The notes beneath the pieces are model-generated. The model was not told the DNA's origin, searched no databases, and saw only the letters and a program-made list of their open reading frames with translations. The position numbers were made by a program, and so were the translations under genes. A stretch of DNA of 64,000 bases from Gillisia sp. Hel1_33_143 (GTDB lineage: Bacteria; Bacteroidota; Bacteroidia; Flavobacteriales; Flavobacteriaceae): assembly GCF_900104765.1 (NCBI RefSeq), contig NZ_LT629737.1:1-64000 (forward strand). Direction: 5' to 3'. Within the stretch, counting starts at the first letter, position 1. The number at the start of each line of letters is the position of its first letter. This document shows, in pieces, positions 1-64,000 of this stretch.

Positions 1-2109
<2,109 letters not shown>

Positions 2110-2346
2110 TAATTTACTCTGTTATTATTAAAACGCCGTGCAGCAGTTCTAATAACAACGATTATTATTTATTCTTTTGCACTTACAATTAACTTGTAAG
2201 CACCTAATGTTTCTCGTATTCTTTATTTCCCAATATGTCAATGAACGTTTTTCCCTTAAACGACCTCTTTTCGATGATAACCAAACGAAGTATACTAGTG
2301 TATCCTGGTTGTTTGAATTACCTATACCTAAAAGATCTAGGAATAG

Positions 2347-2420
2347 TGGAGAATATCGGAGTCGAACCGATGACCTCCTGCGTGCAAGGCAGGCGCTCTA
2401 GCCAGCTGAGCTAATCCCCC
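2347..2420 (-). tRNA. tRNA-Ala (anticodon TGC)
   Basis: The 74-nt minus-strand sequence folds as a cloverleaf: the acceptor GGGGGAT pairs with ATTCTCC using two G-U pairs, a D-arm AGCTCAGCTGGCTAGAGC is present, the anticodon loop CTTGCAC gives TGC, and the T-loop is GTTCGACTC. The discriminator is A and CCA is not encoded. It lies in the 16S-23S spacer, the usual place for tRNA-Ala in bacterial rRNA operons. Confidence 0.97.
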
Positions 2421-2530
2421 ATTTTCGAAATTCAGAACTATGAATTCAGAATTAAAATGATTAGAATTCTCAACTTCTAAAATTTCCTATAATTTTAATG
2501 AACATCTTTTATAACTCTCGCTATAAAAAG

Positions 2531-2604
2531 TAGTCTCAGGCAGACTCGAACTGCCGACCTCTACATTATCAGTGTAGCGCTCTAACCAGCTGAGCTATGA
2601 GACT
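2531..2604 (-). tRNA. tRNA-Ile (anticodon GAT)
   Basis: The minus strand gives a 74-nt cloverleaf with acceptor AGTCTCA pairing with TGAGACT, the D-arm AGCTCAGCTGGTTAGAGC, an anticodon loop containing GAT and the T-loop GTTCGAGTC. CCA is not encoded. The order 16S, tRNA-Ile, tRNA-Ala, 23S is the classic spacer arrangement and all four share one primary transcript. Confidence 0.97.
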
Positions 2605-2655
2605 GTCTAATTTAAGAGACATTTCTCAAGGTCTCCCTTTATTCTTTAATAATTA

Positions 2656-2674
2656 AATTGACAGGAATCAAGAC
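2656..2674 (-). other. 16S 3'-side processing stem
   Basis: Plus-strand AATTGACAG (2656-2664) and GAATCAAGAC (2665-2674) lie about 63 nt beyond the 16S 3' end. They are exact reverse complements of CTGTCAATT (4403-4411) and GTCTTGATTC (4343-4352) in the leader. The two pairings are correctly nested around the 16S, as expected for the double-stranded precursor stem cut by RNase III. That this is the processing stem is an inference from pairing and position. Confidence 0.6.
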
Positions 2675-2736
2675 AAAAACAAAATCTTAAGAGATCTGCT
2701 TTGTAACTGCGATTGCTCTTTAATAAGCAATACTCT

Positions 2737-4257
<1,521 letters not shown>

Positions 4258-4342
4258 TTAATCTTTAAATAATATAACAATTACAAGGTCTTCTTCTATT
4301 ACTATCTCCGAAAAGATAATAACAGCTCAAAATTCTATTCTA

Positions 4343-4411
4343 GTCTTGATTCGTATTCTTTTGGTTTCTTCTGCCATTCTTGCGAACAACATTTGAAACG
4401 CGCTGTCAATT
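4343..4411 (-). other. 16S 5'-side processing stem
   Basis: GTCTTGATTC (4343-4352) and CTGTCAATT (4403-4411) are the leader partners of the two segments at 2656-2674. The outer pair and the inner pair are nested but separated by about 50 nt on the leader side, so a large side loop would form here. The role is inferred. Confidence 0.55.
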
Positions 4412-4556
4412 CAATATATCAATGAACTTAGTTGATCTCCTCTTAACGAAGAGCTCATTGTGAAATTAAAGGAGTTGAACCTTCTTTTTTTACTACCCTA
4501 TCCCGGGATTTCAATTCAGTATTTTGTAGTGATCGTATCCGCTGTGTAAGCGGCTG

Positions 4557-4589
4557 CAAATATACAACGCTTTTTCTTTAACTTCCAAA
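4557..4589 (-). promoter_or_regulatory. rRNA promoter P1 (closest to 16S)
   Basis: On the minus strand TTTG (4589-4586) is followed after 21 bp by TATATTTG (4564-4557), matching the Bacteroidota housekeeping promoter TTTG/TAnnTTTG. The predicted start lies in the CCGCTT stretch just downstream, about 290 nt ahead of the 16S. Confidence 0.8.
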
Positions 4590-4717
4590 CTTTATTTTAA
4601 AGTTTTTTGAAGTTTTTTTTGACCCCTTAGTAAGAAGTAAAAACCGCCGCAACCCACACTAGTAAAGAACTTTCTTACTCCTCAAACAACACCTTCATGT
4701 CATTCTCAAAGCGGATG

Positions 4718-4750
4718 CAAATGTACAACTCTTTTTCTCTAACCAGCAAA
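4718..4750 (-). promoter_or_regulatory. rRNA promoter P2
   Basis: TTTG (4750-4747), a 21-bp spacer, then TACATTTG (4725-4718) on the minus strand. The surrounding sequence is closely similar to P1, including the GC-rich CCGCTT start region, which suggests duplication of a promoter unit. Confidence 0.75.
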
Positions 4751-4895
4751 CTTATTTGAAAAATATTTCGAATGTTTTTTTTAAAGCCAATAATAAAAAA
4801 TGGGTTATAAAAATACAATCTTTTTCTACAATCAAACAAATCAATTACAAAATATTTTAAAGAACTTTCGCCTCTCGTTTCCTCCTAAGCGGGTG

Positions 4896-4925
4896 CAAAT
4901 ATAGTCAGGATAAATAAACCTGCAA
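4896..4925 (-). promoter_or_regulatory. rRNA promoter P3 (farthest upstream)
   Basis: TTG (4925-4923), a 19-bp spacer, then TATATTTG (4903-4896), again followed by a CCGCTT start region. Its upstream box lies in the loop of the inverted repeat at 4908-4936. Confidence 0.7.
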
Positions 4926-4936
4926 GTTATTTATCC
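4908..4936. repeat. 10-bp inverted repeat across P3
   Basis: GGATAAATAA (4908-4917) and TTATTTATCC (4927-4936) are perfect reverse complements separated by 9 bp, and the loop contains the upstream box of rRNA promoter P3. It may be an operator or a chance AT-rich palindrome. Confidence 0.5.
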
Positions 4937-4959
4937 AGTTTTGTCCAATCCAAAACAAA

Positions 4960-4977
4960 AATAGTTTATAAACTATT
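4960..4977. repeat. perfect 18-bp palindrome upstream of the rRNA promoters
   Basis: AATAGTTTATAAACTATT reads identically on both strands without a spacer. It lies about 35 bp upstream of P3, between the rRNA promoters and the repeat element ahead of thrS. It is a candidate binding site for a dimeric regulator; none is identified. Confidence 0.45.
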
Positions 4978-5076
4978 GATTCTTTAAAGATTAGAATTTA
5001 TATTTTTTTCAAAGGAACACTTTTAATAGCACACCAGTTACCTTATTATATATACACTAAAAAAGATATTACAATT

Positions 5077-5232
5077 TGTGTTAGGGATAGCAGTGACATC
5101 CTTTTGGTTCCCTGCCGTGTAATTACCATATACTCTATGACTATTCACTGCATTCTTGATTAAAAAATAAGATAAGAGATACCAAAAGATAGAGCGAATA
5201 GCCCGGCCGGTGTCTTTCCACCGGCAACACCC
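5077..5232 (+). repeat. dispersed structured repeat, copy C
   Basis: The element begins TGTGTTAGGGATAGCAGTG and ends GCCCGGCCGG...CAACACCC, the same framework as the copies at 52611-52694 and 63392-63486. An outer hairpin pairs TCCTTTTGGT with ACCAAAAGAT across a long loop, and a terminal hairpin pairs CCGGTG with CACCGG. It is the longest of the three copies and ends about 30 bp before the thrS upstream promoter box. Confidence 0.65.
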
Positions 5233-5261
5233 AAGAAAAAAGGAATATATACATAGGTATA

Positions 5262-5292
5262 TTGTGCAACCGCATTTATCCTATTATCTTTG
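5262..5292 (+). promoter_or_regulatory. thrS promoter
   Basis: TTG (5262-5264), a 20-bp spacer and TATCTTTG (5285-5292) fit the Bacteroidota consensus. Transcription would start near 5299, about 13 nt before the ATG at 5312 and well downstream of an in-frame ATG at 5210, so it decides the thrS start. Confidence 0.75.
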
Positions 5293-5311
5293 CTATATAA
5301 TATTAGAGGAA

Positions 5312-7258
5312 ATGATAAAGATAAGCTTGCCGGATGGCACTATTAAAGAATTTGAAAGTGGCGCTACTCCTATGGACGTTGCCAAAAGTATAAGTGAAGG
5401 ATTTGCCAGAAATGTAATTTCTGCCAAATACGATGATACCGTGATTGAAACTACTACTCCACTTACTAGCGACGGAAGCCTTACTTTATACACATGGAAT
5501 GACAAGGAAGGTAAAAAAGCTTTTTGGCATTCTACCTCTCATGTAATGGCTCAAGCTATTGAAGCTCTATACCCTGGATCTAAGCTTACTATAGGACCAG
5601 CTATTGAAAATGGATTTTATTATGATGTAGATTTTGGTGAGCAAAAGATATCTGAGAACGACTTTAAAAAGATCGAGGATAAGATGTTGGAAATTGCAAG
5701 AGGAAAACATGATTTCTCAATGCGCTCTGTTTCTAAAGAAGAAGCTTTGTCTTATTATAAAGATCAGGAGAATCCTTTTAAGGTAGAATTAATAGAAAAC
5801 CTGGAAGATGGAACTATTACTTTTTGTGACCATGATACCTTTACAGATTTATGTAGAGGTGGCCATATTCCAAATACAGGAATAATTAAAGCAGTAAAAT
5901 TAATGAGTGTTGCCGGCGCTTACTGGAGAGGGGATGAAAACAAGCCACAACTTACTAGGGTTTACGGAACCTCTTTCCCTAAACAGAAAGATCTAAAGGA
6001 ATACCTTGAATTACTTGAAGAGGCTAAGAAAAGAGATCATAGAAAATTAGGAAAGGAATTAGAACTTTTTACTTTTTCACAAAAGGTAGGACAAGGTTTA
6101 CCATTATGGTTACCTAAAGGAGCTGCACTTAGAGAGCGTTTAGAAAACTTTTTAAAGAAAGCGCAGAAGACCGCCGGCTATGAAATGGTAGTAACTCCGC
6201 ATATTGGACAAAAAGAACTTTATGTTACTTCCGGACATTATGCTAAATATGGAGCAGATAGCTTTCAGCCAATTCACACTCCAAACGAGGGGGAAGAATT
6301 TTTATTGAAACCTATGAACTGCCCACACCATTGTGAAATATATAATTCTTCACCGTGGAGTTATAGAGATCTTCCGAAGAGATTTGCAGAATTTGGTACG
6401 GTTTATAGATATGAACAAAGTGGAGAACTACATGGATTAACAAGAGTTCGTGGCTTTACTCAAGATGATGCTCATATTTTCTGTACTCCAGATCAGCTAG
6501 ATTCTGAATTTAAAAAAGTGATAGATCTTACTTTATATGTATTCGATTCTTTAGGCTTTAAAGATTTTACAGCTCAGGTATCTTTAAGAGACCCTGACAA
6601 TAAGGAGAAATATATTGGTAGTGATGATGTCTGGGAAAAGGCAGAATCTGCCATAATTTCAGCAGCGAAAGAAAAAGGTCTGAACTATGTCATTGAAAAA
6701 GGGGAAGCTGCTTTTTATGGTCCGAAATTAGATTTCATGGTTAAAGATGCTTTAGGAAGAAGTTGGCAGTTAGGAACTATCCAGGTAGACTACAATTTAC
6801 CTGAAAGATTCGATCTTACTTATAAAGGGAGTGACAATGAAACTCACAGACCTGTAATGATTCACCGTGCCCCTTTTGGCAGCATGGAGCGCTTCATTGC
6901 TGTATTGCTTGAAAATACAGGAGGAAATTTTCCTCTATGGTTAATGCCAGAACAAGCTATTATTCTCTCTCTCAGTGAGAAATATGAAAAATACTCACAA
7001 AAAGTTTTAAGTTTGTTAGAAAATGACGAAATTCGCGCCTTGGCTAATCATAGAAATGACACCATTGGTAAGAAGATTCGTGATGCCGAGATGAGTAAGA
7101 TCCCTTATATGTTAATTGTTGGGGAGCAGGAAGAGAAGGATGGTACGGTTTCTGTACGTAAACACGGAGAAGGTGACATTGGAACAATGTCTATAGAAGA
7201 CTTCGCAGAATTAGTAAACAACGAAATAAAGAAAACGCTAAAAACGTTTAAAGTTTAA
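5312..7258 (+). CDS. thrS: threonyl-tRNA synthetase
   Basis: This class II synthetase charges tRNA-Thr in the cytoplasm. The 648-residue protein has an N-terminal TGS domain (about 1-62), the editing domain with HSTSH (73-77) and CRGGH (181-185) metal/editing residues, then the catalytic core with zinc ligand C337 in MNCPHH, motif 2 around [10 protein letters not shown] and motif 3 in APFGSMER, and a C-terminal anticodon-binding domain. The start is taken at 5312 because the protein then begins MIKISLPDG, as in homologues, and because the promoter lies just upstream; a longer reading from 5210 would start before the promoter. It heads thrS-infC-rpmI-rplT, a gene order conserved widely in bacteria. 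No T-box leader is visible. Confidence 0.98.
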
Positions 7259-7274
7259 TTAAAATTATATAGCC

Positions 7275-7832
7275 ATAGCAATACGTAGAAAAAGATCGAA
7301 GCGACCGCTTAGAGAAATTAAAGAAGACCAGCACCGTATTAACGGTAAAATTCGCTCAGATGAAGTTCGTCTTGTGGGTGAAAACGTTGAAATGGGCGTT
7401 TATCCTATTAGAAAAGCTTTAGAGATTTCTGAAGAGCAAGGTTTGGATTTAGTAGAAATTTCTCCTAATGCCAAACCGCCTGTAGCCAAAGTAATGGACT
7501 ACAAGAAATTTCTATATGAGCAGAAGAAAAGAGAGAAAGTTTTAAAAGCAAAAGCCAGTAAGGTGGTTGTTAAAGAGATTCGTTTTGGACCTCAAACAGA
7601 TGATCATGATTACGAGTTCAAGAAAAAAAATGCAGAGAAATTCTTAAAGGATGGTGCCAAGTTAAAGGCATTTGTATTCTTTAAAGGACGTTCTATTGTA
7701 TTTAAAGATCAAGGACAAATTTTGTTATTAAGATTGGCACAAGATCTTGAAGAATTAGGGAAGGTAGAACAGATGCCTAAATTGGAAGGCAAACGTATGA
7801 CTATGTTCCTTTCTCCTAAGAAATCTAAATAA
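7275..7832 (+). CDS. infC: translation initiation factor IF-3, non-canonical AUA start
   Basis: IF-3 binds the 30S subunit, blocks premature 50S joining and rejects non-canonical start codons. The C-terminal domain is clear ([28 protein letters not shown]). Between the stop at 7260 and a GTG at 7374 the frame has no ATG, GTG or TTG, yet the sequence there encodes the conserved IF-3 N-terminus [10 protein letters not shown]...[10 protein letters not shown]. Homologues begin MAIRR, so translation most likely starts at ATA 7275, giving 185 residues. Starting at GTG 7374 would delete about 33 conserved residues. ATA codons at 7269 or 7281 are less likely alternatives. E. coli infC uses AUU for autoregulation, which fits this reading. 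The gene follows thrS by 16 bp. Confidence 0.93.
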
Positions 7833-7867
7833 GAAAATAAGAACGTTAATTATAAAATTATAAGAGC

Positions 7868-8065
7868 ATGCCTAAAATGAAGACTAAATCTAGTGCCAAA
7901 AAGCGTTTTAAGCTTACCGGTACTGGTAAAATAAAAAGAAAGCACGCGTTTAAAAGTCACATCTTAACAAAGAAGTCTAAAAAACGTAAATTAGCTTTAA
8001 CTCATAGTACATTAGTACATGATGCAGATAAAAGTAATATCAAACTTCAACTTAGATTAAAATAA
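7868..8065 (+). CDS. rpmI: 50S ribosomal protein L35
   Basis: A 65-residue, strongly basic protein beginning [20 protein letters not shown], the signature of L35, a late-assembling protein of the large subunit. Length and position between infC and rplT are as expected. It starts 35 bp after infC and should be on the same transcript. Confidence 0.98.
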
Positions 8066-8179
8066 GTTGAACCACTTGATGGTTTAATCAATTTAAAAAC
8101 CCTGGAGATAGGCTAAGAGAATTTAAATACATCTTTTAGAAGTGTTGAAAAACCGCCTACTACAAAAACAATTTAAAAT

Positions 8180-8524
8180 ATGCCAAGATCAGTAAATTCA
8201 GTTGCTAAAAGAGCCAGAAGAAAAAAGGTTTTAAAGCAAGCAAAAGGTTACTTTGGACGTCGTAAAAACGTTTGGACTGTAGCTAAAAACGCGGTTGATA
8301 AAGCAATGCTTTATGCTTACAGAGACCGTAAGGTTAAGAAGAGAAATTTCCGTTCATTATGGATTATGCGTATTAACGCTGCAGCCAGATTACATGGAAT
8401 GTCTTATTCTCAATTTATGGGTGGAATGAAAGCTAACAGTATCGGTTTGAACAGAAAAGTTCTTGCAGATTTAGCTATGAATCAGCCAGAAGCGTTTAAA
8501 GCTTTAGTAGACAAAGTAAAATAA
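8180..8524 (+). CDS. rplT: 50S ribosomal protein L20
   Basis: A 114-residue basic protein with the L20 signature [19 protein letters not shown] and the C-terminal [10 protein letters not shown]20 binds 23S rRNA early in large-subunit assembly and in several bacteria represses its own operon by binding mRNA. The 114-bp gap after rpmI is longer than usual for co-translated ribosomal genes and contains a short AACCA/TGGTT hairpin near 8070-8084. An L20-binding leader there is possible but not demonstrated by the sequence. A strong terminator follows at 8551. Confidence 0.98.
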
Positions 8525-8550
8525 ATTATATACAGATTAACGTTCTTATT

Positions 8551-8586
8551 AAAAAAGTCTCACTCTAATTAGTGAGACTTTTTTTT
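8551..8586. terminator. bidirectional terminator after rplT
   Basis: GTCTCACT (8557-8564) and AGTGAGAC (8571-8578) form an 8-bp stem flanked by A6 on the left and T8 on the right, so it can stop the ribosomal operon on the plus strand and the convergent gene on the minus strand. Confidence 0.92.
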
Positions 8587-8599
8587 TATTATCAAGAAT

Positions 8600-9979
8600 C
8601 TAAGTCTTGATTTTTTTCTTCTTAGCTGCTGGAAAGAGAATATTGTTTAGAATTAACCTATAACCCGGTGAATTAGGATGCAGTGATAATTCTGTTTTAG
8701 GATCTCCTACCCTATGCTGATAATCTTCCGGATCATGACCCCCATAAAAAGTAAAAAATCCTTTTCCTTTGATTCCATGAATATACCTTGCCTCTCCATT
8801 TATTTTATTTTCTCCTAATACTAAAATCTTAGATTTTAAAAATTCAGGATCAAAGGCTGTGGTCTGTCCCATAAAACCTTTAACCAGTGCCGTATGATTT
8901 TGATTCAACATGGCTGGAATGGGATCCCATTTAGCAGAAAAATCCATCAATGTAAAATAATCTGTTTCTACAGATACAGATCTCTTCTCCGTCATATCTA
9001 TAGATGAGAACTCGTACTTCATAGGATCTCTCTCTAAAAGAAAATTTGTAAAAGCAAAGGTTGCATTAAAATCTATCTTAGATTGATACCCTGCATCGCT
9101 AGCATCCCCGTCAAACATTGGCTCTACTATATCTAAGCCTTCTGCTGCTAAGGTAATGTCAAAACTATCTGTAGCACTACACATTGCAAACATAAAACCA
9201 CCACCTACAACATAATTTCTAATTTTTAAAGCTACTGCCAGTTTTTCCTGAGAAACCTTTTTATATCCTAAATTTAAAGCTAAAGCTTCGGCCTCTTTTT
9301 TCTCTTTTATATACCAGGGTGTAGTTCTATAATTTCGATAAAATTTTCCATATTGACCTGTAAAATCTTCATGATGCAAATGCAACCAATCATATAAAAG
9401 CAAAACATCACTTAACACCTCCTCATCATAAATAGTTTCATATGGAATTTCTGCATAAGACAAGACCATAGTTACAGCATCATCCCATGGTTTATTTCCT
9501 GAGGGTGCATATACGGCAATTTTAGGTGCTTTCTCTAGAATTACAGCCTCCATATTTTTGGAAGGACTTGATATCTCTTCCAATAAGGCAATAGTTTTTG
9601 CATCGCTTAATTCTTCATAGGAGACGCCTCTAATTTTACATTCCTTCTGTAATTCTTCTGTATCTGAGATTAGAAAGGAGCCTCCTCTGTAATTTAGGAG
9701 CCATTGCACTCTTAGCTTATTTTGAAGGGCAAAATATGTAATTCCATAAGCTTTGAGGTGATTGGTTTGGCTATCTGCATCCATAGGGATTATCAAAGAT
9801 GAGCTATGGACAGGTAGGCTTATAACAAATAAAAAGAGCATCAAAACCAAGGTTCTAATGCTATTTTTAAATTTATTTATCTCTGAAGATTCAACGCTAG
9901 AATTAATTTCTTCAAATATTTTAATCAGATTTTTAGTATAATTAAAAAGGTACGTCGCTATCGTCATCATTAAAATCAT
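8600..9979 (-). CDS. conserved secreted protein of unknown function (often mislabelled asparagine synthetase B)
   Basis: I recognise this as a family conserved in Flavobacteriaceae next to dnaB and commonly named asparagine synthetase B, but no N-terminal nucleophile cysteine, glutaminase domain or PPi-loop of that enzyme is visible. Conserved-looking stretches include MDADSQTNHLKAYG, YDWLHLHHEDFTGQYGKFY and FYGGHDPEDY. A hydrophobic stretch near residues 43-58 (LVLMLFLFVISLPVHS) looks like a signal peptide, so export is likely. The start is uncertain: this frame opens at 9979 and overlaps the end of dnaB by 38 bp, while ATG 9841 would begin right at the hydrophobic core but without its basic n-region. 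The function is unknown. Confidence 0.75.
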   Translation of the reverse strand: MILMMTIATYLFNYTKNLIKIFEEINSSVESSEINKFKNSIRTLVLMLFLFVISLPVHSSSLIIPMDADSQTNHLKAYGITYFALQNKLRVQWLLNYRGGSFLISDTEELQKECKIRGVSYEELSDAKTIALLEEISSPSKNMEAVILEKAPKIAVYAPSGNKPWDDAVTMVLSYAEIPYETIYDEEVLSDVLLLYDWLHLHHEDFTGQYGKFYRNYRTTPWYIKEKKEAEALALNLGYKKVSQEKLAVALKIRNYVVGGGFMFAMCSATDSFDITLAAEGLDIVEPMFDGDASDAGYQSKIDFNATFAFTNFLLERDPMKYEFSSIDMTEKRSVSVETDYFTLMDFSAKWDPIPAMLNQNHTALVKGFMGQTTAFDPEFLKSKILVLGENKINGEARYIHGIKGKGFFTFYGGHDPEDYQHRVGDPKTELSLHPNSPGYRLILNNILFPAAKKKKIKT

Positions 9980-11498
9980 TATTCATTGAGCTTCCAAAAG
10001 CTTCATCTGCACTTGGACTTGGTAAACCGGGAGTTCTAAATGCATCTTCCCCTTCACCGTCGTTCATTTTAGAATGAAATTCAAAAGGAGAGTCAAAGTC
10101 ATCTAAGTTATCGAATTTACCTAAATGTCCAACAAATTTCAAACGAATGTTTTCTAAACCACCATTACGGTGTTTAGCGACAATGAATTCTCCCTGCCCT
10201 GCAGTAGGAGAGCGCTCTTCATCATCCCACTCATCTATTTTATAATATTCTGGCCTATAAATAAATGATACAATATCTGCATCCTGCTCAATTGCACCAG
10301 ATTCCCTCAAATCACTTAATAATGGTCTTTTGCTTCCACCTCTAGTTTCTACAGCACGCGATAGCTGAGAAAGTGCTATCACAGGTATACTTAATTCTTT
10401 TGCTAGTGCCTTCAAGTTACGAGAAATAGTAGATATTTCCTGTTCACGATTTCCTCCTTTGCTCGCACTTCCCGCCGTCATTAATTGGAGGTAATCTACA
10501 ACTACCATTTTAATCCCAAACTGTGAGGAAAGTCGCCTTGCTTTAGCTCTAAGGTCAAAAATTGATAAGGATGGAGTATCATCTATAAATAATGGAGCTT
10601 TTTCAAGATCTTTAACCTTCACATTCAATTGTTCCCATTCATGAGTTTCGAGGTTTCCTGTTCTTAATTTTTCAGAAGATAATCCTGTTTCTGATGAAAT
10701 AAGACGGGTTATAAGCTGTACGGCAGACATCTCCAAAGAGAAAAATGCCACAGGTATGTTATGACCAACAGCCATATTTCTCGCCATAGAGAGAGTAAGT
10801 GCTGTTTTACCCATACCAGGACGAGCTGCAATAATTACTAAATCACTAGGTTGCCATCCTGAAGTTAATTTATCTAATTTATCAAATCCAGAAGGAACTC
10901 CACTTAATCCTTCCTTGTTAGAAATCTCCTGAATTCTGTTCTTAGCCTGAATAACCAAGCTATGAGCTGTTTCTGTAGAACGCTTTATATTCCCCTGCGT
11001 AACTTCATAAAGTTTTGTTTCTGCTGAATCTAAAAGATCAAATACATCTGTAGCTTCATCATAAGATTCTTCAATTATTTCACTAGAGATCTTAATTAGA
11101 CTTCTTTGAATATATTTCTGAAGAATGATACGAGCATGAAATTCTATATGGGCTGAGGACGCTACTTTTTGAGTAAGTTGAATAAGATAATATTCTCCAC
11201 CAACCTTTTCTAACAGACCTTCTTTTCTTAATTGATTAGATACTGTTAATAAGTCTATTGCCTCTGTATTTTCAAATAGCTTATAGATAGCATCATAGAT
11301 ATGCTTATGGGCAGTTTTATAGAACACATCTGAGTGTAAGATATCGATAATTTCATCGACACCTTTTTTATCGATCATCATTGCACCTAGTACAACTTCC
11401 TCTAAATCAACAGCTTGCGGCGGAATTTTCCCGCGTTCTAAATTAATAACATTTCCAGAGTTATATTTTATATTTTTTGGGGCGGTGGCTTTTTCCAT
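9942..11498 (-). CDS. dnaB: replicative DNA helicase DnaB
   Basis: Hexameric 5'-3' helicase that unwinds DNA at the replication fork. Residues 25-125 form the N-terminal domain (PPQAVDLEEVVLGAMM), followed by a linker and the RecA-like ATPase with Walker A ARPGMGKTA (about 225-233), Walker B VVVDYLQLM and the conserved RESGAIEQDAD. At 518 residues it is longer than E. coli DnaB (471), mainly through an acidic, disordered C-terminal tail that ends DDDSDVPF, strikingly like the protein-interaction tip of SSB. No intein is present. The start gives the usual family N-terminus. It is transcribed leftward ahead of the secreted-protein gene. Confidence 0.98.
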   Translation of the reverse strand: MEKATAPKNIKYNSGNVINLERGKIPPQAVDLEEVVLGAMMIDKKGVDEIIDILHSDVFYKTAHKHIYDAIYKLFENTEAIDLLTVSNQLRKEGLLEKVGGEYYLIQLTQKVASSAHIEFHARIILQKYIQRSLIKISSEIIEESYDEATDVFDLLDSAETKLYEVTQGNIKRSTETAHSLVIQAKNRIQEISNKEGLSGVPSGFDKLDKLTSGWQPSDLVIIAARPGMGKTALTLSMARNMAVGHNIPVAFFSLEMSAVQLITRLISSETGLSSEKLRTGNLETHEWEQLNVKVKDLEKAPLFIDDTPSLSIFDLRAKARRLSSQFGIKMVVVDYLQLMTAGSASKGGNREQEISTISRNLKALAKELSIPVIALSQLSRAVETRGGSKRPLLSDLRESGAIEQDADIVSFIYRPEYYKIDEWDDEERSPTAGQGEFIVAKHRNGGLENIRLKFVGHLGKFDNLDDFDSPFEFHSKMNDGEGEDAFRTPGLPSPSADEAFGSSMNNDFNDDDSDVPF

Positions 11499-11609
11499 AG
11501 TACGAATGTAAAAAAATGTTAAAGCAATCTTAACGATTACCTCGTAAGTTAATTAACCGGTAATGAACAATTTACCTGTTAATAACTTATGTTTTTTGTT
11601 AATAAGGCC

Positions 11610-11636
11610 AAAAAAATCCGAAGTAAAACTCCGGAT
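11610..11636 (-). terminator. accA terminator
   Basis: On the minus strand ATCCGGAGT pairs with ACTTCGGAT around a TTT loop (one G-U pair) and is followed by seven T residues, giving a canonical intrinsic terminator about 30 bp after accA. Confidence 0.85.
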
Positions 11637-11665
11637 ATTTTCTTAACGTCTTTATACTAGGTATG

Positions 11666-12619
11666 TTAATCTTTAAACACTCCCATATTTGAGTATTTAT
11701 CCATACGCTTATTTACCAATTCTGCTGATGATAAGTTTTTGAACTCATCGTAAGCAGATAAAATTGAAGCTTTGACCGTTTCAAAAGTTTCTTCACGATT
11801 GCTATGTGCACCGCCAAGAGGTTCTTTTATGATGTCATCAATCAACTTTTGTTTTTTCATATCTGTAGCGGTTAGTTTTAAAGCATCTGCCGCAATTTCC
11901 TTGTATTCCCAGCTTCTCCATAAGATAGAAGAACATGATTCTGGAGATATTACAGAGTACCATGTATTCTCTAGCATCATTACCTTATCTCCTACTCCAA
12001 TCCCTAAAGCTCCACCACTAGCACCTTCGCCAATAATAACAACAATGATTGGCACTTTTAAGCGAGTCATTTCTAAAATATTTCTAGCAATAGCCTCACC
12101 TTGTCCGCGTTCTTCTGCTTCTAAACCAGGAAATGCTCCAGGAGTATCCACGAATGTCACTACAGGAACTCCAAATTTCTCTGCAGATTTCATCAACCTT
12201 AGCGCTTTGCGATATCCTTCCGGATTCGCCATTCCAAAATTTCTATATTGTCTTGTCTTGGTGTTAAAACCTTTTTGTTGACCTACCAACATAAAACTTT
12301 GATCTCCAATCTTTCCAAGACCACCAATCATGGCCTTATCATCTTTTACAGTACGATCTCCATGAAGCTCCAAAAAGGTATCTCCACAAATAGCTTTAAT
12401 ATAATCTAAAGTATAAGGTCTGTTAGGGTGTCTTGAAAGTTGTACACGTTGCCATGCTGTAAGATTCTTATAGATTTCTTTTTTGGTAGCTACCAATTTC
12501 TTCTCTATCTGTTTACAAGTAGCTGTTACATCTACATTGCTTTCTGAACCTATGTTACAAGCTTTCTTGTATTGTTCTTCTAACTCTTTAATGGGTAATT
12601 CAAAATCCAAATATTCCAT
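11666..12619 (-). CDS. accA: acetyl-CoA carboxylase carboxyltransferase subunit alpha
   Basis: Transfers the carboxyl group from carboxybiotin to acetyl-CoA together with the beta subunit, the first step of fatty-acid synthesis. The 317-residue protein matches the family length and carries the [12 protein letters not shown] and [16 protein letters not shown] segments and the oxyanion/glycine-rich [12 protein letters not shown] loop. Upstream lies a short gap to the convergently or independently transcribed EamA gene, and a terminator follows, so it is probably monocistronic. accD is not in this window, as is common. Confidence 0.97.
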
Positions 12620-12679
12620 ATGAAGTTATGGTGTTTTTAATTAGCCTACAAATATAACAAACTTTGAAAGGAAGAATTC

Positions 12680-13591
12680 CTAAGAAGGCTTATTAATTTT
12701 TCTTTTTGTTTTAAGATATCCGTTAAGTACTACGGTAGAAAGGATTATTAGGGTGCCGTAGTAGAATTGTGGATGCATTTGCTCCTTATTTCCGAATATT
12801 AGAAATGCTAAAATGATGCCATAGACAGGTTCTAAATTTGTAGTTAGCATTACGGTATATGGACTAAGATGCTTCATTACAGCCACAGCAGCTATAAAGG
12901 CAAACGCTGTACAAATTGAGGACAGGATGAATAAATAGAGCCAATCTGAAGATTGAAGATTGAAGAATTCTGAATTGAAACCACTTTCACCACCAGTAAT
13001 CCACGTTTTAATGATTAGGTATATTGAAATAGCTACAGCTCCCGTAAGCAACTCATAGAATGAAATAACCGATGGAGCCGCATGTTTTACAAGCTTTCCG
13101 TTCATAAGCGTAAAAACTGCCGATAGAAATGCAGAAATTAAGGCGAGGACAATTCCTAAATAATGCTCGGTTTCTACATTAAATATTATATACAGCCCAA
13201 GCATAACTATCAATCCAAAGAACACCTCATACCAAACAAATTTTCTTTTATAGAATATTGGTTCTAAGATAGAAGTAAAGAACGCACCAGTAGATAGTAA
13301 TGCTAATGTTATTGAAACATTGGCTTCCTTAATAGCACCAAAAAATGTTAACCAATGAAGAGCTATTACTAATCCCGCAATAATTAGAAGTTTTAATTTC
13401 TTAGGAGGAAGTTTAAGACTTTTGCGCTTCCATAAGATCCAGATTAGTATAAAGCCACATGCAGATAACATTCTATACCAAACCAGAGGAATAGCATCTA
13501 GCGATATTAAAGCGCCTAAAACTGCAGTAAAACCCCAAATTAACACGATAACGTGAAAAAAGAGGTAGCTTTTAAGTTTATCGTTTAGCAT
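12680..13591 (-). CDS. EamA/DMT-family membrane transporter
   Basis: A 303-residue very hydrophobic protein with about ten predicted membrane helices arranged as two EamA repeats, including FFHVIVLIWGFTAVLGALI at the N-terminus and LSPYTVMLTTNLEPVYGII in the second repeat, a typical EamA signature. Members export or import small metabolites; the substrate cannot be read from sequence. Its start overlaps the end of the preceding LptG-like gene by 14 bp, indicating co-transcription with tgt and the permease. Confidence 0.9.
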   Translation of the reverse strand: MLNDKLKSYLFFHVIVLIWGFTAVLGALISLDAIPLVWYRMLSACGFILIWILWKRKSLKLPPKKLKLLIIAGLVIALHWLTFFGAIKEANVSITLALLSTGAFFTSILEPIFYKRKFVWYEVFFGLIVMLGLYIIFNVETEHYLGIVLALISAFLSAVFTLMNGKLVKHAAPSVISFYELLTGAVAISIYLIIKTWITGGESGFNSEFFNLQSSDWLYLFILSSICTAFAFIAAVAVMKHLSPYTVMLTTNLEPVYGIILAFLIFGNKEQMHPQFYYGTLIILSTVVLNGYLKTKRKINKPS

Positions 13592-14654
13592 TAAAGAGCA
13601 AGTAAATAGCTAGAATTCCAAATGTGAAATTTGGAAACCAAACACCTATTAAAGGCGAGAATGTAGATTGTTCTGCAATAGTTCCAAAAACCTTATCAAA
13701 AAATATAAATATAAAAGCAAGAGTGATCCCTAAGGCCAAATTTACCCCCATTCCTCCTCTTCTCTTTACAGACGATACTGCTACAGCAATGATCGTTAAT
13801 ATAAAAGCAGATACCGGTAAGCTCCATCTTTTATAGGCTACCACTAAATATCTATTCATATTTGCTGAACCACGACGCTTTTCTTGATCTATAAAATCAT
13901 TCAGCTCGTTATATGTAAGTGTTTCAGCAATATATTTCACAGGAGTAAGCTGGTCGAACTCAAAGGGCAATACCGTATCCAAAACTCTTTCATGAATAAT
14001 AACATCTTCTCTTTCACCAATTATTCGCTTATCTAAATTTGTAAGAGTATAAGTACTGTCTACAGTATTGAAGACTAATTTAGAAGCACTTAATTTAAAT
14101 TTTAGCTTATTGCCTTCAAAATGCTCTAGGGTGAAATTACGTGCAGTATAAGTTTTAGGCTGGAAGTTACTGGCATAAATATATTCAGAATCATTAATCT
14201 GCCTATACACATCATTGGTTTCCTGCACTTCAGCTCCTTTTTTCAAATACTGATATTTAAACTCGTTAAAACCCTTACTAGCTTGAGGAGCCAAATACAT
14301 ACTTAAAACAAGTGCACCTACACATACAATGGAAGCTCCTATTAAATAAGGTCTCAAAAATCTCCAATAAGACACTCCACTACTTAAGAAAGCAATGATC
14401 TCTGTGTTATTAGCTAATTTTGAAGTAAACCAAATTACAGATAAAAATAGAAATAGTGGAAATAAAAGGTTTGCGAAATAAACAGTAAAATCTAAATAAT
14501 AAGCAGCCACCTCTATAAATGGAACTTCATTCTCTAAGATCTTATCTATTTTTTCTGCAAGATTAATGGTAATTCCAATAGGAATGAACATTAATAGCAT
14601 CATGGTAAAAGTACCTAGATAACGTTTTAATATGTACCAGTCTAGTATTTTCAA
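13578..14654 (-). CDS. LptF/LptG (YjgP/YjgQ)-family permease
   Basis: A 358-residue inner-membrane protein with N-terminal helices (MKILDWYILKRYLGTF start, typical of LptG), a central periplasmic beta-jellyroll-like domain (about 125-265) and C-terminal helices. LptF/LptG pair with the ATPase LptB and move lipopolysaccharide out of the inner membrane. It begins 1 bp after the stop of tgt, an arrangement common in Bacteroidota, and overlaps the next gene. Whether it is the F or G partner cannot be decided here; the opening sequence resembles LptG more. Confidence 0.93.
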   Translation of the reverse strand: MKILDWYILKRYLGTFTMMLLMFIPIGITINLAEKIDKILENEVPFIEVAAYYLDFTVYFANLLFPLFLFLSVIWFTSKLANNTEIIAFLSSGVSYWRFLRPYLIGASIVCVGALVLSMYLAPQASKGFNEFKYQYLKKGAEVQETNDVYRQINDSEYIYASNFQPKTYTARNFTLEHFEGNKLKFKLSASKLVFNTVDSTYTLTNLDKRIIGEREDVIIHERVLDTVLPFEFDQLTPVKYIAETLTYNELNDFIDQEKRRGSANMNRYLVVAYKRWSLPVSAFILTIIAVAVSSVKRRGGMGVNLALGITLAFIFIFFDKVFGTIAEQSTFSPLIGVWFPNFTFGILAIYLLFNAKR

Positions 14655-14655
14655 A

Positions 14656-15786
14656 TTATAAGCGCTTATCCATTTGCTTTACCATCATATTCTTCCAGGT
14701 TGTAAAATCACCAGCTAAGATATGCTTTCTTGCCTCACGTGTCAACCAAAGATAGAACCCTAGATTATGAATGGTAGCAATTTGCTTGCCTAATAATTCA
14801 TTTACACTAAATAAGTGTCTTAAATAAGCTTTAGTATATTCTGTATCTACCCAAGTAATATTCATATCATCTATTGCAGAAAAGTCATCTTCCCATTTCT
14901 TATTCTTAATATTGATGGTACCATGGGCTGTGAATAGCATTCCGTTTCTAGCATTTCTGGTAGGCATTACACAATCAAACATATCAATTCCAAGTGCAAT
15001 ATTCTCCAATATGTTTATTGGGGTTCCAACGCCCATTAAATAACGAGGTTTATCTTCAGGAAGGATTTCTGTAACAACTTCTGTCATTGCATACATTTCT
15101 TCTGCTGGCTCTCCTACAGACAATCCTCCAATTGCATTTCCTTCTGCCCCTACAGATGCAATATATTCTGCAGATTGCTTTCTAAGATCTTTGTAAGTAC
15201 TTCCCTGAACTATAGGAAAAAAGGCCTGAGAATAATCGTATAAGTAAGGTGTTTTTTCCAGATGACTTATACATCTATCTAACCATCTATGCGTCATATG
15301 CATAGATCTTTTGGCATATCTATAATCGCAAGGATACGGTGTACACTCATCAAAAGCCATAATTATATCTGCTCCAATTGCTCTTTGGATCTCCATAACA
15401 TTCTCTGGAGTAAAGGTGTGATAAGATCCATCTATATGAGATTTAAACTTAACGCCTTCTTCTTTGATCTTTCTTCTGTCTGAAAGAGAATAAACCTGAA
15501 ACCCACCACTATCGGTAAGAATATTTCTATCCCAATTCATGAATTTATGCAAGCCACCGGCTTTCTTTAAGATCTCAACCTGTGGCCTTAGATATAAATG
15601 ATAGGTATTTCCTAAGATTATATCAGGGTTTATTTCTTCTTTTAATTCTCTTTGATGCACTCCTTTTACTGTACCAACGGTTCCCACTGGCATAAAAATA
15701 GGAGTTTCTATAACTCCATGATCTGTTGTGATCTTTCCTGCTCTTGCTTTGCTACCTACATCGGTAGTTAAAAGTTCAAAATTCAT
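14656..15786 (-). CDS. tgt: queuine tRNA-ribosyltransferase (tRNA-guanine transglycosylase)
   Basis: Exchanges guanine 34 for a queuosine precursor in GUN-anticodon tRNAs. The 376-residue protein has the substrate and catalytic segments DSGGFQVYSL, DECTPYP, GGLSVGEP and MPTRNARNG. The start at 15786 gives the family N-terminus MNFELLTTDVGSKARAG; a further ATG at 15834 lies upstream of the probable promoter. The usual C-terminal zinc motif CxCxxC...H is not intact: by spacing from the retained His (H340 in IHNL), the three cysteine positions are N309, T311 and D314. It leads a tgt-permease-transporter operon. Confidence 0.96.
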   Translation of the reverse strand: MNFELLTTDVGSKARAGKITTDHGVIETPIFMPVGTVGTVKGVHQRELKEEINPDIILGNTYHLYLRPQVEILKKAGGLHKFMNWDRNILTDSGGFQVYSLSDRRKIKEEGVKFKSHIDGSYHTFTPENVMEIQRAIGADIIMAFDECTPYPCDYRYAKRSMHMTHRWLDRCISHLEKTPYLYDYSQAFFPIVQGSTYKDLRKQSAEYIASVGAEGNAIGGLSVGEPAEEMYAMTEVVTEILPEDKPRYLMGVGTPINILENIALGIDMFDCVMPTRNARNGMLFTAHGTINIKNKKWEDDFSAIDDMNITWVDTEYTKAYLRHLFSVNELLGKQIATIHNLGFYLWLTREARKHILAGDFTTWKNMMVKQMDKRL

Positions 15787-15805
15787 AGTTTCATTTAAGT
15801 AGCTG

Positions 15806-15813
15806 CAAAGATA
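15806..15813 (-). promoter_or_regulatory. tgt promoter, -7 element
   Basis: TATCTTTG on the minus strand matches TAnnTTTG and lies 19 bp before the ATG at 15786. No convincing upstream TTG was found. Its position excludes the upstream ATG at 15834. Confidence 0.55.
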
Positions 15814-15899
15814 CTTAACTAATCTACATTTCACAGAACGTAGAATTTAAAAAATGTTAGTTAAATACTTCAAATCGTTGATAACTGCTAATTTCTAAC

Positions 15900-15930
15900 T
15901 TTGAGCTTCCTATTTAAAAACATATTTTTG
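15900..15930 (+). promoter_or_regulatory. transketolase promoter
   Basis: TTTG (15900-15903), a 19-bp spacer and TATTTTTG (15923-15930) form a near-ideal Bacteroidota promoter 27 bp ahead of the N-terminal transketolase gene. Confidence 0.78.
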
Positions 15931-15956
15931 CAACACTTAAAAATAACAACACAACA

Positions 15957-16802
15957 ATGCCGAACACACAACAATTAGAAGATTTTGTTTCTCAGGTTAG
16001 AAGAGACATTGTAAGACAGGTACACAAAGTAAATTCTGGGCATCCGGGAGGATCTTTAGGCTGCGCAGAATTCTTTACAGCTCTTTATCAAGAAGTGATG
16101 GATTATAGCACAGATTTTAAGATGGATGGAATTGGAGAAGACCTTTTCTTTTTATCTAACGGTCATATTTCTCCAGTGTTTTACAGCGTGCTGGCTAGAA
16201 GTGGATTTTTTCCTGTAGAAGAATTAAATACTTTTAGACTTATTAACTCTCGCTTACAAGGACACCCAACTACACATGAAGGGCTTCCAGGTATTAGAAT
16301 TGCCTCTGGATCTCTTGGCCAAGGAATGAGTGTAGCACTTGGAGCTGCAGAAACTAAAAAATTGAATAATGATGATCACTTAATTTACACACTTCATGGT
16401 GATGGTGAATTGCAAGAAGGTCAGAATTGGGAAGCAATTATGTATGCTGCCGGAAACAAGATAGATAATATTATATCTACCATAGATGTTAACGGCCAGC
16501 AAATAGATGGAGCAACAGATCAGGTACTACCAATGGGGAACATCAAAGCTAAGTTTGAAGCTTTTGGATGGGAAGTTCTAGAGGTGAAAGAAGGAAATGA
16601 TATTACAAAGATCAATGAAGGTTTAAAGAAAGCGAAAGAACTAACGGGAAATGGTAAGCCTGTTTGTATCTTGTTACATACAATTATGGGTAACGGTGTA
16701 GATTTTATGATGCATACTCATAAATGGCATGGTGTTGCTCCAAATGATGAGCAACTTGCAGAAGCATTATCTCAAAACCCTGAAGCCTTAGGAGATTATT
16801 AA
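15957..16802 (+). CDS. transketolase, N-terminal (thiamine-diphosphate-binding) subunit
   Basis: First half of a split transketolase, an enzyme of the non-oxidative pentose phosphate pathway that transfers two-carbon units. The 281 residues cover the pyrophosphate-binding domain with SGHPGGSLGCAEF and the TPP motif HGDGELQEGQNWEA...DVNGQQIDG. The rest of the enzyme is encoded by the next gene, 65 bp downstream. Split transketolases are common in Bacteroidota, so this is not a broken gene. It has its own good promoter. Confidence 0.96.
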   Translation: MPNTQQLEDFVSQVRRDIVRQVHKVNSGHPGGSLGCAEFFTALYQEVMDYSTDFKMDGIGEDLFFLSNGHISPVFYSVLARSGFFPVEELNTFRLINSRLQGHPTTHEGLPGIRIASGSLGQGMSVALGAAETKKLNNDDHLIYTLHGDGELQEGQNWEAIMYAAGNKIDNIISTIDVNGQQIDGATDQVLPMGNIKAKFEAFGWEVLEVKEGNDITKINEGLKKAKELTGNGKPVCILLHTIMGNGVDFMMHTHKWHGVAPNDEQLAEALSQNPEALGDY

Positions 16803-16867
16803 TAGACTTCAATACTTATCATTAATAGCTATTGATAAGATCTTGAATCTCAGAAAAAGACATTAGA

Positions 16868-17821
16868 ATGAAAAAATATACAAATACAGGAAATAAAGAT
16901 ACACGTTCAGGTTTTGGAGCAGGTTTGGCTGAATTAGGTAGAACTAATGAAAATGTAGTTGCTCTTTGTGCCGATCTTACCGGCTCTTTAAAGATGGACG
17001 AATTTAAAGCAGAAAATCCTGAAAGATTTTTCCAAGTTGGAATTGCAGAAGCTAATATGATAGGAATGGCTGCAGGAATGACCATTGGTGGTAAAATACC
17101 ATTTACGGGAACCTTTGCTAACTTTTCTACCGGTAGAGTTTATGACCAAATTCGCCAAAGTGTTGCTTACTCCGGTAAAAACGTAAAAATTTGTGCATCT
17201 CATGCTGGCCTAACTTTAGGTGAAGATGGAGCAACTCACCAGATATTAGAAGATCTAGGATTAATGAAGATGTTACCTGGAATGACCGTTATAAATACGT
17301 GTGACTATAATCAGACTAAAGCAGCTACTATGGCTATTGCTGAATTGGATGGCCCGGTATATTTAAGATTTGGAAGACCAAAAGTTGCCAATTTTACTCC
17401 AGAAGATCAAAACTTTGAAATAGGAAAAGCTGTACAACTTACCGAAGGAACAGATGTTACTATAATAGCTACAGGTCACCTGGTGTGGGAAGCTTTAGAA
17501 GCAGCGCAAGAATTGGAAGCTAAAGGAATTAGTGCAGAGGTAATAAATATTCACACTATTAAACCTTTGGATGAAGAAGCCATTATAAAATCTGCTAAGA
17601 AAACCGGATGTGTGGTAACTGCCGAAGAACACAATATACTAGGTGGTCTTGGAGAAAGCGTAGCTCGTACATTATCTTTAAATGCACCTACACCTCAAGA
17701 ATATGTAGCTACCATGGATACTTTTGGTGAGAGTGGAACTCCGGAGCAATTAATGGAGAAATATGGATTAAATGCTGAAGCAATCGTAAAAGCTACTCAA
17801 AAAGTGATCAAAAGAAAGTAA
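16868..17821 (+). CDS. transketolase, C-terminal subunit
   Basis: The 317 residues carry the pyrimidine-binding domain with the catalytic-Glu segment FFQVGIAEANMIGMAAGM, the GEDGATHQ block and the C-terminal regulatory-type domain (TIKPLDEEAI, ILGGLGESV). It should assemble with the upstream N-terminal subunit into an active heterotetramer. A strong terminator at 17845 ends the two-gene operon. Confidence 0.96.
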   Translation: MKKYTNTGNKDTRSGFGAGLAELGRTNENVVALCADLTGSLKMDEFKAENPERFFQVGIAEANMIGMAAGMTIGGKIPFTGTFANFSTGRVYDQIRQSVAYSGKNVKICASHAGLTLGEDGATHQILEDLGLMKMLPGMTVINTCDYNQTKAATMAIAELDGPVYLRFGRPKVANFTPEDQNFEIGKAVQLTEGTDVTIIATGHLVWEALEAAQELEAKGISAEVINIHTIKPLDEEAIIKSAKKTGCVVTAEEHNILGGLGESVARTLSLNAPTPQEYVATMDTFGESGTPEQLMEKYGLNAEAIVKATQKVIKRK

Positions 17822-17844
17822 TATTCTTCTTTATATATTATTTT

Positions 17845-17877
17845 AAACCCTTCAACGTCAACGCTTGAAGGGTTTTT
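17845..17877 (+). terminator. transketolase operon terminator
   Basis: AAACCCTTCAA (17845-17855) pairs perfectly with TTGAAGGGTTT (17865-17875) and is followed by more T residues. Confidence 0.92.
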
Positions 17878-17896
17878 CAATTTTGTGTGAAAATAA

Positions 17897-17913
17897 TTGG
17901 CACATTTACTGCG
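17897..17913 (+). promoter_or_regulatory. putative sigma-54 promoter
   Basis: TTGGCAC followed by TGCG has the GG and GC doublets exactly 12 bp apart, as in the sigma-54 (RpoN) -24/-12 consensus TTGGCACG-N4-TTGCA. It lies 30 bp ahead of the outer-membrane protein ATG at 17944. No TAnnTTTG box is seen here. An activator site was not identified. Confidence 0.5.
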
Positions 17914-17943
17914 TTATACCCATCTCATCTTAAATTAAAACTT

Positions 17944-18540
17944 ATGAAAAAATTATTTTTACTAGCATGCCTTACTTTCGGAGGAGTGGCAATGGCTCAA
18001 ACTTCTTATGGAATTAAAGGTGGTCTAAATTATGGTGCTACCGGAGATTACGAAAACTTTTCTCAAGTTGCAGGAGATGTTTCTACCGTAGAAAACGGAA
18101 AAGAAAGCACAGGATATCATTTAGGTGCTTTTGCAAAGTTTGAATTTCTTGGAATATTTCTTCAACCGGAATTAGTATACACTTCTTTAAAGACAGAATA
18201 TAAAACATTCGATTATAGAATGAATAAAATAGATGCACCTATACTTTTAGGCTTGAACGTTTTCGGACCAATAAATATTAAAGCAGGACCTTCTTTTCAA
18301 TATGTATTGAATAATGATCTTGAGAACTCAGATTTCGAAATTTCAGACGTTGATAATGAAATTACTTTAGGATATCAATTGGGTGCCGGATTAGATCTTG
18401 GAAGATTAGGCTTTGATGTACGCTATGAAGGGGCATTTAATGAGAACAATGCTTTTGGTAATATGGCTGCAGACAGGAACTTTAAAATTGACTCCAGACC
18501 GTCACAATGGATCTTCGGCCTAACCTATACTTTTAATTAA
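17944..18540 (+). CDS. outer-membrane beta-barrel (porin-like) protein
   Basis: A 198-residue protein starting with a signal peptide (MKKLFLLACLTFGGVAMAQ, cleavage after AMAQ) followed by alternating amphipathic strands such as YGIKGGLNYG, GAFAKFEFLGIFLQPEL and LGYQLGAGLDLG, ending in ...WIFGLTYTFN with a terminal beta-signal-like strand. This is the small OmpW/PorT-like barrel family common in Flavobacteriaceae, role unknown. The start at 17944 is chosen for the signal peptide; a longer frame from 17887 would begin upstream of the sigma-54-like site. A related protein is encoded at 47814-48527. Confidence 0.88.
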   Translation: MKKLFLLACLTFGGVAMAQTSYGIKGGLNYGATGDYENFSQVAGDVSTVENGKESTGYHLGAFAKFEFLGIFLQPELVYTSLKTEYKTFDYRMNKIDAPILLGLNVFGPINIKAGPSFQYVLNNDLENSDFEISDVDNEITLGYQLGAGLDLGRLGFDVRYEGAFNENNAFGNMAADRNFKIDSRPSQWIFGLTYTFN

Positions 18541-18550
18541 GGCTATATTT

Positions 18551-18598
18551 TAATAACAAAAAAATCCGCAACCAAGGTTGCGGATTTTTTTGTTATTA
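18551..18598. terminator. bidirectional terminator between convergent genes
   Basis: Two 23-bp arms (18551-18573 and 18576-18598) are perfect reverse complements with a 2-bp loop. The core is ATCCGCAACC/GGTTGCGGAT, flanked by A and T runs on both sides. Confidence 0.95.
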
Positions 18599-18619
18599 AT
18601 TACTAGTATATTTTATTTT

Positions 18620-19525
18620 CTAGAAATACGTTTCAGGATCTAGATAATCTGGGATCCCATCGCTATTCTTATCTGTAAAGATTATAGAACCATCTATATT
18701 GAATGTTATTTCTTCTTTTGTTGGAGTTCCATCACCATCATCATCTGTATCTGCGTAATTTGGCGCACCATCCTCATCGGTATCATCATTAGTGATAATC
18801 TCATCTCCATTTAGATCTTCCATATAACTTGGAATTCCATCATTATCATGATCTGCCTCATTAGCGATAAAGAGGTTCACATTAAATATTATTGGACTAT
18901 AGGAAGGAATTAGAGGTTGAGTTGAAGCAAAATATCCTAATCCAGAAGGTAAGAAAATAGAACCTATTCCATAATCATTATTAAATACTACAGAATTATC
19001 TTCTTTTACCTCGTATCCTGAAGCAGATTTAAATTCAACAATACCCTGAGTAAAACCATCTATTAATTGTGTAAGGTCAAACCAAACAGGAGTAAGCGTA
19101 TTATCAAATGTAGTTCCTGTTAAAAGTTTCCCGGAGTAAGTAACAAACGTAGAATCTGCAAATTTAGGTTGCATCCCTTCCCCTTCTCTCACCTTCAAAA
19201 CATATAGATTGTAATCTACTTCATCTCTGGTAATAGTTTTGGTAGATAAAAGATCAGATTCAAAAATGGAGATCTTTTCAGCATTAGATCCAGCAATTGT
19301 ATCAAATCGAACTGTATAATCAAAGTCTGCTGCAGGAGACTCAAATTCTTCATAATTATAGAAATGTGTCTTTAAATAAGAAACTAGCGCTTCATCATCT
19401 TCAATAGCTTGTTCTCCACGATCTCTTGGAGGTGTAATGGAGGTTTCATCATCATCTTTGTTGCAACTTATAAACATTGTGCTAGCTAGCACGGTAATAA
19501 AAAACAATTTGTTCAATTTCATCAT
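18620..19525 (-). CDS. FKBP-type prolyl isomerase-like lipoprotein with calcium-repeat tail
   Basis: A 301-residue lipoprotein: the signal peptide ends ...TMFISC with lipobox cysteine near residue 21, followed by NKDDDE, an acidic stretch like the lipoprotein surface-export signal of Bacteroidota. Residues about 100-215 resemble an FKBP domain (DSTFVTYSGKLLTGTTFDNT, SGLGYFASTQPLIPSYSPIIFNVNL). The C-terminal 80 residues consist of aspartate-rich, thrombospondin-type-3-like repeats (DHDNDGIPSYMEDLNGDE, DTDDDGDGTPTKEE, DKNSDGIPDYLDP), expected to bind calcium. FKBP catalytic aromatic residues are not all obvious, so isomerase activity is uncertain. Confidence 0.85.
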   Translation of the reverse strand: MMKLNKLFFITVLASTMFISCNKDDDETSITPPRDRGEQAIEDDEALVSYLKTHFYNYEEFESPAADFDYTVRFDTIAGSNAEKISIFESDLLSTKTITRDEVDYNLYVLKVREGEGMQPKFADSTFVTYSGKLLTGTTFDNTLTPVWFDLTQLIDGFTQGIVEFKSASGYEVKEDNSVVFNNDYGIGSIFLPSGLGYFASTQPLIPSYSPIIFNVNLFIANEADHDNDGIPSYMEDLNGDEIITNDDTDEDGAPNYADTDDDGDGTPTKEEITFNIDGSIIFTDKNSDGIPDYLDPETYF

Positions 19526-19600
19526 TAGCTCAATTTAAGGCGGCAAGATACAATAATCTTGTATTTTTGCTTAAGATTTACACAGTTTTAAGAACCAAAT

Positions 19601-19996
19601 ATGAGAGTTGATAAATATTTATGGTGTGTGCGGTATTTCAAAACAAGAAGTCTTGCCACCCAAGCTTGCAGACAAGGGAAAGTAAAGATCTTAGGAGATA
19701 ATGTAAAAGCTTCTAGAGAGGTATATCCTACTGATAAGATTCAGGTTAGAAAAAATCAGATCGATTATCAAATAGAAGTATTAGACATTCCCACCAGTAG
19801 AGTTGGAGCTAAGATTGCAAATCTTTATGTTAATGATATTACTCCTAAAGAAGAATTCGAAAAATTAGAGCTTTTAAAGTATTCTAAAGACTATTATAGA
19901 AAAAGAGGAACCGGTAGACCTACCAAAAAAGATCGTAGAGATATAGATGATTGGTTTGAAGATCCAGATGAAGAAACCAAAGAAGCGAAAGAATGA
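19601..19996 (+). CDS. S4-domain RNA-binding protein, Hsp15-like
   Basis: A 131-residue protein with an N-terminal S4 domain (MRVDKYLWCVRYFKTRSLA...GKVKILGDNVKASR), as in Hsp15, which binds stalled 50S subunits carrying nascent chains after heat shock. The C-terminal part is basic then acidic (GRPTKKDRRDIDDWFEDPD). Its stop overlaps the start of the methyltransferase gene by 4 bp (ATGA), indicating coupled translation. Assignment to the Hsp15 branch rather than another S4 family rests on size and the N-terminal pattern. Confidence 0.85.
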   Translation: MRVDKYLWCVRYFKTRSLATQACRQGKVKILGDNVKASREVYPTDKIQVRKNQIDYQIEVLDIPTSRVGAKIANLYVNDITPKEEFEKLELLKYSKDYYRKRGTGRPTKKDRRDIDDWFEDPDEETKEAKE

Positions 19997-20574
19997 GATT
20001 AGACAAAGAATATTGGAGTTCTAGATATCAAAATTATACTACAGGCTGGGATCTAGGAAAAGTTTCTCCACCTCTAAAAGCATACATAGATCAACTAGAA
20101 AATAAGAATTTAAAGATCCTTATTCCTGGTGGTGGCAATTCTTATGAAGCAGAATATTTACATCTTCAAGGTTTTAAGAATGTCTATGTAATAGATCTAG
20201 CTTTAGAACCTTTGCACAATTTGCTTCAACGAAATCCAACATTCCCAAAGTCACATCTTATTCAAGGTGATTTTTTTGAGCTTCAGAACAATTTTGGCCT
20301 AATACTCGAACAAACTTTCTTCTGCGCGCTACCACCCAATAGGAGAGGAGATTATGCAATTAAAATGGCTGAGTTATTAGAGTCGCAAGGAAAATTGTGT
20401 GGGCTTTTATTTGACACAGAATTTGAAAAGGAAGGTCCTCCTTTTGGAGGTAGTAAACTAGAATATTTAACTTATTTTAGTCCGTTCTTTAAAATTAAGA
20501 TCTTAGCCTCTAGCTATAATTCTATAGCTCCGAGAAAAGGAAAAGAATTGTTCTTTATATTCATAAAAAATTAA
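19993..20574 (+). CDS. thiopurine S-methyltransferase-like SAM-dependent methyltransferase
   Basis: A 193-residue TPMT-superfamily enzyme: DKEYWSSRYQNYTTGWDLGKVSPPL is the family's N-terminal signature, LKILIPGGGNSYEAEYL is the SAM-binding motif I, and DFFEL and FFCALPP follow. Bacterial members methylate thiols, halides or oxyanions; the real substrate cannot be told. The gene overlaps the S4 gene by 4 bp and the next gene begins 4 bp after it. Confidence 0.85.
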   Translation: MRLDKEYWSSRYQNYTTGWDLGKVSPPLKAYIDQLENKNLKILIPGGGNSYEAEYLHLQGFKNVYVIDLALEPLHNLLQRNPTFPKSHLIQGDFFELQNNFGLILEQTFFCALPPNRRGDYAIKMAELLESQGKLCGLLFDTEFEKEGPPFGGSKLEYLTYFSPFFKIKILASSYNSIAPRKGKELFFIFIKN

Positions 20575-20578
20575 TCAT

Positions 20579-21079
20579 ATGCCGGCATCTACCATCATTT
20601 TGAACAACGAACAAATAAAGCATAAGATAAAGCGCATTGCGTATCAGATCTATGAAAGTAATGTAGATGAATCTCATTTAATATTGGCAGGAATCTCTAA
20701 GAGCGGATATCAGTTTACACAACGCTTAAAGACGGTGCTAGAAGAAATCTCAGATATTACGATAGAGTTATGTGAGGTTAGAATAGACAAGAAAAATCCT
20801 TTAAATGCCATAGAAACCTCCCTCCCTCCATCTTCTTACAAAGATAAATCTGTGGTATTGATAGATGATGTTCTAAACTCTGGAGCTACCTTGATCTACG
20901 GTGTTAAACACTTTTTGGAAGTTCCCTTAAAACAGTTTAAAACCGTAGTGCTTGTAGATAGAAGTCACAAAAAATTTCCTGTGAAAGCAGATTTTAAAGG
21001 AATTTCTTTATCAACTTCTATGAATGAGACTGTACAGGTACATTTCTCCAAAGGCAAAGACAAGGTGGAGCTACTTTAA
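20579..21079 (+). CDS. phosphoribosyltransferase (PyrR-like fold)
   Basis: A 166-residue type I phosphoribosyltransferase with the PRPP-binding loop VVLIDDVLNSGATL and an upstream flexible-loop region. It resembles PyrR/hypoxanthine-type enzymes in length, but a regulatory RNA-binding role is not indicated: no PyrR-binding attenuator was seen in front of pyrD. It is the last gene of a three-gene rightward cluster and its 3' end overlaps the convergent aroK by 9 bp. Confidence 0.85.
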   Translation: MPASTIILNNEQIKHKIKRIAYQIYESNVDESHLILAGISKSGYQFTQRLKTVLEEISDITIELCEVRIDKKNPLNAIETSLPPSSYKDKSVVLIDDVLNSGATLIYGVKHFLEVPLKQFKTVVLVDRSHKKFPVKADFKGISLSTSMNETVQVHFSKGKDKVELL

Positions 21080-21592
21080 CTTCTGAATAATTTCATATCC
21101 AATTTCATCTGCTTTTCTATTTTCCACATTTACCACAATATCTGCTTGGTTGTAATAATAGCTGCGTTCAAAGAGATGTTTTCGTATAAAATCTTCGAGA
21201 AGATCCTTAGTTGCTAAATGACTAATAACTGGTCTAGTTTCCTTTTCCTGAAATAACCTATTAGTTAAAAAGTCTACAGATGCTTTAAGATAAACAAGAT
21301 TAGCTTCAGTATGGCTTTTAATGAGATCCATATTTATACCATAACAAGGAGTTCCTCCTCCTAGTGCAACTATCATATCTATAGGTTCTTCTAAAACATC
21401 TTCCAGCACCTTAGTTTCTAATTTTCTAAAATATAGCTCCCCTTTGGTAGCAAAGATCTCAGAAACTGTTAGTTCTTCTATTAACGTTATTTGATCATCC
21501 AGATCTACAAGTGGTAATCTCATTTTTTGAGAAATATAGTCTGCAATTAGAGATTTACCCGATCCCATGTAACCTGAGAGAAAAATTTTCAT
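21071..21592 (-). CDS. aroK: shikimate kinase
   Basis: Phosphorylates shikimate in aromatic amino-acid synthesis. The 173-residue P-loop kinase has Walker A GYMGSGKSLIA, the shikimate-binding DLDDQI and GGGTPCY segments and the lid residue region KETRPVI. Length is typical. A possible -7 box TAAATTTG lies at 21640-21633. Its 3' end overlaps the convergent phosphoribosyltransferase gene. Confidence 0.95.
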   Translation of the reverse strand: MKIFLSGYMGSGKSLIADYISQKMRLPLVDLDDQITLIEELTVSEIFATKGELYFRKLETKVLEDVLEEPIDMIVALGGGTPCYGINMDLIKSHTEANLVYLKASVDFLTNRLFQEKETRPVISHLATKDLLEDFIRKHLFERSYYYNQADIVVNVENRKADEIGYEIIQKLK

Positions 21593-21654
21593 ACTGATTT
21601 TGAGGTGTTTAGAATTTTTTTAAAAACATTTGCAAATTTATATCAATTTCCTCT

Positions 21655-21683
21655 TGAAAAATAAATAAATCATAGTATATTTG
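21655..21683 (+). promoter_or_regulatory. tRNA cluster promoter
   Basis: TTG (21655-21657), an 18-bp spacer and TATATTTG (21676-21683) lie about 30 bp before the first tRNA-Lys. Confidence 0.65.
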
Positions 21684-21713
21684 CACCCGCAATCGCAAAA
21701 TAATGTGAAGCAA

Positions 21714-21786
21714 GATTTGGTAGCTCAGTTGGTAGAGCATCTCCCTTTTAAGGAGAGGGTCCTGGGTTCGAGCCCCAGCCAGATCA
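21714..21786 (+). tRNA. tRNA-Lys (anticodon TTT), copy 1
   Basis: A 73-nt cloverleaf with acceptor GATTTGG pairing with CCAGATC, the D-arm TAGCTCAGTTGGTAGAGCA, an anticodon loop CTTTTAA giving TTT and the T-loop GTTCGAGCC. CCA is not encoded. It is identical to copy 2. Confidence 0.97.
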
Positions 21787-21827
21787 CTAAGAATTAGAGG
21801 TTATCCTCAACGCTCATTAACATTTTA

Positions 21828-21900
21828 GATTTGGTAGCTCAGTTGGTAGAGCATCTCCCTTTTAAGGAGAGGGTCCTGGGTTCGAGCCCCAGCCAGATCA
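21828..21900 (+). tRNA. tRNA-Lys (anticodon TTT), copy 2
   Basis: Exact duplicate of the preceding tRNA-Lys, 41 bp downstream, with a different spacer. The two should be co-transcribed with the tRNA-Leu. Confidence 0.97.
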
Positions 21901-21991
21901 CTATTTTTACGTTCCATACTTTAAGAACTTTTAAAGTATTTATTTTGAAATTAAATTGCCCTTTAGAAAATCTTTTTCTAATAGCGCATTT

Positions 21992-22075
21992 GCCCGGGTG
22001 CTGGAATTGGTAGACAGGCATGGTTGAGGGCCATGTGTTCATTAGGGCGTGCGGGTTCAAGTCCCGCTCCGGGTA
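21992..22075 (+). tRNA. tRNA-Leu (anticodon GAG)
   Basis: An 84-nt class II tRNA. The acceptor GCCCGGG pairs with TCCGGGT (G-U at both ends), the anticodon stem CATGG/CCATG encloses TTGAGGG (GAG), and there is a long variable arm before the T-loop GTTCAAGTC. The discriminator is A; CCA is not encoded. Confidence 0.95.
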
Positions 22076-22513
22076 CAAATAAACTTCACTCCACATTTAT
22101 TTCATATCTTTCTTTCGCTTTTACTTTATCGTATTTGTAATACTCTATTTTTAACATGTTCAACTATTAGATCTATTGCACTTCGAATGCTATAAACTTC
22201 ACAAAGTATCTCTATATTTTCTATTAACATTTAATACTATCCTTTTTAAAAGTTTTGATAGGATCAAAATCTCACAGCTATCTCCTTTACCATATTAGTT
22301 ATAACTCTACGAAGCGAATTAGCGTTTACTACTTCCGTAAATTCAGCTTAAAAATGCAAACCCAGAATTAAGTAATTCCGTATATAGGTATTCAGAAGAA
22401 GTATTCCCTACATCAATTTTGTTTAACTTTATATCTACAAGATTAAACATTTAACATTTTGATATAAAAGTGAAACTACAAATTTGTTTAGATTTGTTTA
22501 TCTATTAACACCT
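22076..22513. other. 438-bp intergenic region upstream of the carotenoid regulator
   Basis: No gene is visible. The left 340 bp is plain AT-rich sequence without a convincing terminator. The last 95 bp hold a cluster of TGTTTA-type boxes described separately. Confidence 0.6.
22420..22500 (+). promoter_or_regulatory. TGTTTA box cluster, candidate CarH operator/promoter
   Basis: TGTTTAA (22420-22426) and TTAAACA (22443-22449) form an inverted pair 16 bp apart; TTTAACA follows at 22450, and ATTTGTTTA occurs twice exactly 10 bp apart (22482 and 22492), one helical turn. The cluster lies directly before the CarH-like regulator at 22514, so it is a good candidate for the autoregulated, light-responsive control region. 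The role is inferred. Confidence 0.45.
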
Positions 22514-23410
22514 ATGGAAAACGTTAAACAGAATTTCAGCATAAAAGATCTAGAGCATTTAAGTGGAATAAAAGCGCACACTATCCGAATCTGGGAAAAA
22601 CGCTACAATATCTTATCACCAGAGCGCACAGATACTAACATAAGAACCTACGATCTAGAAAATTTACAGAAGATACTCAATGTAACTTTCTTAAATGAAC
22701 ATGGCTATAAGATATCTAGAATAGCGAAACTTACCGATGTTGAGATCTCTACAATGGTTAAAAATGTAGCGGCTAGCGCGAGTGTTAAGAATCGAGCAAT
22801 TAATTCGTTTAAAATAGCTATGATCAATTTTGATCAGGTGTTGTTTAATAAAACCTATAATATGCTTATTGAGAAGAAGGAATTTAGAGAGATCTTTTTG
22901 GAGATCTTTATTCCTCTTTTAGATGAAATAGGTCTATTATGGCAAACAGATACTATAAATCCCGTTCATGAACATTTTCTTGTTAATTTAATTAAGCAGA
23001 AATTATATTTAAACATTTCTAAGTATGGAGATGCCACCAATGAAAATGAGGATGATCTATATGTGCTCTTCTTACCAGAAAATGAAATTCATGATCTTGG
23101 TATCCTCTACCTAAATTTTGAATTGAATTTTCATGGAAAAAGAACGATCTACCTTGGCCCTAGTATGCCTTTAAAAGATATGAAGTACTTATTGGAAATT
23201 CATAAAGATTTAAAGTTTATGAGTTATCTTACAATCGCACCGCTGGAAATGGATAGTTTCTTGGAAGAATTTCAAAGAGAACTATGCACAGAAAAAACCT
23301 TAGACATTAGCTTATTTGGAGCAAAAATACAGAATTTAGATCCTAACAATTATCCGGAAAATATCAGAATATATAAGTCTATTACAGAATTTGCAAATCA
23401 ATTAGATTAA
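22514..23410 (+). CDS. CarH/LitR-like MerR-family B12-dependent transcriptional regulator
   Basis: A 298-residue regulator with an N-terminal MerR-type DNA-binding domain (FSIKDLEHLSGIKAHTIRIW, about 8-75), a helical cobalamin-cap domain (about 95-170) and a shortened B12-binding Rossmann domain. The CarH light-sensing signature is visible: W143 is followed by E153-H154, spacing W-x9-EH, and E191-x-H193-x-x-G196 fits the cobalamin axial-ligand motif. CarH proteins repress carotenoid genes in the dark and release DNA when light breaks the adenosylcobalamin bond. The start at ATG 22514 gives the family N-terminus MENVKQNFSI. The stop overlaps the crtI start, so it is probably co-transcribed with, and controls, the crt genes. 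Confidence 0.88.
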   Translation: MENVKQNFSIKDLEHLSGIKAHTIRIWEKRYNILSPERTDTNIRTYDLENLQKILNVTFLNEHGYKISRIAKLTDVEISTMVKNVAASASVKNRAINSFKIAMINFDQVLFNKTYNMLIEKKEFREIFLEIFIPLLDEIGLLWQTDTINPVHEHFLVNLIKQKLYLNISKYGDATNENEDDLYVLFLPENEIHDLGILYLNFELNFHGKRTIYLGPSMPLKDMKYLLEIHKDLKFMSYLTIAPLEMDSFLEEFQRELCTEKTLDISLFGAKIQNLDPNNYPENIRIYKSITEFANQLD

Positions 23411-24873
23411 TGATGAAGAACAAAGTAAGCGTTATTGGATCTGGGTTTGCATCTTTATCTGCTGCATGTTACTTAGCGCGCGATGGGTATGTTGTTACTA
23501 TTTACGAAAAAAATGATAGTATTGGAGGTAGAGCAAGACAATTTAAAAAAGACGGATTTACCTTTGATATGGGACCTTCTTGGTATTGGATGCCAGATGT
23601 ATTTGAGCAGTTTTTCAAAGACTTCAATAAAAAACCTTCAGATTACTATCATTTAGATAAATTGAATCCGGCTTATACCGTTTTCTTCGGAAATGATAAA
23701 AGCATTCACATTGAAGATACTTTAGAGAAGATCTACGCTGCCTTTGAAGCGGAGGAAAAAGGAAGTTCAAAAAAGTTACAAAAGTTTATTTCCAATGCTC
23801 AGAACAATTATGAGATAGCTATTAAAGATCTTGTATATAGACCGGGTGTATCACCATTAGAATTAGTTACTCCCGAGACTATAAAAAGGGTCGGACAATT
23901 TTTTAGCACCATCTCAAAAGATGTTCGCAAAGAATTTAAAAATAAAAAACTTATTCAAATTTTAGAATTCCCTGTGCTTTTCTTAGGCGCAAAACCCAGC
24001 GATACTCCTTCTTTTTATAGTTTTATGAACTATGCAGATTTTGGACTTGGTACTTGGCATCCAAAAGGTGGAATGTTCATGGTAATTAAAGCTATGGAAG
24101 CTTTAGCGCTAAGTCTGGGAGTAAAAATCAACACAAATTGTAGTATAGATAAGATTAATACAACAGATAAAAAAATAACTTCTATTCTTGTGAATGGGGA
24201 AATTATTCCAACCAGTTTAGTAGTGACCGGTGCAGATTATCATCATAGCGAAACTTTACTGGATGCGAAAAACAGACAATATTCTGAAAGTTATTGGGAT
24301 AAGAAGACCTTTGCTCCATCTTCACTTCTTTTCTATGTAGGTTTTGATAAGAAATTGAAAAACGTAAATCATCATAACTTATTCTTTGATGTAGATTTTG
24401 ATGCGCACGCAAAGGATATTTACGATAAACCAAAATGGCCAGAAAACCCTCTGTTTTACGCTAATTTCACCTCTCTCACAGACGCGAGTACCGCACCAGA
24501 AAATTGTGAAAATGGATTCTTTCTGGTTCCTATTGCACCAGGTTTGGAGGATACAGAAGAATTAAGATCAATTTATTTTGAAAAGATCATGAACAGATTT
24601 GAGGAATTAACTCATCAATCTGTAAAAAATAACGTTATTTTTAAGGAGTCTTTTTGCGTGAAGGATTTTATTAAAGATTACAACAGCTATAAAGGCAATG
24701 CATATGGTATGGCAAATACACTATTACAAACCGCTTTTCTTAGGCCTAAATTAAAAAGTAGTAAAGTAGAAGGTTTGTATTTTACCGGACAGCTTACCGT
24801 ACCTGGTCCAGGTGTGCCTCCATCTTTAATTTCTGGAAAACTTGTTTCCGGACTCATTCAAAAAGACAACTAA
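23410..24873 (+). CDS. crtI: phytoene desaturase
   Basis: FAD-dependent enzyme that introduces four double bases-worth of desaturation into phytoene to give lycopene. The 487-residue protein has the dinucleotide-binding VIGSGFASLSAACYLA (about 5-21) followed by GGRARQF, the DMGPSWYWMPDVFE segment of bacterial CrtI and the C-terminal GLYFTGQLTVPGPGVPPSL motif. The start ATG overlaps the regulator's stop (TAATG), so translation is coupled. Second gene of the carotenoid operon. Confidence 0.96.
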   Translation: MMKNKVSVIGSGFASLSAACYLARDGYVVTIYEKNDSIGGRARQFKKDGFTFDMGPSWYWMPDVFEQFFKDFNKKPSDYYHLDKLNPAYTVFFGNDKSIHIEDTLEKIYAAFEAEEKGSSKKLQKFISNAQNNYEIAIKDLVYRPGVSPLELVTPETIKRVGQFFSTISKDVRKEFKNKKLIQILEFPVLFLGAKPSDTPSFYSFMNYADFGLGTWHPKGGMFMVIKAMEALALSLGVKINTNCSIDKINTTDKKITSILVNGEIIPTSLVVTGADYHHSETLLDAKNRQYSESYWDKKTFAPSSLLFYVGFDKKLKNVNHHNLFFDVDFDAHAKDIYDKPKWPENPLFYANFTSLTDASTAPENCENGFFLVPIAPGLEDTEELRSIYFEKIMNRFEELTHQSVKNNVIFKESFCVKDFIKDYNSYKGNAYGMANTLLQTAFLRPKLKSSKVEGLYFTGQLTVPGPGVPPSLISGKLVSGLIQKDN

Positions 24874-24874
24874 T

Positions 24875-25714
24875 ATGAAATCCATTTACGATAAGGTTTC
24901 TAGAAGCTGCAGCAAAGAAGTTACTAACGCTTATAGTACATCATTTTCTCTAGCTACAAAAATGCTAGCTCCATCCATAAGGCAGGACATTTATAATATT
25001 TATGGTTTTGTTAGATTGGCAGATGAAATTGTAGATTCTTTTCACGACTACAATAAAGAGAATTTACTTGATGATTTTACCGCAGATCTTTACAAAGCTA
25101 TAGATCAAAAAATTAGTCTGAATCCTATCCTTAATTCTTTTCAGGAAACTGTACATAAATATGAGATTGATCCATCCCTTTATAAAGCCTTTTTAAAGAG
25201 CATGAGACTAGATCTTCATAAATCTGATTATCTAACTCAAGCTGAATATAAAGAATACATTTATGGAAGTGCAGATGTAGTTGGTCTTATGTGCTTAAAA
25301 GTTTTTGTAGGTGGAGATCAGATCAAGTATGATGAATTAAGAGAATCTGCAATGAGCTTAGGGTCTGCATTTCAAAAGGTGAATTTCCTTAGAGACCTAA
25401 AAGCAGATTTTGAAGACCTTAGTAGAAGTTATTTTCCAGATACCAATTTAGAAGCGCTAGATGAAGAAAGTAAGCAACGAATAATAGATGAGATTGAAGC
25501 TGATTTCAAAAAAGGATTGCATGGTATTGCTAAATTACCAGTAGAAGCTAAATTTGGCGTTTATACAGCATATATATATTACAGAAAATTACTCCATAAA
25601 TTAAAGAACGTACCTTCTTTAGAAATTAAAAACAGAAGAATTAGCGTTCCAAATTATCAAAAAGCCGGTCTACTGGCAAAATCATATATTTCATACCGAT
25701 TAAATTTATTGTAA
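24875..25714 (+). CDS. crtB: phytoene synthase
   Basis: Condenses two geranylgeranyl diphosphates to phytoene, the first committed carotenoid step. The 279-residue protein has both aspartate-rich motifs, LADEIVD near residue 47 and FLRDLKADFED in the second half, with the trans-isoprenyl synthase signature between them. The start at 24875 (MKSIYDKVS), 1 bp after the crtI stop, matches homologues better than an in-frame ATG 33 bp earlier inside crtI. Confidence 0.95.
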   Translation: MKSIYDKVSRSCSKEVTNAYSTSFSLATKMLAPSIRQDIYNIYGFVRLADEIVDSFHDYNKENLLDDFTADLYKAIDQKISLNPILNSFQETVHKYEIDPSLYKAFLKSMRLDLHKSDYLTQAEYKEYIYGSADVVGLMCLKVFVGGDQIKYDELRESAMSLGSAFQKVNFLRDLKADFEDLSRSYFPDTNLEALDEESKQRIIDEIEADFKKGLHGIAKLPVEAKFGVYTAYIYYRKLLHKLKNVPSLEIKNRRISVPNYQKAGLLAKSYISYRLNLL

Positions 25715-26163
25715 TGAACATTTTACTCTGGTTAGTTGTTTTTTTAGGAACCTTCTTAATTATGGAGGGCATGGCATGGTTTACTCATAAATACATTATG
25801 CACGGCTTTCTATGGAAACTTCATGCAGATCATCATAGAAAAGACCATAGTAGCTGGTGGGAACGCAACGATCTATTTTTTGTTTTTTACGCGTTTGTGA
25901 GTATTACCTTCTTTTTATTATGGAGATATAACGATCTATGGATTGGCCTACCTATAGGATTAGGAATATTAGCATACGGAATCGCCTATTTCACAGTTCA
26001 TGATATCTTTATCCACCAAAGGTTTAAGATCTTTAGAAATGCCAATAACAAATATGCTAAAGGGGTACGAAGAGCTCATAAAATGCACCATAAACATTTA
26101 GGTAAAGATCATGGAGAGTGTTTTGGGATGTTATGGGTGCCATTCAAATACTTCAGAAAATAA
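25714..26163 (+). CDS. crtZ: beta-carotene hydroxylase
   Basis: A 149-residue membrane di-iron hydroxylase that converts beta-carotene to zeaxanthin. Histidine motifs in order: HKYIMHG, DHHRKDH, HDIFIHQR and HKMHHKH, as in the CrtZ/fatty-acid hydroxylase superfamily, with hydrophobic segments between. The start overlaps the crtB stop (TAATG). Confidence 0.95.
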   Translation: MNILLWLVVFLGTFLIMEGMAWFTHKYIMHGFLWKLHADHHRKDHSSWWERNDLFFVFYAFVSITFFLLWRYNDLWIGLPIGLGILAYGIAYFTVHDIFIHQRFKIFRNANNKYAKGVRRAHKMHHKHLGKDHGECFGMLWVPFKYFRK

Positions 26164-26190
26164 TTCTAAATTCTTATATCTTATAACTCA

Positions 26191-27324
26191 ATGCCAGATA
26201 GCTTCGACTATATAATTATTGGCGGTGGCTTAGCTGGACTACAACTGGCACTGAGATTTGCAGAAGACCCTTATTTTAATAATAAGCAATTTGCAATAAT
26301 AGATCCTTCAGATAAAACCGAAAACGATAAAACTTGGTGCTTTTGGGAAAAAGGAAAAGGTAATTGGGAGTCTATAATTTATAAATCCTGGGAAAGCGGA
26401 AGATTTCTAACTTCATCGAAATATTTAAAATTTCAGCTTGAACCCTATAAATACAAAATGATTCGCTCTGAGGATTTTTACTCCTTAGCAAAAGATAGGC
26501 TTCAAAGTTTAAATAATTTTCATTTTATTAAGGATAGTATTTCTGAAATATATGAAACTACAATGATCGCTCATGGAGCTAAACAGTATCAAGCAACTCA
26601 TTTTTTTGATAGTAGAATAAATTCTAGCTACCTAAAAGATAAAAAATCCTCCTTACTCTATCAGCATTTTAAAGGATGGATAATTGAAACAGATAGCAAT
26701 ATTTTTGATCCGGATCAATTCACTATGATGGATTATAGGTTGAAGCATAATAATAGTACCAGCTTCACTTATATGCTACCCCTTTCAAGAACTAAAGCCT
26801 TAATAGAATTCACCTTTTTTACCCCATATCTTACCGAAGAAAGCGTTTATGATGAAATGCTGATGAGTTATATTAAGGAATATCTCGGGGTAGATCAATT
26901 TCATATTTCAGAGACTGAAATAGGAGTTATACCTATGACAGATTTTCCCTTCCATAAAGATAACACTCCATCCATTACTAAAATAGGAACAGCAGGATCC
27001 TGGGTTAAGGGGTCTACGGGTTATTCTTTTAAACATACAGAAAAGAAAACAGCTAAGATCGTTGCAAATATCAAAGCTGGAAAAGAACCATCTTATGAAC
27101 TGCTGAATTCTAGATTTAGATGGTATGATGCAATTTTTCTTGATGTTCTTACTAGAAACAATGAAATGGGCGAAGAGATCTTCAGTAAATTTTACAGTAA
27201 AAACACAACTAAAAATATTTTAAAATATTTAGATGAGGAAACATCACTATCAGAAGATCTCAAAATTATGTTCTCCCTATTTGATGTGGAATTTATAAAG
27301 TCCTTTTTTAGAAAAGGAATGTAA
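26191..27324 (+). CDS. crtY: lycopene beta-cyclase
   Basis: A 377-residue FAD-fold cyclase (YIIIGGGLAGLQLALRF at 7-23) that closes both ends of lycopene to beta-carotene. Typical CrtY blocks are visible: WCFWEKG, GWIIETD, FTMMDYR, SYMLPLS-like YMLPLSRTKALIE, IGVIPM and GSWVKGSTGYSFKHT. It is the last gene of the crt cluster, 27 bp after crtZ. Together crtB, crtI, crtY and crtZ suffice for zeaxanthin; the GGPP synthase must be elsewhere. Confidence 0.94.
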   Translation: MPDSFDYIIIGGGLAGLQLALRFAEDPYFNNKQFAIIDPSDKTENDKTWCFWEKGKGNWESIIYKSWESGRFLTSSKYLKFQLEPYKYKMIRSEDFYSLAKDRLQSLNNFHFIKDSISEIYETTMIAHGAKQYQATHFFDSRINSSYLKDKKSSLLYQHFKGWIIETDSNIFDPDQFTMMDYRLKHNNSTSFTYMLPLSRTKALIEFTFFTPYLTEESVYDEMLMSYIKEYLGVDQFHISETEIGVIPMTDFPFHKDNTPSITKIGTAGSWVKGSTGYSFKHTEKKTAKIVANIKAGKEPSYELLNSRFRWYDAIFLDVLTRNNEMGEEIFSKFYSKNTTKNILKYLDEETSLSEDLKIMFSLFDVEFIKSFFRKGM

Positions 27325-27327
27325 ACG

Positions 27328-27888
27328 CTATTTAGCTAAAAGTTCATCTAAGGTTTTTCTTGTTTTTTCACTATCCCAAGCTGCAGAACCAACCTTTTCT
27401 ATAACAATATTTCCCTGCTTGTCTATTAAGTAAGTAGTTGGTAAGGTATTACTATTTAACGGTTCTGGAAGTTCGCTTTTGGGGCGATAAGCCGGTAATG
27501 TAAAATTCTTTCTATTCATGAAATTGCGAACCGTTTGATGATCTTCATTTGAAACAAAGAAAAAATCAACCCTATCACTATAATCTTCGTATAATTTCTG
27601 AAAACTAGGCATTTCTGCAATACATGGGGGACACCAGGTAGCCCAGAAATTTACAAGCACTACTCTACCCTTATGATCTGAAAATTCTACACGATCTTTA
27701 TTATTCTTTTCTAAAACCCAGTTGTACGATGCAATTTTAGGTCTTTCTTCTTCTGAAGTTACAGAGGGACTAAAAGAGATCAGCTTATTTACAAAGACAG
27801 CAATAGGCTTTCTTGTACCAGGAATAATCATGGCTAAGATAATGATGACCATTATAATATTAGACCATTGATTCTTAAAAATCTTCAT
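27328..27888 (-). CDS. membrane-anchored TlpA-like thiol-disulfide oxidoreductase
   Basis: A 186-residue protein with one N-terminal membrane helix (IIMVIIILAMIIPG) and a periplasmic thioredoxin fold containing the catalytic WATWCPPCIAEMP motif and the cis-proline region LPTTYLIDKQG. TlpA/ResA-like proteins reduce cysteines of exported proteins such as apocytochrome c. It is convergent with crtY, with only 3 bp between the stops, and has no operon partner here. Confidence 0.92.
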   Translation of the reverse strand: MKIFKNQWSNIIMVIIILAMIIPGTRKPIAVFVNKLISFSPSVTSEEERPKIASYNWVLEKNNKDRVEFSDHKGRVVLVNFWATWCPPCIAEMPSFQKLYEDYSDRVDFFFVSNEDHQTVRNFMNRKNFTLPAYRPKSELPEPLNSNTLPTTYLIDKQGNIVIEKVGSAAWDSEKTRKTLDELLAK

Positions 27889-28178
27889 TTAATTATCGTT
27901 TTAATTTTAGACGAAAATACAGTATAATCTTAACAGCGGTAGAAAAGTTTAATTTAAAATATCTATAAAAGGAAGCAGAGCACTTAAAAATAAAAGTATT
28001 TGTGTTATTATTAATTAGTAATAATGGCAATACTCTTATCATTTTAGCATTAATTTTAAAATAATATACTTAAAATCAATTTTTTAAGAATATCTATATA
28101 ATTTAAATGCCATCTTTCTATTCACATACTGTATTAGACTGTATAATTTGGAATAGAATATAAACTATATCAAAAAAC

Positions 28179-28216
28179 TAACGTGTCTACCTTTGTAGGG
28201 AATGGTAGATAGGTTA
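28179..28216 (+). ncRNA. possible small structured RNA leading into a terminator
   Basis: TAAC (28179-28182) pairs with GTTA (28213-28216) and CTACC (28187-28191) pairs with GGTAG (28204-28208), giving a nested hairpin with a symmetric internal loop, directly followed by an intrinsic terminator. No gene upstream on the plus strand needs that terminator. No convincing promoter was found, so this is weak. Confidence 0.3.
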
Positions 28217-28249
28217 AAATAACCCTGAAGAAAATCTTCAGGGTTATTT
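28217..28249. terminator. orphan or backup terminator
   Basis: AAATAACCCTGAAGA and TCTTCAGGGTTATTT are perfect 15-bp arms around AAA, with T-rich flank on the right and A-rich on the left. It could back up the aconitase terminator on the minus strand or end a small plus-strand RNA. Confidence 0.8.
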
Positions 28250-28272
28250 ATTTTTACAAATACTGCTCATGC

Positions 28273-28313
28273 AAAAAGCCCGATCTACATTCAATTTACA
28301 ATGTGATCGGGCT
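28273..28313 (-). terminator. aconitase terminator
   Basis: On the minus strand AGCCCGATC pairs with GATCGGGCT, with an inner ACAT/ATGT pairing, followed by five T residues, 25 bp after the aconitase stop. Confidence 0.85.
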
Positions 28314-28338
28314 ATATAAGTTAATCTACTAAATGAGA

Positions 28339-30606
28339 TTATTTAGCGTTCTCGAGTTTTATAAGATTTAATGCAGAACCATGCTTATACCATTCTATCT
28401 GAGGTTGGTTATAAGTATGATTAGCTTTAAAAGTATCTTTACTTCCATCTGCATGTACCAATTCTATTGTTAGTGGTGTATCTGGTGCAAAATTTTCAAG
28501 ATCTATAAAATTGATCGTATCATCTTCCTGGAAAAGATCGTAATCTTCTTCATTCTGGAATGTAATTCCTAACATCCCTTGTTTCTTAAGGTTTGTTTCA
28601 TGAATACGAGCAAAAGATTTTACTAAAACAACTTTAACTCCAAGATGTCTTGGCTCCATAGCTGCATGCTCTCTAGAAGAACCTTCCCCGTAATTATGAT
28701 CTCCAACTACTACAGAAGGAATTCCTGCTGCCTTATATGCTCTAGCTACCGCTGGTACACCATCATATTCTCCGGTGATCTGGCTTTTAACAAAATTGGT
28801 TTTCTTGTTAAAAGCATTAATGGCACCAATAAGCATATTGTTAGAAATGTTATCTAAATGCCCTCTATAACGCAACCAAGGTCCCGCCATAGAAATATGA
28901 TCTGTAGTACATTTACCAAATGCTTTTATTAAAAGTTTTGCACCCGTAAGATTCTTACCATCCCAAGGTTTAAACGGTTCCAATAATTGTAAACGCTCGC
29001 TGTCTTTAGCAACTTTAACTTCAATCTCACTTCCATCTGGAGATGGAGCTACATATCCTGGATCTTTAACATCAAATCCTTTTGGAGGAAGCTCAATTCC
29101 TGTTGGTTCGTCCAACATTACTTCAACCCCATCTTCATTCATCAAAGTATCTCTGGTAGGATCAAAATCTAATCTACCCGAAATTGCTATTGCAGCCACC
29201 ATTTCTGGAGAACCTACAAAAGCGTGTGTATTTGGATTACCATCTGCTCTTTTAGAGAAGTTACGATTAAATGAGTGAACAATTGTATTCTTCTCATCTC
29301 CTTTTCTGTCTGAACGATCCCATTGCCCAATACAAGGACCACATGCGTTCGTAAAGATAGTTGCATCTAGATCTTCAAATATCTGCAACAAACCATCTCT
29401 CTCTGCTGTAAAGCGAATGGTTTCTGAGCCTGGGTTAATACCAAAATCAGATTTTGCTTTAACTTTCTTATCTACTGCTTGCTTTGCAATAGAGGCTGCT
29501 CTTGTTAAATCTTCATAAGAAGAGTTGGTACAAGAACCTATTAGTCCCCAGTCTACTTTTATTGGCCAGTCATTTTCTTTAGCTTTTTTACCCATTTCAG
29601 AAATAGGAGTCGCTAAATCTGGAGTAAAAGGTCCATTTAAATGAGGTCTTAATTCAGATAAATTGATCTCTATCACTTCATCAAAATACTGTTCTGGATT
29701 AGCATATACCTCATCATCACCGGTTAAATGCTCTCTAACTCCATTTGCAGCATCTGCAACATCTGCTCTATTGGTAGCTCTTAGATAACGCTCCATAGAA
29801 TCGTCATATCCAAAAGTAGAAGTGGTAGCACCAACTTCTGCACCCATATTACAAATTGTACCTTTACCAGTACAAGACATAGAAGTAGCACCTTCTCCAA
29901 AATATTCTATAATTGCTCCAGTTCCACCTTTTACAGTAAGGATACCAGCAACTTTTAAAATCACATCTTTAGGAGCGGTCCATCCAGAAAGTTTTCCAGT
30001 TAACTTAACTCCAATTAATTTAGGGAATTTTAATTCCCAAGCCATTCCTGCCATAACATCTACAGCATCTGCTCCACCAACTCCAATAGCTACCATTCCT
30101 AGACCACCGGCATTAACGGTATGAGAATCTGTTCCAATCATCATTCCACCAGGAAATGCATAGTTTTCTAATACCACTTGATGAATGATCCCTGCTCCCG
30201 GTTTCCAAAATCCGATACCGTATTTGTTAGATACAGATTCTAGAAATTCAAATACTTCATGACTACTTGTATTTGCCGCTTTTAAATCTATAGCAGCACC
30301 CATTTTAGCTTGAATTAAATGATCACAGTGAACCGTAGTTGGTACTGCAACATTATCTTTTCCAGCTTGCATGAATTGCAATAATGCCATTTGTGCTGTT
30401 GCATCCTGACAAGCAATTCTATCTGGAGCAAAATCTACATAATCCTTACCTCTTTGGTAAGCAGTATTAGCTTCTCCGTCCCATAAATGAGAATAAAGTA
30501 TTTTTTCTGAAAGTGTTAAAGGCTTTCCAACAACTTCACGTGCTTTATTTACACGGTCTGCCATTTGGCTGTACACCTTTTTGATCATGTCAATATCGTA
30601 TGCCAT
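28339..30606 (-). CDS. aconitate hydratase
   Basis: Tricarboxylic-acid-cycle enzyme that isomerises citrate to isocitrate through a [4Fe-4S] cluster. The 755-residue protein is of the mitochondrial-type length, with the cluster cysteines in [11 protein letters not shown] and [10 protein letters not shown], the substrate-binding [13 protein letters not shown], and the swivelling domain with [15 protein letters not shown]. It appears monocistronic, with a terminator after it and a 267-bp gap before the next leftward gene. I leave the symbol empty because the Bacteroidota enzyme is named inconsistently. Confidence 0.97.
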
Positions 30607-30873
30607 ATCTGTGAGTGTTTTTATGTTCTAAAAAGTCTTGCGAAATTACGAATTTTACTACGATTTTAAAAATCACAATCAATCTTCGTAAATAAGTATA
30701 GATTATTCATTTTATGACAGAATGGACTTATAAATTTTGATGAAAACGTATTTTTATAATATAAATTTACGAATTCAATAAATTCTATTAAAGGTATCTC
30801 TAAATTAATTCTGTATAGTATCGATTAGAAATTCGATGAAAACGAGGCTGAAAGCTCTCTTAATGGAAAAAGA

Positions 30874-31827
30874 TCAAAATAGCTCTTTAATAATAAATGC
30901 TTCTGATAATCCTTCTGCCTCTGCTTTGTAATTCTTAATTATTCTATGCCTTAATATGCCCACAGCAACGGCTTGTACATCTTCTATATCTGGAGAGAAC
31001 TTTGAATTTACCAATGCATGTGCCTTAGCTGCTAGTATTAAATTTTGTGAAGCTCTTGGGCCTGCTCCCCAATCTACATAATTCTTTATTATGGTGGGAG
31101 CAGAATCTCCTTGTGGTCTTGTCTTTCCAACTAACCTTACTGCATATTCTATTACATTGTCTGGAACAGGAACCATTCTAACTAATTGCTGAATCTCAAT
31201 AATTTCTTTTGCATTAAATAATGCTGAAACTTTAATTTTTTCATTATTCGTCGTACTCTTAACTACCGCCACTTCTTCCTCAAAACTTGGGTAATCTAAA
31301 TGTACAGCAAACATAAATCGATCTAATTGTGCTTCTGGTAAGGGATAGGTGCCCTCCTGCTCTATTGGGTTTTGTGTGGCAAGCACAAAATAAGGTAGAT
31401 CTAAACCGTAGTTCTGTCCGCTAACAGTAACGCTTCGTTCTTGCATTGCTTCCAACATTGCTGCCTGTGTTTTTGGGGGAGTTCTGTTAATCTCATCTGC
31501 AAGTACAATATTTGAAAACACCGGGCCTTTAATGAATTTAAAATGTCTATTCTCATCTAGGATCTCAGATCCTAAAATATCACTAGGCATAAGATCTGGA
31601 GTAAATTGAATTCTTTTAAATTCTAACCCTAAAGCCTTAGAAATGGTATTCACCATAAGGGTTTTTGCAAGGCCGGGCACCCCTATTAAAAGCGCATGCC
31701 CGCCCGCATAAATGGAAAGTAATATTTGTTCTATAACCTGCTCCTGCCCTACAATAACTCTTGCAATCTCTTGCTTTAATTGTTGGTGTTTCTTTACTAA
31801 AGATTCTGCAGCAGCAACGTTAGACAT
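30874..31827 (-). CDS. MoxR-family AAA+ ATPase
   Basis: A 317-residue AAA+ ATPase with Walker A GVPGLAKTLMV, Walker B VLADEINR and sensor regions ATQNPIEQEGTYPLPEAQLDRF typical of MoxR/RavA chaperones, which assist maturation of metal or von Willebrand-domain proteins. In this window it follows two periplasmic prolyl isomerases rather than the DUF58/Bat genes that often accompany moxR; those genes are not downstream here. It is the last gene of the lipoprotein-surA-moxR run. Confidence 0.94.
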   Translation of the reverse strand: MSNVAAAESLVKKHQQLKQEIARVIVGQEQVIEQILLSIYAGGHALLIGVPGLAKTLMVNTISKALGLEFKRIQFTPDLMPSDILGSEILDENRHFKFIKGPVFSNIVLADEINRTPPKTQAAMLEAMQERSVTVSGQNYGLDLPYFVLATQNPIEQEGTYPLPEAQLDRFMFAVHLDYPSFEEEVAVVKSTTNNEKIKVSALFNAKEIIEIQQLVRMVPVPDNVIEYAVRLVGKTRPQGDSAPTIIKNYVDWGAGPRASQNLILAAKAHALVNSKFSPDIEDVQAVAVGILRHRIIKNYKAEAEGLSEAFIIKELF

Positions 31828-31836
31828 AGTATTGAT

Positions 31837-33294
31837 TTATTTTTTCAACCAATCACTAGCGTAATCACAAGATCTATATTTCCCGTTGATCTTTACATAA
31901 GTATCAGCAATTTTCTCTTTCTGCCATTCTTCAATAACATCAATTCGCTTATCTCTTAAGGCTAATTCTTTGATCTTTAAATAATCTTTAGCAAATTCTG
32001 CTTTGTGCTCTTTATATCTTTTATCTACAGTAATAAGTTTATAAAATACTCTTCCTGTTCTATCTTGATCTGTAAGTACCAAAGAAACATCACCTTCCTG
32101 AAGGTTTACAACCTGATCATAAATTTCAGGATCTATCTTTGTTTGCTCAAATCTTGTATCTCCACTTGTAGGATTGATTAATTTACCATTATTAGCAGCA
32201 GTTTCTTCTTCATCAGAAAATCTCTTAGCCGCTATAGCAAATTTAAGTTTCCCATCTTTTACCTGAGTTCTAATACTGTCAATTTCAGATTTAGCAGCTT
32301 CTACAGTAGCATTAGTTACATCTGGAATTAATAAAATATGTCTTATCTCCAAATTTTGACCTAAGACCTTATCAACTTTAATAATATGGTAACCAAATGC
32401 AGATTCAAAAGGTTCACTAACTTCGCCTTCTTGTAAACTAAAGGCAGTGTCCTTAAAATCTTTGTCCAGAGGATCTTTTCTAGAAATAACCATTCTACCA
32501 CCATCTCTACTTGAACCTGGATCCTGAGAGTATAATACTGCTTTTGTAGCAAAACTAGCATCGTTATCTATAACGTCTTCTCTAAATTGAGCTAACCTAT
32601 CAATAACCTTTTGCTTTTCAGATTGAGGAATCTCAGGTTTAATAATGATCTGAGAGATCTCTACTTCATCACCAAAAATTGGTCTTTCTTCAACATCTAT
32701 TTTTTCGAAATAACTTCTTACTTCTTCTGGAGTAATTTCCACATCATCTATAATATTCTTTTGCATACGGTTAGATAGCTCTCTTTGCTTATTGATCTCA
32801 AAAAGTTCTTTTCTAAAATCTGCTTCAGAATCTCTCTTATAGAATTTTAAAACTTTCTCCATAGATCCTGTTTGCCCAACCAATTGATTGATTTGCTGAT
32901 CTACATAACTGCTTATCTCAGAATCTGCAATAATGATACTATCCTGAACGGCATGATGTGCATAAAGTTTATTTTCAAGAAGACTTCCAATTAATTGGCA
33001 GTCTGTAACATCTGCTGTAGATACACCTTGACTTTTTAGATCTTTGAGCATCATATCTACATCGCTGTCTAGAACCACATATTCTCCTACTACGGCAGCA
33101 ATACCATCTACTTTATATTTCTGAAATTCTCCGGCAGGAACCTGAGCTCTCTCTACCTCTACTTTAGGTTGAATAGCAGTACTATCTGTAACTACTATTT
33201 CCTGAGCCATTATATCTTGAGTTGCTCCAAATAGCAGGCATACACCTGCAATACCGTTAATTATAAATTTCAAATTGTTTGTTTTCAATTGCAT
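31837..33294 (-). CDS. SurA-like periplasmic prolyl isomerase
   Basis: A 485-residue exported protein: a signal peptide ending near DIMAQ, an N-terminal SurA-type helical chaperone domain (VDGIAAVVGEYVVLDSDVD), then two parvulin/PpiC domains, the first clear in EVSEPFESAFGYHIIKVDKV and the second in EIRHILLIPDV...GDVSLVLTD. SurA escorts outer-membrane proteins through the periplasm. Its start overlaps the 3' end of the upstream isomerase-lipoprotein gene by 38 bp, so the two are translationally linked. Confidence 0.9.
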   Translation of the reverse strand: MQLKTNNLKFIINGIAGVCLLFGATQDIMAQEIVVTDSTAIQPKVEVERAQVPAGEFQKYKVDGIAAVVGEYVVLDSDVDMMLKDLKSQGVSTADVTDCQLIGSLLENKLYAHHAVQDSIIIADSEISSYVDQQINQLVGQTGSMEKVLKFYKRDSEADFRKELFEINKQRELSNRMQKNIIDDVEITPEEVRSYFEKIDVEERPIFGDEVEISQIIIKPEIPQSEKQKVIDRLAQFREDVIDNDASFATKAVLYSQDPGSSRDGGRMVISRKDPLDKDFKDTAFSLQEGEVSEPFESAFGYHIIKVDKVLGQNLEIRHILLIPDVTNATVEAAKSEIDSIRTQVKDGKLKFAIAAKRFSDEEETAANNGKLINPTSGDTRFEQTKIDPEIYDQVVNLQEGDVSLVLTDQDRTGRVFYKLITVDKRYKEHKAEFAKDYLKIKELALRDKRIDVIEEWQKEKIADTYVKINGKYRSCDYASDWLKK

Positions 33295-34123
33295 CTTTTG
33301 TTATGTCTTTTTCTAATTCTTTAACCAAATCGGCTTTACGCCTGTTTAAAATGATCTGTTTTATGGTAGACCTTGCGTACTCTATGGGTGCTTGCTCATT
33401 TCTTAACAAAACATCGTTAACATACACCAAATATACCTCTAATGAATCTTCGAGTTCAAGAAAATTAGATTTTTTTAGTAATTGCGCTTTATTTGCATCG
33501 TTTAGAGGACCTATTTTATCAAATACAGATTTAGAACTTACCCATACAGAATCATTAAATGAATATGCCTTAAACTGCAATGCGATCTTATCTAAATTCT
33601 CTCTGTCTTTCTCATTAAATCTGATAAAATTTTTCTTAACATCAGAAAAGTCCAAACTGTTCTTATTCAAATTGATAAATCTTAGCTTAACCAGATCTTC
33701 ATTAAGTCTAAAATTCTCTAAATGACTTTTATAGTAGTCTACTACCTGAAGATCTTGCAGGGTAGTATCTAGCCTCTTATCTACTAAAGCATCTGCATAG
33801 GCTTTGGTATATAATTCATTCTTATAATTCTTAACCAACTCATCAAATTCCTTTTGTTGCTCACTACTTAAATTATACATAGCCCTATCTATGAGCAATT
33901 GCTGTGTAGCCCAACGTGTTATGAAATTCGAAACTATAAGGGTACTATCTTCTGGAGAAACATTTTCTCCAATTAATGGAAGAATATCTTCCTTATACAA
34001 ATAACTTTGATTTACTCTAGCAATAGGTTCTTTTTCTACTTCACTACTAAAATAGTTACAACTAGTTACCGTGATCAATAAAGAGGAGATCAAAGAGATC
34101 TTAAAAATTTTCTTACCTATCAA
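33257..34123 (-). CDS. peptidyl-prolyl isomerase-like lipoprotein, TTG start
   Basis: A periplasmic lipoprotein related to parvulin-type chaperones; it has the SurA-like N-terminal helical pattern but little of the PpiC catalytic core, so enzymatic activity is doubtful. The start is placed at TTG 34123, which gives (M)IGKKIFKISLISSLLITVTSC, a textbook lipoprotein signal peptide, and 288 residues. The nearest in-frame ATG at 34228 is upstream of the predicted promoter start (promoter 34218-34189) and would add a long unlikely extension. It precedes surA and moxR in one operon. Confidence 0.82.
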   Translation of the reverse strand: MIGKKIFKISLISSLLITVTSCNYFSSEVEKEPIARVNQSYLYKEDILPLIGENVSPEDSTLIVSNFITRWATQQLLIDRAMYNLSSEQQKEFDELVKNYKNELYTKAYADALVDKRLDTTLQDLQVVDYYKSHLENFRLNEDLVKLRFINLNKNSLDFSDVKKNFIRFNEKDRENLDKIALQFKAYSFNDSVWVSSKSVFDKIGPLNDANKAQLLKKSNFLELEDSLEVYLVYVNDVLLRNEQAPIEYARSTIKQIILNRRKADLVKELEKDITKDAIENKQFEIYN

Positions 34124-34188
34124 GCTTATAAATTTATTGGAATGTTGTTTTATTACCTTAAAAATATAAAGGCAACTAAATTTCAACG

Positions 34189-34218
34189 CAAAAATATGAA
34201 ATCTGAAAGCTTTTACAA
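34189..34218 (-). promoter_or_regulatory. promoter of the isomerase-moxR operon
   Basis: TTG (34218-34216), 19 bp, TATTTTTG (34196-34189) on the minus strand match the Bacteroidota consensus. Transcription would start near 34182, downstream of the ATG at 34228 and upstream of TTG 34123. Confidence 0.75.
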
Positions 34219-34309
34219 CACAAACCATTAACGATTCTAAATACTACAAATTATATAAAAAATTAAAATTTCTGTTTTACCTTGGAAGAAGAACAAATAT
34301 GGAACCATT

Positions 34310-34759
34310 ATGAAATATTCAGAAGAAATAATTATTGATCTTCCACGAGAAGAGGTAATTAGTAAGATGGAAAAACCAGAAAATTTTAAATTTTGGCAAA
34401 AAGGTTTTATAAGCTACAATCACATTAGCGGTTCTCCGGGTGAAGAAGGTGCCCGTGCTAAATTAAAATTTAGAATTAGTAACAGAGAAATTGAAATGAT
34501 AGAGTGTATAGAAAAGAGTAATCTTCCTTATGAACTACATACCACTTATAAATCTAAAGGAGTTTTTAACACTCAGAAGAATTATTTTAAAGAAGAATCT
34601 GAAAACTCCACCCGTTGGATTTCTGATAATCAATTTGAATTCTCCGGTTTTATGAACGTTATTGGAAAACTAATGCCCGGAATGTTTAAGAAACAATCCT
34701 ATCAATTTATGAAAGATTTTAAGACTTTTGCAGAAGAAGGTAAAAGTGTAGAAAATTAA
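34310..34759 (+). CDS. SRPBCC-family (START-like) lipid/polyketide-cyclase fold protein
   Basis: A 149-residue protein with the SRPBCC pattern: an opening strand MKYSEEIIIDLPREEVISKM, FWQKGFISYNHISGSPGEEGARAKLKF and a C-terminal helix KKQSYQFMKDFKTFAEEG. The fold binds hydrophobic ligands; the ligand is unknown. Its start overlaps a four-codon minigene (ATG at 34299 to TGA at 34313, ATGA overlap). A small conserved protein follows after 2 bp. Confidence 0.8.
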   Translation: MKYSEEIIIDLPREEVISKMEKPENFKFWQKGFISYNHISGSPGEEGARAKLKFRISNREIEMIECIEKSNLPYELHTTYKSKGVFNTQKNYFKEESENSTRWISDNQFEFSGFMNVIGKLMPGMFKKQSYQFMKDFKTFAEEGKSVEN

Positions 34760-34761
34760 AT

Positions 34762-35004
34762 ATGGAAAAAAGAGTTAAACTTATATGGGATTTTAGAGGT
34801 CCCCAGTCATTGCAAACAGCCAATCATCATGAGATCCATTTAAAAGATTATATAGCTGCAGAAAAATTAGAAGAATGGCAAATTACGGGAATAGATAAAT
34901 ACAGTGAAATGCATAATGCCGCTTATTGGGTAGTACCCGAATCCCAGATGCAAAAATTTAGAGAGATCTTAAAACCTCATCGTGCAACATGGTATGAAGA
35001 ATAA
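34762..35004 (+). CDS. conserved small hypothetical protein
   Basis: An 80-residue protein with no family I can name. It is rich in His and aromatic residues (WDFRGPQSLQTANHHEIHL, MHNAAYWVVPESQ), has no signal peptide or membrane segment and ends HRATWYEE. It starts 2 bp after the SRPBCC gene, so it is probably co-translated with it. I believe similar short proteins occur in Flavobacteriaceae, but this was not searched. Confidence 0.65.
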   Translation: MEKRVKLIWDFRGPQSLQTANHHEIHLKDYIAAEKLEEWQITGIDKYSEMHNAAYWVVPESQMQKFREILKPHRATWYEE

Positions 35005-35044
35005 TTTTTGATTGAAAATTTGATTAATAATTGGTTAGCTCTAT

Positions 35045-35052
35045 TATATTTG
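35045..35052 (+). promoter_or_regulatory. -7 element of the Skp-like gene
   Basis: TATATTTG lies 17 bp before the ATG at 35070; a TTTG at 35019-35022 is 22 bp upstream, slightly longer than ideal. Confidence 0.6.
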
Positions 35053-35069
35053 CTGAAAATCAAATAAAC

Positions 35070-35585
35070 ATGAAAAATTTTATCTTAAGCATTGCGGTTT
35101 TCACAACCGTTCTTTTTTCTCAAGCTCAGACTAAAGTAGGAACTATAGATGCAGATTATATTCTAGGGAATATGCCAGAAATGGCTTCTGTAGAACAAGG
35201 TTTACAAACCTATAGCGCAAATCTGCAATCTCAAATGGAAGAAAGCGTAAAAAAGTATGATTCTCTTATCTCAGAATACAAAGCTAAAAATGAATCTTTT
35301 TCTGAAGAACAATTAAAGACAAAGCAACAGGAGATTATTACTGTAGAAAATGACCTGAAAACTTTTAAGCAAAAGGCTTCGATGATGCTACAAATGAAAA
35401 AGAATGAACTTACTCAGCCTCTCTATGCTAAAATAGATGCTGCTATGAAACAAGTAATTGAGGCTCAAAAATATACTCAAATTCTAAATGCAAGCACGAA
35501 TGGACTTGCTTATGCAGATCCAAGATTCGACATTACAGATGCAGTATTGAGCAAATTGGGTATCACAATAAAAGCAACAGAATAA
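35070..35585 (+). CDS. OmpH/Skp-like periplasmic chaperone
   Basis: A 171-residue protein with a signal peptide (MKNFILSIAVFTTVLFSQAQ) followed by TKVGTIDADYILGNMPE, the OmpH strand signature, and then two long charged helices (about 45-135), the tentacles of Skp, which hold unfolded outer-membrane proteins. The start at 35070 is fixed by the signal peptide and the -7 box at 35045; a longer frame from 35031 would begin upstream of that box. Confidence 0.92.
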   Translation: MKNFILSIAVFTTVLFSQAQTKVGTIDADYILGNMPEMASVEQGLQTYSANLQSQMEESVKKYDSLISEYKAKNESFSEEQLKTKQQEIITVENDLKTFKQKASMMLQMKKNELTQPLYAKIDAAMKQVIEAQKYTQILNASTNGLAYADPRFDITDAVLSKLGITIKATE

Positions 35586-35604
35586 AATATCAATACGTTT
35601 ATAT

Positions 35605-35642
35605 AGAAAAGCCGGTCTAGAATTATCTAAACCGGCTTTTCT
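35605..35642. terminator. bidirectional terminator between skp-like gene and guaB
   Basis: AGAAAAGCCGGT pairs with ACCGGCTTTTCT around an AT-rich loop that itself contains a CTAGA/TCTA pairing. It serves both convergent genes. Confidence 0.88.
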
Positions 35643-35661
35643 ATTTTATAAAACTACCTAC

Positions 35662-37134
35662 TTATCTACTATAATTAGGAGATTCATTGGTAATAGTTAC
35701 ATCATGAGGATGACTTTCATGAATACCGGAAGATGTTATTTTCACAAACCTACCATTCTCCTTGAGTGTCTCTATATCTTTTGCTCCACAATACCCCATT
35801 CCAGCTCTTAAACCTCCAACAAATTGATGAATACTTTCTTCCAACTCACCTTTATAAGGAACTCTACCTACAATACCTTCCGGTACTAATTTCTTAATAT
35901 CATCTTCTACATCTTGAAAGTACCTGTCTTTAGAACCTTGCTTCATAGCTTCTACAGACCCCATTCCTCTATATGACTTAAATTTTCTACCCTCGTAGAT
36001 GATCGTTTCTCCCGGAGATTCTTTGGTTCCTGCAAGTAAAGAACCTAGCATTACGCAATCTGCTCCTGCGGCAATAGCCTTTGGAATATCTCCGGTATAT
36101 CTAATTCCTCCATCGGCTATAACAGGAACACCAGTTCCTTTTAGAGCTGCCGCTACTTCTAGCACTGCAGAGAATTGAGGAAATCCAACTCCGGCAACAA
36201 CTCTTGTTGTACAGATAGAACCAGGTCCAATTCCTACTTTAACAGCATCTGCACCGGCTTCTGCCAAGTATTTAGCCGCCTCTGCAGTTGCAATATTACC
36301 TACAACCACTTCAAGATCTGGAAATTTATTTTTCACATCTTTTAAAATACTCACAACTCCTTTGGTATGACCATGAGCTGTATCTATAATTATAGCATCT
36401 ACTCCTGCATTAACCAAAGCAGTTGCTCGCTCTAGAGAATCTGCTGTTACGCCAATTGCTGCCGCCACTCTCAATCTACCATAGCTATCTTTATTAGCAT
36501 TTGGCTTCTGAGTGAGCTTAGTGATATCTCTAAAAGTTATTAGTCCTACTAATTTATCTTCAGAATTTACTACGGGTAATTTTTCTATTTTATTCTGCTG
36601 TAAGATAACCTCAGCTTCTTCTAATGAAGTTCCTTCAGAAACAGTTACCAGATTTTCTGAAGTCATAACTTCAGAAATAGGTCTACTATCATTCTTTTCA
36701 AATCTAAGATCTCTATTTGTAACTATACCCAAAAGTTTTCCTTGATCATCAATAATAGGAATTCCTCCAATACTGTGCTCCTTCATGTTACTTTTAGCAT
36801 CTAACACCTTTGCAGTTATTGGTAGTGTAACCGGATCTATGATCATTCCACTCTCTGCACGTTTTACTTTTCTAACTTTTAAAGCTTGCGCTTCAATGGT
36901 CATATTTTTGTGCAAAACTCCTATTCCTCCTTCACGCGCTATGGCGATTGCCATTTTACTTTCTGTAACAGTATCCATAGCGGCAGATACTATCGGAACA
37001 TTGATAGTGATATTCTTAGTGAATTTTGTTTGGATGTTTACTTCTCTGGGTAGAACTTCAGAAAAAGCAGGAACTAAAAGTACGTCATCGTAAGTAAGTC
37101 CTTCCCCAACAATTTTGGATTCGTGTGCAGTCAT
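35662..37134 (-). CDS. guaB: IMP dehydrogenase
   Basis: Oxidises IMP to XMP, the rate-limiting step of GMP synthesis. The 490-residue protein has a TIM-barrel core interrupted by two CBS domains (about 95-215), the catalytic loop [11 protein letters not shown] with its cysteine, the flap [10 protein letters not shown] and the N-terminus [16 protein letters not shown]. The start at 37134 ([12 protein letters not shown]) is preferred because the -7 box (37166-37159) overlaps the alternative ATG at 37161. Confidence 0.97.
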
Positions 37135-37158
37135 AGCAATTAAAGATTTAATTGCGTG

Positions 37159-37166
37159 CAAATATA
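37159..37166 (-). promoter_or_regulatory. guaB -7 element
   Basis: TATATTTG on the minus strand, 24 bp before the ATG at 37134; no well-spaced TTG was found. Confidence 0.55.
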
Positions 37167-37255
37167 CGATTAAAAACTGGGAATAATCTTTTCAATGTTG
37201 ATATCTAAGATTATACCCAGAATTAAAATTTAGGCATTAAACACTTTATAATCTA

Positions 37256-39721
37256 TTATAATTTGAATTGTAATGATGTGTACCATGTAATTGGTTGGGC
37301 TGGTAAAATTCCAGGACCGGGATAGCCGGTAGCTCTTCTTGTAAAATAGGAATTATCTAAAAGGTTATTTACGCCTGCTTCTAATCTAAATCTTCCTAAT
37401 GCATAGGATGCAGAAAGATCCATAATACCATAAGCGGGGATTTTCCCTTCAATTCCACGCTGATTATCATTAATATCTTGCGGTGCATTTGAAGCATCTG
37501 TATATTGTTCTGATAGATACGTGTACTGTAATCCTGCTAAAAAGTTTTTGTAACCAAAATTCAATCCTGTCTTTAAATTTACCATTGGAATAAATTCTAC
37601 TTCATTGCCTTTAACGTTCACTTCTTCAGAATTGGTATATTCAGATTGTGTAAAGGCAACGTTTAAAAAAGTGTTAAGTATATGATCTTTTTTTACTTTG
37701 AAGAATGTATTTCTAAGATTCCATTCTGCAAAAGTTTCCAACCCATAGATAAAAGCATCACCAATATTTCCTCTAAATCTAACAATTCTACCTGTCTCAC
37801 TTATAACTCCCTGGGCATTCTCTCTAACTTCAGGTTTTAATACTTCACCAATTCGATCATTATATTTCAACGCAAAAACGCTCAAATCGTAAGATAGCAC
37901 ATCTTTAAATCTTCCTCGAATTCCAAGATCTGATGTAAATCCTTCTTCATCATTAATATTTGGATCTACCTGAAAAACAGGATTTATAACTCTAATATCA
38001 TTAAAGGTTACAGATCTATAGTTTTGAGAAAAATTGGCATAAAGTTCATTGGTAGGGTTCAAGTTATAACTACTCCCAACTCCCAGTAATAAAAAGCTTC
38101 TATCAAATTTTCTATTATCTGGAATCGTTTCATTCACTAAAACATTCTCTGCCAGATCCTGCAAAATGAATTTATATTCGCCTTCTGCTTCTGTCTTAAT
38201 ATACTCATATCTAAATCCCGGAGTGATTGAAAAATTATTAGTAATATTAAAAATGTTCTCTCCAAAGAATGCAAGGTTATTATTAGGAAATTGAAACTCA
38301 GACTGCCTTGTGTAGTTAGGAAATTGATCTGAAGCAAAATTAAAATCTGCCTTAGCAGATGCGCTTCCAGGCCCCTGACGTTGATCGTTATTTGCATTGT
38401 AGTATTTACTACCCAATAGTAATACAGATTGCTCTCCAAAAAGATCATATCTAGTTAATATTCTTGCTTCTGTACCCCAATTAGAAAAATTATCTATTAG
38501 CAACTCTCTGGGAGCTAAAGGATCATCTGCCTGAGAAACTCTATTTTCTCTAAATCCAACTGCTTTTCTACTAGCATCAAGTCCAAATACATTTAAGCTA
38601 ATATCTGTATTGTTGGATAGCTTATGCTCTAGTTTTAATGCAAAAAGATTCCAATTCACATCAAACCAATTACGTTCTCGATTGCTAAAATCAGGATTTT
38701 GGTAAAACTGAGTATCGGTAAGCCCACCTGGTTGTTGTGCCAAATAATCTAAATAGGTATATTCAAAACTTATATTTGTTTTGTGATTAAACTTCCATCC
38801 TAAATGTGCAAAGGCGTTGTGAGATTCATATCCAGAATTCTGCCTAAATCCATTTCCCTCTTTATAATTATAATACGTGTAATAACTAAAGTTCCCTACG
38901 GTACCACTTAGACTATTAAAGCTCGTGAACATATTATAGGATCCCAAAGATTGTCTGGAAATAAGCTCTATTTTTTTATCTGCTACTGGTTCTTTGAATT
39001 TGAAATTGATTAAACCGCCAAATTGAGTTCCATATTGTAAAGATGCAGCACCTCTAACTACTTGTATCTCTTTTAAAGCTTCTGGTGGTGGAGTGTAATA
39101 ACTTTCCGGATACCCTAGAACGTCAGCAGAAATATCATATCCATTCTGCCTAGTATTAAAATTTTGTGTTCTATTGGGATCCAGTCCTCTACCACCAATA
39201 TTAAGCTGCAGTCCTGCATCTCCATTATCATAAATATTGAGTCCTACCACCTGGCTATAGATCTGCCGCGCATTATTAGCTGCAAGATTTCCTGTAACCT
39301 TATCTAGCAATACCACTTCACTCTTCTTACCAGCATAAATGGCTGTTCCCTCTACCTTTCTAAGTTTTCTTAAAGCAAAGATCTGCTCTCTTCTATTGGT
39401 AAGAACAACTTCACTAAGACTTTCGGCCAAGGGGTTTAGTTGAAAATCTATACGAGTGTTAGAATTGATAGTAAGTTGCTTTTCTTGAATCTCATAATCA
39501 TAGCTAAAAACAGCAAAAAGATATTCACCTTCTTTTAAACCATTCATAACAAACTCACCATTTTCATTTGCTGCGACCATTGTACCGGTAGCTTTATTCC
39601 AAATCTCTGCATTAGATACAGGCACTCCTGTTGTTGCAGATGTTATTTTACCGCTAATAGAATATTGCGCTTGAACATACATTGATATGAGAAAAAATAT
39701 ACTAAAGACCTTTAATTTCAT
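37256..39721 (-). CDS. TonB-dependent outer-membrane receptor (FecA/siderophore type)
   Basis: An 821-residue receptor that imports a chelate through the outer membrane. After a signal peptide (MKLKVFSIFFLISMYVQAQ) come a carboxypeptidase-like regulatory domain (YSISGKITSATTGVPVSNAE, about 20-105), a plug domain (about 120-230; VRGAASLQYGTQFGGLINF) and a 22-strand barrel ending ...PITWYTSLQFKL with the terminal aromatic strand. The plug resembles ferric-citrate receptors. The start at 39721 overlaps the upstream HTTM gene by 20 bp. It is the last gene of the four-gene operon from 43459. Confidence 0.93.
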   Translation of the reverse strand: MKLKVFSIFFLISMYVQAQYSISGKITSATTGVPVSNAEIWNKATGTMVAANENGEFVMNGLKEGEYLFAVFSYDYEIQEKQLTINSNTRIDFQLNPLAESLSEVVLTNRREQIFALRKLRKVEGTAIYAGKKSEVVLLDKVTGNLAANNARQIYSQVVGLNIYDNGDAGLQLNIGGRGLDPNRTQNFNTRQNGYDISADVLGYPESYYTPPPEALKEIQVVRGAASLQYGTQFGGLINFKFKEPVADKKIELISRQSLGSYNMFTSFNSLSGTVGNFSYYTYYNYKEGNGFRQNSGYESHNAFAHLGWKFNHKTNISFEYTYLDYLAQQPGGLTDTQFYQNPDFSNRERNWFDVNWNLFALKLEHKLSNNTDISLNVFGLDASRKAVGFRENRVSQADDPLAPRELLIDNFSNWGTEARILTRYDLFGEQSVLLLGSKYYNANNDQRQGPGSASAKADFNFASDQFPNYTRQSEFQFPNNNLAFFGENIFNITNNFSITPGFRYEYIKTEAEGEYKFILQDLAENVLVNETIPDNRKFDRSFLLLGVGSSYNLNPTNELYANFSQNYRSVTFNDIRVINPVFQVDPNINDEEGFTSDLGIRGRFKDVLSYDLSVFALKYNDRIGEVLKPEVRENAQGVISETGRIVRFRGNIGDAFIYGLETFAEWNLRNTFFKVKKDHILNTFLNVAFTQSEYTNSEEVNVKGNEVEFIPMVNLKTGLNFGYKNFLAGLQYTYLSEQYTDASNAPQDINDNQRGIEGKIPAYGIMDLSASYALGRFRLEAGVNNLLDNSYFTRRATGYPGPGILPAQPITWYTSLQFKL

Positions 39722-41066
39722 CTTGAAATGGTAATAAAAAAGATTTATGTTTAAGTGAATCATTGAAATTGAGCAGATTTACTTCAGGATCTATATAGGG
39801 AGCGCTTTTTCTGCCATTAAGCGCTACATAATTTTCTACATAAATTTCTATGTTCTTGTGACCATCTTTTCTAAAATGTTCTGCTAGAAAGTGAGCATAT
39901 TGTAAAATAAAATCTGGCTGAAAGGACATTTGCTTTTCTTGGAAAGGCGTTAAAAAATCTGAATTATCTACATAGAATCTTCTTCCACTTCCCGCATCTA
40001 CGATCTTAAATTGAGTATAACCCGCTTTTTCCATGAGCATTACTCTCCAAGAAAACCTATATCCTTCTTCAGTCCAAAACAATTCTCCCGGATATAATAA
40101 ATATCTCCATGGAAGTAGAAGTTGCACTGTAAAAAAAAATGTTAATATAAAGAGAGAAACCTTTCTCTTTATAGGGAAAAAGATAAGATTACGTCCATTA
40201 TCAAATTTCAGCAAATCGAGCCTAAATATGGAAGAGATCTTAGAGAGAATTTTATGGTGAACTTCAGCATCAAAAAAGATAAGAGCACTAACAATCATTA
40301 TATAAGGAAACATCCCAATAGGAAATAACACTCTTGTTAAAACATGAAATATAATCACCATTAGGAATGCAGCAAATCTTGTTCTTCTATAAAGTAAAAG
40401 AAAGGGTATGCTAAGATCGTATACCATACCGCTCCAACTAAAGGCATAATGAACCCATTCCTGCTGCATAAGATCTCCTAAAAAGGGAAGATCGTATTTT
40501 GACGGCAGCCATATTTTTAATGGCATGGCTCTAAGCAACCAATCTGAATTTAATTTAGCCAGACCTGCGTAAAAATAAACGATAGCAAGAAGAAGCTTAA
40601 TAGCGTCTATGCTCCATGAAGGTATTTTCTGAAAAGCTTTCTTAGAATCTCTCCATGCATCTATAGAATAATAAGCATTGGCAGGAAGAAATATCATTAA
40701 AAAACTAAGAATACTTATAAAGTAATAATGATTTAAATAAGTTGTTTTATCCATCAACTCGATATAAGTAAAACTCAAAAAGAAGCTGATGATAGCTATC
40801 TTATATTTATAGCCAAGGCTCACGAATAATGCAGAAATTCCACAAACTATAAAAATTAAATATGTAAAATTACCAAGAGGCTTCACCCATTCAAATCCAT
40901 AGTAAGAGAAAAAGAATTTAGGATCTATATAAAGTTTTTCTATCCAACCGTTAAGCCAGAATCTAATAATACTAAATAACATCATTAAACCAAACAATAA
41001 ACGGAAGACTGCCAAAGGAGCAGCTTCCGTATAAGAATGCAAATATCTGTTTATTTGATGTTTCAT
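39702..41066 (-). CDS. HTTM-domain membrane protein, vitamin K-dependent gamma-carboxylase-like
   Basis: A 454-residue protein with multiple membrane helices over the first 330 residues and a C-terminal soluble tail. It resembles the HTTM module of vertebrate gamma-glutamyl carboxylase: DKTTYLNHYYF aligns with the enzyme's NH-containing segment (His113 here), and FYAGLAKLNSDWL aligns with its catalytic-lysine segment (Lys171 here). The vertebrate enzyme carboxylates glutamates to create calcium-binding sites; whether the bacterial protein does so is unknown. It sits between imelysin and TonB-receptor genes, with 13 bp and an overlap respectively, so it acts in the same system. Confidence 0.85.
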   Translation of the reverse strand: MKHQINRYLHSYTEAAPLAVFRLLFGLMMLFSIIRFWLNGWIEKLYIDPKFFFSYYGFEWVKPLGNFTYLIFIVCGISALFVSLGYKYKIAIISFFLSFTYIELMDKTTYLNHYYFISILSFLMIFLPANAYYSIDAWRDSKKAFQKIPSWSIDAIKLLLAIVYFYAGLAKLNSDWLLRAMPLKIWLPSKYDLPFLGDLMQQEWVHYAFSWSGMVYDLSIPFLLLYRRTRFAAFLMVIIFHVLTRVLFPIGMFPYIMIVSALIFFDAEVHHKILSKISSIFRLDLLKFDNGRNLIFFPIKRKVSLFILTFFFTVQLLLPWRYLLYPGELFWTEEGYRFSWRVMLMEKAGYTQFKIVDAGSGRRFYVDNSDFLTPFQEKQMSFQPDFILQYAHFLAEHFRKDGHKNIEIYVENYVALNGRKSAPYIDPEVNLLNFNDSLKHKSFLLPFQDEIKGL

Positions 41067-41079
41067 TTAAAAATTTAGG

Positions 41080-42192
41080 CTAATCCCCATCAGAATCTAC
41101 ATAATCTACACTAATTGAAAGTGCCTGCATCATATCAACCTTAAGTAAGATGATCTCTTTTTGCAACTCATCAAATGCTTGTAGCATTACAGTATTATCA
41201 GTTTGAACTTGCACTTTTAAGTTTGCATCTAGATCTGTAGCCTGATCTATGATCTCATTAAACTGGTTATTAATTAAACCACTTAACTGCTCACCACCTT
41301 TCATAGAATCTAAATAATCTAGATATTGCTTATAACTAACCCCCGTTTGTACACCATTAAATGATTTACCGTTAAAGAAGTCCTGAACACTTTTTAAAGA
41401 TTGTATATATAATTTTCTTGAAAGATCTTCAGAATATAAAGCTTCCACATTTTTAGGAGAAGGTTCTCCGGTAAAAACTCCTGCCGGAAAACCGATCTTA
41501 CCAGATCTTAAGAATTTTTCAAAATACAGCACATAATCATTGGTAAATTTATCTACAGAACCTGTACTAGAAGAGCTTGTATTATTCACAAAATTGTCCC
41601 TATATGTACTCTGCCAAGAAGAGTTTACTTCTTTAGTAAGATCGTTAATTCTTTTTGAAACATCAGAAAGGTAGTTTTTATATTCATCCTTAGCATAAAC
41701 CTCAACAGTTGCTGCATCGTTCTCTGCAACACCGTTCAATAAATAGTCTAGCGCAGGAAAACCTTGTTCTTTGTAAGCACTTGGTAGTGCCAAATTGTAA
41801 GTTCCTCCTGTAATTTTAGGTTCAATAGAAATAACATCTGTAGGGTAGGTATTTAAGAAGTTTCTATAATTTAATTCTTCAGCCTTTCCTATTTCAAACA
41901 TAGAAACAGTTTGAAAATCTATATAAGCCTTTTCAAAAGAAGCTCTTAATTCTATTAGATTATCTTCTGAAGGATTGCTGGTGAAATTGGCTGTTTTATC
42001 TTGAAGGTCTTGTGTAGAATTTTCAAAATTATCAAATGCAGGAATAATAATATTATCTGCCCAATTAGCTAACATTGCTTTGCGATCAAAAGAATTAGAT
42101 TCTCCTCCTGTTTCTTCGTTAGCTTCATTATCATCTGTAGAACAAGCTGCAAATATGAATAAGCTTAAAAATAATAGTCTTGAAATTTTCAT
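41080..42192 (-). CDS. imelysin-family (IrpA-like) lipoprotein
   Basis: A 370-residue lipoprotein with signal peptide ending FIFAAC (cysteine near residue 16) followed by STDDNEANEE, an acidic surface-export-type tag. The imelysin fold is suggested by long helices and the segment QGFPALDYLLNGV, which occupies the place of the GxHxxE metal motif, but His is replaced by Pro and Glu by Asp. Imelysins are iron-regulated surface or periplasmic proteins in many bacteria. It is the second gene of the iron operon. Confidence 0.87.
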   Translation of the reverse strand: MKISRLLFLSLFIFAACSTDDNEANEETGGESNSFDRKAMLANWADNIIIPAFDNFENSTQDLQDKTANFTSNPSEDNLIELRASFEKAYIDFQTVSMFEIGKAEELNYRNFLNTYPTDVISIEPKITGGTYNLALPSAYKEQGFPALDYLLNGVAENDAATVEVYAKDEYKNYLSDVSKRINDLTKEVNSSWQSTYRDNFVNNTSSSSTGSVDKFTNDYVLYFEKFLRSGKIGFPAGVFTGEPSPKNVEALYSEDLSRKLYIQSLKSVQDFFNGKSFNGVQTGVSYKQYLDYLDSMKGGEQLSGLINNQFNEIIDQATDLDANLKVQVQTDNTVMLQAFDELQKEIILLKVDMMQALSISVDYVDSDGD

Positions 42193-42247
42193 TATTATAT
42201 AAATATTAGTTCTGGAACCTTAAAACTTTCGTGCCAGAGAATTGTTA

Positions 42248-43459
42248 TTATTCAGCGGCTTCCATTACACTAAATCCAAATGCTGAAGCTATTTCTTCTG
42301 ATATGGTATCTAACGTAGCTGCATTTACATCCCAAAATCCATTTCCAGCCAATAATTGCTCCTTATAAGAATCTACTTGAGCCTTTGTGATATATGGCAT
42401 GTTGGTAACAGGATTATTCGTAAATCTTAAGCTGTAGATAAATCCGTATCCTTCAGAAAGGGCATGAAATGCAGAACCATAGTTTTGCTCCGCTAGATCA
42501 TTTTTACCACCTTGTAAATAATGAACTGCTCTAACCGCTATAACTTTAGACAGATTCTCTTTAATAATCTCTGCCTGAAGATCTCTCTGGGCATAATCTT
42601 CAGCAACAATTGCAGCTCTCCCTTTTTTGAAAGCTTCAAACGTACTGCTAGCTAAACCTGAAAAATCTTCATCGTCATCAACTTCTCCCAAATAATTGAA
42701 TAACAAATGATCATCACTTTCATTCAAAACTGAATTTGGATCTGCACTTGGTATGGATGGATTTCCATATAGATACCCATAAGCTTCATCCCATTTATGC
42801 TCCATAGAGGTATAATTGGTTCCCTCTTCTACAATTTCTGCCTCATTATTCATCCTGTTATCTCCCTCATCTAAAACACCTGTAGATAAGTAATTATTAA
42901 GTATCTGATCTAGAACTAAACCTCCAATTAAACTTTTTGCAAAAGCCTGATTTAATTCAAGACCTTTTCCATTTACATAACGCTCCTTAGACCCGGATGC
43001 TACCTGACCGGCTTTTCCCGGTTCTGCTAATTGATCTTTATTACTCTTTACAACGTTCATTTGCTCTTGAATAAACCCATCAAAATCATTTTTGATCATA
43101 GCGCTCTCTACAGTATTTGCAGAAAAATATAAAGTTGATGCCGCTACTTTAGATTTGATACTTTTTGAAGAAGTATTTAACGCCGCAGAAGAAAAAGGAG
43201 CATTTTCATTGGAAAACATATTAGCTAATGTCTGCTCAGAAGCATTATCAAAATCATTGAAGGATGCTAACAACTCTGCAGACATCTCTAGTCTGGTTGT
43301 TTGTCCTTCATAATTTACGGTTGAAGAAGTACCTCTTTCAAAGGTATAATTCTGTGGAATAATTATTGGGTTCTCTGTAGTTACAGCTACATCATCATCT
43401 GAACTGCACGAGCTTAATGTTAAACCTGCTGCAAATGCTATTAGGGCGAATTTTTTCAT
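42248..43459 (-). CDS. DUF4856-family lipoprotein
   Basis: A 403-residue lipoprotein: a signal peptide with lipobox LSSC (cysteine 18), then SSDDD, a typical surface-export tag. The body (FERGTSSTVNYEGQTTRLEMSAELLA...) matches the DUF4856 proteins that sit beside imelysin in Bacteroidota. Its molecular role is not established; context implies iron capture. It is the first gene of the operon, behind a strong promoter and a Fur-box-like palindrome. Confidence 0.85.
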   Translation of the reverse strand: MKKFALIAFAAGLTLSSCSSDDDVAVTTENPIIIPQNYTFERGTSSTVNYEGQTTRLEMSAELLASFNDFDNASEQTLANMFSNENAPFSSAALNTSSKSIKSKVAASTLYFSANTVESAMIKNDFDGFIQEQMNVVKSNKDQLAEPGKAGQVASGSKERYVNGKGLELNQAFAKSLIGGLVLDQILNNYLSTGVLDEGDNRMNNEAEIVEEGTNYTSMEHKWDEAYGYLYGNPSIPSADPNSVLNESDDHLLFNYLGEVDDDEDFSGLASSTFEAFKKGRAAIVAEDYAQRDLQAEIIKENLSKVIAVRAVHYLQGGKNDLAEQNYGSAFHALSEGYGFIYSLRFTNNPVTNMPYITKAQVDSYKEQLLAGNGFWDVNAATLDTISEEIASAFGFSVMEAAE

Positions 43460-43504
43460 GAAAGCTTATTAAGACTGATTAAAAATAAAATTAATTTTCA
43501 GCCG

Positions 43505-43535
43505 CAAAGATAAGCTCGAATTTCTACTCTGCAAA
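43505..43535 (-). promoter_or_regulatory. promoter of the iron-uptake operon
   Basis: TTTG (43535-43532), 19 bp, TATCTTTG (43512-43505) on the minus strand; about 45 bp ahead of the DUF4856 ATG. Confidence 0.8.
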
Positions 43536-43536
43536 T

Positions 43537-43561
43537 ATTATTTAGACTTAATTTAAATAAT
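43537..43561. promoter_or_regulatory. candidate Fur box
   Basis: ATTATTTA and TAAATAAT are perfect 8-bp arms around a 9-bp spacer. The inner 19 bp, ATTTAGACTTAATTTAAAT, resembles Fur-type ATTTAGA-TCTAAAT sites with one mismatch. It ends 2 bp before the upstream promoter box. Confidence 0.45.
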
Positions 43562-43597
43562 ATAAATCTATTTGAGATAAGTAGTAAATAGAGAATA

Positions 43598-44461
43598 TTA
43601 ATGATGCACCGTAAAGATCTTGGTAGCTTCATTATAAGCAGACTCAAAACTTCCCATTCTCACGTTAGAGTCGGCCTTTTTAGCATTAAAGTAAGAGAGC
43701 ATTTTCTCTGTAGGCATATTTCCTGTAAGATCATCTTTAGCCATAGGGCAACCTCCAAAGCCTTGGATAGCTCCATCAAATCTATGGCATCCTGCCATAT
43801 AAGCTGCATCTATTTTCTCATGCCATGTAGTTGGTGTGGTATGTAAGTGAGCACCAAATTCTATGTTTGGGTATGCAGGAATGAGGTTAGAAAATAGATA
43901 CGAGATGATATCTGGAGTGCTGGTACCTACAGTATCTGAGAGCGAAAGAATACTCACACCCATAGCTGCCATTTTCTCTGTCCATTCTGCAACGATCTCC
44001 ACATTCCAAGGATCGCCATATGGATTACCAAATCCCATAGAGAGATAAGCTACTACCTCTTTATCATTTTTATGAGCGATCTCTAAAATTTCCTTTAGAG
44101 TTTCTACAGATTCTGCTATTGTTTTATGAGTGTTCCGCATTTGGAAATTCTCTGAAATGGAGAAAGGATAGCCCAAATATTTTATTTCTTTATGAGATGC
44201 TGCATCCACTGCACCTCGCGTATTTGCTATAATTGCAAGAAGTTTACTTTGGGTCTTAGAAAGATCTAAACCTGCAAGAACCTCAGCAGTGTCTACCATT
44301 TGCGGAATTGCTTTAGGAGAAACAAAACTTCCAAAATCTAAGGTATCAAATCCACATCTTAACAATGCCTGAATATATTGAATCTTAGTCTTTGTTGGAA
44401 TGAATGATTTAATGCCTTGCATGGCATCTCGCGGACATTCTATAAGTTTTATTTTATCCAT
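43598..44461 (-). CDS. hydroxymethylglutaryl-CoA lyase
   Basis: A 287-residue TIM-barrel lyase of the HMGL family that cleaves HMG-CoA to acetoacetate and acetyl-CoA in leucine and fatty-acid breakdown. The opening ECPRDAMQGIKSFIPT is the metal/substrate motif, GAHLHTTP provides histidine metal ligands and the signature GCPMAKDDLTGN with its catalytic cysteine is present near the C-terminus. Length fits. It is a single gene with about 110-bp gaps on each side. Confidence 0.92.
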   Translation of the reverse strand: MDKIKLIECPRDAMQGIKSFIPTKTKIQYIQALLRCGFDTLDFGSFVSPKAIPQMVDTAEVLAGLDLSKTQSKLLAIIANTRGAVDAASHKEIKYLGYPFSISENFQMRNTHKTIAESVETLKEILEIAHKNDKEVVAYLSMGFGNPYGDPWNVEIVAEWTEKMAAMGVSILSLSDTVGTSTPDIISYLFSNLIPAYPNIEFGAHLHTTPTTWHEKIDAAYMAGCHRFDGAIQGFGGCPMAKDDLTGNMPTEKMLSYFNAKKADSNVRMGSFESAYNEATKIFTVHH

Positions 44462-44570
44462 ACTTCAAAGATAGTATTTTAGGTATTATATAAAAATAGG
44501 ATAGGAAAAATGAAGATATCTGAATTCAACTATAGAATTAGATACTCACTATACGTAGATTCAAACTGTT

Positions 44571-45185
44571 TTATATTAAAATTAAGACACCAATTGCTAT
44601 AAAAACAACAACTTGTATCCATTTTAAAATTACTCCAGATCTAGGATGCTGTAAAAGATATTTTGAGATCTTCCCCGATATCAATGCTATTAACCCAAAG
44701 ATGATCATTGCTTGAAGCATAAATAAAAAGCCTAGAATATAGAATTGAAGAACAGTATTTCCCTCCGTATCCCACAGAAACCCCGGAAAGAATGCAAGAA
44801 AGAAAATAGTTACTTTCGGATTTAAAACATTCATTATAAAACCTTGTTTTAGCAAAGCAATTTTCCTAGTTGGTAACTTTTTTGAAGACTCTATTTTAAT
44901 ACCTCCGTCACTGCCGTAAACTTTATAGGCTAGATAGAATAAATAACCGGCTCCAAATATTTTGATGATCCAAAAAAGAGTTTCAGATTCTTTTATAATC
45001 GCAGAAACTCCAAAAGCAACTAAGCTGGTATGTATCAAAATACCAGATACTAAACCTAAAGCTGTCATAATACCCGCTTTTTTACCATTAGTCATGCTCT
45101 GTACCAATACATAAATTATATCTGGTCCCGGAGAAAGAGTGAGCAAGATAGATGCAGTTAAAAAAGGTATGATCTGTAAAAGCAA
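44571..45185 (-). CDS. LysE/RhtB-family amino-acid exporter
   Basis: A 204-residue membrane protein with about six helices and the LysE signature LTLSPGPDIIYVLVQSMTNG near the N-terminus. Members export lysine, threonine or homoserine lactone-type substrates; the substrate here is unknown. It lies 13 bp after pyrD and is probably co-transcribed. Confidence 0.9.
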   Translation of the reverse strand: MLLQIIPFLTASILLTLSPGPDIIYVLVQSMTNGKKAGIMTALGLVSGILIHTSLVAFGVSAIIKESETLFWIIKIFGAGYLFYLAYKVYGSDGGIKIESSKKLPTRKIALLKQGFIMNVLNPKVTIFFLAFFPGFLWDTEGNTVLQFYILGFLFMLQAMIIFGLIALISGKISKYLLQHPRSGVILKWIQVVVFIAIGVLILI

Positions 45186-45198
45186 AATTATATAGATT

Positions 45199-46221
45199 TT
45201 ATAGACCTTTAGCTAAAATAGCCTCGTTAATACTTTTTATAAGCGCCGGGCCTTCGTAAATAAATCCTGTATAAAGCTGTACTAAAGAAGCACCTGCTTC
45301 TATTTTTTCTACAGCATCTTTAGCAGAATGTATTCCTCCCACCCCAATTATCGGAAAGGATTGATTGCTATTTTGAGACAAAAATCTAATCACTTCGGTA
45401 GACCTATTTTTTAAAGGTTTCCCACTCATTCCACCCATCTCTTTCTTATTTTTAGAAGTAAGACCTTCTCGAGATATGGTAGTATTAGTAGCTATTACTC
45501 CAGCAATCCCTGTTTCGTTTACAATTTCAATGATATCTAAAAGCTGCTCTTCTGTAAGATCTGGAGCTATCTTTAAAAGTATAGGTTTAGAATTTTCCCG
45601 ACTCTTATTCTTTATCTGAAGTGTATTCAATAGCTTTTTTAATGGCTCTTTATCCTGAAGCGCTCGTAAATTTGGAGTATTTGGGGAACTTACATTTACA
45701 ACAAAATAATCTACATGATCAAATAACGCATCAAAACATATCACATAATCATTTACAGCATCTTCATTTGGAGTAATTTTATTCTTGCCTATATTTCCAC
45801 CAATAAGTACATTTTTATTCTTTCTTAATCTGGAAACTGCAGCTTTTACACCTTCATTATTAAAACCCATCCTATTTATAATGGCATTGTCTTCCTTCAA
45901 TCTAAACAATCTTGTTTTCTCATTTCCAGATTGAGCTTTTGGAGTAACAGTTCCTATTTCAATAAATCCAAATCCTAGAGAATCCAATTCTTTATATAAT
46001 TTGGCATCTTTATCAAAACCTGCAGCGAGTCCAACCGGATTTTTAAATTTTATACCGAAGACTTCTCGCTCTAATCTTTTATCCTCTCGCTGAAATTTAT
46101 TTTTCAGGAAAGAAGATATTCCCGGAATCTTGGCTAGAATTCTTAGTGTATCAAAAGTAAAATAGTGAACCTTTTCAGGATCAAATTGAAAAAGCAAAGG
46201 TCTTATAACCGACTTATACAT
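45199..46221 (-). CDS. pyrD: dihydroorotate dehydrogenase (quinone), class 2
   Basis: Oxidises dihydroorotate to orotate in pyrimidine synthesis, passing electrons to quinone at the membrane. The 340-residue protein has the class 2 N-terminal helix extension, [27 protein letters not shown], the active-site-serine segment [12 protein letters not shown], and [14 protein letters not shown] and [11 protein letters not shown] for FMN. The start at 46221 ([11 protein letters not shown]) matches homologues and lies 17 bp after a TATTTTTG box (46245-46238); a longer frame from 46263 would begin upstream of that box. Confidence 0.95.
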
Positions 46222-46485
46222 AACAGATAGGTTTGTGCAAAAATAGATTAATTTGAAAAACACTTATCATTCTGATGTAATACTTTAATAGCTATTAAAT
46301 TTTTATTAGGCGCTACACTATTATTCTTAAAGCTTGATGCTAGATATTTTTGGACTCAGCTTTAAAAAATAAACACTCCTTACCTAGAATCTCTTTTTAA
46401 GTTGTTATTTTTGAAATGACTTTTGTGGTATGAAGTGTTTACTTCAAAATACAATTTCAAATAAATAAAAAAATTTAAGGAAACA

Positions 46486-47730
46486 ATGATTTCTAAAAAT
46501 AAAATAATAGACAGATTTGTTAGCTACGTTACTGTAGATACTCAAAGTGATCACGAAAGTGATAGTACTCCAAGCACAAAAAAACAATGGGACCTTGCAA
46601 ATAAGCTAGTAGAAGAATTAAAGCTAATAGGTTTACAGGATGTGGAAATAGATGAACATGCATATATCATGGCAACCTTACCTTCTAATGTAAATTTTGA
46701 AGTTCCGGTTATTGGTTTTATTTCACATTTTGATACGTCACCAGATTTTACCGGTACCAATGTAAAACCTCAGATCATAGAAGATTATGACGGGAAAGAC
46801 ATTGTTTTAAATAAGGAGCTAGACATCATACTTTCTCCAGATTATTTTGAAGATCTTTTACAATATAAAGGGCAGACGATAATCACCACAGATGGTACAA
46901 CATTGTTAGGAGCCGATGATAAAGCTGGAATAACCGAGATAGTTTCAGCAATGGAATATTTGGTAAACAATCCTCAGATCCCACATGGAAAAATACGAAT
47001 TGGTTTTACTCCAGATGAGGAAATAGGTCGTGGTGCTCATAAATTTAATGTTGAAAAATTTGGAGCAGAATGGACATATACCATGGATGGCAGTCAGATT
47101 GGCGAATTAGAATATGAGAATTTTAATGCTGCCGGAGCGGTAGTTACTATAAAAGGTAAAATAGTTCATCCTGGTTATGCAAAAGATAAGATGATCAATA
47201 GCATGTATATAGCTCAAGATTTTATCAACTCTTTACCAAGACTAGAAACACCTGAGCATACTGAGGATAGACAAGGATTTTTTCACCTTACTGATATTAA
47301 AGGAGATGTGGAAGAAACCAAATTAAAATATATCATTAGAGATCATGACAAAGCCCACTTCGAGGCTAGAAAAGAAATGATACAGGATCTTGTAGAAGAG
47401 ATCAATATTCAACATGAAGATGAGATCATTAAAGTTGAAATTAAGGATCAATATTTCAACATGAGTGAGAAAATTCAACCTGTAATGCATATAGTAGATA
47501 TTGCAGAAGAAGCAATGAAAGCTTTAGACATAGCACCGCTTATTAAACCTATACGAGGTGGAACAGATGGTTCTCAATTAAGTTTTATGGGTTTACCTTG
47601 TCCAAATATTTTTGCTGGTGGACATAATTTTCATGGTAGATTTGAATATGTTCCTGTAGAAAGCATGCAAAAGGCAATGGCGGTTATTGTAAAAATAGCC
47701 GAGATGACTTCAGAAAAATATCAAAAATAG
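46486..47730 (+). CDS. pepT: peptidase T (tripeptidase)
   Basis: A 414-residue M20-family dizinc aminopeptidase that releases the N-terminal residue of tripeptides in the cytoplasm. Zinc and catalytic residues are visible in [25 protein letters not shown] and [11 protein letters not shown], with the C-terminal [13 protein letters not shown] and [11 protein letters not shown] blocks. A TATTTTTG box at 46406-46413 may be its -7 element. A long palindromic terminator follows. Confidence 0.95.
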
Positions 47731-47748
47731 TTCAAAATAATTTGAACT

Positions 47749-47801
47749 TATTGTATAAAAAAAAGGACCATTAATTTAATGATCCTTTTTTTTATACAAT
47801 A
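47749..47801. terminator. bidirectional terminator between pepT and a convergent gene
   Basis: The 26-bp arms 47749-47774 and 47776-47801 pair with a single mismatch around one T. The stem contains A8/T8 tracts flanking AGGA and CATTAA, so either strand yields a terminator with a U tract. Confidence 0.9.
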
Positions 47802-47813
47802 CATTTAAGAAAT

Positions 47814-48527
47814 CTAGAAGTAACAACTTCCACCTCTTCTTCTTCGCTTATTTTTATTGGCTGTATCAAATAACTTAAAGGTCAAACTCACAATTAATTG
47901 ATCATACCTTCCATCTGTAATATCTGCTCTATTTATACCTCCAATAACTCCATCATTCAAAAAATCTACGCTTTGCGTTTCTGCACTAGATAGTGATTTA
48001 TCATATCGAACATCTAAACCAAAACTTCCAAATTCTACTTTAGCTCCAATCTGTGCCGAAAAAGGAGTATTTTGTACTATAACTTGAGGTGGATCATTAA
48101 CAGGTTCTAACTTTTCCATCGTAGCATCTATAATATTCTTATATGCAGGGCCCGCATAAATATCTAAAGGCCCCCAAACATTATAACCAACTAGTAAAGG
48201 AACACTAAATTCTGTAACTTCATAAAGAGAAGTGCTTCCGGGAAATACATATTCAGATTTCACTTCAGAATAAACCAATTCTGGTCTTACAAAAAATTTC
48301 CCGAAATTAACTTGCGCCCATCCTCCCACATGAAACCCGATCTTGCCATCTGGGGTAAACGTTTCATCTGTATATCTGCCCGGATTATTAGAATCATTTG
48401 CATCAATTTCACCACCAAAGGATCTATTTATTCCTCCTTTTAATCCTAACTTAAACTCTTGAGCTTGTGAGGTTGAAACGGTTAGGGCCATTAAACCTAT
48501 AAATAGGCTAAGTATTTTTTTATTCAT
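47814..48527 (-). CDS. outer-membrane beta-barrel protein
   Basis: A 237-residue exported protein with a signal peptide (MNKKILSLFIGLMALTVSTSQAQ) and barrel strands FKLGLKGGINRSFGG, GFHVGGWAQVNFGKFFVRPELVYSE and VGYNVWGPLDIYAGPAYK, clearly related to the protein at 17944-18540 (compare NVFGPINIKAGPSFQY). Unlike that paralogue it ends with a basic tail NKRRRRGGSCYF beyond the last strand, which is odd for a barrel. Function unknown. Confidence 0.86.
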   Translation of the reverse strand: MNKKILSLFIGLMALTVSTSQAQEFKLGLKGGINRSFGGEIDANDSNNPGRYTDETFTPDGKIGFHVGGWAQVNFGKFFVRPELVYSEVKSEYVFPGSTSLYEVTEFSVPLLVGYNVWGPLDIYAGPAYKNIIDATMEKLEPVNDPPQVIVQNTPFSAQIGAKVEFGSFGLDVRYDKSLSSAETQSVDFLNDGVIGGINRADITDGRYDQLIVSLTFKLFDTANKNKRRRRGGSCYF

Positions 48528-48664
48528 AAATGGGGTTGTTTCTATTAAAATGAAAGGGGTAAATATATTATTTCTGTCATTATTTACCTCTTATTTATTA
48601 TCAAATAACGATCTAAACTTAAAAAAATTATATCAAAATGAAGTATCCCCTAGATTTCTCGCAT

Positions 48665-48710
48665 AAAAAAGCCCTCTAATCTTTAGAATTTTCCAACAAG
48701 AGTAGAGGGC
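48665..48710 (-). terminator. rhodanese gene terminator
   Basis: On the minus strand GCCCTCTA pairs with TAGAGGGC across a 24-nt loop and is followed by T6, 10 bp after the rhodanese stop. Confidence 0.85.
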
Positions 48711-48719
48711 ATAAATAAA

Positions 48720-49031
48720 TTATTTCTTAATATCGCCTTCCCAATCGGTAATTCCACCCATCAGATTGTACGCATTTTCTATTCCATTCTCATTCATAAG
48801 AGCACATGCCTGGGCACTTCTCGCTCCAGATCTGCAATACACATAATAGTTCTTAGACTTATCTAATTTATTAATATCATCTAAAAATTCCTGACCCTTA
48901 TAAATATCAATATTCTTCGCATTAGGAATGTAACCTTCAATAAATTCTTCCTCTGTTCTAACATCTAATATTTGAGCATTTTGATCACTATCCAATGCCT
49001 CTTTCCATTGATCTTGAGTTAAATTCTTCAT
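48720..49031 (-). CDS. single-domain rhodanese-like protein
   Basis: A 103-residue rhodanese with the active-site loop YCRSGARSAQA (catalytic cysteine) and the N-terminal ILDVRTEEEFIEGYIPNAKNID pattern. Such proteins transfer sulfane sulfur in the cytoplasm; no signal peptide is present. It stands alone between a barrel protein and the divergent marR gene. Confidence 0.92.
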   Translation of the reverse strand: MKNLTQDQWKEALDSDQNAQILDVRTEEEFIEGYIPNAKNIDIYKGQEFLDDINKLDKSKNYYVYCRSGARSAQACALMNENGIENAYNLMGGITDWEGDIKK

Positions 49032-49235
49032 TTATATTTTATTTTGTTAATTGTTCTAATTTAAAGTAAATATAAGATTTTAGCATTAAAATAAAGATCT
49101 TAAGCTACCATTAAGAACTTTTAAAAATTGCTGAATTTCTCTCAGTTCTCTTGGCAATTGGTATACTTAACTACTTTCCAAAGGCTTGCTCTCAAAATTT
49201 AACAAAGCTTTTAGCTTTTAACTCATTTTTAAATC

Positions 49236-49254
49236 TATATTTGTACATACAAAT
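49236..49254 (+). promoter_or_regulatory. marR promoter -7 box with overlapping operator
   Basis: TATATTTG (49236-49243) overlaps the inverted repeat ATTTGTA-CA-TACAAAT (49239-49254), which would cover the transcription start. This is the expected layout for autorepression by the MarR protein encoded next. Confidence 0.55.
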
Positions 49255-49267
49255 GTTGTATAAACAA

Positions 49268-49720
49268 ATGAATACTCCAGAACAAATTAATACCCTGAAA
49301 AATGCTCCTGCCAATCGCAGAGTAATTCTTAGTTTATTGATGTGTGCAAATCAGCTTAATGATGAAGTTGCGGAAGTTTTAAAACCTTTCGGCCTTAGTA
49401 TTCCTCAATTAAATGTGCTAAGAATTTTACGTGGTCAAAAAGGGAAACCTGCAAATTTGAGTACCATTCAAGATAGAATGGTGAGCAAAATGAGTAATAC
49501 CACTCGCTTAGTAGATAAATTGATCACAAAAGGTTTAGCTGATAGGATTACTTGTGAAAAGAATAGACGTAAAGTAGAAATAACGATTACTGAAAAAGGT
49601 TTAGAGTTATTATCCACGTTAGATCCTGTAATTATCGAATCGGAAAAAGAAACTACGAGCAATCTAAGTTCTGATGAAATTGAAACTCTTACAACATTGC
49701 TTGAAAAATTAAGAAAATAA
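49268..49720 (+). CDS. MarR-family transcriptional regulator
   Basis: A 150-residue winged-helix regulator: GLSIPQLNVLRILRGQKG and DRMVSKMSNTTRLVDKLITKGLADR form the recognition region and KNRRKVEITITEKG the wing. MarR proteins usually repress detoxification genes and respond to phenolic or quinone-like ligands. The start at 49268 (MNTPEQ) is preferred because the promoter start lies near 49250; upstream ATGs would be untranscribed or nearly leaderless. A nitroreductase and a YceI gene follow on the same strand. Confidence 0.9.
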   Translation: MNTPEQINTLKNAPANRRVILSLLMCANQLNDEVAEVLKPFGLSIPQLNVLRILRGQKGKPANLSTIQDRMVSKMSNTTRLVDKLITKGLADRITCEKNRRKVEITITEKGLELLSTLDPVIIESEKETTSNLSSDEIETLTTLLEKLRK

Positions 49721-49730
49721 AAAAATTGCT

Positions 49731-50363
49731 ATGAAAAATTACATTGAAAATTTAAACTGGCGTTATGCCACTAAACAATTTGATCCAACCAAAAAGATCT
49801 CACAAGAAGAATTAGATTTCCTTTTAGAGGCTATTCAACTTTCTGCGTCTTCTTATGGTCTTCAACCTTATGAGATTATTGTTGTTGACAATGCTCAAAT
49901 TCAGGAGAAACTGAAAGCGGCCGCGTGGAATCAATCTCAACTTACAGATGCTTCTCATGTATTAGTATTTGCCAATATGAAAAGTGTAGATGAAAATTAT
50001 GTAGATGCGTACATGGATACCATTGCTAAGACTAGAAAACTAAAGGTTGAAGATCTTAGCGGATTTAAGGACATGATTAAGAATACCATTCTTCAATTAA
50101 GTGATGAAGATCAAGTACAATGGACTGCAAAACAAGCTTACATCGCTCTAGGAAATTTACTTTCTGCAGCAGCCAACTTTAAAATTGATGTTTGCCCTAT
50201 GGAAGGTTTTAGCGCTGAAGAATTTGATGAAATTCTTGGATTGAAAGAAAGAAATCTAACAGCCGCAGCTATTGCTACCGTAGGATTTAGAAGTGCTGAA
50301 GATCAAACTCAATTTGCGGCAAAAGTTAGAAAAAGTAAAGAAGATTTATTTACTACTGTATAA
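49731..50363 (+). CDS. nitroreductase-family NAD(P)H-dependent oxidoreductase
   Basis: A 210-residue FMN enzyme of the NfsB type: WRYATKQFDPTKKI, QLSASSYGLQPYEI and the C-terminal GFSAEEFDEILGL are family blocks. Members reduce nitroaromatics, quinones or flavins. It starts 11 bp after marR and is the likely target of that regulator. Confidence 0.92.
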   Translation: MKNYIENLNWRYATKQFDPTKKISQEELDFLLEAIQLSASSYGLQPYEIIVVDNAQIQEKLKAAAWNQSQLTDASHVLVFANMKSVDENYVDAYMDTIAKTRKLKVEDLSGFKDMIKNTILQLSDEDQVQWTAKQAYIALGNLLSAAANFKIDVCPMEGFSAEEFDEILGLKERNLTAAAIATVGFRSAEDQTQFAAKVRKSKEDLFTTV

Positions 50364-50384
50364 ACCAAAAAAATAAAAATTGTT

Positions 50385-50954
50385 ATGAAAAAGAATTTAT
50401 TAAAAGGAGCTTTAGCTTCAGTAATCGTATTAAGTACCGTTGCTTTTACCAGCATTAAAAAACAAATCGATGTAAAATCTAGTACTGTAGTTTGGACAGG
50501 AAAGAAAGTTACTGGTGAGCATAGCGGAACTCTTCAATTTAAAGAGGGACATCTTATGGTTGAAGATGGAAAACTTGTGGGTGGTGAATTCACTATCGAT
50601 ATGACCTCCCTAAAAAATACCGACCTTGAAGGAGAAAGCAAACAAAAATTAGAAGGGCATTTAAAATCTGAAGATTTTTTCGGAATTGAAAATTACCCAA
50701 CTTCTAAATTAGTTTTTACTAGCGTTGCTTCAAAAGGAAATGGAATGTATGGAGTTGTTGGAAATCTTACCATCAAAAATGAAACACACCCAATAACTTT
50801 CGATCTTAAATATTCTGAAGATGCTGCATCTACTACCCTATCTATAGATAGATCTAAATATGATGTGCGTTATGGTTCTGGAAGTTTCTTTGATAATTTA
50901 GGAGATAAAACCATCTATGATAATTTTGATCTTGATGTAGATCTTAAATTCTAA
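50385..50954 (+). CDS. YceI-family lipocalin-like periplasmic protein
   Basis: A 189-residue protein with an N-terminal signal (LLKGALASVIVLSTVAFTS) and the YceI barrel (STVVWTGKKVTGEHSGTLQF, GEFTIDMTSLKNTDLEG, DNFDLDVDLKF), which binds isoprenoid quinone-like lipids. It follows the nitroreductase by 21 bp; marR-nfs-yceI together suggest a response to quinone or redox stress. Confidence 0.92.
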   Translation: MKKNLLKGALASVIVLSTVAFTSIKKQIDVKSSTVVWTGKKVTGEHSGTLQFKEGHLMVEDGKLVGGEFTIDMTSLKNTDLEGESKQKLEGHLKSEDFFGIENYPTSKLVFTSVASKGNGMYGVVGNLTIKNETHPITFDLKYSEDAASTTLSIDRSKYDVRYGSGSFFDNLGDKTIYDNFDLDVDLKF

Positions 50955-50971
50955 GTTTCAAGAGAATAAAA

Positions 50972-51008
50972 ATTAAAACCGTCTACTGTACTTTAGTCGG
51001 TTTTTAAT
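50972..51008 (+). terminator. terminator after the yceI gene
   Basis: ATTAAAACCG (50972-50981) pairs with CGGTTTTTAAT (50998-51008) with one offset and ends in a T run, separating the marR operon from trp. Confidence 0.8.
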
Positions 51009-51034
51009 TTCTTTAAATCAAAAACTTAAAATTC

Positions 51035-51065
51035 TTTGTCATTAAAAATATCATACTTATATTTG
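51035..51065 (+). promoter_or_regulatory. trp operon promoter
   Basis: TTTG (51035-51038), 19 bp, TATATTTG (51058-51065) is a near-perfect Bacteroidota promoter. The predicted start falls at or a few bases around the ATG of the leader peptide at 51071, so the leader mRNA may be leaderless. Confidence 0.82.
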
Positions 51066-51070
51066 GCGAA

Positions 51071-51133
51071 ATGAAAAATTTAACTGTACATACTTGGTGG
51101 TGGAATAATTTACGTCAAAACGTCGTGAACTAA
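51071..51133 (+). CDS. trpL: trp operon leader peptide with three consecutive Trp codons
   Basis: A 20-codon ORF, MKNLTVHTWWWNNLRQNVVN, lies between the trp promoter and an intrinsic terminator ahead of trpE. The three TGG codons in a row (51095-51103) are the hallmark of a ribosome-stalling attenuator; Trp is otherwise the rarest residue. When tryptophanyl-tRNA is scarce the ribosome would stall there and leave GTCGTGA (51122-51128) free to pair with the terminator. The ORF is too short to appear in routine annotation. Function is inferred from position, codons and pairing. Confidence 0.87.
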   Translation: MKNLTVHTWWWNNLRQNVVN

Positions 51134-51159
51134 CACTCCTATAGTATAATATTATATAC

Positions 51160-51191
51160 AAAAAGGCTTGTCTCACGACAAGCCTTTTTTT
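51160..51191 (+). terminator. trp attenuator terminator
   Basis: AAAAAGGCTTGTC pairs with GACAAGCCTTTTT around a TCAC loop, followed by a T tract, about 20 bp before trpE. TCACGAC (51173-51179), made of the loop and the start of the 3' arm, is the exact complement of GTCGTGA at 51122-51128 at the end of the leader ORF, giving a mutually exclusive antiterminator. Confidence 0.88.
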
Positions 51192-51212
51192 TATTCCTAA
51201 TTTTCAAAAAAT

Positions 51213-52607
51213 ATGTTTCAATTAAATACTACCTATAAAAAGTTACTTGCAGATACCATTACGCCAGTAAGCATCTATTTAAAGATTCGAGATAAATATC
51301 CTAATAGTCTCTTACTGGAAAGCAGCGATTATCACGCTAACGATAATAGCTTTTCCTATATCTGCTGTAACCCAATTGCATCCATAAAAGTAGAGAATAA
51401 TACTATTTCTAGAACCTTTCCTGATGGCAGCACTACTTCGGAAAATATAGAATCCAACACAAATATTCCGGAAGTAATTCAAGCGTTCTCTCAAAATTTT
51501 AAGGCTGAAAGATCAGATTTCAAATTTATAAATAATGGACTTTTTGGATACATCGCTTATGACGGAGTTCAATATTTTGAAGATGTCAACATCAGCAAGA
51601 AAAAAGGGAATTTAGAGATACCTGATATTTATTACGCGGTTTATCAGAACATCATCGCCATCAATCACTTTAAGAACGAAGCTTACATTTTCGATCATAA
51701 TTATGATACTGAAAGCAATCTAGAGGAGATCGAGCAATTGCTTAAAGTGAAGAATTTTGCAACCTATAATTTCACCAGACAAGAGGATCCAACTTCAAAT
51801 CTTACCGATGATGAGTTTATCGAGAATGTGAAATTGGGTAAAAAGCATTGTCAGCGTGGAGATGTATTTCAATTAGTGCTTTCCAGAAGATTTTCTCAAA
51901 AATTTAAGGGCGATGAGTTCAACGTATATCGTGCGCTTAGAAATGTAAATCCTTCTCCTTACTTGTTTTATTTTGACTATGGGAATTTCAAGATCTTCGG
52001 AAGTTCTCCAGAAGCGCAATTAGTGGTAAATAATGGTCAGGCAGAAATTCATCCAATTGCAGGAACTTTTAAAAGAACCGGAAATGATGAGCAAGATGCT
52101 ATTTTAGCTAAAGAGTTGGCCGCAGATGAAAAAGAAAATGCAGAGCATGTAATGTTGGTAGATCTTGCCAGAAACGATCTTAGTCGCCATAGCAGCGGGG
52201 TAAAAGTGGAAAAATATAGAGAAGTTCAGTTCTTTTCCCACGTCATTCATTTGGTGAGCAAAGTTACCGGTGTTAAAAATAAGGATACCGCAACTATGCA
52301 GTTGGTGGCAGACACCTTTCCTGCAGGAACTTTGAGTGGTGCCCCAAAACACAGCGCCATGACACTTATAGAAAAGTATGAAAATGTAAATAGAAGTGCC
52401 TACGGTGGTGCCATTGGGTTTATGGATTTCAACGGAAATTTCAACCATGCCATAATCATCAGATCCTTCGTGAGTAAAAATCATCAACTTCATTATCAGG
52501 CTGGCGCGGGAATCGTGTCAGAATCTAAAGAAGAAAATGAATTGCAAGAAGTTTATAACAAATTAGGCGCATTGTCTAAAGCATTAGAATTAGCAGAAGA
52601 AATATAA
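51213..52607 (+). CDS. trpE: anthranilate synthase component I
   Basis: Converts chorismate to anthranilate, the first step of tryptophan synthesis, with ammonia from TrpG. The 464-residue protein has the chorismate-binding core (GDVFQLVLSRRF, FGSSPEAQL, HPIAGTFKRTG, FPAGTLSGAPK, GAGIVSES) and the N-terminal LLLESSDYH, the LLES feedback-inhibition motif. It starts 22 bp after the attenuator terminator. A dispersed repeat lies immediately behind its stop. Confidence 0.97.
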   Translation: MFQLNTTYKKLLADTITPVSIYLKIRDKYPNSLLLESSDYHANDNSFSYICCNPIASIKVENNTISRTFPDGSTTSENIESNTNIPEVIQAFSQNFKAERSDFKFINNGLFGYIAYDGVQYFEDVNISKKKGNLEIPDIYYAVYQNIIAINHFKNEAYIFDHNYDTESNLEEIEQLLKVKNFATYNFTRQEDPTSNLTDDEFIENVKLGKKHCQRGDVFQLVLSRRFSQKFKGDEFNVYRALRNVNPSPYLFYFDYGNFKIFGSSPEAQLVVNNGQAEIHPIAGTFKRTGNDEQDAILAKELAADEKENAEHVMLVDLARNDLSRHSSGVKVEKYREVQFFSHVIHLVSKVTGVKNKDTATMQLVADTFPAGTLSGAPKHSAMTLIEKYENVNRSAYGGAIGFMDFNGNFNHAIIIRSFVSKNHQLHYQAGAGIVSESKEENELQEVYNKLGALSKALELAEEI

Positions 52608-52610
52608 TTA

Positions 52611-52694
52611 GGGCGTTTCCCTTCGGGTCGGGCTTTCGGTAGTCGCTTACCGGTTAACACCGGTAGAGCTCCGCAAAACCTCAATCCCTAACGC
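52611..52694 (-). repeat. dispersed structured repeat, copy A (inside the trp operon)
   Basis: On the minus strand it runs from GCGTTAGGGATTGAGG to GCGACTACCGAAAGCCCGAC...ACGCCC. Internal hairpins are TACCGGT/ACCGGTA (52648-52665) and CCC/GGG. It begins 3 bp after the trpE stop and ends 12 bp before trpG, filling the gap between them. Same framework as copies at 5077 and 63392. Confidence 0.75.
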
Positions 52695-52706
52695 AAAAAA
52701 AAAGAA

Positions 52707-53273
52707 ATGAAAAAAATATTGGTCATAGATAATTATGATTCTTTTGTGTACAATTTGGTGCATTATCTGGAAGAATTAGACTGCGAAGTAACCGTGCTTC
52801 GAAATAACGAATTAAGCTTGGAAGATGCTGAAGATTATGATAAGATCTTACTTTCTCCAGGTCCTGGAATTCCAGATGAAGCCGGTTTGCTAAAAGCTAT
52901 TGTAGAAAAATATGCACCTACCAAAAGTATTTTGGGCGTTTGCCTTGGGCAACAAGCAATTGGTGAGGTATTTGGTGGTAGTTTAATCAATTTAGATGCT
53001 GTTTATCATGGTATTGCTACAAAGATCAAAACTTGTGTAGATGATGAGATCTTGTTTGCCGGTTTAGATAAAGAGTTCTTAGTAGGGAGATATCATTCTT
53101 GGGTAGTAGCGCCTAACCTGCCAGATTGTTTAATTGCAACTTCTTATGATGAGAACGGACAAGTAATGTCTTTACGCCACAGAGATTTTGATGTAAAAGG
53201 AGTACAATTTCATCCAGAATCGGTTTTAACGCCTGATGGAAAAAAGATGATCAAGAATTGGGTGAATAGTTAG
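52707..53273 (+). CDS. trpG: anthranilate synthase component II (glutamine amidotransferase)
   Basis: A 188-residue class I amidotransferase supplying ammonia to TrpE. The catalytic triad is visible: Cys in LGVCLGQQAIG, and His-Glu in GVQFHPESVLT; the N-terminus VIDNYDSFVYNLVHYL is typical. No fusion to trpD. Confidence 0.97.
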   Translation: MKKILVIDNYDSFVYNLVHYLEELDCEVTVLRNNELSLEDAEDYDKILLSPGPGIPDEAGLLKAIVEKYAPTKSILGVCLGQQAIGEVFGGSLINLDAVYHGIATKIKTCVDDEILFAGLDKEFLVGRYHSWVVAPNLPDCLIATSYDENGQVMSLRHRDFDVKGVQFHPESVLTPDGKKMIKNWVNS

Positions 53274-53327
53274 CATACCAAGAGTCGCTGAAACAAGTTT
53301 AGCATAAAGCACCAACCAATTTAAGAT

Positions 53328-53354
53328 GTCACCCCGAGCGGAGTCGAGGGGTCT
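53328..53354. repeat. GTCACCCCGAG-type intergenic repeat
   Basis: GTCACCCCGAGCGGAGTCGA followed by GGGGTCT lies in the 95-bp trpG-trpD gap. I recognise this as a short motif scattered through many Bacteroidota genomes, usually between genes. ACCCC and GGGGT at its ends can pair. Only one copy was noticed in this window. Confidence 0.5.
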
Positions 53355-53368
53355 ATAACAAGAAAAAA

Positions 53369-54373
53369 ATGAAAGAACTTTTAAACAGACTTATAAATCA
53401 CGAAACCATTTCTAAAGAAGAAGCCAGAAAAGCTTTGGTGAACATCTCGAATGGAGAATACAACGAAAGTCAGATCGCTGCTTTTTTAACGGTGTATATG
53501 ATGCGGAGTATCACTATAGAAGAATTGGAAGGCTTTAGAGATGCACTTTTAGACCTTTGTCTTTCGGTAGATCTTAAAGCATATAATCCTATTGACCTTT
53601 GCGGAACCGGTGGCGATGGAAAAGATACATTTAATATTTCTACGCTTTCATCCTTTATAACCGCTGGTGCCGGAGTGAATGTTGCAAAACATGGTAATTA
53701 CGGAGTTTCTTCTGTAAGCGGAAGTTCTAATGTCATGGAATATTTAGGCATTAAATTCAGCAGCAACTCAGAATTCTTAGAAAAGTGTATTGCAGAAGCC
53801 GGAATTTGTGTTTTACACGCTCCTTTATTTCACCCGGCAATGAAAAATGTTGCGCCAATCAGAAAATCATTAGCCGTAAAAACATTCTTTAATATGCTAG
53901 GCCCTATGGTAAATCCTGCATTTCCGAAGAATCAATTGGTGGGAGTTTTCAATTTAGAATTAGCAAGAATGTACGGGTACCTATATCAGAACACCGATAA
54001 GAATTTTACCATCCTACACTCTTTAGATGGATATGACGAGATCTCGCTTACAGGAGCTACTAAAGTAATTTCAAATAATTCAGAAAGAATGTTAGAAGCA
54101 TCAGATTTTGGGGTTTCTCAATTAAAAGCAAATGAAATTGCCGGTGGCGGTTCTATAGAAAGTTCAGCTATTATATTTACCAATATTTTGAAAGGTAAAG
54201 GGACTGAAGCTCAAAATAATGTGGTTTGTGCTAACGCAGGAATGGCCATTGCAACATCTAAAGATCTTTCTCCAAAAGAGGGATTTGAGCTTGCAAAAGA
54301 ATCTTTATTAACCGGAAAAGGATTGGAAGCACTCAAAAAGCTTCAGGCTTTAAGTGAACATTCTAAGTTTTAA
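53369..54373 (+). CDS. trpD: anthranilate phosphoribosyltransferase
   Basis: Joins anthranilate to PRPP. The 334-residue protein has the PRPP/Mg site LCGTGGDGKDTFNISTLSSF, the KHGNYGVSSVSGSSNVMEYLG block and ending typical of the nucleoside-phosphorylase-like family (LGPMVNPA, HSLDGYDEISLTG). Fourth cistron of the operon including the leader. Confidence 0.97.
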   Translation: MKELLNRLINHETISKEEARKALVNISNGEYNESQIAAFLTVYMMRSITIEELEGFRDALLDLCLSVDLKAYNPIDLCGTGGDGKDTFNISTLSSFITAGAGVNVAKHGNYGVSSVSGSSNVMEYLGIKFSSNSEFLEKCIAEAGICVLHAPLFHPAMKNVAPIRKSLAVKTFFNMLGPMVNPAFPKNQLVGVFNLELARMYGYLYQNTDKNFTILHSLDGYDEISLTGATKVISNNSERMLEASDFGVSQLKANEIAGGGSIESSAIIFTNILKGKGTEAQNNVVCANAGMAIATSKDLSPKEGFELAKESLLTGKGLEALKKLQALSEHSKF

Positions 54374-54386
54374 TTAAAATTACATC

Positions 54387-55172
54387 ATGAATATTTTAGA
54401 TAAAATCATAGCAGATAAAAGACAAGAAGTAGCTTTAAAAAAGCAACTTATCACTTCAAGTCAACTCACAAAATATCCGCTATTCAATAGAAATACCAGT
54501 TCTCTTGCAACCGCTTTAAAGAACAGCAAATCTGGGATTATTGCAGAGCATAAAAGAAGATCCCCTTCAAAATCTGTCATCAATCAAGATCTGAATGTGC
54601 AGGATGTTGCAAGAGGCTATGAAAAAGCAGGGGTTTGCGGAATGTCTGTTTTAACCGATTCAAAATACTTTGGAGGCTCATTAGACGATTTGATCTTAGC
54701 TAGAGCATCGGTTAAAATGCCTCTTTTAAGAAAAGAGTTTATCATAGATGAATATCAAATCTTCGAAGCAAAAGCTCATGGTGCAGATGTAATTTTGTTG
54801 ATCGCTGCCATATTATCTCGAGATGAGATCAAAAACCTTTCAGAATTGGCCAAGAGTTTAGAATTGGACGTATTGTTAGAAGTTCATAATTTAGAAGAGT
54901 TAGAGAAATCTATCATGCCGAGCTTAGATATGTTGGGTGTGAATAATAGAAACCTTAAAACTTTTGAGGTAAGCACCGATATCAGCAAAAGTCTGTCAGA
55001 AAAAATTCCATCAGATTTTGTAAAGGTTTCGGAAAGCGGAATTAGTTCTGTAGAAGCTATTCAAGATCTAAAAAATTATGGATATCAAGGTTTTCTAATA
55101 GGCGAGAATTTTATGAAAACAAACGATCCAGGCGAAGCCGCAACAAGTTTTATCAATACTCTAAATCAATAA
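54387..55172 (+). CDS. trpC: indole-3-glycerol phosphate synthase
   Basis: A 261-residue TIM barrel that forms indoleglycerol phosphate. Signatures: MNILDKIIADKRQEVALKK, IIAEHKRRSPSKSVIN (catalytic lysine), LRKEFIIDEYQIFEA, LGVNNRNLKTFEV and VSESGISS. It starts 13 bp after trpD and ends 1 bp before trpF. Confidence 0.97.
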   Translation: MNILDKIIADKRQEVALKKQLITSSQLTKYPLFNRNTSSLATALKNSKSGIIAEHKRRSPSKSVINQDLNVQDVARGYEKAGVCGMSVLTDSKYFGGSLDDLILARASVKMPLLRKEFIIDEYQIFEAKAHGADVILLIAAILSRDEIKNLSELAKSLELDVLLEVHNLEELEKSIMPSLDMLGVNNRNLKTFEVSTDISKSLSEKIPSDFVKVSESGISSVEAIQDLKNYGYQGFLIGENFMKTNDPGEAATSFINTLNQ

Positions 55173-55173
55173 G

Positions 55174-55821
55174 ATGAAACTCAAAGTGTGCGGAATGCGG
55201 GAAACCGAGAATATTCTTGACGTTTCAAATTTGAAACCCGATTATATGGGTTTGATATTTTATGAAAAATCACCAAGATTTGTAGAAAATTCAATCCCTG
55301 AATTGTCTTCAGACATTAAAAGAACAGGAGTTTTTGTAAATGCAACTTTAGATTTCATTCTTAAAAAAGCTCACGATTATAAACTAAAAGCGATTCAATT
55401 ACACGGAGAAGAATCTTCAGTATTTTGTAAAGAATTAAAGTCGGCATTGAATAAAGAAATAGAAATAATAAAGGTGTTTTCCATAAAAGAAAGCTTAAAT
55501 TTTGAAGAATTAGCATCTTATGAAGGCATTGTAGATTTCTTTTTATTTGATACAAAAGGAAAGAACAAAGGTGGCAACGGAATGGTTTTCAATTGGAATG
55601 TACTGAAAGAATATCCTTCTCAAACGCCATTTTTCTTAAGCGGCGGAATTGGGTTGGAAGAAATTGAAGAAATACGATCATTACATACTTATTTTCAGAA
55701 GGAGAATAAATCAGAATTGTTATACGCAGTAGATGTGAATAGCAAATTTGAAAATTCACCCGGAAATAAAAATGCTGAACAGGTATTTGAATTTCAAAAA
55801 CAGCTTCAGCAAATAAAATAA
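55174..55821 (+). CDS. trpF: phosphoribosylanthranilate isomerase
   Basis: A 215-residue TIM barrel performing the Amadori rearrangement before Trp[15 protein letters not shown] carries the catalytic cysteine (KVCGM), [10 protein letters not shown] and QLHGEE follow, and [14 protein letters not shown] with the phosphate-binding [12 protein letters not shown] are present. Separate from trpC, as usual in Bacteroidota. Confidence 0.95.
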
Positions 55822-55849
55822 AAGTTTTAAAAGAAAAAGATCAAGAAAA

Positions 55850-57031
55850 ATGACATATCAAGCTAACGAAAAAGGATATTACGGTGATTTTGGTGGTGCA
55901 TACATCCCGGAAATGCTGTATCCAAACGTGGAAGAACTTAGATCTAGATATTTAGAGATCATGAAAGAAGAATCTTTTCAGAAAGAATTCAAAGCTTTGC
56001 TGAAAGATTATGTGGGTCGTCCTACTCCACTCTATTTCGCAGAGAGATTGAGTAAAAAATACAAGACAAAGATCTATCTAAAACGTGAAGATCTTTGTCA
56101 TACCGGAGCTCACAAGGTTAATAATACCATTGGCCAGATCTTAATGGCAAAGAGATTGGGAAAAAATAGAATTATTGCAGAAACAGGCGCTGGTCAGCAT
56201 GGTGTAGCAACTGCTACGGTTTGTGCGTTGATGGGAATTGAATGTATTGTGTATATGGGAGAAGTAGATATTGCTCGCCAAGCTCCTAATGTTGCCAGAA
56301 TGAAGATGCTAGGCGCTACAGTAATTCCTGCAAAATCTGGAAGTAAAACACTGAAAGATGCTACCAATGAAGCGATACGAGATTGGATTAATAATCCGGT
56401 AGACACGCATTATATTATTGGTTCTGTAGTGGGACCTCATCCTTATCCGGATATGGTTGCACGGTTTCAGAGCGTGATCTCGGAAGAAATTAAAGTTCAG
56501 CTAAAAGAAAAAGAAGATAGAGAAGCTCCAGATTATGTAGTGGCGTGTGTTGGTGGTGGAAGTAATGCCGCAGGGATCTATTTTCATTATTTAGACAATC
56601 CGGAGGTTGGAATTATCGCCGTAGAAGCAGCAGGAAAAGGAATTTACACAGGAGAAAGTGCTGCAACCTCAGCTTTGGGAAAAGAAGGTATTATTCATGG
56701 AAGTAAAACTTTGTTGATGCAAACCGATGATGGACAGATCACAGAGCCATATTCAATTTCAGCTGGCTTAGATTATCCAGGAGTTGGCCCTATGCATGCT
56801 AATTTGTTCAGAACAGGAAGAGGTGAATTTATTTCTATTACCGATGATGATGCAATGAAAGCAGGAATTGAACTTGCTAAGTTAGAAGGAATTATTCCGG
56901 CTATAGAAACATCACACGCTTTAGCGATCTTTGAAACTCGAAAATTTAAAGAAGATGATATTGTTGTAGTGAATCTTTCGGGTAGAGGAGATAAAGATCT
57001 TAGTACTTATATAGATTATTTCAATTTATAG
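55850..57031 (+). CDS. trpB: tryptophan synthase beta chain
   Basis: PLP enzyme that condenses indole with serine. The 393-residue protein has the PLP-lysine segment [15 protein letters not shown], the glycine loop [24 protein letters not shown] for cofactor phosphate and the closing LSGRGDKDL. Length and motifs are of the TrpB1 type that pairs with TrpA. Confidence 0.98.
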
Positions 57032-57077
57032 AAAGCACTCCTTAAACTTCAATATTTAAAGAATTTAAACAAACCAC

Positions 57078-57848
57078 ATGAATCGAATTAATCAAAAATT
57101 AAAAGAAGATAAAAAACTTCTATCTATATATTTTAGTGCAGGTTACCCAGAATTAGAAGATTCTGTTCAGATCATTCAAGATCTGGAGAAAAGCGGAGTA
57201 GATTTCATAGAGATCGGACTTCCTTTTAGTGATCCTTTAGCTGATGGGCCCACCATTCAAGAAAGCTCCACTAAAGCTTTAAAGAATGGAATGACCACTC
57301 AAAAACTTTTCAGTCAGATAAAAAACATTAGAAGTTCTGTTGAAATTCCATTGATCATCATGGGATATTTCAATCCGATCTTACAGTACGGGATTGAAGA
57401 ATTCTGTAAAAAATGTAAAGAAGTTGGGGTTGATGGCTTAATAATTCCAGATCTTCCGGTAGATGTATATTCAGAAAAATATAAGTCGATTTTTGAAAAA
57501 TACGGTCTAATTAATATTTTCTTGATTACTCCTCAAACTTCAGAAGAGCGAATTAGATTTATAGATTCTGTTTCTAACGGCTTTATTTATATGGTAAGTA
57601 GCGCGAGCGTTACCGGTTCTAGCAAAGGATTTGGTGAAGAAACCACCAAATATTTCGAAAGAATTTCAAAAATGAATTTAGAGAATCCACAAATAGTTGG
57701 ATTTGGAATTAGCGATCATGAAACCTTTTCTCAAGCTACAAAATTTGCGAAAGGTGCAATTATTGGAAGCGCCTTTATAAAACATCTCGATAAGAATGGT
57801 ACAGAGCATATTTCTGATTTTGTTTCTTCAATTATACCTTTAACCTAA
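57078..57848 (+). CDS. trpA: tryptophan synthase alpha chain
   Basis: Cleaves indoleglycerol phosphate and channels indole to TrpB. The 256-residue TIM barrel shows IEIGLPFSDPLADGPTIQ (catalytic Glu and Asp region), GVDGLIIPDLP and ASVTGSSKGF. Last biosynthetic gene of trpEGDCFBA. No strong terminator follows immediately; the next hairpin on this strand is at 58228. Confidence 0.97.
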   Translation: MNRINQKLKEDKKLLSIYFSAGYPELEDSVQIIQDLEKSGVDFIEIGLPFSDPLADGPTIQESSTKALKNGMTTQKLFSQIKNIRSSVEIPLIIMGYFNPILQYGIEEFCKKCKEVGVDGLIIPDLPVDVYSEKYKSIFEKYGLINIFLITPQTSEERIRFIDSVSNGFIYMVSSASVTGSSKGFGEETTKYFERISKMNLENPQIVGFGISDHETFSQATKFAKGAIIGSAFIKHLDKNGTEHISDFVSSIIPLT

Positions 57849-57921
57849 TTGTAACACTGCTTTAATACAAATTAAGAGGCTTTCCCTTTAAATTTATAAA
57901 GAATAATAAACTCAACTAGTT

Positions 57922-58050
57922 ATGGAAAAGAAATTTGAAAGAAAAGAGGAACAAAAAAATCCTACGAATCTAACCGGAAATAGAAATATCGAAACAAATA
58001 AAGTTGATATTGATGATAAAACCATCAAAGAACAACAAAATAAAAAGTAA
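57922..58050 (+). CDS. small charged hypothetical protein upstream of bTHX
   Basis: A 42-codon ORF from ATG 57922 to TAA 58050. The product is very hydrophilic (MEKKFERKEEQKNPTNL..., ending KEQQNKK), has no hydrophobic segment and looks disordered. It is separated from the bTHX start by 2 bp, so coupled translation is likely. I cannot assign a family; it may be a real small protein or the translated leader of bTHX. Confidence 0.5.
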   Translation: MEKKFERKEEQKNPTNLTGNRNIETNKVDIDDKTIKEQQNKK

Positions 58051-58052
58051 TA

Positions 58053-58187
58053 ATGGGTAGAGGCGATAAGAAAACAAAACGTGGAAAAATTGCACTTGGA
58101 ACTCACGGAAAATTGAGACCAAAAAGAAAAAAATTTAAAGTAAAACCTACTACGCTTGCAGATCAGGATAAAAGAGAACTTCAATAG
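58053..58187 (+). CDS. 30S ribosomal protein bTHX
   Basis: A 44-codon ORF encoding MGRGDKKTKRGKIALGTHGK..RPKRKKF..., matching the bTHX (Thx) signature M-G-K/R-G-D-K-K-x-K-R-G-K-I. bTHX is a very small basic protein that sits in the head of the 30S subunit. Its shortness means automated calling often misses it. The C-terminal 17 residues (KVKPTTLADQDKRELQ) extend beyond the minimal Thermus form. It lies downstream of trpA and of a 42-codon ORF. Confidence 0.88.
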   Translation: MGRGDKKTKRGKIALGTHGKLRPKRKKFKVKPTTLADQDKRELQ

Positions 58188-58205
58188 TTTTAAAGTTCTT
58201 TTCTA

Positions 58206-58898
58206 TTAAAAGTACCCTTTATATTGTAAAACCCTGAAATCAATAGTATTGAATTCAGGGTTTTGCTTTTTCATCTTTTTATAAAGATCCATTCCGCCAA
58301 CTGCTCTATTTGCAGAACCTGAAGGAGCGGTTAAAGAAACTGTATTTATCAATCTTCCATCCAGCAAGAATTGATGAATTCTCGGTACTTCTTTAGAAAT
58401 GATTTTTAACTTAATATCTGGGTAACTATCTTTTAAATGTCTTCTAAAGAAATATTCGGGTCCGTTCTTGCTATTTCCACCTGTAAATAAGAGGGTTTCA
58501 ACATTTTTATTTTCTCTTAAAATACTTATCATATCTCTAAGTTCCGGATATTGCATTCCGAGATCTGATGCGTCTATTTTATCTCTCCTACTACTTTCTA
58601 CAACATCGCAAATACCAATCTTTTCTCTATTCAAGAATTCTTTTCTTTGCAAAACAGCTTCTGCAGTATTTTCAAATTTAAGATCAAGATCGAATAATTT
58701 ATTCAGAATTGGCCAAAGCAGACCATCTCTGCTGCCATAGCAAAAATCTACATCTCCTTCTTTAAGTTCTCCTGTTGTAAATCTTGGTGGTGGTAAGGTT
58801 CCAACTATTAATTTTTTGGCTCCCTTCGGAATAAATGTTCCGTAAGGATGTTGATGATGAAACATTTCCTCCTTCTTCATATCCTCAATTCTACTCAC
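58206..58898 (-). CDS. uracil-DNA glycosylase superfamily protein
   Basis: A 230-residue protein with the UDG fold pattern: motif 1 position KLIVGTLPPPRF, then CYGSRDGLLWPIL, as in the mismatch/hypoxanthine-glycosylase branch, a mid-segment LLFTGGNSKNG and the motif-2-like SLTAPSGSANRAVGG. The canonical catalytic residues differ from family 1 UDG, so the substrate is uncertain. It begins 6 bp after the stop of the pyruvate carboxylase gene and is probably co-transcribed. Its last 60 bp contain a 37-bp palindrome that can act as terminator for the opposing strand. Confidence 0.8.
   Translation of the reverse strand: MSRIEDMKKEEMFHHQHPYGTFIPKGAKKLIVGTLPPPRFTTGELKEGDVDFCYGSRDGLLWPILNKLFDLDLKFENTAEAVLQRKEFLNREKIGICDVVESSRRDKIDASDLGMQYPELRDMISILRENKNVETLLFTGGNSKNGPEYFFRRHLKDSYPDIKLKIISKEVPRIHQFLLDGRLINTVSLTAPSGSANRAVGGMDLYKKMKKQNPEFNTIDFRVLQYKGYF
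58228..58264 (+). terminator. palindromic terminator for bTHX/trp strand, embedded in the opposing gene
   Basis: Two 18-bp arms (58228-58245 and 58247-58264) pair with one mismatch around a single G; the outer core is AAAACCCTGAA/TTCAGGGTTTT. On the plus strand it is followed by GCTTTTTCATCTTTTT, a loose T tract. On the minus strand no T tract follows. It lies inside the last codons of the convergent glycosylase-like gene. Confidence 0.65.
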
Positions 58899-58904
58899 TA
58901 AAGT

Positions 58905-61900
58905 TTATTTCATAACCACTACCAGATCATCCGAGAATACCATTAATCCTTCTTTTAGCACTACATGACTCACTTCTCCTTCTGAATGAGCAGTAATAGT
59001 AGTTTCCATTTTCATGGCTTCAATAATAAATAAAGGCTCGTTCTTTTTAACCTTTTGACCAGGTTTTACCAAAATTGTAGAAAGTGATCCCTGTAATGGG
59101 GCACCTATTTCCTTTTCGTTATTCTTATCTACTTTTTGATGAACAACCTTTTCTACTTTAATAGATTTATCCTGAACTTGAACTGCTCTTGTTTGTCCGT
59201 TTACCTTGAAGAAAACATCTACCATACCATCGCTATTCGCTTCTCCAGCAGATAATAACTGAATCAATAAAGTTTTTCCTTTATCCATTTCTACGATGAT
59301 CTCCTCACCAGGCTCTAACCCATAGAAGAAATTTTTAGTTGGAATGCTAAGCACATTTCCGTATTCTTTGTGATGATTGTAGGCATCTGTATATACTTTT
59401 GGATATAGTTTATAAGAAAGGAAATCTGTAATATCCAGTTTTCTACCCATTCCCTCACCAAAGGTCTTTTCGAATTCTTTAAATTCTTCTTCGAAATCTA
59501 TAGGTTCCATATGCGCATTTGGTCGTTCTGTATATGGTTTTTCATCTTTTAGAACGATCTTCTGAATCTTCTCCGGAAAACCTCCTACAGGTTGACCAAG
59601 ATCTCCTTTAAAGAAACTCTTCACAGATTGTGGAAAAGAAATATTTTCACCTCTTTCCAATACATCTTCAATAGTAAGATTATTACTCACAAGATATTGC
59701 GCCATATCTCCAACCACTTTTGAGCTTGGTGTAACTTTAATAATATCGCCAAAAAGATCATTCACCTTAGAATACATTTGGGTGATCTCATAGAATCTAT
59801 CTGAAAGTCCTAAAGATTCAGCCTGTGGTTTCAAATTAGAATACTGTCCGCCGGGAATTTCATTTTTATAAACATCGGCAGATCCAGCTTTAAGTCCGCT
59901 TTCAAAAGGATAATAATAACTTCTGGTAGCTTCCCAATAATGAGAATATTCGTTTAGTTTGTCCATATCAAAATCTGCAGCGCGACTCTGGAATTTCATC
60001 ATTTCTACTATAGAGTTGAAATTTGGCTGTGATGTTAAGCCGGAAAGTCCTCCCAAAGCCACATCTACCACATCTACGCCGGCTTCTATAGCTTTTAGAT
60101 AAGTCGCCGCCTGAATAGAAGAAGTATCGTGTGTATGCAAGTGAATAGGAATATTAATCCTTGATTTTAACGCGTAGATCAATTCTTCTGCTGCATAAGG
60201 TTTTAAAATACCAGCCATATCTTTAATTCCAAGAATATGAGCACCGGCATCTTCCATTTGTTTTGCTAAAGACACATAATACTCTAAAGTATATTTAGTA
60301 TTACTAGTATCTAAAATATCTCCTGTATAACAGATAGAAGCCTCTGCTAATCCTCCTGTATTTTCTCTTACATATTTAATGCATGGTTCTATAGATTTCA
60401 TCCAGTTCAAAGAATCGAAAATTCTAAAAACATCTACGCCATTTTCCCAAGATTCGGTAACAAATCTTTCAATTAAATTATCTGGATAAGCGGTATAACC
60501 AACACCATTAGAACCTCTTAACAACATTTGCAACAATACATTTGGCATTGCTTCTCGAAGCATTCTTAATCGCTCCCACGGGTTTTCTTTTAAAAATCTT
60601 AAGCAAACGTCAAATGTAGCACCGCCCCAAACTTCCATACTAAAAATGTTGGAATGATTTTTTGCGAAACCTTCTGCAACCTTCATCATATCATGAGTTC
60701 GCATTCTGGTTGCCAATAAACTTTGATGCGCATCTCTCATGGTAGTGTCTGTGAATTTCACTTCATTTTGATGCCTTAACCAACGAGAGAATTTTTCGGG
60801 ACCATATTCTGTAAGAAGATCTTTTGTCCCTTTTGGATATGCTCCATATTCATCGAACTTTGGAACTTTCGGAATTAAGAACTTTTTATTGTGATCTACT
60901 ACCTTTACATCCGGATTTCCATTTACAGTGATATCGCCTAAGAAGTTCACTAGTTTAGTAGCTCTATTCCTAGTTTCTTTTATTTTGAAAAGCTCCGGAT
61001 TGTCTTTTATAAAATTAACGGTAACCTTCCCTTCTCGAAAAGTTGGATGTGCCAGAATATTATCAAGAAAAGCCATATTGGTCATTACCCCACGTACTCT
61101 AAATTCTGCCAGCGCTCGTCTCATTTTTCTGCAAGCACCGTCTAAAGTTCTACTACTAGCTGAAACTTTTACTAGCATAGAATCGAAAAATGGAGAAATA
61201 GTAACCCCTTGATAAACACTACCCGCATCTAATCTAATTCCGAATCCGGAAGCACTTCTATACGTGGTTATGGTACCATAATCTGGTTTAAAATCGTTGC
61301 TCGGATCTTCTGTTGTTATTCTACATTGAAGTGCATATCCATTGATTTTTACACTATCCTGATTTCCAATTTTTATCTGCTCATCGCTTAATTTATATCC
61401 TCCCGCAATAAATACTTGAGTTTTTACAAGATCGATATTGGTAATGATCTCTGTAACGGTATGCTCTACTTGAATTCTTGGATTTACCTCGATAAAGAAG
61501 ATCTGTCCATCTTCCACTAAAAATTCCACAGTTCCTATATTATTATAGTTTACTGCGCCGCATATTTTTAATGCATAATCATATAACTTCTCTTTAGTAT
61601 CCTGATCTAAGCCTAAAGAAGGAGCAAATTCTATTACTTTTTGATACCTGCGTTGCACCGAACAATCCCGCTCAAATAAGTGCACCATGTTACCATGATT
61701 ATCTGCAACAATTTGAATTTCTATATGCTTTGGATTTTCAACAAATTTTTCAATAAATACGGTATCATCTCCAAAAGCATTTCCAGCTTCTCGTTTAGAT
61801 TCTGGAAAAGCAGATCTCAATTGCTCTTCATCTCTAATAACACGCATTCCTCTACCTCCACCTCCGGAAGCAGCTTTTAGCATTACAGGATATCCAATTC

Positions 61901-62354
61901 TTTTGGCTTCTATTACCGCGGTTTCAATATTATTAAGCTCTTCTTTATTGCTTTCTATAATTGGAACATTATTGGCAACCGCTACTTCTTTAGCTTTTAC
62001 TTTATCTCCTAAAGATTTTAAAACTGAAACTTTTGGTCCGATAAAAATGATGTCGTTATCTTCACAGGCTTGAGCGAATTCAGCATTTTCTGATAAAAAA
62101 CCGTATCCGGTATGAATGGCATCTACACCATTCTTTTTAGCAATTTGAACAATTGCCTTTATATTTAAATAAGGTTTAAGCGGATCGTTGTCTTCACCAA
62201 TCTGGTAAGATTCATCTGCTTTATAGCGATGGAGAGAATATCTGTCTTCAAAGGTATAAATACCAACAGTTTTAAGACCAATTTCTGTACAAGCCCTAAA
62301 TATTCTGATGGCAATTTCTCCTCTATTCGCTACTAAAACCTTTTTTATTTTCAT
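58905..62354 (-). CDS. pyruvate carboxylase
   Basis: A 1149-residue single-chain biotin enzyme that carboxylates pyruvate to oxaloacetate. Domains in order: biotin carboxylase/ATP-grasp (about 1-450; LKAASGGGGRGMRV, EVNPRIQVEHTVTE), carboxyltransferase TIM barrel (about 525-800; FTDTTMRDAHQSLLATRMRT), the connecting allosteric-type domain and the biotin carboxyl carrier domain with biotinylated Lys1115 in EAMKMETT. It replenishes the TCA cycle. The upstream gap of 154 bp to yaaA holds the yaaA terminator. Confidence 0.97.
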   Translation of the reverse strand: MKIKKVLVANRGEIAIRIFRACTEIGLKTVGIYTFEDRYSLHRYKADESYQIGEDNDPLKPYLNIKAIVQIAKKNGVDAIHTGYGFLSENAEFAQACEDNDIIFIGPKVSVLKSLGDKVKAKEVAVANNVPIIESNKEELNNIETAVIEAKRIGYPVMLKAASGGGGRGMRVIRDEEQLRSAFPESKREAGNAFGDDTVFIEKFVENPKHIEIQIVADNHGNMVHLFERDCSVQRRYQKVIEFAPSLGLDQDTKEKLYDYALKICGAVNYNNIGTVEFLVEDGQIFFIEVNPRIQVEHTVTEIITNIDLVKTQVFIAGGYKLSDEQIKIGNQDSVKINGYALQCRITTEDPSNDFKPDYGTITTYRSASGFGIRLDAGSVYQGVTISPFFDSMLVKVSASSRTLDGACRKMRRALAEFRVRGVMTNMAFLDNILAHPTFREGKVTVNFIKDNPELFKIKETRNRATKLVNFLGDITVNGNPDVKVVDHNKKFLIPKVPKFDEYGAYPKGTKDLLTEYGPEKFSRWLRHQNEVKFTDTTMRDAHQSLLATRMRTHDMMKVAEGFAKNHSNIFSMEVWGGATFDVCLRFLKENPWERLRMLREAMPNVLLQMLLRGSNGVGYTAYPDNLIERFVTESWENGVDVFRIFDSLNWMKSIEPCIKYVRENTGGLAEASICYTGDILDTSNTKYTLEYYVSLAKQMEDAGAHILGIKDMAGILKPYAAEELIYALKSRINIPIHLHTHDTSSIQAATYLKAIEAGVDVVDVALGGLSGLTSQPNFNSIVEMMKFQSRAADFDMDKLNEYSHYWEATRSYYYPFESGLKAGSADVYKNEIPGGQYSNLKPQAESLGLSDRFYEITQMYSKVNDLFGDIIKVTPSSKVVGDMAQYLVSNNLTIEDVLERGENISFPQSVKSFFKGDLGQPVGGFPEKIQKIVLKDEKPYTERPNAHMEPIDFEEEFKEFEKTFGEGMGRKLDITDFLSYKLYPKVYTDAYNHHKEYGNVLSIPTKNFFYGLEPGEEIIVEMDKGKTLLIQLLSAGEANSDGMVDVFFKVNGQTRAVQVQDKSIKVEKVVHQKVDKNNEKEIGAPLQGSLSTILVKPGQKVKKNEPLFIIEAMKMETTITAHSEGEVSHVVLKEGLMVFSDDLVVVMK

Positions 62355-62460
62355 TATAAGATGACTATTTATGTTAAAAAAATAAGATTTTGAAAGTTAT
62401 TAAAATAATAGCTGATACAATAATATTTATAGGGCTTTACACCTATTAAATTGTTAAAAT

Positions 62461-62490
62461 AAAAAAACCACCAAAATGGTGGTTTTAAAA
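62461..62490 (-). terminator. yaaA terminator
   Basis: AAAACCACC and GGTGGTTTT pair around AAAAT; on the minus strand the stem is followed by T7, 20 bp after the yaaA stop. Confidence 0.9.
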
Positions 62491-62508
62491 TCTAAAATTG
62501 AAATTATT

Positions 62509-63270
62509 TTATCTAGTAAAAACTAACTCTTTATCATTTGGAGATTCATTCTTGCTATATCTATACCCTTCATAATCAAAAGATTTTAGCTGCTCTATGG
62601 TTTCTACATCTTTATCTATAATATATCTAACCATAGCTCCTCTTGCTTTCTTTGCAAAAAAACTAATGATCTTCAACTTTCCATTCTTAAGATCTTTAAA
62701 AACAGGCGTAATAACTTCTGCCTTTAATTTTTTAGCAGCTACCGCTTTAAAATATTCATTGCTAGCAAGATTTATAAAAAGCTCATTCTCCTCCATCTCC
62801 TTATTTAAACTATCTGTAATTTTAGTCTGCCATACTTCATAAAGAGTATCATTTCTTTCTATTCCAATAGAAGTTCCCATCTCCAGTCTATAAGGTTGCA
62901 TAAGATCTAGCGGTCTTAAGATACCATATAGCCCAGAAAGAATTCTTAATTTATTTTGTAATGCATCTAACTTTTCTGATGGGATAGTATATGCATCTAA
63001 ACCTGAATATACATCACCATCAAAAGCATACATTGCGGGGCGGGAATTTTCTTTGGTATGATCTTCTTGAAAATCTTTATATCTGCCATAATTTAGATCT
63101 GCCAGTTTCTCACTGATGCTCATCAAGTCCATCAACTCATTTTTGGTTTGGCGAGATAGCTTTTTATTAATCTTAATAGTGGTATCCAAAAACTGAGGTT
63201 GCGTTCCTCTTGTAGTTGGGAGTTTACTTTCAAAATCTAGACTTTTTGCGGGTGATAGTAAAATTTTCAT
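62509..63270 (-). CDS. yaaA: peroxide stress protein YaaA
   Basis: A 253-residue member of the YaaA/DUF328 family, which lowers intracellular free iron during peroxide stress and binds DNA in E. coli. The opening [19 protein letters not shown], the [15 protein letters not shown] and [15 protein letters not shown] segments, and [12 protein letters not shown] are family blocks. Length is standard. It has its own promoter (63345-63314) and terminator, so it is monocistronic. Confidence 0.95.
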
Positions 63271-63313
63271 AGAATGCTTTTAAATAAAAAAAATGCTATT
63301 AATATGCGTTGCA

Positions 63314-63345
63314 CAAAAATAGCATTGTAATAGTAAGTTTTCAAA
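63314..63345 (-). promoter_or_regulatory. yaaA promoter
   Basis: TTTG (63345-63342), 20 bp, TATTTTTG (63321-63314) on the minus strand. The -7 box is part of an inverted repeat TGCTATT (63294-63300)/AATAGCA (63318-63324). Confidence 0.72.
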
Positions 63346-63391
63346 CCTGAAATTTATTCATTTTCAATACGGCTATTGATGAAAGTTATTT

Positions 63392-63486
63392 GCGTGAGGG
63401 ATTGAGGCTTTGTTGGAGCTCTCCCGATCTTATATCGGGAAGCGACTGCCGAAAGCCCGACCCCAATTTTTATTGGGGGCACGCCC
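63392..63486 (+). repeat. dispersed structured repeat, copy B
   Basis: Runs from GCGTGAGGGATTGAGG to GCGACTGCCGAAAGCCCGAC...GCACGCCC. Hairpins TCCCGAT/ATCGGGA and CCCCAAT/ATTGGGG occupy the same places as the different hairpins of copies A and C. The last base overlaps the stop codon of the RluA-family gene on the other strand, the same relation to a stop codon as copy A has to trpE. Confidence 0.78.
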
Positions 63487-64000
63487 TACTCCTCGTCTAT
63501 AAAATCTTTCTGATTCTTAGAATAATTACGCCATTTCTCTATGCACTTTGTCATATCTTCTGGTATTTCAGAATCAAAACTCATCCATTCTTGTGTAACA
63601 GGATGAACAAAGCCCAAAGTTTTTGCATGTAGTGCCTGGCGAGGTAAGATCTTGAAACAATTATCTACAAACTGTTTATATTTTGTAAAGGTAGTACCCT
63701 TTAGAATTCTCTCGCCCCCATAGCGCTCATCATTAAATAAGGTGTGTCCAATAAATTTCATGTGCACTCTTATCTGGTGAGTCCTACCGGTTTCTAACTT
63801 ACAAGAAACCAAGGTTACGTAACCAAAACGTTCCAACACTTTAAAGTGAGTAACTGCAGGTTTTCCTTCGTCTTCCTGGTCTCCTATATAAACTGTGTTT
63901 TGTAATCTATTCTTTGGGTGCCTTCCAATATTTCCTTCTATAATTCCTTCTTCTTCCTCGATATTACCCCATACCAATGCCACGTATTCTCTAGAACTCG
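63486..64000 (-). CDS. RluA-family pseudouridine synthase, C-terminal part (runs off the right edge)
   Basis: The frame is open to the window end and encodes the C-terminal 171 residues. SSREYVALVWGNI matches the strand after the RluA/RluD catalytic region, and LVSCKLETGRTHQIRVHMKFIGH is the family's RTHQIR signature. Such enzymes isomerise uridines in 23S rRNA or tRNA; the closest type (RluD) cannot be confirmed without the N-terminal S4 and catalytic-Asp part. The stop codon overlaps repeat copy B by one base. Confidence 0.93.
   Translation of the reverse strand, partial: SSREYVALVWGNIEEEEGIIEGNIGRHPKNRLQNTVYIGDQEDEGKPAVTHFKVLERFGYVTLVSCKLETGRTHQIRVHMKFIGHTLFNDERYGGERILKGTTFTKYKQFVDNCFKILPRQALHAKTLGFVHPVTQEWMSFDSEIPEDMTKCIEKWRNYSKNQKDFIDEE

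Follow-up and report, generated by a model that had tools for sequence, protein, structure and literature searches.

The window analysed here is a stretch of 64,000 nucleotides from the genome of Gillisia sp. Hel1_33_143 (contig NZ_LT629737.1, positions 1 to 64,000, forward strand) and carries a tryptophan operon downstream of an attenuator, with the gene order trpEGDCFBA as assigned by an NCBIfam profile search. The first structural gene is trpE (51213–52607, forward strand), identified with NCBIfam model TIGR00564 (E value 4.4e-130, 434.7 bits, which is under the curated cut-off of 517.7), and the nearest named relatives of its product are from Gillisia limnaea (84%), Salegentibacter and Christiangramia. 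The next genes, trpG, trpD, trpC, trpF, trpB and trpA, occupy 52707–57848 on the same strand. A model above its NCBIfam cut-off was found for trpG, trpD, trpC, trpB and trpA, while trpF is under the cut-offs with a best E value of 9e-40.

The region upstream of trpE contains a candidate promoter with the Bacteroidetes consensus boxes TTTG and TAnnTTTG (as described in PMC7366714 and PMC6847099), the relevant promoter model for this locus; a scan for sigma-70 type promoters was discarded as the wrong model for a Bacteroidetes host. The predicted −33 box TTTG is located at 51035–51038 and is separated by 19 nt from the −7 box TATATTTG at 51058–51065, both on the forward strand like all features that follow. 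The leader peptide ORF (51071–51133) begins with an ATG at 51071–51073, encodes the peptide MKNLTVHTWWWNNLRQNVVN in 20 codons and ends with a TAA stop at 51131–51133. Three consecutive, putatively regulatory tryptophan codons (TGG TGG TGG) are found at 51095–51103. Near the end of the ORF is the putative antiterminator segment GTCGTGA (51122–51128), which is the exact reverse complement of TCACGAC at 51173–51179. This predicted target is composed of the loop TCAC (51173–51176) and the first three bases, GAC, of the 3' arm of an intrinsic terminator (51160–51189) with a 13-bp stem followed by T residues. The terminator was identified by a terminator scan and an energy model and is unique within the 801-base stretch scanned on both strands, where 0.2 were expected. 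Folding of the leader gave a z-score of −3.75, and none of 200 shuffles was equally stable. An earlier reading made from the sequence alone had described the promoter, ORF, Trp codons, both complementary segments, terminator and trpE; all coordinates that it gave are correct base for base, and the seven-base complementarity that it described is exact.

Relation to the Bacteroid-trp family

The element is almost certainly a member of the Rfam family RF01692 (Bacteroid-trp), a catalogued identity that the sequence-only reading had omitted. The match covers 51051–51172 and the full model (1–131) and scores 74.4 bits, where the gathering score is 49, and the element is located upstream of trp genes in a Bacteroidetes genome. 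The sequence, the structure, the Trp codons and the placement before trp genes are those of the family described by Weinberg et al. in 2010 (PMC2864571), the main text of which gives the name once, in a table. An RF01692 motif upstream of the Flavobacterium psychrophilum trp operon was likened to E. coli attenuation in 2019 (PMC6414381), and a transcriptome study of F. psychrophilum in 2021 reported "strong clues" of leader-peptide attenuation upstream of amino-acid operons (PMC9723704). A trp attenuator at this place, catalogued as RF01692, is therefore nothing new.

The Rfam model ends at window position 51172, in the 5' arm of the terminator and before its loop and 3' arm, so the loop/3'-arm pairing found at the window locus lies outside the RF01692 model as catalogued. 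In the E. coli trp attenuator, a leader peptide with Trp codons is combined with competing RNA structures and an intrinsic terminator, and the antiterminator occupies the 5' arm of this terminator. The window locus shares the short ORF with clustered Trp codons, the intrinsic terminator before the first gene and an alternative pairing that is kept, and in places compensated, among relatives and would compete with the terminator. It differs from the E. coli form in having three consecutive Trp codons, a predicted 5' UTR of 0–1 nt and a target in the loop and 3' arm, the latter in 114 of 118 loci, which makes it a variant of ribosome-mediated trp attenuation. The switch is thus ordinary in kind and unusual in wiring.

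Matches to RF01692 were obtained in 109 of 149 Flavobacteriaceae genomes, the window's own genome included. A class-level draw of 295 genomes gave 15 with a match, six of which are outside the family. The set used for comparison comprises 120 loci with the window, consisting of 108 of the 109 family matches and 12 further loci; one match at a contig edge (G082) was left out, as was L121, which is the same place as L107. The automatic rule assigned no terminator to L068 and L114, which are absent from the 118-row sets but present in the 120-locus set used for shuffles and geometry. A named set of 80 loci overlaps with this unnamed set, and counts from the two are not independent; seven of the named loci failed the automatic leader rule, although all seven have a leader, and their spacing was measured afterwards. 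The Trp codons, proposed earlier as a feature to be checked in relatives, are conserved, and the start codon is positioned 24 nt ahead of them in 108/120 loci.

The genes that follow the leader vary. At the class-level locus L109, the protein after the leader begins by eye like TrpB and not like TrpE, and the same leader may therefore front differently ordered trp operons. Five loci (L185, L186, L188, L226 and L241) have a short ORF between the attenuator and trpE, with CCCGCC-TTCG-CGGG-like hairpins nearby. A Pfam GIY-YIG domain was identified in both of the ORFs scanned (L185 and L241), and the attenuator remains upstream of the ORF. L224 also has a longer gap before trpE, but no such short ORF by the same rule.

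Predicted start of the leader transcript

The TATATTTG box ends 5 nt ahead of the leader AUG at 51071. In Flavobacterium johnsoniae, 4 or 5 nt are reported to separate the −7 box from the start site, with a much less evident −33 box (PMC6847099), and by this distance transcription of the window leader is predicted to start at 51070 or 51071, giving a 5' UTR of 0–1 nt. In 113/120 loci a strict −7 box is located no more than 40 nt from the start codon, with a spacing of 5 nt in 20 of the 120 and of 14–23 nt in 62. The smallest spacing among the 113 is 4 nt, at a single locus (L016) that has a second box at 18 nt. Within the named set, 30 of 80 loci have a spacing of 5 nt and two of 4 nt, and one is cut by a contig end. 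The 17 nearest named relatives (L184–L200) include 13 with the 5-nt spacing, namely two Gillisia, Zunongwangia, nine Christiangramia/Gramella and Salegentibacter maritimus. The remaining four are Salinimicrobium marinum at 8 nt (L193), two other Salegentibacter near the window at 38 nt (L185 and L186) and the locus cut by its contig end (L198).

A near-leaderless start is therefore a good prediction for the window clade. The 62 loci at 14–23 nt and the two Salegentibacter at 38 nt indicate that it is not a trait of the whole family, and the earlier suggestion of a possibly leaderless leader fits the promoter distance in only part of the Flavobacteriaceae. Genome-wide, the pattern TAHHTTTG-N5-ATG occurs 58 times against 36 for the reversed pattern, a slight enrichment only. 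The tree built from the protein encoded next after the leader has poor resolution, with 75 of its 115 inner branches open, mixes genes and places L053, L102 and L120 on very long branches; it forces at least three changes of the 5-nt state on its starred branches, and nothing else was taken from it.

The alternative that an unseen upstream start gives the leader a conventional 5' UTR is considered rather unlikely. Only a minority of mRNAs in this group are leaderless: such mRNAs account for only 5.5% of F. psychrophilum mRNAs with a mapped start (PMC9723704), and 87% of F. johnsoniae transcripts with a probable promoter are reported to have a leader of more than 10 nt (PMC6847099). This background and the wider spacing of the 62 loci would suit such an upstream start, but the window has an exact TATATTTG with TTTG at the 19-nt distance, the 5-nt spacing is shared by 13 of its 17 nearest named relatives, and no spacing shorter than 4 nt was found among the 113 loci. 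A leaderless trp leader has been described for Sinorhizobium meliloti (PMC7298713), so that any novelty would be in the place and not in the idea. The literature passages searched gave no description of a leaderless trp leader in Bacteroidetes.

Pairing between the leader and the terminator

The stretch after the Trp codons was searched for helices with the terminator, leaving the target side unspecified, in the 118 loci with an automatically found terminator. The loop and 3' arm outscored the 5' arm as the partner of the leader segment (TCGTGA) in 114 of these, in agreement with the sequence-only reading, which had aimed the antiterminator at the loop and 3' arm and not at the 5' arm. The four exceptions, with higher scores on the 5' arm, are L061, L076, L118 and L120. 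The last and L118 are class-level loci under the Rfam cut-off, with their best helix on the terminator 5' arm, and are possible relatives of the classical type.

The 6-bp core of the helix forms standard pairs in 686 of 706 cells (97%), a proportion that falls to 3–51% when the partner is slid by 1–3 columns. When each leader was dinucleotide-shuffled 200 times, no more than 5% of the shuffles matched its pairing with the loop region in 101/120 loci, among them that of the window, and more did so in the other 19. Among the 120 loci, no ungapped loop helix better than shuffles was found in L103, L105, L118, L119 and L120 (p 0.33–0.97). The automatic rule found the leader of 73 named loci, and 65 of them contain both TCGTGA and TCACGA. 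Loss of the 7-bp pairing in close relatives would have told against the earlier reading; the core is kept as above and compensated in a few lineages, but Gillisia limnaea, the nearest named relative, has AACGTGA and keeps 5 of 7 pairs by eye.

The segment seldom varies, and where it does its partner sometimes follows. Eight core cells are changed on both sides, a count reached by none of 2000 re-dealings of whole terminators (mean 0.55, maximum 6). Without seven rows of doubtful register, six such cells remain, again reached by none of 2000 re-dealings (maximum 4); three of these six represent one change common to related class-level loci, so the events are few, and the re-dealing ignores kinship. 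The both-side changes are located in L079, L105, the class-level L109, L111 and L117. Compensated partners include GTCGCAAT with ATTGCGAC (L079), GTCGTAAG with CTTGCGGC (L109) or TTACGGC (L117) at class level, CCGT with ACGG (L105) and AGTGAG with TTCACT (L068). Slid partners gave 9 (−2 columns) and 7 (+1 column) cells by both-side changes alone, close to the real 8, and weight is therefore placed on the 97% of paired cells and on the re-dealing. On these grounds the loop/3'-arm pairing is well supported by comparison of the sequences.

Two other counts were set aside. A first re-dealing count of 13 cells (mean 1.7, maximum 7) leaned on five outer-pair cells and two cells of L118 in rows of doubtful register and was replaced by the counts of 8 and 6. 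A mutual-information scan of all column pairs was dominated by clade structure and had no antiterminator pair among the 40 pairs listed; pair counts, re-dealing and sliding were used instead. The terminator arms GGCTTGTC and GACAAGCC are exactly kept in 86/120 trp loci, and double pairing explains only their top (GTC/GAC).

Histidine leaders were used as a control for the search. Of 60 genomes searched, 49 had a hisG match, and 31 loci were taken by best score plus the window's own. A His leader with a terminator was identified in 27 of the 31, and four gave no leader by rule. These leaders resemble the trp leader in having a leader peptide with HHH(H), a terminator and a segment near the stop codon, but in 26/27 a search of this kind puts the best helix on the 5' arm, the classical target. 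The procedure therefore has no built-in preference for the 3' arm, and the trp switch is unlike the neighbouring ones. One such element, L152 (reverse strand, upstream of hisG, G000:C1 near 2779200), encodes the His leader peptide MRTIQLHHHHFHYCAQAR followed by a terminator with a 5'-arm antiterminator. The window genome also encodes a Phe/Tyr leader peptide, MNNFNSWNACYYFYFYTRDKIGSAM, upstream of pheA (L153, about 1340–1470); a terminator follows, and a helix of 10 bp reaches its 5' arm and loop. Rfam scans of L152, the one his locus scanned, and of L153 gave no match at gathering. An ilvD leader was also sought, and the window genome has no ilvD match.

The position of the trp helix is conserved as well. 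It begins 25–29 nt after the first Trp base in 115/120 loci, and in 117/120 its end falls at −8 to +14 nt relative to the stop codon's first base. The reading frame through the helix differs between loci, and TCGTGA may contain the stop codon, precede it by a few bases or follow it, which indicates that the segment is kept as RNA and not as peptide. A ribosome covers about 12 nt ahead of its A site. By this footprint, a ribosome on the Trp codons would leave the segment free and one at the stop codon would cover it, and the kept distances fit the stall-and-cover logic that had been proposed from the position of GTCGTGA.

Proposed mechanism of the attenuator

The window element is likely a ribosome-mediated transcription attenuator of the trp operon, a Bacteroid-trp member with its AUG at the transcription start or one base after it and with antitermination through the terminator loop and 3' arm; the earlier reading is, overall, supported by the comparison. 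Transcription would start at the AUG or one base before it. With no ribosome on the RNA, two structures would hide GTCGTGA and the terminator would form: P1, in which 51090–51102 pair with 51134–51147, resembling the Rfam consensus stem, and the P2 hairpin of 51109–51114 with 51124–51129. When Trp-tRNA is scarce, a ribosome stalled on the Trp codons would open P2, and the freed GTCGTGA could pair with the terminator loop as a toehold and with the first bases of the 3' arm, disturbing the hairpin so that the polymerase reaches trpE. When tryptophan is plentiful, the ribosome would run to the stop codon with its body over GTCGTGA, and the terminator would form.

Structure models agree with parts of this scheme. 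In the modelled nascent RNA free of ribosomes, six of the seven segment bases are paired (P 0.88–0.99). P2 stays closed when the modelled ribosome has the first Trp codon in its A site. Placing the third Trp codon there removes P2, but 51125–51127 then pair in a 3-bp hairpin (P 0.78–0.91) in a structure worth only −2.8 kcal/mol. A weak equivalent of P2 is present in an alignment of 39 TCGAAA-type leaders (consensus energy −1.85), RNAalifold predicted no structure for 48 leaders of the TTACG type, to which the window belongs, and of the six P2 pairs, four occur in only about every second row of the pooled alignment.

The terminator is predicted at −17.5 kcal/mol and the 7-bp duplex at −9.1, with −8.8 for the lower stem (51160–51169 with 51180–51189) when the loop and arm top are open. 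The target emerges only once most of the terminator hairpin is made, so the duplex cannot pre-empt the terminator, and by these energies it cannot win alone at equilibrium. For a 7-bp helix to defeat this terminator, the pairing would have to act by kinetics, entering through the loop, or by forming an H-type pseudoknot beside a lower stem that is weakened.

The same energies would allow the pairing to be real without being antiterminating, as a pseudoknot in the finished leader RNA that serves stability or a trans-acting RNA, with attenuation proceeding via P1/P2 or ribosome–polymerase coupling. The duplex is weaker than the terminator and the lower stem could persist beside it, and the alphaproteobacterium S. 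meliloti has been described as having an attenuator RNA that also acts in trans (trpL/rnTrpL, PMC7298713). Against this alternative, the segment would be free only when the ribosome stalls, a regulatory sign that fits and favours antitermination, and its distances to the Trp codons and to the stop codon are kept; it is judged improbable. This alternative and that of an upstream start gain a little weight, and the main reading loses a little, from the two Salegentibacter at 38 nt, from the pairing that persists when a stalled ribosome is modelled and from the lower number of compensatory cells. An ordinary attenuator with its antiterminator on the 5' arm and an incidental loop/3'-arm match is highly improbable. 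This arrangement is that of the his leaders and of the Phe/Tyr leader of the window genome, and four trp loci score higher with the 5' arm, but the window leader pairs through 7 bp (score 18) with the loop and 3' arm against 4 bp (score 6.5) with the 5' arm alone, and 114 of 118 loci agree with it.

Antitermination through the loop and 3' arm has partial likenesses among riboswitches. A pseudoknot with the terminator loop has been suggested as the means of antitermination for the fhsA motif, a speculative riboswitch candidate (PMC11109978), and a conserved terminator loop was one clue to the HMP-PP (thiS) riboswitch (PMC6478431); unlike the trp leader, neither includes a leader peptide in these descriptions. 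Loop/3'-arm antitermination in a peptide attenuator was not found described in the literature passages searched. It is tentatively proposed, at somewhat less than even confidence, that the Flavobacteriaceae and their kin have a separate design of peptide attenuator, in which the segment is a partial copy of the 5' arm top together with a complement of the loop. In this design the loop would serve as toehold for a strand swap with the 3' arm, an H-type pseudoknot would weaken and not replace the terminator, and in the window clade the leader would be translated from a 5'-terminal AUG without Shine-Dalgarno use.

If true, a peptide attenuator that antiterminates through the terminator loop would give a textbook switch a second wiring. 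The window genome also carries a classical attenuator (his), so both could be compared in one cell. The RF01692 model could be extended to the terminator loop and 3' arm, and a leader AUG at the 5' end could serve as a natural reporter of leaderless initiation where bacteria make no use of Shine-Dalgarno sequences.
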